Assembly: GCA_012798065.1 (NCBI GenBank)
Contig: JAAZNW010000007.1
Span: 1-35,398, forward strand
DNA: 35,398 nucleotides
Source: Chloroflexota bacterium
GTDB taxonomy: Bacteria > Chloroflexota > Anaerolineae > Anaerolineales > Anaerolineaceae
Direction: 5' to 3'
In this document: positions 1-35,398 of the stretch, piece by piece
Numbering within the stretch: the first letter of the stretch is position 1
Layout of the letters: each line of letters opens with the position of its first letter
Position numbers and translations under genes: made by a program
Notes under the pieces: model-generated
The model's database searches: none
The model's input: only the letters and a program-made list of their open reading frames with translations
What the model was told of the DNA's origin: nothing

Positions 1-620
1 CAGGCGCCCAGGTCAAATTGAAAGACGGCCGCACCCTCTATATCCGCGAAGCCCGCCGTGAAGAAGCTCCCAGGATGATGGAATATATGAAGCGCCTGAT
101 GGACGTGGACCATGATTTCTACGACATCGTGGGAGCCCGTGTCTATTCTGAGATCCTTGGCTGGTATCGTCATCGCCTTAAAGACCCCTATACTCTGGTT
201 GGTCTCATTGATGGGGTTTGGGCTGGCTTTGCCAATGGTCGGGTGATGAATGAGAAGGTGAACGTCAGCCTGCACACCATGGCTTTGCTGCGTGGCGGTC
301 GTATCGGCGCGGTGATGTACTACGCCAAGGCGTATTACGCGTTCGAGATGATAGGTAACACCGAGTGGTGGGCGACTTACGAATCCTACAACGGATGGCT
401 GCGTTGGGGTCTCGGTATGGCACAGCCTTCTTATCCCTGGCCGGAAGTCCAGCATGAGCTGGGTGGCGCGCGTGTTTACTACATCACCAAAAAGTACTGG
501 GATCAGCTGGTCAAGGCATATGTTCAGCAGATGGCTGGCGCAGAACTGGATTTCAATGTGCCCGATGCTGTTCGACAGGCAAACGAGGAAATGATCGTTC
601 CTGAAGAGATCCTGGTCTGA
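1..620 (+). CDS. Hypothetical protein, possibly GNAT-like acyltransferase; 5'-truncated at the window edge
   Basis: Open frame continues upstream of the listed TTG (GAQVKLKDGRTLYIREA...) to the window edge; IREA start resembles GNAT N-termini, but family not certain. Confidence 0.5.
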   Translation, partial: GAQVKLKDGRTLYIREARREEAPRMMEYMKRLMDVDHDFYDIVGARVYSEILGWYRHRLKDPYTLVGLIDGVWAGFANGRVMNEKVNVSLHTMALLRGGRIGAVMYYAKAYYAFEMIGNTEWWATYESYNGWLRWGLGMAQPSYPWPEVQHELGGARVYYITKKYWDQLVKAYVQQMAGAELDFNVPDAVRQANEEMIVPEEILV

Positions 621-637
621 CAGGCTTGCATTACGCG

Positions 638-670
638 AAAAAACAGGAGCCGAATCTGGCTCCTGTTTTT
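638..670. terminator. Rho-independent, probably bidirectional terminator between convergent genes
   Basis: AAAAAACAGGAGCC-GAATCT-GGCTCCTGTTTTT: 10 bp stem flanked by A and T tracts between stops at 620 (+) and 680 (-). Confidence 0.85.
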
Positions 671-679
671 ATTCTCAGA

Positions 680-1564
680 CTAAACGAGCAGCGAATCCAG
701 CCCGTACGAGATACCAATGAGGGTATCAACCCCTGAAGAGTGACCGAAATCCACCAGATGTCTTGCCTTTTCAATCCCAAAGGCCACCTCGGGGGTGAAA
801 AGGTGGTCTATCAACGTTAAAAATATTTCTTCCGCCCAACCACGCCCTGCGTATTCCAACCGGTTGGCTGAGATCGTGGTTGTTTTCTTAAATGCCAGCC
901 GGGTAAGTTCTTGCCACCATTCATTCAATAATCCTGGCTCAGAGTTGACGGATTGCAGGTAGCGGTAATGGTACAGCAGAAAGCCGGTGAGGAAGTCATC
1001 GCCTGATGGGGTCAACCCGCCGCCAGCGCCAAGGATTTTTTCAGCCGAAGCGAAAAAACCCTCTTTATTTTGACTTCGATAAGCCAGCACTATCTGGCGA
1101 GCCGCGTGATGAATTTCGCGCTGAAAGACCTCCGTCTGGTCGTCCGGCTGCCCTACCAGGAAGAGAAACCCCTTATCAGGATCGATGCTTTTGATCGTGT
1201 CGAGCAATAAATTGGCACGTAGTCGCTGTTCCTGCAGAGAAGCCACCATCCTCGCAGGTTGAGGTGGATGCCACACAGCCGCCCCGTGGGTGAGCAGCGT
1301 AATCTCCCGCCCACTGAACACGATCTCATTCTTGTTCGTTTCAAACGTGTCACCTGGCTGCAGCCGGGTAAAAAGTTGCCCAATCGAGTTAAGAGTGAGG
1401 TTAAACGGGCTGCGGTAATCTGAATTAGTCAGGAAAAGCACCCTGTCATCAGTGCGCAGAAAAGCCCCCTTGGAGGTCACCCCGGCTACCCACCTGCGAG
1501 CCGCTGCCTTCATCAGGGATTCCTGCGCTGCGGCTCCTATCAAGCGTACCTTGATCGTTTCCAC
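680..1564 (-). CDS. DUF2877 domain protein (AllH-like family)
   Basis: 294 aa; contains LGAGGGLTPSGDDFLTGFL, the DUF2877-type motif. Confidence 0.75.
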   Translation of the reverse strand: METIKVRLIGAAAQESLMKAAARRWVAGVTSKGAFLRTDDRVLFLTNSDYRSPFNLTLNSIGQLFTRLQPGDTFETNKNEIVFSGREITLLTHGAAVWHPPQPARMVASLQEQRLRANLLLDTIKSIDPDKGFLFLVGQPDDQTEVFQREIHHAARQIVLAYRSQNKEGFFASAEKILGAGGGLTPSGDDFLTGFLLYHYRYLQSVNSEPGLLNEWWQELTRLAFKKTTTISANRLEYAGRGWAEEIFLTLIDHLFTPEVAFGIEKARHLVDFGHSSGVDTLIGISYGLDSLLV

Positions 1565-1610
1565 TCCTTAACACCCTCCGTTCTTGAACCAATCCATCAA
1601 ACCACGGTAT

Positions 1611-1636
1611 AAAATTACACTCCCTTGAGGGAGTGT
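1611..1636 (-). terminator. Terminator immediately after tRNA-Phe
   Basis: Minus strand ACACTCCC-TCAA-GGGAGTGT-AATTTT directly after the tRNA CCA. Confidence 0.7.
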
Positions 1637-1637
1637 A

Positions 1638-1713
1638 TGGTGCCGAGAGCCAGGATCGGACTGGCGACCCCACAATTTTCAGTCGTGTGCTCTACCAACT
1701 GAGCTATCTCGGC
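1638..1713 (-). tRNA. tRNA-Phe (anticodon GAA)
   Basis: Reverse complement GCCGAGATAGCTCAGTTGGTAGAGCACACGACTGAAAATTGTGGGGTCGCCAGTCCGATCCTGGCTCTCGGCACCA: 76 nt cloverleaf, loop CTGAAAA, encoded CCA. Confidence 0.95.
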
Positions 1714-1724
1714 AGGTAAGGCCA

Positions 1725-1753
1725 ATTCTACCCGACGCTCCAAGGATTGTCAA
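1725..1753 (-). promoter_or_regulatory. Sigma70-type promoter for tRNA-Phe
   Basis: Minus strand TTGACA (1748-1753), 17 nt spacer, TAGAAT (1725-1730), just upstream of the tRNA 5' end at 1713. Confidence 0.75.
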
Positions 1754-1758
1754 GAAAT

Positions 1759-3333
1759 TCACCCAGAACCATCAGGTTGCTGCTTTTTCTTACGCGCTGT
1801 GAACCATTTATATCCATCCCAGAGCAACCCGCTGAGCAAGATCCCAGCAGATGCCAGGGTGATTATCAGTGCCATATCAAAGAAACCTAAATATCCTTTG
1901 ATTATATGGTAACGGAGCAAATACCAAAGCAAAATGACCGAAAAGAACACCAGCACCACTCCCGTCCAGCGCAGGAACCAGGCCAGATGACCCTGCCTGA
2001 TGCGCTGCCAGCACCAACCAAGCAGCAGGGCAAACCATGGGATGAGCAGCGCGCGATAGCGCGGGTTGTCCCAGAGGTCTCCTCCAGCGCGAAGAGAAGT
2101 GACAACCGTCCACGCGGTTAACGCCAGCGCAATAAACGCCATCAACCAGCGTTCTGAACGCGGTTTGGCCTTCCAAACGGCAAAGAACCCGTAAAGCAAG
2201 AAGGGGAGCATGAACCACCACCCTAACCCCCGGATGATCGCGGTTACACGCCAGAACGGCAATGAAGGATAAACGAGCGCGGCTGGCAAGAAAGGCTGGG
2301 CCAAACCATAAAAAGTGGTCAGTGGAATATGCCACTTTTCATCTATCAGTTTAAACAACGCCGCAATTAAGCCTGAAGCAGTACGGGTTAAGTAAGCATC
2401 GTAATAGACCGTGGGTTTGACCCATATATACCCGGCTGTTAAGGCCGCAATACTCGCGAGGATAAGCAGTATGATTCCTGTTGTCTTGCTGCGCGGCGTT
2501 TTCTGTTCAGTTATCCATTCGATCAACCCCCACATTATCAGCAATCCCGCCAGGAGCCCTCCCAATGGAAGCGAGATCGCCAGAGAAACACCCATCAGTA
2601 GAAAGAAGAAAAGCAGCTTTCGCGTGGTTTTCTCGCGCCTGGTGACAACCATCAAAAAGGCAATGCAGAAAAGCCCAATCAAGAAAGGCTCCCGCATCTG
2701 CGAGCTGCCCAACAACACACTATCAGGGTAGAGTGTGTAAAACCAGGCGGCAACCCGGGCAACACCGGCTCCCCAACGGCGTTTCAGCGCATCATACAGG
2801 AAAGGCACCCCCACGCTCATAGTCATGGCGGCCAGAATCGTAGTGAACAGCGGGCGCGGTTCATCCACGCTGAATAAGCGATAGAGCGAGGCTGAAATAA
2901 ACTGCAGTCCTCCGTACTGGTCTCTGCTGTTCTTGCTGGAAAATATAGAGACCAATGGCGTTTCACTTTTCGCCCATACAAGTGCCTGGGTGTCACGGTG
3001 ATACGCGTCACTGTAAACATAACCAGCGTTCTCCACCTCGTTGTCGTTACCAATCTGCGGTAAAGCAATATAGATGAAAAGACCAAGGAATACGCGTAAG
3101 AAAAAACATACCAGCAGTAAGACAGCCAGCCATCTGCCACCCTGGAAAAAACGCCAGGTCTTGATCAACAAAAACAGGCTGACCCATAGCAGCAGCCAGC
3201 TGCCAAACCAGGCTTCGAAGAATGGCGCACGTTGGAACACTGCCATACCTATACTGATGGCCAGCGCAGCAATCAATGTGAGAAGGAGGTCGCGAGTAGT
3301 AATGCTGAGCTTTTTCATCGGAAAAACAATCAT
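1759..3333 (-). CDS. Polytopic membrane protein, GT39/ArnT-like (GT-C fold) candidate glycosyltransferase
   Basis: 524 aa with many hydrophobic segments and a GT39-like layout; the first or second Met may be the start. Confidence 0.6.
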   Translation of the reverse strand: MIVFPMKKLSITTRDLLLTLIAALAISIGMAVFQRAPFFEAWFGSWLLLWVSLFLLIKTWRFFQGGRWLAVLLLVCFFLRVFLGLFIYIALPQIGNDNEVENAGYVYSDAYHRDTQALVWAKSETPLVSIFSSKNSRDQYGGLQFISASLYRLFSVDEPRPLFTTILAAMTMSVGVPFLYDALKRRWGAGVARVAAWFYTLYPDSVLLGSSQMREPFLIGLFCIAFLMVVTRREKTTRKLLFFFLLMGVSLAISLPLGGLLAGLLIMWGLIEWITEQKTPRSKTTGIILLILASIAALTAGYIWVKPTVYYDAYLTRTASGLIAALFKLIDEKWHIPLTTFYGLAQPFLPAALVYPSLPFWRVTAIIRGLGWWFMLPFLLYGFFAVWKAKPRSERWLMAFIALALTAWTVVTSLRAGGDLWDNPRYRALLIPWFALLLGWCWQRIRQGHLAWFLRWTGVVLVFFSVILLWYLLRYHIIKGYLGFFDMALIITLASAGILLSGLLWDGYKWFTARKKKQQPDGSG

Positions 3334-3344
3334 TCAGGGTAGCT

Positions 3345-3355
3345 GTTATTATAAC
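3345..3355 (-). promoter_or_regulatory. Candidate -10 (TATAAT) embedded in palindrome GTTATAATAAC upstream of the 3333 (-) gene
   Basis: Plus strand gttattataac; reverse complement contains TATAAT at 3348-3353; no convincing -35 seen. Confidence 0.35.
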
Positions 3356-3885
3356 TTGGAAAAACACCCGGAGAAAAGCAAAGAAAATGACCATCAGCAA
3401 ACTGCTGTTATGCCAATTCAGTACAAAATGAACCAACCGGTTTTTGCCCAATCACAACACCTTCTTTTCCGGCGAAAAATGAACGCGGATTCTTGCGCAA
3501 ATAGATGGGTTTGAGAAAGGAGTCGCGTATGACCACGGCTTAGGAGTTGGCGTCAATTTTCTTTACAGAGATTTTTCGCTTTTTCGCTGGGGGAAGGTCA
3601 CATGAAGCGCGGGTGACACCTTCCTGAAGGCTCTCATCCATATTCTAAGAATGGAAGCCCGCCTTGCGGGTGAATCACCACTGAAGTGCAGCAAGCATGC
3701 GCCGGCCAGGCCTTGCTGCCCGCAGCCCTTTCTTCCTGGGTTCAGAAAACCAGTGAATTGCGTCAGCGCATGCACAATCTAATAAAGACCATTTTTCGAT
3801 TTGAAGAGTTGAAAGGTGATTTACGGGTTCCGTGCCATGGTGTTTGGTAATGAAACCCCTGGTGAACCAAAAATGACCTGGGGAG

Positions 3886-3958
3886 TGGGCCCGGCAGGGA
3901 TCGAACCTGCGACAAAGCGGTTATGAGCCGCCTGCTCTAACCACTGAGCTACGGGCCC
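3886..3958 (-). tRNA. tRNA with CAT anticodon; body resembles tRNA-Ile2 (lysidine type) more than elongator Met
   Basis: Reverse complement GGGCCCGTAGCTCAGTGGTTAGAGCAGGCGGCTCATAACCGCTTTGTCGCAGGTTCGATCCCTGCCGGGCCCA; loop CTCATAA; CCA not encoded. Confidence 0.9.
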
Positions 3959-3972
3959 CAATACCCGCATCG

Positions 3973-3981
3973 ATTATAACA
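3973..3981 (-). promoter_or_regulatory. Extended -10 candidate for the CAT tRNA
   Basis: Minus strand TGTTATAAT, about 15 nt upstream of the tRNA 5' end. Confidence 0.45.
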
Positions 3982-4104
3982 TTAAGAAATTGAACCGTGC
4001 TCGCAACTCATTTCAAGGGGTTCTGCACAGCGGAATCCCCTTTCTCAACAATTGTTGCTTTCTTCACCATATGCTGAGGTACTCCCCTGGGCCATCCCCG
4101 TCCC

Positions 4105-4133
4105 TTGACCCTTCATCAAGCAGCGTTTATAAT
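4105..4133 (+). promoter_or_regulatory. Sigma70-type promoter for the locus
   Basis: TTGACC (4105-4110), 17 nt spacer, TATAAT (4128-4133); supports translation start at 4158 rather than the longer ORF start at 3990. Confidence 0.8.
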
Positions 4134-4157
4134 TCAATGATTGAATATTGGAGATTC

Positions 4158-5580
<1,423 letters not shown>

Positions 5581-5588
5581 AAGCACGA

Positions 5589-6446
5589 ATGACAACTGTC
5601 AACACGCTTGAACAGAAGAGAAAGCCGCCTGTGGTAGTCATCCAGCCATCCCGCGGTTGGGTGGGGCTCAAGCTCAAAGACCTGTGGCTCTATCGCGAAC
5701 TGGTGTACTTTCTCACCTGGCGGGATATCAAAGTCCGCTACAAACAATCCGTGCTCGGCATTTTGTGGGCCATTCTCAAACCTTTTATGGCGATGGTGGT
5801 GTTTACCATCTTTTTTGGGAATTTCGCCAAGATCCCGTCTGACGGTGTACCCTACCCCATCTTCTCCTACACGGCTACCTTGCCCTGGGAGCTCTTCGCT
5901 GCCGCGTTGGGGGTTGCCAGTCGTTCGATGGTTTCAAACAGCAATATGGTATCCAAGATCTATTTTCCACGCATGATCATCCCGCTGGCATCGGTGATGT
6001 CCAGCGTGGTGGACTTCTTCATCGGTTTCACTATTCTCATTGGTATGATGATCTTCTATAAAGTAACCCCTACTATTGCCACCTTGTGGCTGCCGCTGCT
6101 CATCCTGCTGGCGCTGATTACCGCACTTGGTGTGGGTTTTTGGTCTTCAGCGCTTATGGTAAGGTACAGAGATGTTGGTTACATTATGCCCTTCATCGCC
6201 AATCTTTGGATGTACCTCACCCCCGTGGTCTATCCTTCCAGTATGATCCCGGAAAAGTGGCGACTGCTCTACGCGCTTAACCCCATGACTGGCGTGGTTG
6301 AAGGTTTTCGTTATGCCCTATTGGGCACCACGCAATCTGTTTCTGGGGGGATGATACTGGTATCCTCCCTGATTGCCATCGCCGTGTTAATTAGCGGTAT
6401 GTTCTACTTCCGGCGTATGGAAAAGCAATTCGCCGACATGATTTAA
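5589..6446 (+). CDS. ABC-2 type polysaccharide exporter permease (Wzm-like)
   Basis: LVYFLTWRDIKVRYKQSVLGILWAILKPFMAMVVFTIFFG; multi-TM; followed by the matching ATPase; ATG at 5589 preferred over 5553. Confidence 0.92.
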   Translation: MTTVNTLEQKRKPPVVVIQPSRGWVGLKLKDLWLYRELVYFLTWRDIKVRYKQSVLGILWAILKPFMAMVVFTIFFGNFAKIPSDGVPYPIFSYTATLPWELFAAALGVASRSMVSNSNMVSKIYFPRMIIPLASVMSSVVDFFIGFTILIGMMIFYKVTPTIATLWLPLLILLALITALGVGFWSSALMVRYRDVGYIMPFIANLWMYLTPVVYPSSMIPEKWRLLYALNPMTGVVEGFRYALLGTTQSVSGGMILVSSLIAIAVLISGMFYFRRMEKQFADMI

Positions 6447-6457
6447 AGGACCTGTTA

Positions 6458-7723
6458 ATGAGCAACCTGGCTGTCCGCGTTGAAGACATAGGGAAACAAT
6501 ACAATATTTTTCAGGAAACCGCCCGTTACATCACGCTGCGTGAAAAGATCGTCGAAACCCTCAAGACTCCGGTGAAGACCCTGCTTAACCCTACCGGCAG
6601 CGAGAAGTTTTGGGCGCTCAGGCACGTGGACTTCACCCTTGACCATGGGCAGGTGCTGGGGGTCATCGGCAAGAACGGCGCCGGTAAAAGCACCCTGCTT
6701 AAAATCCTGTCGCGCGTGGTCGAACCAACTGAAGGTTTGGCTGAGATCCACGGTCGGGTGGGCTCGTTGCTTGAAGTAGGAACTGGGTTTCACCCTGAAC
6801 TCACCGGCCGCGAAAATATCTTCCTCAACGGCGCCATCCTTGGTATGAAGAAATCCGAAATCGAGAGAAAATTCGACGAGATTGTTGCTTTTTCAGAAAT
6901 CGAGAAGTTCATCGACACACCGGTAAAACGTTATTCCAGCGGCATGTACATGCGCCTGGCTTTCGCTGTTTCAGCCCACCTTGAACCAGAGATACTGGTG
7001 GTGGATGAAGTGCTCGCGGTGGGAGATGCTGAATTCCAGCGCAAATGCCTGGGTAAGATGAGCGATGTCGCATCAGAAGGGCGAACCGTGATTTTTGTCA
7101 GCCACAATATGTCCGCCATTCAGCGTCTCACACAGGAGTGCATTATCCTGGACAAAGGCGCGATGGTGCTGCGCGCGCGCACCCCCGAAGCGGTGGATTA
7201 TTACCTCACCAATGATTTTTCCGCCAGCGGAGAACGGCGCTACACGGAAGAAGAGTCCTCTTCTGCTGCGTATCCTTTCAAACCTATCGCGGTGCGTGTA
7301 AAAAATCCCTCCGGGCAGGTAACAGACAGCCTGTTTTCAGTAGACCCTCTGACCATTGAAGTGGAGTATCAGCTCGACGCTGACATCACCGGTTTGCGTA
7401 TCGGCATCTACATGATGACCTCGCGCGGAGAATTCATTTTCACATCCTTTGACACCGATGAACCGGAAAAATTCCAATCCATGAGCATGCGCAAGGCGGG
7501 TCATTACATCAGCCGCTGTGTCATCCCCGCAGATACCTTCAACGAAGGACGTTTTGTGATCGGTATCAACGCCAGCTCTTATATGGTTAAACGGTATTTC
7601 AGCGATGAACGCGCTATGAACTTTAGTATCAACACCACTGGCGCACCTGGTATGCACTGGGTGGAAATCCGCCACGGTCCTATCCGCCCCAGACTTGACT
7701 GGAGAATTGAGGAAATCGCGTAA
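6458..7723 (+). CDS. ABC polysaccharide exporter ATPase (Wzt-like) with C-terminal carbohydrate-binding-type domain
   Basis: Walker A GKNGAGKST, signature KRYSSGMYMRLAF, Walker B ILVVDEVLAVGD; ~180 aa C-terminal extension typical of Wzt_C. Confidence 0.93.
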   Translation: MSNLAVRVEDIGKQYNIFQETARYITLREKIVETLKTPVKTLLNPTGSEKFWALRHVDFTLDHGQVLGVIGKNGAGKSTLLKILSRVVEPTEGLAEIHGRVGSLLEVGTGFHPELTGRENIFLNGAILGMKKSEIERKFDEIVAFSEIEKFIDTPVKRYSSGMYMRLAFAVSAHLEPEILVVDEVLAVGDAEFQRKCLGKMSDVASEGRTVIFVSHNMSAIQRLTQECIILDKGAMVLRARTPEAVDYYLTNDFSASGERRYTEEESSSAAYPFKPIAVRVKNPSGQVTDSLFSVDPLTIEVEYQLDADITGLRIGIYMMTSRGEFIFTSFDTDEPEKFQSMSMRKAGHYISRCVIPADTFNEGRFVIGINASSYMVKRYFSDERAMNFSINTTGAPGMHWVEIRHGPIRPRLDWRIEEIA

Positions 7724-9304
7724 ATGGCGAGCAACAAAGAGCTACTAAAGAAAATCCTGGGGGAGCTTCCATTGACAGCCGAGGTTTACCAGTTGCTGCA
7801 GCAATCTGATCGCCCGCTGCCGAATCATTTTTCGTTGCGCAACATCCGAAAGGTACTTCCTGAAGCAGTGGCGGCTGTACAAAAGTCATGCGCTCAATAC
7901 CCTGCGGGCAAGAACGTATTCATCTTCGCATCCACCCATTACTGGCTGGAGCATGGCGTGATAACCGGATTGGCGCTTTCAGGGCTCGGTCACGATGTGA
8001 CCATCGGCTATTACCCTTACGGTCGTTGGGATTTCAATTCTCCGCAGTTTGACGTGCGGCGCCAAAGTGTATATTCAGCCACCGTCTTGCGTCCAGCCTC
8101 CGCGGTGATGAATTTCGAAAACCTGCTACACACCCATTCTTCATTCTCATTGCTGCCTGAGGCCCTGCAACAGGCTGTTGACCAGGTGACTGACTTCGAC
8201 TACATGTACGCGTTCCAGACAGAAGAAGTGAATAGGGAAGACCCTTTTTACCTATTCAGGCATGAGCGCAATCTACACGCGGCGAAATCGTTACTCACCT
8301 ACCTGCGTTCGTTGAAGACTGAAGTTGCCATCATCCCGAATGGCACGATCCTCGAATTTGGAATCGCATATAAGGTATGCGGTTACCTGAAGATTCCCAC
8401 CACAACTTACGAGTTCAGCGATAAACGCCATTCGATGTGGCTGGCGCATAACCAGGAAATCATGCAGCAGAACACTGATGAGCTGTGGAAAACCCACGCC
8501 AATTATCAACTCACCAACGCTGACCTTGAGGAATTAAAGGTACTGCTCTCTTCACGGAAAAACGCCTCCACTTATGGTGATTTTTCTCGCCAGTGGCAGC
8601 GGGTTCCCGCTGAAGGACAGGCAGCCATTCAGGCGAAACTGGGGTTTGATGGAAAGCCCATCGTCCTGTTGGCTACCAACGTCCTCGGCGACAGCCTTAC
8701 CCTGGGGAGGAACACCTTCTCCAGGTCCATGTCTGAGTGGATCATTCGCACCATCCAGTATTTCATTGAAAAACCTGAAGTGCAACTGGTTATCCGCATC
8801 CATCCGGGTGAAGCCTTGATCAAGCATGGCAGTATTCTGGACCTTATTCGAAAAACGCTGCCAACCTTGCCGCCGCATATTCACCTTATTGAACCGCTGG
8901 CTGAAGTGAACACATACGACCTGATGGATATTGCCGATTTGGGGTTGGTATACACCACCACCGTTGGGCTCGAAATGGCGATGCGCGGCATTCCTGTCAT
9001 TGTGGCAGGTAAAACCCACTACCGCAACCGCGGCTTCACCCATGATCCCAACACCTGGGTGGACTACTTCAAGCTGCTCAACAGGCTGCTGACCTGTTTA
9101 CGTGAATGCCGCCTGCAGGAAGACCAGGTCAACCTCGCCTGGAAATACGCTTACCTGTTCTTTTTCAAGTATCCCCTGCCGTTTCCCTGGCATATGACGC
9201 GCCTGAAAGAAGATCTCGAGGAATATCCATTAGAATACGTGCTTTCAGAGCCTGGTTTAGAGAAATTTCGTTCAACGCTTCAACTGCTGCTCTCTACAAG
9301 ATAA
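7724..9304 (+). CDS. Capsule-polysaccharide-biosynthesis-type (KpsS/KpsC-like) protein
   Basis: LVIRIHPGEALI ... DLGLVYTTTVGLEMAMRGIPVIVAGKTHYRNRGFTHDP; resembles 23566-25176. Confidence 0.65.
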   Translation: MASNKELLKKILGELPLTAEVYQLLQQSDRPLPNHFSLRNIRKVLPEAVAAVQKSCAQYPAGKNVFIFASTHYWLEHGVITGLALSGLGHDVTIGYYPYGRWDFNSPQFDVRRQSVYSATVLRPASAVMNFENLLHTHSSFSLLPEALQQAVDQVTDFDYMYAFQTEEVNREDPFYLFRHERNLHAAKSLLTYLRSLKTEVAIIPNGTILEFGIAYKVCGYLKIPTTTYEFSDKRHSMWLAHNQEIMQQNTDELWKTHANYQLTNADLEELKVLLSSRKNASTYGDFSRQWQRVPAEGQAAIQAKLGFDGKPIVLLATNVLGDSLTLGRNTFSRSMSEWIIRTIQYFIEKPEVQLVIRIHPGEALIKHGSILDLIRKTLPTLPPHIHLIEPLAEVNTYDLMDIADLGLVYTTTVGLEMAMRGIPVIVAGKTHYRNRGFTHDPNTWVDYFKLLNRLLTCLRECRLQEDQVNLAWKYAYLFFFKYPLPFPWHMTRLKEDLEEYPLEYVLSEPGLEKFRSTLQLLLSTR

Positions 9305-9312
9305 AGAGGTAG

Positions 9313-10821
9313 ATGATGGATGATCAAGAATATGAAAACCTGCTTTTCAGGCGGCAGTATTTTATAGGTCCTAAAGAATTAGGGATTTCCGGTTGGAACC
9401 TTACTCACCTGCCGGATGGCAAAATCCTGAGCGCTCACCCTGAACTGGAAGTTACTGATTGGAATGGAAAGCACACGCGTTACGTTCTCATCGGCTACAT
9501 TTTTGATCCTTTCCATCCTGAGCGCACAAATCAAGGCATTTTAGAGGCAATTGACCGCTGCAAAACCGATACCGGGTCAATCTTCGAGATGCTTGAAGAC
9601 AAAAGCGGGCATTATGTGCTATTCGTTTACGATGATGAAATGAACATTGCTCTCACTGACGCCTGCGGGATCAAGCAAATCTCATACTACTGTGATGAGA
9701 ATGGAAAGAGTTATTATTCATCACAACCAGCCCTGATCGCGCAAAAACTCAGCCTCCCCGTTTCGGATGAAGCCATTCACTATATGGACTCGGCGAAATA
9801 TAAGAAAAAGCTGGAGCCCTGGTGGCCGGTGGAGTCTTCACCTTATAAGAGAATAAGGCGTTTGGTGCCGAATCACTATCTGAACCTTGCCACAAACGAG
9901 CAAGTTCGTTTCTGGCCGAATAAGAAGCTGAAGCGTTATTCTCTGAAAGAAGGCACGATCCTGGCTGGGGAGCTATTAAAAGGCATCTGTAAAGCCTGTT
10001 TTCAACGCTACCCCATGGCATTAACCTTTACCGGAGGATACGACTCCCGGGTTCTCTTAGCCGCCTGTAAAGAATTCGCTGATCAGATTGAACTTTTTTC
10101 TATGATTTACCGCAACCTCACAGAACAAAGTGAAGACCTGCGGATTCCCCAGGCAATCGCGGCAGAAAAACAACTCAAGTATCATCAAATTAAATGCGAC
10201 GCGGAAATACCAGCCGGGTTTCAAGATGTCTATGAGCGCAGTAATCAAGGGTATAAAACTGATTGGATGAGCCTTGTGTATGGCAGGTATATCCATTTTC
10301 CTGCCAATGTATTGATCGTCAAAGGCAACATTGCAGAAGTGGCTCGTTGTTCTTTCTGGCAGGATGGCATTTACCCTGTAGAAGTAACTGTGGATACGCT
10401 TGTGGATGCTACCGCCTTAGGACACGAACCCCTTATTTTACAATCCATGGGAAAATGGTTGGATGAAGCCAAACCCACCGAAAAGTTCGGATATAAAATC
10501 ATGGATATTTTCGCCTGGGAGGTGGAGGCAGGGGGGTGGCAGTCTATGAGCCACAATGTTTTTGCTTTGTCGCAGGAAGAATTTTCTCCATTTGGCAACC
10601 GGCGCCTTCTTGATATTATGTTAGGCGTGCACAAGCGCTATCGCTGCTGGCCCGATATTACCCTCGAACAGGAAATCATCAAATACCTCTGGCGTGACCT
10701 TTCACAATACTCCTATTTCTCTTCGTGGAATTTGCATAATTACAAAAAGAAGTTTTATGATGGCGACCTGTTGAATTTCCTGCGCAAGATTAAACTTATA
10801 CTGAAGAGGAGCATTAAATGA
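9313..10821 (+). CDS. Asparagine-synthetase-like ATP-pyrophosphatase protein
   Basis: LTFTGGYDSRVLL PP-loop after a class-II-glutaminase-like N-terminal region; no Cys at the N-terminus. Confidence 0.7.
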   Translation: MMDDQEYENLLFRRQYFIGPKELGISGWNLTHLPDGKILSAHPELEVTDWNGKHTRYVLIGYIFDPFHPERTNQGILEAIDRCKTDTGSIFEMLEDKSGHYVLFVYDDEMNIALTDACGIKQISYYCDENGKSYYSSQPALIAQKLSLPVSDEAIHYMDSAKYKKKLEPWWPVESSPYKRIRRLVPNHYLNLATNEQVRFWPNKKLKRYSLKEGTILAGELLKGICKACFQRYPMALTFTGGYDSRVLLAACKEFADQIELFSMIYRNLTEQSEDLRIPQAIAAEKQLKYHQIKCDAEIPAGFQDVYERSNQGYKTDWMSLVYGRYIHFPANVLIVKGNIAEVARCSFWQDGIYPVEVTVDTLVDATALGHEPLILQSMGKWLDEAKPTEKFGYKIMDIFAWEVEAGGWQSMSHNVFALSQEEFSPFGNRRLLDIMLGVHKRYRCWPDITLEQEIIKYLWRDLSQYSYFSSWNLHNYKKKFYDGDLLNFLRKIKLILKRSIK

Positions 10822-11825
10822 ATTGGTCTGACAGTGTCGTTCTGGTAACCGGAGGGACCGGTTCGTTCGGTAAGAAATTTATCGATATCATGCTCAAGGA
10901 ATATCATCCACGCAGGCTGGTCGTTTTCAGCCGGGATGAATTGAAGCAATTTGAAATGCAGGCGGCCGGGTTTTCACACCCTTCGCTGCGTTACTTCATT
11001 GGAGATATCCGCGACCTGCAGCGTTGCCGGCGCGCCTTTGAGGGTGTGGACCTGGTGGTGCACGCTGCCGCGCTCAAACAGGTGCCCGCCTGCGAATACA
11101 ACCCCATGGAAGCCATTAAGACCAATATCCTTGGGAGCAGTAATGTCATCGATGCCGCCATCGACGCTGGAGTCAGCCGGGTTGTGGCGTTGAGCACGGA
11201 CAAAGCCGTCAACCCCATCAACCTTTACGGCGCGACCAAACTGGCTGCGGAAAAATTATTTGTGCAATCCAATGCATATGCTGGTGCCAGAAAAACACGT
11301 TTTACCTGTGTGCGTTATGGAAATGTCGTCGGCAGCCGCGGCTCGGTGGTGCCGTTTTTCCTCAAACAACGCGAGACTGGCAGGGTGACGGTCACCGATG
11401 AACGTATGACGCGCTTTTGGATCAGCCTGGAGCAGGGTGTGCGATTTGTCATCCGCGCGGTTGAAAACATGCACGGCGGGGAAGTGTTTGTTCCCAAGAT
11501 CCCCAGCATGACGGTCACCGACCTGGCTCGTGCCATCGCTCCCGAGGCTGCGATTGATTTCATTGGTATCCGCCCGGGTGAGAAACTGCATGAAGTTCTC
11601 ATCTCAGAAGATGAAGCGCGCCAGACGGTTGAACTGGAAGATATGTTCGTGGTGCAACCGGCGGAGTCTCTCTGGTTCGGCAGGGATTGGGAGGGCAAAG
11701 GACGTATGCTGGAAGATGGCTTCCGATACTCTTCCAATAACAACGATCAGTGGTTGAACGTGGAACAAATTCAAAGCATTATCGCCCCCATCGAAGCCGA
11801 TTACCTGGCAGGCAGGCTGGGATGA
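10818..11825 (+). CDS. UDP-GlcNAc 4,6-dehydratase (PseB/FlaA1-like, inverting type)
   Basis: VTGGTGSFGKKF; VALSTDKAVNPINLYGATKLAAEKLF; RYGNVVGSRGSVVPFF; PGEKLHE. Confidence 0.9.
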   Translation: MNWSDSVVLVTGGTGSFGKKFIDIMLKEYHPRRLVVFSRDELKQFEMQAAGFSHPSLRYFIGDIRDLQRCRRAFEGVDLVVHAAALKQVPACEYNPMEAIKTNILGSSNVIDAAIDAGVSRVVALSTDKAVNPINLYGATKLAAEKLFVQSNAYAGARKTRFTCVRYGNVVGSRGSVVPFFLKQRETGRVTVTDERMTRFWISLEQGVRFVIRAVENMHGGEVFVPKIPSMTVTDLARAIAPEAAIDFIGIRPGEKLHEVLISEDEARQTVELEDMFVVQPAESLWFGRDWEGKGRMLEDGFRYSSNNNDQWLNVEQIQSIIAPIEADYLAGRLG

Positions 11826-12742
11826 CGCGCTTCCTGGTTACCGGAGCAAGCGGTTTATTAGGGCTGAATTTTGCCCTGGCGGTGGATGGCAAAAAACACC
11901 AGGTCACCGGTGTTGCCAACACAGCCCCGATGTTGTGGGCAACTTTTAAAAACGTCCAGCTCGAGCTCACCCAACCCGGTGTGGTGGATGAGATGATAAA
12001 GGAGCATCAACCTGAAGTAGTGATTCATTGCGCCGCCATGGCGAATGTGGACGCCTGTGAAAATAACCCCGCCCAGGCACGGCTGGTGAACGCTGAACTA
12101 CCCGGCACGATCGCTGCAGCCTGTAAACGCCACAGGGTGCGCCTGGTTCACATTTCCACCGACGCGGTTTTTGACGGTAAGAAAGGGGACTATAGCGAAG
12201 AAGAACCCCCCCATCCGCTGAGCGTTTACGCCAGCACCAAGCTGGAGGGTGAACGAGCGGTACTCGCTGCCAATCCCGATGCGCTCGTGGCGCGCGTCAA
12301 CTTCTACGGTTGGAGCGCCGCGGGCAATCGCAGCCTGGCAGAGAATTTCGTGCGCAACCTGGAAGCAGGCAAGGAAATGATGGGCTTTACAGATGTCATC
12401 TTCTGCCCAATGAATATCCTCGATCTCAGCAGTGTGCTGGTGGAGGCTGCCGAACTGGATATCAGGGGTGTATATCACATGGTTGGCGCGCAGGCGATGA
12501 GCAAATTCCAGTTTGGCGTGGTTCTGGCAGAGCAATTCGGCTTTGACACCAGGCTCATCAAACCTGTCTCTGTAAATGACAGCGGTCTTAAAGCAGCGCG
12601 TTCGCCCAACCTGAGCCTCTCAACGGAAAAAATCGTAAAAGCCCTGGGGCATGAATTACCAGATTTTCACGAAGGCGTGAAGAAATTTTTTGACCAGTAC
12701 CGCCGCGGGTATCCGCAATACATCATGTCACTGAACGGCTAA
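11822..12742 (+). CDS. RmlD-like NAD(P)-dependent sugar reductase
   Basis: MTRFLVTGASGLLG; HISTDAVFDGKKGDYSEEEPPHPLSVYASTKLEGE; ATGA overlap with upstream stop. Confidence 0.85.
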   Translation: MTRFLVTGASGLLGLNFALAVDGKKHQVTGVANTAPMLWATFKNVQLELTQPGVVDEMIKEHQPEVVIHCAAMANVDACENNPAQARLVNAELPGTIAAACKRHRVRLVHISTDAVFDGKKGDYSEEEPPHPLSVYASTKLEGERAVLAANPDALVARVNFYGWSAAGNRSLAENFVRNLEAGKEMMGFTDVIFCPMNILDLSSVLVEAAELDIRGVYHMVGAQAMSKFQFGVVLAEQFGFDTRLIKPVSVNDSGLKAARSPNLSLSTEKIVKALGHELPDFHEGVKKFFDQYRRGYPQYIMSLNG

Positions 12743-12764
12743 CAGGTAGGCGAAAGGAGCAAAA

Positions 12765-13832
12765 ATGGAATTGAAAATTGGTCAGCATTTTATCGGGTTG
12801 CAGCACCCTACCTACTTCATCGCAGACATTTCAGCCAACCACGATGGCAGCCTGGAGCGAGCCAAGATGCTCATCAGGCTCGCCAAAGAAGCTGGCGCTG
12901 ATGCTGCCAAGTTCCAGAACTTCCGCGCCCCAAAAATCGTGTCAGATTACGGCTTTAAAGCCATGCAGGGGCAGGTCTCTCATCAGGCTACCTGGAAGAA
13001 ATCCGTTTTCGAAGTCTACTCAGACGCCTCCATCCCTTTTGACTGGACTCCCATCCTCAAAGAGGAGTGCGATAAGTTAAATATTGATTACTTCTCCTCT
13101 CCCTATGATTTTGAAGCGGTTGATTATCTCGACCCGTTCGTGCCGGCGCACAAAATTGGTTCCGGCGACATTGACTGGCTGGAAATGCTGGAACACATTG
13201 CCCTCAAAGGAAAACCTGTCATTCTTTCCAGCGGTGCCGCCACCATCGGCGAGGTGCAGCAAGCGGTACACACCATCTTACCGCTTAACCAGCAGTTGGT
13301 CTTGCTGCAATGCAATACCAATTACACTGCCAGCCCGGTGAATTTTGACCATATACATTTGCGCGTATTACAAACCTATCAGACGCTCTTCCCGGAAATT
13401 CCTGTCGGGCTGTCAGACCACACGCACGGTCACGCTACTGTCCTCGGCGCAGTGGCGCTGGGGGCGAGGGTGATCGAAAAACATTTCACTGATGACACCA
13501 GCCGTGTAGGGCCTGATCACCCCTTCTCGATGACTCCCGTTACCTGGCGTGAGATGGTGGATCGCACACGCGAACTGGAACGCGCGCTTGGCTCAGCTGA
13601 TAAATCGGTCAGCGGTAACGAGGTAGACACTACCATTGTGCAGCGCCGCTGCCTGCGCGCCTCTCGTGATATTCGCTCCGGTGAGGTTTTCACCCGCGAG
13701 ATGATCGATGTGCTGCGCCCGGCTACTCCCGGCGCCATCCGCCCTGACCAGGTTTTTCAGGTGGTCGGAACCCGCGCACTCAAAGACATTCCCATGGGAA
13801 AAGAGTTGCGCTGGACGGATTTGGGAGAGTAA
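12765..13832 (+). CDS. NeuB-family synthase with C-terminal SAF domain (SpsE/PseI-like)
   Basis: FIADISANHDGSLERAKMLIRLAKEAGADAAKFQ; VGLSDHTHGHATVLGAVALGARVIEKHFT; C-terminal RRCLRASRDIRSGEVFTREMIDVLRP. Confidence 0.9.
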   Translation: MELKIGQHFIGLQHPTYFIADISANHDGSLERAKMLIRLAKEAGADAAKFQNFRAPKIVSDYGFKAMQGQVSHQATWKKSVFEVYSDASIPFDWTPILKEECDKLNIDYFSSPYDFEAVDYLDPFVPAHKIGSGDIDWLEMLEHIALKGKPVILSSGAATIGEVQQAVHTILPLNQQLVLLQCNTNYTASPVNFDHIHLRVLQTYQTLFPEIPVGLSDHTHGHATVLGAVALGARVIEKHFTDDTSRVGPDHPFSMTPVTWREMVDRTRELERALGSADKSVSGNEVDTTIVQRRCLRASRDIRSGEVFTREMIDVLRPATPGAIRPDQVFQVVGTRALKDIPMGKELRWTDLGE

Positions 13833-13833
13833 T

Positions 13834-14961
13834 TTGAAAGTTGTTTATTTCACCCGCGATTATTCACCTCATGACGAACGCTTTCTCACCGCGCTCGCGC
13901 AAACGCAACACGAGGTGTATTTCCTGCGGTTGTCGCCCTCAAGCGAAGTCCATTTACCACCCGGAATACGCGAAGTGAAATGGGTCGGCCCCCTCGCCGG
14001 TGAAATAATTTCTGATGACAGGCGCGCGGAAGATCTGAATCAGCTTCTTTCCAGGCTGCAGCCTGACGTGCTGCACGCCGGTCCACTGCACGGGCCGGCA
14101 TATATCGCCGGTTTAAGTGGCTTTACCCCGCTGGTGAGCATGTCCTGGGGTTCAGACATCCTGCATGATGGAGAAGTTGACGCCCTCGCCCGGGCAAAAA
14201 TCAACCTTTCACTGCATCGTTCCACGGTTTTCCTGGGCGACTGTCAGGCGGTGGTAGAAAAAGCGATCAACGCTTTCGCGTTTCCCGCGGAGCGGGTATT
14301 CCGGTTCCCGTGGGGGGTAGACCTGGCGCACTTTTCACCCTCAACAACCAGCCCGCTGCGCGCATCATTAGGCTGGCAGCAGCAATTCGTCTTCCTCAGC
14401 AACCGCTCCTTCGAAGAGATATATGGTGTAGACGTGGTCATGCGCGCCTTCATCCAGGCGCAATCTCGCGCCCCAAATATCCGCCTGTTATTGTATGGGA
14501 AGGGCAGCCTTCAACAAGAAATCATGCGCATGGCTGAAAACGCGGGAGTGATGCACAAGATCCATTTCGCTGCCTTTGCCGGGCATGAAGATCTGCCAGC
14601 CAGTTACCACGCCGCGGATGTATTCCTCAGCGCGTCTCATTGTGACGGTTCCTCTGTTTCACTGATGGAAGCGTTGGCCTGCGGCAAACCCGCGCTGGTT
14701 TCCAACATCCCCAGTAACCTCGAATGGGTGCACCACGGCGAAAATGGCTGGCTTTTTCAAGACGGTGATACTACAGGGCTGGCAGACGCCATGGTAGCGG
14801 TCAGCCGCAAGCCGAATCTTGAAAAGTTGGGTCAAAAATCCCGGGCGCTGGCCGAAGAAAAAGCTGACTGGTCGTGTAATTTCGCCGTGTTATTGCAGGC
14901 TTACCAAAAAGCCGTGGAATGGCGTACGCCCGCCCTGGAGATTACGGAGCGGGTGAAATGA
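13834..14961 (+). CDS. Glycosyltransferase (GT4/GT-B type), TTG start
   Basis: LKVVYFTRDYSPHDERF; ADVFLSASHCDGSSVSLMEALACGKPALVSNIPSNLEWV. Confidence 0.85.
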   Translation: MKVVYFTRDYSPHDERFLTALAQTQHEVYFLRLSPSSEVHLPPGIREVKWVGPLAGEIISDDRRAEDLNQLLSRLQPDVLHAGPLHGPAYIAGLSGFTPLVSMSWGSDILHDGEVDALARAKINLSLHRSTVFLGDCQAVVEKAINAFAFPAERVFRFPWGVDLAHFSPSTTSPLRASLGWQQQFVFLSNRSFEEIYGVDVVMRAFIQAQSRAPNIRLLLYGKGSLQQEIMRMAENAGVMHKIHFAAFAGHEDLPASYHAADVFLSASHCDGSSVSLMEALACGKPALVSNIPSNLEWVHHGENGWLFQDGDTTGLADAMVAVSRKPNLEKLGQKSRALAEEKADWSCNFAVLLQAYQKAVEWRTPALEITERVK

Positions 14962-15713
14962 AAGTGGTGGCCATCATCCAGGCGCGCATGAGTTCCACCC
15001 GCCTGCCCGGCAAAGTTTTAAAGCTGGCTTCAGGTCGCACAATGCTGGACCGCATGCTTGAACGCGTTAAAAAAGCGCGAACGATCAGCGAGGTGGTAAC
15101 AGCCACCACAACTGATCCTTCCGATGATAGTATTGCTCGCGCTTGTAAAAAACTGGGGGTGAGTGTGTTCCGCGGCAGCCTGCAGGATGTGCTCGATCGG
15201 TTTTACCAGGCATCGCGCATGCATCAAGCAGATATCATCGTGCGCCTCACCGGGGATTGCCCGTTGATCGACCCCGCGCTCATCGATGACGTGGTGAACG
15301 CTCTCACCCGGAAAAAGGTCGATTTTGCCTGCAACCGTCTTCCGCCGCCCTTTTCACGCACCTACCCCATCGGACTGGATGTGGAAGCCTGTACTTTCAA
15401 CGCGCTGGAGCAGGCCTGGTATGGAGCGAAAGAGAAGTTCGAACGCGAGCATGTGCTGCCTTACCTTTACGCTGTGCCTGGCAGGTTTTCCGTGCTTCAA
15501 TTGAATCACACCACAGACCTCGGTCACTTGCGCTGGACATTAGATACGCCCGAAGACCTGGTACTGCTGAGGCGTATCTACCGGTATTTTCAAGGCCGCA
15601 ATGACTTTTCATGGTTGCAGGTCTTACAATTACAGCAGCAAAAACCCAGCCTGTTCGCCATCAACGCGCAGGTGCGCCACAAAACCTACCTGGAAAATGA
15701 ATCCCCGAGATGA
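14958..15713 (+). CDS. Cytidylyltransferase family protein (SpsF-like)
   Basis: VVAIIQARMSSTRLPGKVLK; RLTGDCPLIDP; ATGA overlap. Confidence 0.88.
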   Translation: MKVVAIIQARMSSTRLPGKVLKLASGRTMLDRMLERVKKARTISEVVTATTTDPSDDSIARACKKLGVSVFRGSLQDVLDRFYQASRMHQADIIVRLTGDCPLIDPALIDDVVNALTRKKVDFACNRLPPPFSRTYPIGLDVEACTFNALEQAWYGAKEKFEREHVLPYLYAVPGRFSVLQLNHTTDLGHLRWTLDTPEDLVLLRRIYRYFQGRNDFSWLQVLQLQQQKPSLFAINAQVRHKTYLENESPR

Positions 15714-16573
15714 CCATTAAAGAAATGTCAGAAAAAATCGTCTGTCCCCGATGCCAATCCTCTTTTGATAAGCACGATCCTGCTGTTTGGAGCTGCTCTT
15801 CCTGCGCTTACACAGTGCCATTATTTCAAGGAAAGCCGGTGTTCTCCGGGCATCCGCAAGAGCAGCAGCCGCAAGACAAGATAGAGCGCGGCGCAGACAA
15901 AGGCACAGCATGGCGCCGCGCCAATTGGCGCTTTATTCATGCTATTGCGGCATCTCTTCCCGCAGGGGCTGACGTGCTGGATGTTGGCGCAGGTCGCGGT
16001 GATTTTCGACAAATCTTCGCCCATCACTCATACATCGGGTTGGATATTTACCCTTACCCGGAAATTGACCTGGCGGTGGATCTGATCGAGATTAACCCAT
16101 TCAAAGAACGCTCGTTCGACCTGGTTGTGTTGGCGAATGTCATTGAGCATGTATACGAATATCGCAAACTGATCAGCCGCTGCGCGTTCCTGCTCAAGCC
16201 CGGTGGTCAGTTGCTGATAACAGTGCCCTTCCTGCTTAAGCTGCACCAGGAACCGGTGGATTACCATCGTTACACCCACTATGCCTTATTCCAGTTAGCA
16301 GAAGAAAACCAACTCAGTGTGGCGCGTTTTGAGGTTTATACCAATCCATTCGCGCTGCTGGACGAAGGGATTGCTGATGTGTGGGAGAACGTGCTTCCGC
16401 TGCGCCAAAGAATTGACCACCTGCACACCAAGGTGAAAGTAGCGCTTATTCAAAAGCTGGCGAACAGCATGAAAGCCAATCAGGCGGATGGTGTGGTGAA
16501 ACCCGTCCAAGAGAACAGCAATCCCCGGGTGCTGGGGTATATGTGTCTGTTTCAAAAGGATGCCCTTCAATGA
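15710..16573 (+). CDS. Class I SAM methyltransferase with N-terminal Cys4 zinc-ribbon-like segment
   Basis: CPRCQSSFDKHDPAVWSCSSC then DVLDVGAGRGDFR; VVLANVIEHV; LKPGGQLLITVP. Confidence 0.85.
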   Translation: MTIKEMSEKIVCPRCQSSFDKHDPAVWSCSSCAYTVPLFQGKPVFSGHPQEQQPQDKIERGADKGTAWRRANWRFIHAIAASLPAGADVLDVGAGRGDFRQIFAHHSYIGLDIYPYPEIDLAVDLIEINPFKERSFDLVVLANVIEHVYEYRKLISRCAFLLKPGGQLLITVPFLLKLHQEPVDYHRYTHYALFQLAEENQLSVARFEVYTNPFALLDEGIADVWENVLPLRQRIDHLHTKVKVALIQKLANSMKANQADGVVKPVQENSNPRVLGYMCLFQKDALQ

Positions 16574-17502
16574 CAAGCGTGGCTTTTTTCACCGCTCCCA
16601 AACCATTCACAAACGCGCATATCCGCATCATCCAGCGCAACGCCATTCAAAGCTGGAAATCACTGGGCAGGCAGGTCGAAGTGTGGCTGGTGGGGGATGA
16701 ACCAGGTGTGGAGCAGAACGCGCGCGAGTTGCAGGTCGGTTATATCCCGGGAGTTGCGAGGAACAGCTTCGGCACGCCGCGCATCGATTCCATCTTTTAC
16801 CTGGTTCGTGAACAATCGCAGGCAGAATACCTGTGCTATGTCAACGCGGATATCCTGGTTTTCCCGGATATGTTACGCGCTCTCGAAGAGGTGCGCGCGC
16901 GCGTCGATCGTTTCCTCATCATCGGCAGGCGCTGGGACGCCGCAGTGACAGAAACACTCGACATAAAAGAAGGCTGGCATCAACAGTTCCAGGCTGCCGC
17001 GCTAGTGACCGCAAAACTGCACCGCGCCGCGGGCAGTGATTATTTTTTATTCCCGCGCAACGAATTCATCGATATCCCGGGTTTCGCGGTTGGGCGCGCC
17101 GGTTGGGACAACTGGATGATCTACAAAGCCCGATACGAACATATGGCAGTGGTCGATGCCACTGGCGCCATCAAAGTCATCCACCAGAATCATGATTTCA
17201 GCCATTTTGCCGACGGCAAGATTCACCGCCTTCAGCCGGAATCCGCTGAAAATATGCGGCTGGCAGGCGGTCGTTACACGGTCTTCACCATTCACGACGC
17301 CAATTACCAGTTAGACAACGACGGTCTGCAACGCGTACGCCTAAATCGCTGGAAATTGCTGCGAGAATTCGTCATTTTCCCAGCCGTTACGCTGCACTGC
17401 TCCTGGCTGGCGAAAGTCGTTTATGCCATCTTCAACCCGAAACGTTTGCTTAAAGACAGGCGCCAGGCAAAAGAAGCGCTGCGCCGCTCAAAGGAAGGGT
17501 AA
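16570..17502 (+). CDS. Putative GT-A-fold glycosyltransferase
   Basis: VEVWLVGDEPGVEQ ... EYLCYVNADILVFPDM; ATGA overlap; family uncertain. Confidence 0.65.
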   Translation: MTSVAFFTAPKPFTNAHIRIIQRNAIQSWKSLGRQVEVWLVGDEPGVEQNARELQVGYIPGVARNSFGTPRIDSIFYLVREQSQAEYLCYVNADILVFPDMLRALEEVRARVDRFLIIGRRWDAAVTETLDIKEGWHQQFQAAALVTAKLHRAAGSDYFLFPRNEFIDIPGFAVGRAGWDNWMIYKARYEHMAVVDATGAIKVIHQNHDFSHFADGKIHRLQPESAENMRLAGGRYTVFTIHDANYQLDNDGLQRVRLNRWKLLREFVIFPAVTLHCSWLAKVVYAIFNPKRLLKDRRQAKEALRRSKEG

Positions 17503-18459
17503 ATGAGAAAAGGTCAAAACCCGGTAAAACAACTTCAGACGGTGTCTAAACCGCAGCGGGTGACCGTGGCGGTGTTGAACCACATCCCTTTTCTGGATGG
17601 CTTTTACGCGCAGATGCTCGATGTTTTACAGCTCAGCTTGAGCACACTGCGCCAGAACGCAGGCTTGGATTTTGACCTGCTTGTTTACGATAACGGCTCT
17701 TGCAAGCAGGCTCGCGACTTTTTACTCGCAGAATACGAAAAAGGAAATATCCAGTCACTGATCCTCTCAGACCGCAACATGGGCAAGGGCGGCGCCTGGA
17801 ACGTGATGCTGCAAGCGGCGCCGGGTGAGATCATCGCTTACGCAGACAACGACGTTTTCTATCATCCCGGGTGGCTGCGCGAATCTGTGAAAGTGCTCGA
17901 AACTTATCCCAATGTGGGTATGGTCACCTCGCGGCCGTTTCATACCAAACCAGAATTGTACAGCGCTGACCTCGATTGGGCGCGTAAAACACCTGAAGCG
18001 TCAGTAGAAAGAGGTTTTTTTATCGACCGTGACTGGATGCGCGAGTTCTGGCTCAGCGTAGGTCGCAGCGAGGAGGAGATCGCCCTAGACCAGGCGGTTG
18101 AAGATGTGCGCCTCACGTATAAAGGTCTTGTCACCTACTGCGGGGCTTCCCACTGGCAATTCCTGGCCTGGAAGAAGGTCCTTCAGGAATTTCTTCCTAT
18201 TGATCTATCGCGCCCGCTGGGGCAGGTTCTTAAGCTGGATGAGATGATTAACCAGCAAGGATACCTGAGGTTGATGACCGCCCAGCCGTTCACCATGAAC
18301 TTGAGCAATTCAGTCGAACTGCCCTCGAATGAACCGACAAGCGCAGCAGCTCAACCCCGTACGCGCAAACGGCTGGCAGATTTTCCTGTGGTCAAATCCC
18401 CGCTGATGCGGTTGTACAACGCCATATTCAAGCTTTATTATGACGATAAGAAGCGTTGA
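17503..18459 (+). CDS. GT2-type glycosyltransferase
   Basis: LLVYDNGSCKQARDF; DRNMGKGGAWNVMLQAAPGEIIAYADNDVFYHPGW. Confidence 0.8.
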   Translation: MRKGQNPVKQLQTVSKPQRVTVAVLNHIPFLDGFYAQMLDVLQLSLSTLRQNAGLDFDLLVYDNGSCKQARDFLLAEYEKGNIQSLILSDRNMGKGGAWNVMLQAAPGEIIAYADNDVFYHPGWLRESVKVLETYPNVGMVTSRPFHTKPELYSADLDWARKTPEASVERGFFIDRDWMREFWLSVGRSEEEIALDQAVEDVRLTYKGLVTYCGASHWQFLAWKKVLQEFLPIDLSRPLGQVLKLDEMINQQGYLRLMTAQPFTMNLSNSVELPSNEPTSAAAQPRTRKRLADFPVVKSPLMRLYNAIFKLYYDDKKR

Positions 18460-18469
18460 GGAGAAAAAA

Positions 18470-19627
18470 TTGAAAATCTTATACGCGACGGGAAGATACA
18501 GCCCACTCAAACACGACGATGGCAGCGGTACAGATTACCGGCTGTATCACGCGCTATTAAGCCAGGGCGTAGAGATGAAATTCATCGGCCCATTCCCTGA
18601 TCACCCGTCGCTGATAGAGCGCCTTTACCGCAAGGTGCACACCGTGTTTTCGCATAAGCGACCGGCGAAATATACCGCCGCAATGCTCAAAACAGCCGCG
18701 CAAACATTATCTATCACTGTTAATGAATACCAACCAGACGTGATCTTTTCAAAAAACCTTGCCCCACTCGTGCGTTTCCATGCCCAACTCCCAGTGGTGT
18801 ACATGCTGGATTCCACTGTGGCGGGATTTAACCGAGGCTGGCCAACTTTTTCTCGTTTGGAAAACTGGCGCATGGTTGAATGTGAAAAGAAAGTGCTTAA
18901 GCAATCCAGCAGCGTCATCACCCGCAGTGAGTGGACAAGGCAATCGCTAATAGAAGATTATCACTATCCGGCTGAAAGAATTCATATCGTTCACAATGGC
19001 TCTTCCCTTCCTGATCATGTTATTCCACAAGAGATTGAGAACGAACCGCCCGATTTTTCCACCATACGATTGCTCTTTGTCGGACGGGTGATGCATCTGA
19101 AAGGAATCGATATCGCGATTGAAATCGTCAACCAGTTGAACGAATGTGGCAGGCAGGCTGACCTCAGAATTGTCGGGCTTGATGGGCAGGACCAAGACCA
19201 CATCCACTACATGGGGTCATTTAAAAAAAGCATTGAAGATCAGTTAATCGCCTATGCAAACCAGTACCGATGGCCGCATTTCCTTTTACATCCCGCCCGG
19301 TATGATGCGGCCCCCATTGTTACCGCAGAAGCTGCCGCGTTTGGCGTGCCTACCCTTACCAATAATGTGGGGGGTATCGCCTCCATGGTTCAAGATGGTC
19401 TGTCTGGGGTCGTGCTCCCTGCTTTAAGTCCGGCCGCAGAATATGTAAAGAAAATTGTGTATTACGCTGACCACCCGCAGGAATACATGGCACTGCGCCG
19501 CACTACGCGCGAACGATACGAAAAAGAACTCAACTGGAATGTAGCTGGTAAAAAGATAGTTACCATCCTTCAAAGTGTGGTGGAAGAAAATCAGTTGAAA
19601 CCCGGGCTGAAGAAAGAGCAACCATGA
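18470..19627 (+). CDS. Glycosyltransferase (GT4/GT-B type), TTG start
   Basis: KILYATGRYSPLKHDDGSGTDYRLYHAL; LLFVGRVMHLKGIDIAIE; PIVTAEAAAFGVPTLTNNVGGIASMV. Confidence 0.85.
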   Translation: MKILYATGRYSPLKHDDGSGTDYRLYHALLSQGVEMKFIGPFPDHPSLIERLYRKVHTVFSHKRPAKYTAAMLKTAAQTLSITVNEYQPDVIFSKNLAPLVRFHAQLPVVYMLDSTVAGFNRGWPTFSRLENWRMVECEKKVLKQSSSVITRSEWTRQSLIEDYHYPAERIHIVHNGSSLPDHVIPQEIENEPPDFSTIRLLFVGRVMHLKGIDIAIEIVNQLNECGRQADLRIVGLDGQDQDHIHYMGSFKKSIEDQLIAYANQYRWPHFLLHPARYDAAPIVTAEAAAFGVPTLTNNVGGIASMVQDGLSGVVLPALSPAAEYVKKIVYYADHPQEYMALRRTTRERYEKELNWNVAGKKIVTILQSVVEENQLKPGLKKEQP

Positions 19628-20607
19628 AAATCTTAATTGCGGGTTATGGTTCGATTGGCAGACGCCACCTCAACAATCTGCGCGCGCTGGGTCAAACTGA
19701 CCTTTTATTGCTCCGCTCTCACCGCTCCACGCTCTCCGACGTTGATATACAGGATGTGCCCGTGGAAACCACCATCGAAGCCGCGTTGGCGCACCAGCCG
19801 CGGGCGGTGGTCATCGCCAACCCCACTGCCCTGCACCTGGATGTAGCCATTCCAGCGGCGCAGGCTGGCTGTTCCATCTTGATGGAAAAACCTGTTTCGC
19901 ATTCAATGAGCCGGGTAGAGGAACTTCGCCGCGCGCTCACTAGCGGGGGCGGGGTTCTGCTCAGCGCTTTTCAATACCGTTTCCACCCCGGGCTGCGCCA
20001 GGTCAAACGCTGGCTGCAAGAAGACCAGATCGGCGTCATCTCCTCGGTCAAGTCGCATTGGGGCGAGTACCTGCCAGGCTGGCACCCTTGGGAAGATTAT
20101 CGCAGCAGTTACAGCGCCCGGGTGGACCTTGGCGGTGGAGTGGTAAACACCCTGTGCCACCCGTTTGACTACCTTCGATGGATGTTCGGCGAAGCAGAAC
20201 AGTTAGTTGCTTCTACCTCCAGCCGGGGGTTGAACCTGCCGGTTGAAGACACAGCAGATGTGCTGCTTCGCTACCAGGGTGGTGTTTGTGCCAATATACA
20301 TTTAGATTATTTGCAGAGACCCGGTCAACATGACCTGCTTATCACCGGCAGCGCCGGCACCATACGTTGGTCAAACACGGATGGCAGCGCGAAAAGATAT
20401 GACCCCATCCATGACCAGTGGGAAGAGGTGCGCCCGCCAGAAGGTTTTGAGCGCAACACCCTCTTTTTAGAAGAAATGGCGCATTTCCTGCGCGTGGTGG
20501 AAAGGCAGGAAGCACCACTGTGTACACTGGAAGACGGAATTGCCGTGCTACAACTAACGGAAGCAGTGCACCGCTCTGCCCGTGAAGGATGTCTGGTAAA
20601 ATTTTAG
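19624..20607 (+). CDS. Gfo/Idh/MocA family oxidoreductase
   Basis: MKILIAGYGSIGRRHLNNLRALG; VVIANPTALHLDVAIPAAQAGCSILMEKPVS. Confidence 0.92.
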   Translation: MKILIAGYGSIGRRHLNNLRALGQTDLLLLRSHRSTLSDVDIQDVPVETTIEAALAHQPRAVVIANPTALHLDVAIPAAQAGCSILMEKPVSHSMSRVEELRRALTSGGGVLLSAFQYRFHPGLRQVKRWLQEDQIGVISSVKSHWGEYLPGWHPWEDYRSSYSARVDLGGGVVNTLCHPFDYLRWMFGEAEQLVASTSSRGLNLPVEDTADVLLRYQGGVCANIHLDYLQRPGQHDLLITGSAGTIRWSNTDGSAKRYDPIHDQWEEVRPPEGFERNTLFLEEMAHFLRVVERQEAPLCTLEDGIAVLQLTEAVHRSAREGCLVKF

Positions 20608-20625
20608 CGGCCTATTGGAGGTTGA

Positions 20626-21447
20626 ATGACCAGTATTTTTGAAAAATTTTCATTGAAAGGCAGGGTTGCGCTGGTGACTGGCGGCGCCGGCCTTTTAGGA
20701 AAAGAGTTCTGCCTTACCCTCGCCCAGGCTGGCGCGCAGGTGTACGTCGCAGACCTCAATCTGAGCGCGGCTGAAAGCGCGGCGCAAACCATCACCGCCC
20801 AAGGTCATTCTGCCTGCAGCATCAGGCTGGACGTGACCAACCCGGATTCAGTGCAGTCTGTGGTCGATGAAATCGTTTCCCGTTCCGGCAGTATTGATGT
20901 GCTGGTGAACAGCGCCGCAATGGACCCCAAGTTCGACCCTGGTCACGCGCAAACCAACAGCAACGCTTTTGAAACATATCCTCTGGGGTCATGGCAAGAT
21001 GCGCTCAATGTCAACCTCACCGGGCCATTCCTGGTTTCTCAGGCAGTTTGCCGCCAAATGGTGCGGCAGGGTAAAGGTTCTATCATCCATATTTGTTCAA
21101 CATACGGGTTGGGCGGGCCTGATCAGCGTATCTATGAAAAACCCGGACAGTCAAAAGTGTTCAAGCCAGTGTATTACACCGTCACAAAAGCCGGCATCCT
21201 GGGTCTTACAAAATACATGGCTACCTATTACGCGGGAAGTGAAATCCGCGTGAACGCGCTCACTCCAGGGGGGGTCTTTGCCGGGCATGATGATGTTTTC
21301 GTGAAGAACTACTCGGCGCGCACGGTCATTGGCAGAATGGCCCACAAAGACGAGATGAATGGCGCGCTGCTCTTTTTAGCCTCTGACGCCTCCTCCTATA
21401 TGACGGGTGGGAACGTGGTGGTAGATGGAGGGTGGACAGCTTGGTAA
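20626..21447 (+). CDS. SDR family oxidoreductase
   Basis: VALVTGGAGLLGKEF; DVLVNSAA; YYTVTKAGILGLTKYMA; C-terminal MTGGNVVVDGGWTAW. Confidence 0.92.
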   Translation: MTSIFEKFSLKGRVALVTGGAGLLGKEFCLTLAQAGAQVYVADLNLSAAESAAQTITAQGHSACSIRLDVTNPDSVQSVVDEIVSRSGSIDVLVNSAAMDPKFDPGHAQTNSNAFETYPLGSWQDALNVNLTGPFLVSQAVCRQMVRQGKGSIIHICSTYGLGGPDQRIYEKPGQSKVFKPVYYTVTKAGILGLTKYMATYYAGSEIRVNALTPGGVFAGHDDVFVKNYSARTVIGRMAHKDEMNGALLFLASDASSYMTGGNVVVDGGWTAW

Positions 21448-22697
21448 AAAAACCGGAGGTGTTAGCGCTAATTCCTGCGCGCGGCGGCTCAAAAGGCATC
21501 CCGCGCAAGAACATCAAACTGTTCGCTGGTTTTCCCCTTATCAGCTACAGCATTGCTGCGGGCCGGCAGGCGCAGAGCGTCACACGGGTTATTGTGTCTA
21601 CCGACGATGAAGAAATTGCCGCTGAAGCGCGACGTTGGGGAGCCGAAACTCCCTTTTTGCGCCCGCCTGAACTGGCGCAAGACCAAACCACTGATCTGCC
21701 TGTCTTTCAGCACGCGCTGCGCTGGCTCCGTGAAAACGAAGGCTATACTCCTGACCTGGTCATCCAGTTACGTCCCACCTCACCCATCCGTCCGCGCCTT
21801 TGTGTGGATGAGGCCGTGGCGCTTTTAAGAAATCATCCAGACGCGGATAGTCTGCGCGGAGTGGTGCCCATCGGGCAAAACCCCTACAAAATGTGGCGGT
21901 TGCAGGGTAAAGAGGAACCAATGATCCCCTTGCTGAAACTGGATGGTATCGCTGAACCATTCAACGCGCCCCGCCAATCGCTGCCGCCTACTTACTGGCA
22001 AACCGGGCATATTGATGTGATCCGCCCTCGGGTCATCCTTGAGGGCAATTCGATGAGCGGCAGAAAAATTCTGCCCTACCTCATTGACCCTCGGTACACG
22101 GTGGATATTGATACACCCTTTGACTGGCTGCGTTACGAATGGCTGGTGCGAAACGCTGACCTGGATATGGTTGACCCGGCCAGCAAGCGGCGCAAACTCC
22201 CCGCGAAGATCTCGCTGGTAGCGATGGATTTTGACGGTGTGCTCACCGATAACCTGGTCTATGTGGATCAGGATGGCAGCGAGCGCGTCGCTTCTTCACG
22301 CGGTGATAGTATGGGCATCCGCCTGGTGCGCGAAGCCCTGCCGATAAATTTTGTGGTCATCTCCACTGAGACCAACCCGGTGGTCAGCGCGCGCTGCCGC
22401 AAACTTAACCTGGAAGTCTACCAGGGAGTTAATGACAAACCCGCGTTACTCAAACAGCTGCTGCAAGAGCGCCAGGTTCCTGCTGGGGAGGTCGTCTTCA
22501 TCGGTAATGATGTAAATGATGTCGGTTGCTTTGACCTCGCTGCTTACGCGGTCGCCCCGGCCGACGCCGAACCAGAAGTTCGACGCCGCGCCGACCTTGT
22601 GCTCACCCGTAAAGGCGGGAAAGGCGCGGTGCGGGAGTTTTGCGACCTTCTTTTACAGAATGCTGGGAAAATTTTGCCTACACAGGAGAAAAAATGA
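21432..22697 (+). CDS. Bifunctional: acylneuraminate cytidylyltransferase (NeuA-like) fused to KdsC-like HAD phosphatase
   Basis: LALIPARGGSKGIPRKNIKLFAGFPLI (NeuA) plus C-terminal VAMDFDGVLTDNLVYVDQDGSE ... FIGNDVNDVGCFDLAAYAVAPADA (HAD). Confidence 0.9.
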   Translation: MDSLVKKPEVLALIPARGGSKGIPRKNIKLFAGFPLISYSIAAGRQAQSVTRVIVSTDDEEIAAEARRWGAETPFLRPPELAQDQTTDLPVFQHALRWLRENEGYTPDLVIQLRPTSPIRPRLCVDEAVALLRNHPDADSLRGVVPIGQNPYKMWRLQGKEEPMIPLLKLDGIAEPFNAPRQSLPPTYWQTGHIDVIRPRVILEGNSMSGRKILPYLIDPRYTVDIDTPFDWLRYEWLVRNADLDMVDPASKRRKLPAKISLVAMDFDGVLTDNLVYVDQDGSERVASSRGDSMGIRLVREALPINFVVISTETNPVVSARCRKLNLEVYQGVNDKPALLKQLLQERQVPAGEVVFIGNDVNDVGCFDLAAYAVAPADAEPEVRRRADLVLTRKGGKGAVREFCDLLLQNAGKILPTQEKK

Positions 22698-23569
22698 CAC
22701 GAGAAGTCAAGATTGGCAATAAATGGGTCGGCGACGGCCACCCCGTCTACATCGTGGCTGAAGTTGGCATCAATCATAACGGTGATATTGAAATCGCCAA
22801 AGAACTTATCCGCGCGGCCAAGCACGCCGGCGTGGACGCTGTAAAATTCCAAAAACGCACCCCTGAACTATGCGTTCCACCTGAACAACGCGGACAGATG
22901 CGTGAAACCCCCTGGGGCTACATCTCTTACCTGGATTACCGCTACAAAGTGGAATTCAACGAGGCTGATTATGATGAAATCAACCTCTACGCGCGTGAAA
23001 TTGGCATCGAATGGTTTGCGTCCGTTTGGGATATCCCTTCCGTTGACTTCCTGGAAAAGTACGAGCCCATCTGTTACAAAATACCTTCCGCGTCGCTGAC
23101 CGACGTGGAACTGCTGCTGCACCTCAGGAAGACCGGTCGTCCGCTCATTCTCTCCACGGGTATGTCTACCCAGCAACAGATCAAAGACGCGGTTAAGCGG
23201 ATAGGCGAAGAAAACCTGGTCATCACTCACGCCACCAGCGCTTACCCTTGCGACCCGTATGAATTAAACCTGCGGATGATCCAAACGCTGCGCGGTATCT
23301 TCAATTGCCCTATCGGCTACTCTGGTCACGAAGTCGGACTGGTGACCTCTGCAGTGGCGGTGGGTTTGGGGGCCTGTATGGTTGAGCGCCACATCACGCT
23401 TGACCGTGCGCTGTGGGGATCTGACCAGGCGGCATCAGTGGAGCCGGGCGGTTTTGAAAAACTGGTCAAGTACATCCGTGTCACCGAAGCAGCCATAGGC
23501 GACGGCGTGAAAAAGGTGTACGAAAGTGAGATGCCCTCGCTGCGCAAGTTAAGGCGGATCCAGGATTGA
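22694..23569 (+). CDS. NeuB-family synthase, no SAF domain
   Basis: YIVAEVGINHNGDIEIAKELIRAAKHAGVDAVKFQKR; IGYSGHEVGLVTSAVAVGLGACMVERHITLDRALWGSDQAASVEP; ATGA overlap. Confidence 0.9.
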   Translation: MTREVKIGNKWVGDGHPVYIVAEVGINHNGDIEIAKELIRAAKHAGVDAVKFQKRTPELCVPPEQRGQMRETPWGYISYLDYRYKVEFNEADYDEINLYAREIGIEWFASVWDIPSVDFLEKYEPICYKIPSASLTDVELLLHLRKTGRPLILSTGMSTQQQIKDAVKRIGEENLVITHATSAYPCDPYELNLRMIQTLRGIFNCPIGYSGHEVGLVTSAVAVGLGACMVERHITLDRALWGSDQAASVEPGGFEKLVKYIRVTEAAIGDGVKKVYESEMPSLRKLRRIQD

Positions 23570-25176
23570 ACCAAGCTTTTTTGCGGGTTAGAAACGGTAT
23601 CAGGCAGCGCTGGGTGCATAAAAAAGCCAACCAGCGCTGGCGGGCCTTAGCCGCAACCATCACACTGCAATCGCCACCGCCCAACGACCCGCGACCAGTG
23701 ATATTTTTTAACGCTTCCACCCGGCTGCAGGCGATGAGCCAAAATGCCGCTTATGCGCTGCTCACCGCGCAGGCGTTGCGCCTGCAGGGTGTTCCTGTCA
23801 TCCAGTTCGTTTGCGGCGGGGCGTTGCAGCGTTGTGTGTTGGGCAGCCAGCAGGATAATTTCAACGTGCCGCCGCCATGCCAGGCCTGCACCCGCCAGAG
23901 CCAGGCAGTTTTCCAGGAGTTGGATACCCGTTGGATGGAAACGCGTGAGCACCCCTTGCTTGCAAAAGAGCTCGAAAACCTGTCATTCAATGCGTATGAG
24001 ACCTTCACCTATCAAGGAATTCCGCTGGGTGCCTGGGCGGTCAATTCACTGCGTTGGATGATGCGCCGCCACCACCTGCAAGAGGATGAAACGACGCGCG
24101 CTTTTTTCCGCTCTTTTATCCTTTCCAGTTGGAATGTATTCACTCAGTTCTCTGAATTACTGGATGAAACCCAACCCCGCGCGGTGGTGCTGTTCAATGG
24201 TATGTTTTTTCCAGAAGCCGCGGCGCGCCACGCCTGCCTGGAACGGGGTGTGCTCGTGATCACCCACGAGGTCGGGCTCAGGCCCTTTACGGCTTTCTTC
24301 ACCACCGGCGAAGCCACGGCTTACCCGATGACCATCGACTCCGCCTTTCAGCTCGATGATCACATGGAGAAGAAACTCGATGGGTATCTCTCTACACGTT
24401 TTCGCGGAGAGTTCACCATGGCGGGCATCCGGTTCTGGCCTGAAATGAAAGCCCTCGAAGCTGATTTAATTGAGAAAATTAACCACTATTCCAAACTCGT
24501 AGCAGTATTCACCAATGTGATTTTCGATACCAGCCAGGTGCACGCCAATACCCTTTTTGAGCATATGTTCACCTGGCTTGAGCATGTAAAAACAACTGCT
24601 CCTTCCCATCCTGAGGTATTGTTCGTCATTCGTGCTCATCCTGACGAGTGCCGCCAGGGGAAAGAAAGCCGTGAAAGCGTTGCCGCGTGGTTCTCTTCAT
24701 CTGAAATTTCCCACCTCGACAATGTGGTGTTCATTGGGGCGGATGAGTACCTCAATTCATACGAACTGATTCGCCGCGCGCATCTGGTGATGGTTTACAA
24801 CTCAACCATCGGGCTGGAAGCCGCGCTGCTGGGAAAACCAGTCCTCGCCGGGGGTAAAGCGCGCTTTACGCAGCTTGAAACCGCGTTCTACCCGCAGTCT
24901 GCGCAGGAATACACCGTGATGCTTGAGCGGCTTCTGGCAGCGCCGAGCATTGACACACCGCCCGAGTTCGCCCGTAATGCCCGACGCTTTTTGTATTACC
25001 AGCTTTACGCCACTTCTCTTGACTTCAGTGACTACCTCGAGGAAGACGGCGTGTGGAAAGGTTACGTTCAACTCCGCGAGTTCTCACCTGACCTGCTTAA
25101 GCCAGACAATTCTCTTACAATGAAGGTGCTGTTAAATGGCATCCTTGAGAATGGAGATTTTACTCTGCCGCTATGA
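23566..25176 (+). CDS. Capsule-polysaccharide-biosynthesis-type (KpsS/KpsC-like) protein, TTG start
   Basis: FVIRAHPDECRQGKE; HLVMVYNSTIGLEAALLGKPVLAGGKARFTQLETAFYP; CVLG...PPPCQAC cysteines. Confidence 0.65.
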   Translation: MNQAFLRVRNGIRQRWVHKKANQRWRALAATITLQSPPPNDPRPVIFFNASTRLQAMSQNAAYALLTAQALRLQGVPVIQFVCGGALQRCVLGSQQDNFNVPPPCQACTRQSQAVFQELDTRWMETREHPLLAKELENLSFNAYETFTYQGIPLGAWAVNSLRWMMRRHHLQEDETTRAFFRSFILSSWNVFTQFSELLDETQPRAVVLFNGMFFPEAAARHACLERGVLVITHEVGLRPFTAFFTTGEATAYPMTIDSAFQLDDHMEKKLDGYLSTRFRGEFTMAGIRFWPEMKALEADLIEKINHYSKLVAVFTNVIFDTSQVHANTLFEHMFTWLEHVKTTAPSHPEVLFVIRAHPDECRQGKESRESVAAWFSSSEISHLDNVVFIGADEYLNSYELIRRAHLVMVYNSTIGLEAALLGKPVLAGGKARFTQLETAFYPQSAQEYTVMLERLLAAPSIDTPPEFARNARRFLYYQLYATSLDFSDYLEEDGVWKGYVQLREFSPDLLKPDNSLTMKVLLNGILENGDFTLPL

Positions 25177-26117
25177 CCACTCCAGTTTGTTCGATTATCA
25201 TACGCGCCTATAACGAAGAAAAACATATCGGCCGCCTGTTGCGGGGAATCCAGGAGCAGGACCTTCATGATGTGCAGGTGATCCTGGTGGATTCAGGCTC
25301 GACGGACGGTACCCGCGACGTTGCTCGCGCCTATCCGGTAGAGATCGTAGCGATTGACCCGCGTGAATTTACTTTCGGTCGTTCACTCAACCTGGGCATC
25401 GCCGCCGCCAGCGCGCCCCTCATCGTGATGGCCAGCGCCCACGTCTATCCAGTCTACCCCGATTGGCTGACCAAAATGCTGCAGCCATTCCAGCAAACCG
25501 AAGTTGGCTTGGTTTATGGCAAGCAACGCGGCACAGATACAACGGCTTTCTCTGAGCATCAAATCTTCAACCATTGGTACCCTGATGTTTCAGTCAGGAA
25601 ACAATCGCATCCTTTCTGCAATAATGCCAACGCGGCTATTCGAAAAGAGTTATGGCAACAGCACCCGTATGATGAAACCCTCCCAGGGTTGGAAGACCTG
25701 GAGTGGGGAAAATGGGCACAGGAGCAGGGTTATACCATCTCTTACGTCGCCGAGGCTGAAATCATCCATGTGCACAACGAGTCGCTCGACGGTATTTACA
25801 ATCGTTATAAACGCGAAGCGATGGCGTTTAAACGTATCTACCCGCACGAAACTTTCACGCTGCGCGATTTGAACCGACTTTTTTTACAAAATGTAATCAG
25901 CGACTGGCGCGAAGCCCGGAGGCAAAAGGTCTTCGCTCACCATTTTTTCCATATCATCGGATTCCGCTGGCGGCAGTTCTACGGAACCTACCAGGGGTAC
26001 CGCCAGTCTGGCCCGCTCACCTGGCAGTTGAAGAGGGCGTTTTACTACCCCCGAGATTTCCGCCAGGCATCCGGGCAAACCAGCCGCCGAGATATCGAGC
26101 CAATTAAGTATAATTAG
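25173..26117 (+). CDS. GT2-family glycosyltransferase
   Basis: CSIIIRAYNEEKHIGRLLRGI; VILVDSGSTDGTRDVA; NNANAAIRKELW; ATGA overlap. Confidence 0.92.
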   Translation: MTTPVCSIIIRAYNEEKHIGRLLRGIQEQDLHDVQVILVDSGSTDGTRDVARAYPVEIVAIDPREFTFGRSLNLGIAAASAPLIVMASAHVYPVYPDWLTKMLQPFQQTEVGLVYGKQRGTDTTAFSEHQIFNHWYPDVSVRKQSHPFCNNANAAIRKELWQQHPYDETLPGLEDLEWGKWAQEQGYTISYVAEAEIIHVHNESLDGIYNRYKREAMAFKRIYPHETFTLRDLNRLFLQNVISDWREARRQKVFAHHFFHIIGFRWRQFYGTYQGYRQSGPLTWQLKRAFYYPRDFRQASGQTSRRDIEPIKYN

Positions 26118-26140
26118 GCAGGTTGATAGAAGGTACTTGC

Positions 26141-26146
26141 AGGAGG
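26141..26146 (+). promoter_or_regulatory. Strong Shine-Dalgarno for the MoaD-like gene
   Basis: AGGAGG 5 nt before ATG at 26152. Confidence 0.75.
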
Positions 26147-26151
26147 ATAAA

Positions 26152-26439
26152 ATGGCCCATGTAACTATTGAGTTTACCGGTCTTTCAAAGTCAATTACAG
26201 GGGTAAACGAGGTAAATTTGCCGATCAACCCCACAGATACCTACCGCGACGTGGTACGCCAGCTGGGAACGCTTTATCCCGCATTGGTAGGGATACTCAT
26301 CGCTGAAGATGGCGAGACTTTCCTGAGTTCCAACATGTTCATCATCGATGGCGATTACGCCAATCCCGCTATGGTGATGGAGAACTCTCCCAGGGACGGT
26401 GAACACATTCACCTCATGTCTGTCATCACCGGTGGCTGA
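26152..26439 (+). CDS. MoaD/ThiS-like (beta-grasp, ubiquitin-like) small protein with C-terminal GG
   Basis: 95 aa, MAHVTIEFTGLSKSITGVNEVNLPIN...SPRDGEHIHLMSVITGG; diglycine is the exact C-terminus. Confidence 0.75.
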   Translation: MAHVTIEFTGLSKSITGVNEVNLPINPTDTYRDVVRQLGTLYPALVGILIAEDGETFLSSNMFIIDGDYANPAMVMENSPRDGEHIHLMSVITGG

Positions 26440-27145
26440 AAGAACCAAGAAAGTCGAGGTTTGGGTGCCTGAGAAACTGCAACACCCCAAGATCTCCGCT
26501 CTGGTGCCGATGCGGCATCACTCTCAACGTGTGCCTGGGAAAAACTACCGCCCTTTGAACGGCATTCCTCTCTACCAGCACATCCTTACCACCTTAACGC
26601 AGGTGCCAGAAGTGGATGAAATTGTCGTGGATACTGACAGCGACATTATTCTGCACGGGATCCAGTCAAACTTCCCTGCTGTCAAGGTGATCAATCGCCC
26701 GCCAGAACTACGAGCGGATGATATTTCGATGAACACCATCCTGTTGCACGATATCAGCCAGTCACCAGCCGACCTCTACCTGCAAACGCATTCCACCAAC
26801 CCGCTGCTCAAAGCCTCCACAATCTCGCGGGCGATCAACAAGCTCTTACAGGTCTACCCGGAACACGACTCGTTGTTTTCAGTAACCCGCCTGCAAACCC
26901 GGTTGTACGACCATCTAGGGAAGGCGATTAATCACGACCCCAAAGTGCTCATCCAAACACAAGATTTACCGCCAGTTTACGAGGAAAATTCCTGTATCTA
27001 TCTGTTTACCGCTGCCACCCTGCGTAAGAACGGCACACGTATCGGAGAGACCCCTCTACTGTTTGAGACAGATCCAGAAGAATCCTGGGATATCGACGAA
27101 GAGGTTGATTTTAAATTAGTCGAAATGATACTGAAAGCGCGCTAA
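26432..27145 (+). CDS. Divergent NeuA-like cytidylyltransferase, GTG start
   Basis: ISALVPMRHHSQRVPGKNYRPLNGIPLYQHIL; DLYLQTHSTNPLL; GTG at 26432 overlaps the GG-stop of the MoaD-like gene. Confidence 0.78.
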   Translation: MAERTKKVEVWVPEKLQHPKISALVPMRHHSQRVPGKNYRPLNGIPLYQHILTTLTQVPEVDEIVVDTDSDIILHGIQSNFPAVKVINRPPELRADDISMNTILLHDISQSPADLYLQTHSTNPLLKASTISRAINKLLQVYPEHDSLFSVTRLQTRLYDHLGKAINHDPKVLIQTQDLPPVYEENSCIYLFTAATLRKNGTRIGETPLLFETDPEESWDIDEEVDFKLVEMILKAR

Positions 27146-27148
27146 CGA

Positions 27149-29227
27149 ATGAAACGCTTTTCCTCGTTTTCAGTGTTGTTGCAGCTGGGGATCTTCCTCC
27201 TGGGGGTAAGCGGTAGCATTTACGTGGCTTTTACTCCCGCAAACAGCATGATGAACTGGTACAGTAATGATGATGCCTTTTATTACTATAAAGTTGCGCA
27301 AAATGTGCTCAGCGGGCATGGTTTCAGTTTTGACGGTATCAACCTTACCAACGGGTTTCACCCGTTGTGGATGGTCATTTGCCTGGGCGTTTTCTGGCTC
27401 TCCAGATTCCATCTGCTACTGCCGCTAAGGGTATTAATCGTCATCAGCGGGGTTCTCAACGGGCTCACCGGCGTTGTGTTGTTGCGCTTGCTTCAAAAGT
27501 TTTTACCGCTTGTCGCTGCCATATTAGGCGCATGCGTTTGGATTCTCCTCCCTTCGATTTACAATAATTACACTGCCCACGGCCTTGAATCAGCGTTGAG
27601 CGCTTTCTTCGTTGCTGTGTTGTTGCTAAAAAGCGCTGACTTGCTGACCGGTCCCGCAGAAAAACGCGCCGGAAAATTGATCATACTGGGTATCATTGCC
27701 GCGCTCACCATCCTCAGCCGCCTGGACACGCTTTTCGTGGTCGCCATGGTGGGGTTTTTTGTGGTTTTTAAGATTACCAGGATGAACCGCCTGATGGTAT
27801 TTGACCTGGTGGCGGTGTTCATCGCTTCCGTTCTAGCGTGGATTATACGTTTTAGTACAACACCATTAGTACTGAACAACTACTCTCTCTACCCGCAAAT
27901 GGTTTTATCCCTGATGCTCACTCCCACGGCTGTTTTCTTTGCCGGATTATATAATCCAAAGGTTAAATATTCGAAGGTTCAGCTCTTCTCGCGCCTGGCA
28001 GCCGCCGCGGCCGGCCTTGCCGCTGCCTTATACCTGGCGCTTTTGCTGTTGCAAAAAGCGGGTATGAACCTGCTGGTCTCCCGTTCTTTAATCCTTCTCT
28101 CCGTCTCTCTCGCCTTTATTTTGTTCCTGTTTGTGCGCTTTTTTTACCGACCTTCCAGCCAGGTGCTCAGTGTGTCTGCCTGGCAGCAAGTAAAAAATTG
28201 GATCCAGCAGGGACTGCCCCATCACCTCCGTGACGGAGCGCTCTTCTCCTTCCCCATTGTGCTGCTGGTCTGCGGTTACATGTTAACCAATAAACTGGTA
28301 TTTGGTACCTTTACACCGGTGAGTGGCCAGGTCAAGACCTGGTGGGGAACGCTGGAAAACACCGTCTACCGTCAGAACACGACCCTGGTCGGATTGATGG
28401 GTTTGGCACCAGGCAGAGGGAAAAGCCCATGGTCGCTGCTGACCTCGATCGTTGCGGATATTTCGATTTTCATCAGGAACCTGTTCGTAAAAGATACGGA
28501 AGACCTGCCGGTCATCCTGTTTCTTGTTTTCCTTTTCATGCTGTTCATTTTGCTGATCTTTTTGCTTTCCCGCAAGGATGGTCTGCTGGCCAGACGCTCC
28601 TTCGCCCTTCTGATTCCCGCGTTGGCAGGCGGCTGTCTTTTGCACATTGCTTATTATGCCGCGCGCAATTACGGGCATACGCGCAGCTGGTACTGGGTGC
28701 CTGAGACGATGCTCCTCGTGCTGTTGGGAGCCGTGGTGAGCTCCAGGATGTTTGAAAAAACCAGGCAGTGGACACGAACACCCGTGGCTGAAAACCTGCT
28801 GCTGCTGGTAATGGTTGGCTTTGTCTTTTTCTTACACGCCCGATATATCGCCAGGCTCTGCCCGCCTTCGGTTTCTCCGGAGCACCAGGCAGACTACCTG
28901 GCAGAGACCCGTGAATTAGAATCCTATACCCGCGAAAACTCCTTGATTGGTATGACAGGTGGTGGAGCAACCGCGTATTTCATTCAAAATCGCACCATCA
29001 TCAATCTGGATGGCTTGATTAACAGTGCCGAATACTTCAGCACATTAAAAACCGGAGCCACCAACCGCTTTCTAAATAACCTGCATCTGGATTATGTTTT
29101 CGGTAATTCGTACATGCTACTCAAAACAGATCCTTACCAGCAAATTTTTACCGGGCGTATAAGGGAAATCGGCAACATTCACAGCGGGTCGCACTTCACG
29201 TTATATGATTACATCGGCGACCAGTGA
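27149..29227 (+). CDS. Large polytopic membrane protein, GT-C/GT39-like candidate glycosyltransferase
   Basis: 692 aa, many TM segments; early loop MMNWYSNDDAFYYYKVAQNVLSGHGFSFDGINLTNGFHPLW. Confidence 0.7.
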   Translation: MKRFSSFSVLLQLGIFLLGVSGSIYVAFTPANSMMNWYSNDDAFYYYKVAQNVLSGHGFSFDGINLTNGFHPLWMVICLGVFWLSRFHLLLPLRVLIVISGVLNGLTGVVLLRLLQKFLPLVAAILGACVWILLPSIYNNYTAHGLESALSAFFVAVLLLKSADLLTGPAEKRAGKLIILGIIAALTILSRLDTLFVVAMVGFFVVFKITRMNRLMVFDLVAVFIASVLAWIIRFSTTPLVLNNYSLYPQMVLSLMLTPTAVFFAGLYNPKVKYSKVQLFSRLAAAAAGLAAALYLALLLLQKAGMNLLVSRSLILLSVSLAFILFLFVRFFYRPSSQVLSVSAWQQVKNWIQQGLPHHLRDGALFSFPIVLLVCGYMLTNKLVFGTFTPVSGQVKTWWGTLENTVYRQNTTLVGLMGLAPGRGKSPWSLLTSIVADISIFIRNLFVKDTEDLPVILFLVFLFMLFILLIFLLSRKDGLLARRSFALLIPALAGGCLLHIAYYAARNYGHTRSWYWVPETMLLVLLGAVVSSRMFEKTRQWTRTPVAENLLLLVMVGFVFFLHARYIARLCPPSVSPEHQADYLAETRELESYTRENSLIGMTGGGATAYFIQNRTIINLDGLINSAEYFSTLKTGATNRFLNNLHLDYVFGNSYMLLKTDPYQQIFTGRIREIGNIHSGSHFTLYDYIGDQ

Positions 29228-29237
29228 GGTCGCCGCG

Positions 29238-29264
29238 TTGAGAATATATTTTGAAGGTTATAAT
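29238..29264 (+). promoter_or_regulatory. Candidate internal promoter
   Basis: TTGAGA (29238-29243), 15 nt spacer (short), TATAAT (29259-29264), in the largest intergenic gap of the run. Confidence 0.45.
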
Positions 29265-29298
29265 AACCATTACTCTATTTAATTGAAAGAAAACCCTT

Positions 29299-30270
29299 AT
29301 GCCAGTCCTCTTATTATCTGCCCCTTATATGCTTCCTTTCGTCAATCGCTTTAAACCGGTTTTTGATCATTACCAGCTGGAACTGCTCCTGGCCCAGGTG
29401 AATGAGCGCCTCGGCGAAGAAGCCCTGCTGTCTCTCGCCGGTCAGTTTGACGGAATCATTTGTGGAGATGACCGTTTTACTCCACGGGTGCTGGAAGCCT
29501 GTTCACCCCGGCTAAAAGTAATTTCCAAATGGGGTACCGGTACTGATTCGATTGACCGAGCCGCTTGCGAGCGCCTGGGTATCCAGCTAAAGAACACGCC
29601 AAACGCGTTCACAATTCCTGTAGCAGACAGCGTGTTGGGGTACATCCTGGCTTTCGCCCGCCGCCAACCCTGGATGGACCGGGCGATGAAAAGCGGGAAA
29701 TGGCAGAAGATACCTGGTCGCGCTTTATCAGAAACGACCCTGGGGGTGGTTGGTGTGGGCAATATTGGCAAGGCGGTACTCAAACGCGCCAGCGCTTTCG
29801 GCATGCGCTTGCTGGGAAACGACATCATCCCCATCCCTGCTGACTTTCTGCAAGAATATCATGTTGAGAGTGTGTCCCTGCCTGAACTGGTCTCTCAAGC
29901 TGATTTTATCAGTTTGAACTGCGACCTTAATCCCACCTCGCGTCACCTCATCCACAAGGATATTATCAGGCTGATGAAGCCTGACGCCGTTCTGATCAAC
30001 ACCGCCAGGGGACCGGTCGTTAACGAAAAAGACCTGATTGAAGCCCTGCAGCAAAAAAGAATTGCTGGCGCCGGACTGGATGTGTTTGAAGAAGAACCCC
30101 TTCCCGCCGATTCCGCGTTGCTACATATGGAGAACGTCCTGCTAGCCCCGCATAATTCTAATTCCAGCCCCAGAGCCTGGGAAAACGTCCACTGGAACAG
30201 TATTCGAAATTTACTCATCGGTCTTGCCATCAACACAGAAGACCTGGACGAGTGGAAATCGAAAGTATAA
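29299..30270 (+). CDS. D-isomer-specific 2-hydroxyacid dehydrogenase (phosphoglycerate-dehydrogenase-like)
   Basis: TLGVVGVGNIGKAVLKRA; INTARGPVVNEKDLIEAL; GLDVFEEEPLP; LLAPHNSNSSPRA (Arg/Glu/His catalytic positions present). Confidence 0.9.
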   Translation: MPVLLLSAPYMLPFVNRFKPVFDHYQLELLLAQVNERLGEEALLSLAGQFDGIICGDDRFTPRVLEACSPRLKVISKWGTGTDSIDRAACERLGIQLKNTPNAFTIPVADSVLGYILAFARRQPWMDRAMKSGKWQKIPGRALSETTLGVVGVGNIGKAVLKRASAFGMRLLGNDIIPIPADFLQEYHVESVSLPELVSQADFISLNCDLNPTSRHLIHKDIIRLMKPDAVLINTARGPVVNEKDLIEALQQKRIAGAGLDVFEEEPLPADSALLHMENVLLAPHNSNSSPRAWENVHWNSIRNLLIGLAINTEDLDEWKSKV

Positions 30271-30284
30271 AAGGTGTACCAGAA

Positions 30285-31049
30285 ATGAAAGAAAACAAGC
30301 GTGTTGTGCTGATCACTGGCAGCGCCGGCGGCATCGGTAAAGCCTGTGTGGAGTTGTTCGCCGCGAACGGCTGGCAGGTTGTTGGCATAGACGTCAATGC
30401 TTTTGGCCCGGGGTTTCCTGCAGACGGTTTATACATTCAAGCAGATATCTCTCAACCAGATGAGTTCCCCGTCCTTTTCGAGAAGGTCAAGGCTTTCTCC
30501 GCCAGGTTGCACGCCCTTGTGAATAACGCCGCTGTCCAAGTATCAAAGCCGTTAATTGAAACAACCGTCGAAGAATGGGACAAGGTGATTGCCACTAATT
30601 TGCGCCCGGTCTTCCTTTCAGCGCGTGAATTTCACCCGCTCTTAATCAACGCGGGCAGCAGCGCCATTGTCAATATGTCATCCGTGCACGCCATTCAAAC
30701 CTCTGCCAGTATCTCGGCTTATGCTGCCAGCAAAGGAGGGATGCTGGCGCTGACGCGGGCGATGGCCATCGAATTCGCCAAAGACAATATCCGTGTCAAC
30801 GCCGTGCTGCCTGGGGCGGTGGATACCCCCATGCTACGCAGTGGCCTTGATCGCGGTCATGTGACGGGACCTTCTCTTAACGAACGCCTTGACAACCTTG
30901 CTCGCAAGACCGTCAATGGGCGGATTGGTCAGCCAGCCGAGATTGCCCGGGCGGTTTATTTTTTGGCCGATGGCACCCAATCCTCGTTCATGACGGGTCA
31001 AGCACTGGTGGTAGATGGCGGTGCCACTGCCCGTTTGAGCACGGAGTAA
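30285..31049 (+). CDS. SDR family oxidoreductase
   Basis: VVLITGSAGGIGKACVELFAANGW; LVNNAAVQ; AYAASKGGMLALTRAMAIEFA; MTGQALVVDGGA. Confidence 0.92.
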   Translation: MKENKRVVLITGSAGGIGKACVELFAANGWQVVGIDVNAFGPGFPADGLYIQADISQPDEFPVLFEKVKAFSARLHALVNNAAVQVSKPLIETTVEEWDKVIATNLRPVFLSAREFHPLLINAGSSAIVNMSSVHAIQTSASISAYAASKGGMLALTRAMAIEFAKDNIRVNAVLPGAVDTPMLRSGLDRGHVTGPSLNERLDNLARKTVNGRIGQPAEIARAVYFLADGTQSSFMTGQALVVDGGATARLSTE

Positions 31050-31055
31050 AAACCC

Positions 31056-31859
31056 TTGCGCGCAAAAATCAAACAACTCATCCCCGTTCCCCTGGTCGAC
31101 CTATTCCGCTCAGCCCGTGACAACCTTTCGCTGGCATTCGCATACCCTAACGCCAGGCTTCACCCCTGGCGGGTTGATTCGATCCAAAAACTGGAAGCCT
31201 TGCGGGATTGTCACAAAGGCGAGCGCTGCGTCATCATCGGCAATGGACCGAGTTTGAAGCAGACTGACCTGCAGAAACTACGCGGCACCTTTTCTATTGG
31301 GATGAACCGTTTTTATATGGCTTTCAACGACCTGGGTTTCACCACCTCCATCCTGCTCACGGTCAATAACCTGGTCATCGAACAATGCGCTGATGAGCTG
31401 CGCGGGCTGCCAATCCCCATTTTCGTATCATGGCGTGGGCGGCGCTATATCCACCCCGCGCCTAACCTGCATTACCTGTACACCTCTTACATCAAGCCTT
31501 CTTTCAACGGCGATGCCACCGGGCGGTTGTGGGAAGGCGCAACGGTGACCTTTGTAGCCATGCAGTTGGCCTATTTCATGGGCTTCAAGCAGGTGATTCT
31601 CATTGGCGTAGACCACAATTTCACCAGCACAGGCAAGCCCAATACAACCGTGGTATCCACAGGTGCTGATCCCAATCACTTTCACCCTGGCTATTTCGGT
31701 AAAGGGTTTCGCTGGCAGTTGCCTGACCTTGAGACATCAGAAATCGCCTACCGCATGGCAAAAAGCGCTTACGAGAAAAATGGACGAGAGATACTCGATG
31801 CAACCATCGGCGGCAAGCTCACCGTATTTCCCAAGGTCAACTTCGATACGATCTGGTAA
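31056..31859 (+). CDS. DUF115 / Maf-like protein, candidate NulO glycosyltransferase
   Basis: GERCVIIGNGPSLKQTDLQKLRGTFSIGMNRFYMA ... GATVTFVAMQLAYFMGFKQVILIGVDHNF; TTG start. Confidence 0.7.
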   Translation: MRAKIKQLIPVPLVDLFRSARDNLSLAFAYPNARLHPWRVDSIQKLEALRDCHKGERCVIIGNGPSLKQTDLQKLRGTFSIGMNRFYMAFNDLGFTTSILLTVNNLVIEQCADELRGLPIPIFVSWRGRRYIHPAPNLHYLYTSYIKPSFNGDATGRLWEGATVTFVAMQLAYFMGFKQVILIGVDHNFTSTGKPNTTVVSTGADPNHFHPGYFGKGFRWQLPDLETSEIAYRMAKSAYEKNGREILDATIGGKLTVFPKVNFDTIW

Positions 31860-32821
31860 TGAAAAGCGCTCCCCCTGTCACCATTGTCACGCCGTCCTAT
31901 AACCAGGCGCCTTTCCTTGAGCAGACGATCCTTTCAGTGCTCGAGCAGGATTATCCCAACCTCGAATATTTTGTCGTGGACGGCGCTTCGACTGACGCCA
32001 GCCTTGAAATCATTCAAAAATACGCCCATCGTATTACCTGGTGGGTTTCAGAGAAAGACAATGGTCAGGCTGACGCGATTAATAAAGGCTTGCGCCGCGC
32101 CAGCGGCGATGTCATCGCCTGGATAAATTCAGATGACTATTACCTGCCGGGCGCCATTCAAATGGCGGTACAGGCGCTGCAAGAGAACCCTTCTGCCTCT
32201 TTCGTTTACGGGGATGTTCAGGTAGTGAACGAGAAGGACGAGTTAATCAATATTCTAAGGTACGGCAACTGGGGTTTAAAAGAGCTGATGTCTTTCCACA
32301 TTATCGGTCAACCGGCCGTGTTTATACGCCGGGCAGCCCTGCAAAAAGCAGGTTACCTTGATCTCAGTTATCAATTCCTGTTAGACCATCAACTTTGGCT
32401 GCGCCTGGCATTGCACGGCGGTATGACCCACGTTCCACAGTTGTGGGCAGGGGCGCATTACCACGCCGGGAGCAAGAATATGGCGCAAGCCGCCCTTTTT
32501 GGTAACGAAGCGCAGCGCATTGTGCAATGGATGGAAGCGACACCGGAATTTGCCCGTTTATACGCGCAAAACTCGCGCAGGATTTGTGCTGGAGCGGAAA
32601 GGTTGAACGCTTTTTACCTGTTTGACGCTCAAGATTACCGCGCCTCTTTAGACGCTTACCTGCGTAGTTTAGCGCTACATCCAGCCGCTGCCGCTCAAGA
32701 TTGGTACCGCATCCTCTTCGCCGCCCTTTCTCCGCTCGGATTGGATCAACTAAAAAAAGCCCACCTGGCGCGCCGTAAGAAGAGGTTAAAATCCTTCCGT
32801 CCACCTTTAACGAGGAAATAA
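31859..32821 (+). CDS. GT2-family glycosyltransferase
   Basis: VTIVTPSYNQAPFLEQTILSVLEQDYPNLEYFVVDGASTDASLEII; AWINSDDYYLPGA; TAATG overlap. Confidence 0.93.
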   Translation: MKSAPPVTIVTPSYNQAPFLEQTILSVLEQDYPNLEYFVVDGASTDASLEIIQKYAHRITWWVSEKDNGQADAINKGLRRASGDVIAWINSDDYYLPGAIQMAVQALQENPSASFVYGDVQVVNEKDELINILRYGNWGLKELMSFHIIGQPAVFIRRAALQKAGYLDLSYQFLLDHQLWLRLALHGGMTHVPQLWAGAHYHAGSKNMAQAALFGNEAQRIVQWMEATPEFARLYAQNSRRICAGAERLNAFYLFDAQDYRASLDAYLRSLALHPAAAAQDWYRILFAALSPLGLDQLKKAHLARRKKRLKSFRPPLTRK

Positions 32822-34365
32822 TGTCAGACTCTGCCCCCACCTCCACCGCCCTCTTTTTTAAGCCGTCCAAAGCCGCTGTTCTCATTCTCTTGCTCATATT
32901 TCTGCTTGCCGGACTGGGCGTCCGCCTGATCGACCTGGATGACCTTCCATTGGATTTTGCCGCCACCCGTCAGTTGCATTCATTCATCATGGCTCGCGGT
33001 TTGTTCTATGAGCTGGATACTCCCATTACCAGAGCAATTCCAGAAGATATCAGACAGTTCGCCATCACCACCGGAAGAAGCGAACCCCTGATCGAACCTC
33101 CGGTGATGGAATACCTATCGGCATATATCTATGCTGTCATCGGTAAAGAAAGTATGCTGGTACCGCGTTTGCTGTCAATCGCCTTCTGGATCGTGGGGGG
33201 CATTCCTTTATTCCTGCTGATGCGAAAAATCACCACTCTCAACGGTGCTTTCATTTCCCTGGCGCTGTACCTTTTCAACCCTTTCGCCATTGTCGCCAGC
33301 CGCAGTTTTCAGCCGGATCCTTTAATGATCATGCTGATCCTGTGGGCTTTGTACTTCCAGTTCAAATGGATGGAAGACGATAAGGTCGCAAGCGCGATTT
33401 TTGCCGGCATCTTCACCGGGTTGGCTGTACTCATTAAGACCCCCGCGGTCTTTTTCGTCGGCATTCCGATGATCGGTGTGGTGCTACTAAAAGGGCTGAA
33501 AAAATCATTACGCGATTGGCGTGTTTACCTGGTGGCAGCCATCTCCCTGCTGCCGGCGGTGATTTATACCGCGCTCAGCGCCACAGTTGGCGGTAACACC
33601 GGCGCCATCTTCGGCGCGCGCTGGGTGCCGGCGTTATTTTCTGATCCAAAATGGTACCTGAACTGGCTTATGCTCGCCCGATTGGTGGTGGGCTTCTTCC
33701 CCATTGTCATCTCGCTGCTCGGGTTCTTTCTGATCCAGGATAAAAAATACCAGGCGTTGTATTTTTGCATGTGGTTGGGTTATCTACTCTACGGCTTCAT
33801 GTTCGCTTACCACATCTATACACATAATTACTACCACCTCCCACTCATCCCCGTTGTCGCGATGGGTTTTGGCGTGATCGGTGGTGAACTTTTCTCTCGC
33901 CTTGAAAGCAAAAACCTGAGCAGGTTCTTCAGGCTACTGGTCTTGCTGCTCTTCCTCTTCGCAATTGGTTTAAATGTGATGAAAGCACGCGGTGAAATGC
34001 TTGGCAAGAGTTACAGGCACGAAGCCAAATATTGGAAAGAACTTGGAGAAAAGATCGGGCAAAACGCAAATACCATAGCGCTCACGCATGATTACGGTTA
34101 CCGCATTAATTACTGGGGATTTGTTCAGCCAACCCTCTGGCCTACTCAGGGCGATATGACCGTTAAAAAACTCATTGGCTCCACAGACCCTGAATTTGAG
34201 GCTTTGTTCAAAATGCGCACTGAAGGCAAGGATTATTTTCTGGTTACTCTGTTGGGTGATTTTGAGTCTCAGGCAGATCTGCACCAATACCTCTTTGAGA
34301 ACTACCCCTACGAACAGGGCGATGGGTATTATCTCTTTGACTTAAAACATCCATTGGGAAATTAG
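32821..34365 (+). CDS. GT39-like membrane glycosyltransferase
   Basis: 514 aa, N-terminal TM followed by LIDLDDLPLDFAATRQLHSF; multiple TMs. Confidence 0.75.
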   Translation: MSDSAPTSTALFFKPSKAAVLILLLIFLLAGLGVRLIDLDDLPLDFAATRQLHSFIMARGLFYELDTPITRAIPEDIRQFAITTGRSEPLIEPPVMEYLSAYIYAVIGKESMLVPRLLSIAFWIVGGIPLFLLMRKITTLNGAFISLALYLFNPFAIVASRSFQPDPLMIMLILWALYFQFKWMEDDKVASAIFAGIFTGLAVLIKTPAVFFVGIPMIGVVLLKGLKKSLRDWRVYLVAAISLLPAVIYTALSATVGGNTGAIFGARWVPALFSDPKWYLNWLMLARLVVGFFPIVISLLGFFLIQDKKYQALYFCMWLGYLLYGFMFAYHIYTHNYYHLPLIPVVAMGFGVIGGELFSRLESKNLSRFFRLLVLLLFLFAIGLNVMKARGEMLGKSYRHEAKYWKELGEKIGQNANTIALTHDYGYRINYWGFVQPTLWPTQGDMTVKKLIGSTDPEFEALFKMRTEGKDYFLVTLLGDFESQADLHQYLFENYPYEQGDGYYLFDLKHPLGN

Positions 34366-34370
34366 GCTTG

Positions 34371-35153
34371 ATGATGAACAGGCAGCCATTGGTTTCCATC
34401 GTGACGCCTTCTTTCAACCAGTCTCCATATCTGGAGGAGACAATCCGCTCGGTTCTCGGGCAGACCTATGAACGCATTGAGTATATCCTCATCGATGGCG
34501 GATCCACAGACGGCAGCCAGGAAATCATCCGCCGGTACTCGGACAGGATCGCGTATTGGGTATCGGAGAAAGACAAAGGGCAGACCGACGCTCTCAATAA
34601 GGGATTCAAGGTAGCCCATGGAGATATATTCGCCTGGCTTAATTCAGATGATCTTTACCATCCTCATGCAGTGGAGGAAGCGGTCGCTTACCTGGTGGAC
34701 CATCCGCAGGTGGGCGTGGTCTATGGGGATCTGGATTTTATGGACGAAAACAGCCAGGTCATCGGTCACTTTCCGGCGGCGCAAACGGACCTCAAACGCC
34801 TGCGCCGCGGTTACGTTCACATCCCCCAGCCGGCGACCTTCTTCAGAGCCGAGTTGTGGCGTCAGGTGGCGCCCCTGGATGACCGTTTTTACTTCGCGAT
34901 GGACTACGATCTCTGGGTGCGGCTCGCGCGCCTGACAGAATTCAAGTATCTACCTGGTAAACGATGGGCGAGTTTCCGCCTGCACTCTGACGCCAAGACC
35001 ATCAGAGCAGACGAGCGCTGCTGGCCGGAAATGCTGCGCGTGCACTACCGGGATGGCGGCAGTTTCTTTTCGCCTATTGTGCTGAAATACTTGTTAAGAA
35101 AACTCGCCGCTCCTTTGATTAGATGGAAACGGCGGCGTATGTTTAAACGCTGA
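34371..35153 (+). CDS. GT2-family glycosyltransferase, paralogue of 31859-32821
   Basis: VSIVTPSFNQSPYLEETIRSVLGQTYERIEYILIDGGSTDGSQEIIRRYSDRIAYWVSEKDKGQTDALNKGF; AWLNSDD. Confidence 0.93.
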   Translation: MMNRQPLVSIVTPSFNQSPYLEETIRSVLGQTYERIEYILIDGGSTDGSQEIIRRYSDRIAYWVSEKDKGQTDALNKGFKVAHGDIFAWLNSDDLYHPHAVEEAVAYLVDHPQVGVVYGDLDFMDENSQVIGHFPAAQTDLKRLRRGYVHIPQPATFFRAELWRQVAPLDDRFYFAMDYDLWVRLARLTEFKYLPGKRWASFRLHSDAKTIRADERCWPEMLRVHYRDGGSFFSPIVLKYLLRKLAAPLIRWKRRRMFKR

Positions 35154-35185
35154 CAGGCGCCAAGAAAGACCTTGGTCACCTGTCA
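35151..35185. terminator. Hairpin, candidate terminator between convergent genes
   Basis: TGACAGG CG CCAAG AAAGAC CTTGG TCA CCTGTCA; includes the stop codon of the upstream GT2; no strong T tract. Confidence 0.45.
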
Positions 35186-35198
35186 TCTTGCGAAATGA

Positions 35199-35398
35199 TT
35201 AAATGACCTGCAGCTTTTGGGCCACTTTTTTGAAGGCAGCCAGGCCAAAGTCAAGGTCTTCCCGGCTATGCGCTGCCGAAATCATCACCCGGATGCGCGC
35301 TTTCCCCTGGGGAACGGTGGGAAAGCCCAGCGCCATGGCAAACACCTTCTCAGTAAAGAGCTCACGGCTGAACTGCTGCGCCAGCGGTGCTTCGCCCA
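35199..35398 (-). CDS. Glycine C-acetyltransferase (Kbl)/BioF-like, C-terminal part only, truncated by window end
   Basis: Minus-strand translation ...[65 protein letters not shown]. Confidence 0.8.

Follow-up and report, generated by a model that had tools for sequence, protein, structure and literature searches.

What is a protein of the MoaD/ThiS sulfur-carrier type doing inside a nonulosonate operon? The question is raised by a stretch of 35,398 nucleotides (hereafter, the window) from the draft genome of a Chloroflexota bacterium of the family Anaerolineaceae. Here a small gene encoding a protein with a C-terminal Gly-Gly lies between a glycosyltransferase gene and a cytidylyltransferase gene. 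A preliminary description, made from the window alone, took the protein for a dedicated sulfur or conjugation step in the synthesis of an activated surface sugar. The genes concerned are the following.

20626–21447, + strand: SDR oxidoreductase (c13), by profile match
21432–22697, + strand: PseF-like cytidylyltransferase fused to a KdsC-like HAD phosphatase (c12), by profile match
22640–23569, + strand: NeuB-family nonulosonate synthase without SAF domain (c6), by profile match
23566–25176, + strand: Capsule_synth-like protein (PF05159; c11), by profile match and neighbourhood
25173–26117, + strand: GT2 glycosyltransferase (c10), by profile match and neighbourhood
26141–26146, + strand: AGGAGG ribosome-binding site of the carrier gene, by sequence
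26152–26439, + strand: 95-aa beta-grasp sulfur-carrier-like protein (MoaD/ThiS/SAMP1 type) with C-terminal ITGG, by open reading frame, profiles and model
26465–27145, + strand: cytidylyltransferase (PF02348, PseF-like; c9), by profile match, start by homologues
27149–29227, + strand: 692-aa membrane protein, GT-C-like by eye (c22), by inspection and neighbourhood
29299–30270, + strand: 2-hydroxyacid dehydrogenase (c8), by profile match
30252–31049, + strand: SDR oxidoreductase (c21), by profile match
31056–31859, + strand: MptE-like/Maf-type protein (PF01973; c20), by profile match

The carrier gene reads from ATG 26152 to TGA 26437–26439 and encodes 95 amino acids (MAHVTIEF...LMSVITGG), with AGGAGG five bases 5′ of the ATG; the reading frame ending in MSVITGG and the Shine–Dalgarno sequence are both present as first described. 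An alternative TTG start at 26137 would give a product of 100 amino acids. A TATAAT 5′ of the gene was considered as an internal promoter and rejected, because it consists of codons of the glycosyltransferase tail (the 3′ end of c10 encodes PIxYN), similar tails occur in genomes lacking the carrier, and there is no −35 match.

The gene 3′ of the carrier indeed encodes a cytidylyltransferase (PF02348, E 2e-29), whereas the reported overlap of the carrier's tail with its GTG start is doubtful. The c9 frame has GTG codons at 26399, 26432 and 26465, and homologues start with ATG near the position equivalent to 26465 (L102 has MPEPNPPRIVALV versus MPEKLQHPKISALV in the window), pointing to GTG 26465 as the most likely start rather than 26432 or 26399. 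Carrier and c9 do not overlap in the 11 related genomes checked (L112 ends before c9), and translational coupling between them was discarded, the overlap not being conserved. Across the order, 228 of 301 genomes have c9, nearly always in single copy; judged by this distribution, it is a core gene of the order.

Carrier orthologues occur in 27 of the 301 genomes, the window genome counted and two of the matches being marginal. The named relatives are Anaerolineaceae MAGs; the contig scan used a seven-sequence genus alignment. GG stands immediately before the stop codon in each of the 25 aligned orthologues, a feature on whose conservation the preliminary description had made its reading depend, and E7, P43, I50, N61, G94 and G95 are invariant. 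Close pairs of orthologues give a dN/dS of about 0.05–0.10 (pairs including the window carrier are saturated at synonymous sites), and purifying selection in the operon-linked clade is strong. Given this spread, the GG ends, the invariant residues and the low dN/dS, the gene is more than a chance reading frame.

The Pfam ThiS/MoaD model PF02597 scores the window protein at 19.9 bits (E 0.0011) against a cut-off of 22.5, and the orthologues from genomes G267, G271 and G207 at 30.3, 28 and 25.5 bits. A 25-member family profile run against the PDB matches MoaD best (2m19, 2.8e-6) and, with weaker E-values, Urm1, MoaD2, the carrier chain of 4n6e (chain B, a weak match at 0.03) and SAMP1. The AlphaFold model (pLDDT 88.5, pTM 0.80) has low confidence in the tail alone (last block 55); Foldseek returns SAMP1 first (E 8.6e-6, TM 0.80–0.85), and also MoaD, Urm1 and CysO. 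On the SAMP1 family model NF041918 the carrier stays far under the cut-off (17.7 versus 60 bits). By model and profile, the protein is a ubiquitin-fold (beta-grasp) member of the ThiS/MoaD superfamily; the preliminary description had supposed this fold and would have given up its reading without it.

The proposed pairing of carrier and cytidylyltransferase proved to be conserved in one clade of 12 Anaerolineaceae genomes, namely the window genome, six of its genus and five further named MAGs. In all 12 the carrier directly follows c10 and precedes c9 (one contig ends before c9), within the order c14–c13–c12 (PseF-HAD)–c6 (NeuB)–c11–c10–carrier–c9–(c22)–c8–c21–c20, with small variations. These 12 carriers form one side of a tree branch (92/80; 90% of bootstrap trees), and the clade stands among carriers linked to Mo hydroxylases. 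A conserved carrier in a glycan-operon context is thus real, and our literature searches found no MoaD/ThiS carrier reported from a locus for sialic acid or capsule.

The operon also exists without the carrier. In G213 (same genus as the window), G263 and G185, c10 is followed after ~20–50 nt by c9, and in G064 and G127 c9 comes directly after c11. The membrane protein gene c22 is missing at the corresponding place in G213; as an obligatory co-inserted partner of the carrier it was dismissed, because in G267 c8 comes immediately after carrier and c9.

Two genes at the left edge of the window bear on the origin of the carrier.

6–620, + strand: c28 family protein, 5′ part beyond the contig end, by homology
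680–1564, − strand: AllH-family protein (PF11392), by profile match and homology

Positions 6–1564 represent the edge of an AllH–c28–cyclase (ureide/decarboxylase) cluster, the carrier's setting in other genera. There the orthologue lies beside AllF/AllG/AllH, c28, a cyclase and the FAD, 2Fe-2S and Mo subunits of a Mo hydroxylase (CoxMSL). The window c28 is 61% identical to the gene directly adjoining the carrier in G275 and G064, and homologues of the window AllH flank the carrier in G216 and G277. An aldehyde oxidoreductase-type (AOR) gene lies directly beside the orthologue in G249, G295, G261, G279 and G116, and the AOR-linked carriers form a separate tree branch (100/99). Pieces of the AllH–c28–cyclase cluster are found 16–26 kb from the carrier in the window genome (G000), G240, G273 and G267, and CoxS/CoxL 23–26 kb from it in G273. 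In G207 the genes flanking the AllH–c28 cluster of G240 are still present, AllH and c28 are absent, and the carrier is kept.

On this homology, the window c28 is a remnant of the carrier's other neighbourhood. Because the operon is widespread without the carrier, empty sites exist, and relatives and remnants belong to a Mo/ureide cluster, the carrier gene has probably reached the operon by translocation, and its presence is best read as one insertion event in an operon that was already old. The objection raised at the outset, that this might be a stray molybdopterin gene in an unconserved neighbourhood, is partly borne out as to origin by the Mo-linked relatives and the remnants; as to retention it is not.

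In this superfamily, a MoeB/ThiF-type E1 adenylates the C terminus of the carrier, which then becomes a thiocarboxylate. The main open reading frames of the window include no moa or thi gene, E1 or JAB protease, as had been observed, and its operon locus contains no ThiG/BexX-like or other known sulfur-inserting enzyme. The E1 to be sought elsewhere in the genome was found: G000 encodes a single one, MoeB-type, with both CxxC pairs, on contig C95 (278.6 bits versus the MoeB subfamily cut-off of 266; nearest solved relative MoeB 1jw9). It also scores well on the model of SAMP-activating E1, yet under the cut-off. A confident E1 is present in 24 of the 25 carrier genomes. On C95 (L033 4762–9153) the E1 gene adjoins a PIG-L (MshB-like) deacetylase gene and is divergent from a DHH-CBS-PolyA_pol gene, an arrangement seen in six genomes; it lies near an exopolysaccharide cluster, and similar genes stand beside the E1 in G207 and G271.

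The acceptors known from other systems were searched for in these draft genomes (G000 is 91% complete with 4.6% contamination, and all compared genomes are drafts). MoaE (PF02391) has no match in G000, G190, G207 and G271, and MoaC none in G190, G207 and G271. G000 possesses MoaC and two MoeA genes on a 4.5-kb contig that could be contamination, the assembly being a draft MAG. In G190 a single MoeA lies next to a MoaB/MogA-like gene, and G271 gave no MoeA match. ThiG gives weak partial matches alone, within a ~300-aa frame that in G000 is PdxS-like and lies beside a PdxT-like gene. No match was obtained for JAB/JAMM proteases in seven of eight genus members (G000 included), for TtuA (TIGR00269) in any of the eight, or for AOR in G000, G190 and G271; in these last three, the RelA TGS domain is the only other ThiS/MoaD-type protein. 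Incomplete assemblies could explain some of these absences. The moa cluster of G240 contains a MoaD-like gene distinct from the carrier, and several other relatives show, besides their carrier, ThiS and MoaE matches in one open frame (a MoaD–MoaE fusion).

Some further observations concern the distribution of these genes. MoaC occurs without a MoaE match in G000, G249, G279, G295 and G073; G263 has MoaC, and the MoaE scan did not include this genome. MoeA lies ~1 kb from RelA among G064, G277, G216, G174, G013 and G275. AOR-family proteins are present in G027 and G053, which have no MoaC or MoeA match, and AOR was set aside as a weak sign of Mo/W use for this reason.

We hypothesize that Gly95 of the carrier is adenylated by the single MoeB-type E1 of C95 and converted to a C-terminal thiocarboxylate that delivers sulfur. 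The gene would descend from carriers of Mo-hydroxylase/ureide-catabolism clusters, and a single move, made in the ancestor of the Anaerolineaceae clade, would have placed it between two neighbouring genes of the old nonulosonate-glycan operon. It would be co-expressed with the operon and serve a sulfur-transfer pathway whose acceptor we place outside it, because the operon lacks a known sulfur-inserting enzyme. By analogy with its family, sulfur carriage on Gly95 is the most likely function of the protein; we infer the direction of the move, adenylation, thiocarboxylate formation, co-transcription and the external acceptor. The proposal as a whole is assigned a probability of about 0.5. Against it counts the retention of the carrier in an identical slot in 12 genomes. 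Among those that keep it are G207 (no AllH/c28 by the operon; MoaC and MoaE not found) and, lacking MoaC, MoaE and AOR matches, G190 and G271. With a role in Moco synthesis only, the carrier should have been lost from G207, G190 and G271, these absences being read from drafts and the Mo hydroxylases themselves lying outside the search in G000, G190 and G271.

The carrier may instead be a dedicated sulfur donor of the nonulosonate/surface-glycan pathway, passing its thiocarboxylate to an activated sugar or an operon enzyme and yielding a thio-sugar or similar product. This is an unlikely reading, although the identical slot, strand and conserved order in 12/12 clade members, the purifying selection, and the retention without a Mo-linked neighbourhood in G207 favour it. 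So do the E1 near exopolysaccharide genes and the carrier's standing as sole ThiS/MoaD-type protein (RelA TGS aside) in G000, G190 and G271, where MoaE, ThiG, TtuA, JAB and AOR were not found. The lack of a sulfur-inserting enzyme speaks against it, as does the presence of the adjoining core operon genes in carrier-less genomes, and we know of no chemistry that would use the carrier in a nonulosonate operon. The CysO and BexX 2-thiosugar system of Amycolatopsis (4n6e, 3dwg) shares the carrier fold, but its ThiG/BexX-like enzyme and JAB have no counterpart found in the window genome. We regard as similarly doubtful the broader idea that a carrier recruited from a Mo-enzyme setting supplies surface-glycan synthesis, via the only E1, with a dedicated step of sulfur transfer or carrier conjugation. 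The original claim of such a step stands as to the MoaD/ThiS-type GG carrier, the genomic E1, the pair in one clade and the missing MoaE, ThiG, TtuA and JAB; its dedication to the sugar is weakened by an operon that is carrier-less in most of the order, by the missing sulfur-inserting enzyme and by the Mo/AOR-linked relatives.

A ubiquitin-like modifier of the SAMP/Urm1 type, whose E1-activated GG would be joined to target lysines, perhaps under stress, is improbable. SAMP1 (Haloferax/Methanosarcina) is the closest fold and the E1 scores well on the SAMP-activating model, but both family cut-offs are missed, no JAB/JAMM protease was matched in seven of eight genus members, and the operon position would be incidental. 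The carriers of T. kodakarensis do combine sulfur carriage with protein modification (PMC11323500). We consider it just as improbable that the protein is a plain MoaD, making molybdopterin with MoaE for the Mo enzymes of the genome from an accidental place. Its likeness to MoaD (2m19, 1vjk, 5mpo) in fold, C-terminal GG and MoeB-type E1, its relatives beside Mo hydroxylases, the CoxS/CoxL of G273 and the MoaC/MoeA contig of the window MAG agree with this reading; the position outside a moa cluster, the lack of MoaE matches in G000, G190, G207 and G271 and of MoaC matches in the last three, and the separate MoaD-like gene or MoaD–MoaE fusions of relatives disagree.

Returning to the sulfur carrier with an external acceptor, two more systems offer comparison. 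TtuB/TtuA tRNA 2-thiolation follows the same logic of an E1-dependent GG carrier, but TtuA is missing from the eight genus members searched. Carriers beside AOR are among the neighbourhoods tabulated by Iyer et al. 2006, whose text does not mention glycosyltransferases or sugars (PMC1779556); the carrier's own orthologue group includes such pairs, while the window clade lies beside glycan genes.

For characterised prokaryotic ThiS/MoaD proteins the acceptor is usually known (MoaE, ThiG, TtuA, or CysM with JAB). Here at least three draft genomes keep one carrier and one E1 with none of the searched acceptors found, save MoaC/MoeA in one. The glycan-operon carrier is therefore a clean test case for the role of an orphan carrier/E1 pair, and for a possible entry of sulfur or a ubiquitin-like protein into the synthesis of surface sugars. 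A true sugar role would amount to a previously undescribed pathway to a thio-sugar or a carrier-modified glycan; a gene left over from Moco supply would illustrate how readily neighbourhood alone can mislead.

As to the sugars themselves, the locus encodes two NeuB-type synthases and three cytidylyltransferases (12765–13832, 14919–15713, 21432–23569 and 26465–27145). It probably makes two different activated nonulosonates, and the PF01973 protein c20 (31056–31859) is possibly a nonulosonate-transferring glycosyltransferase.
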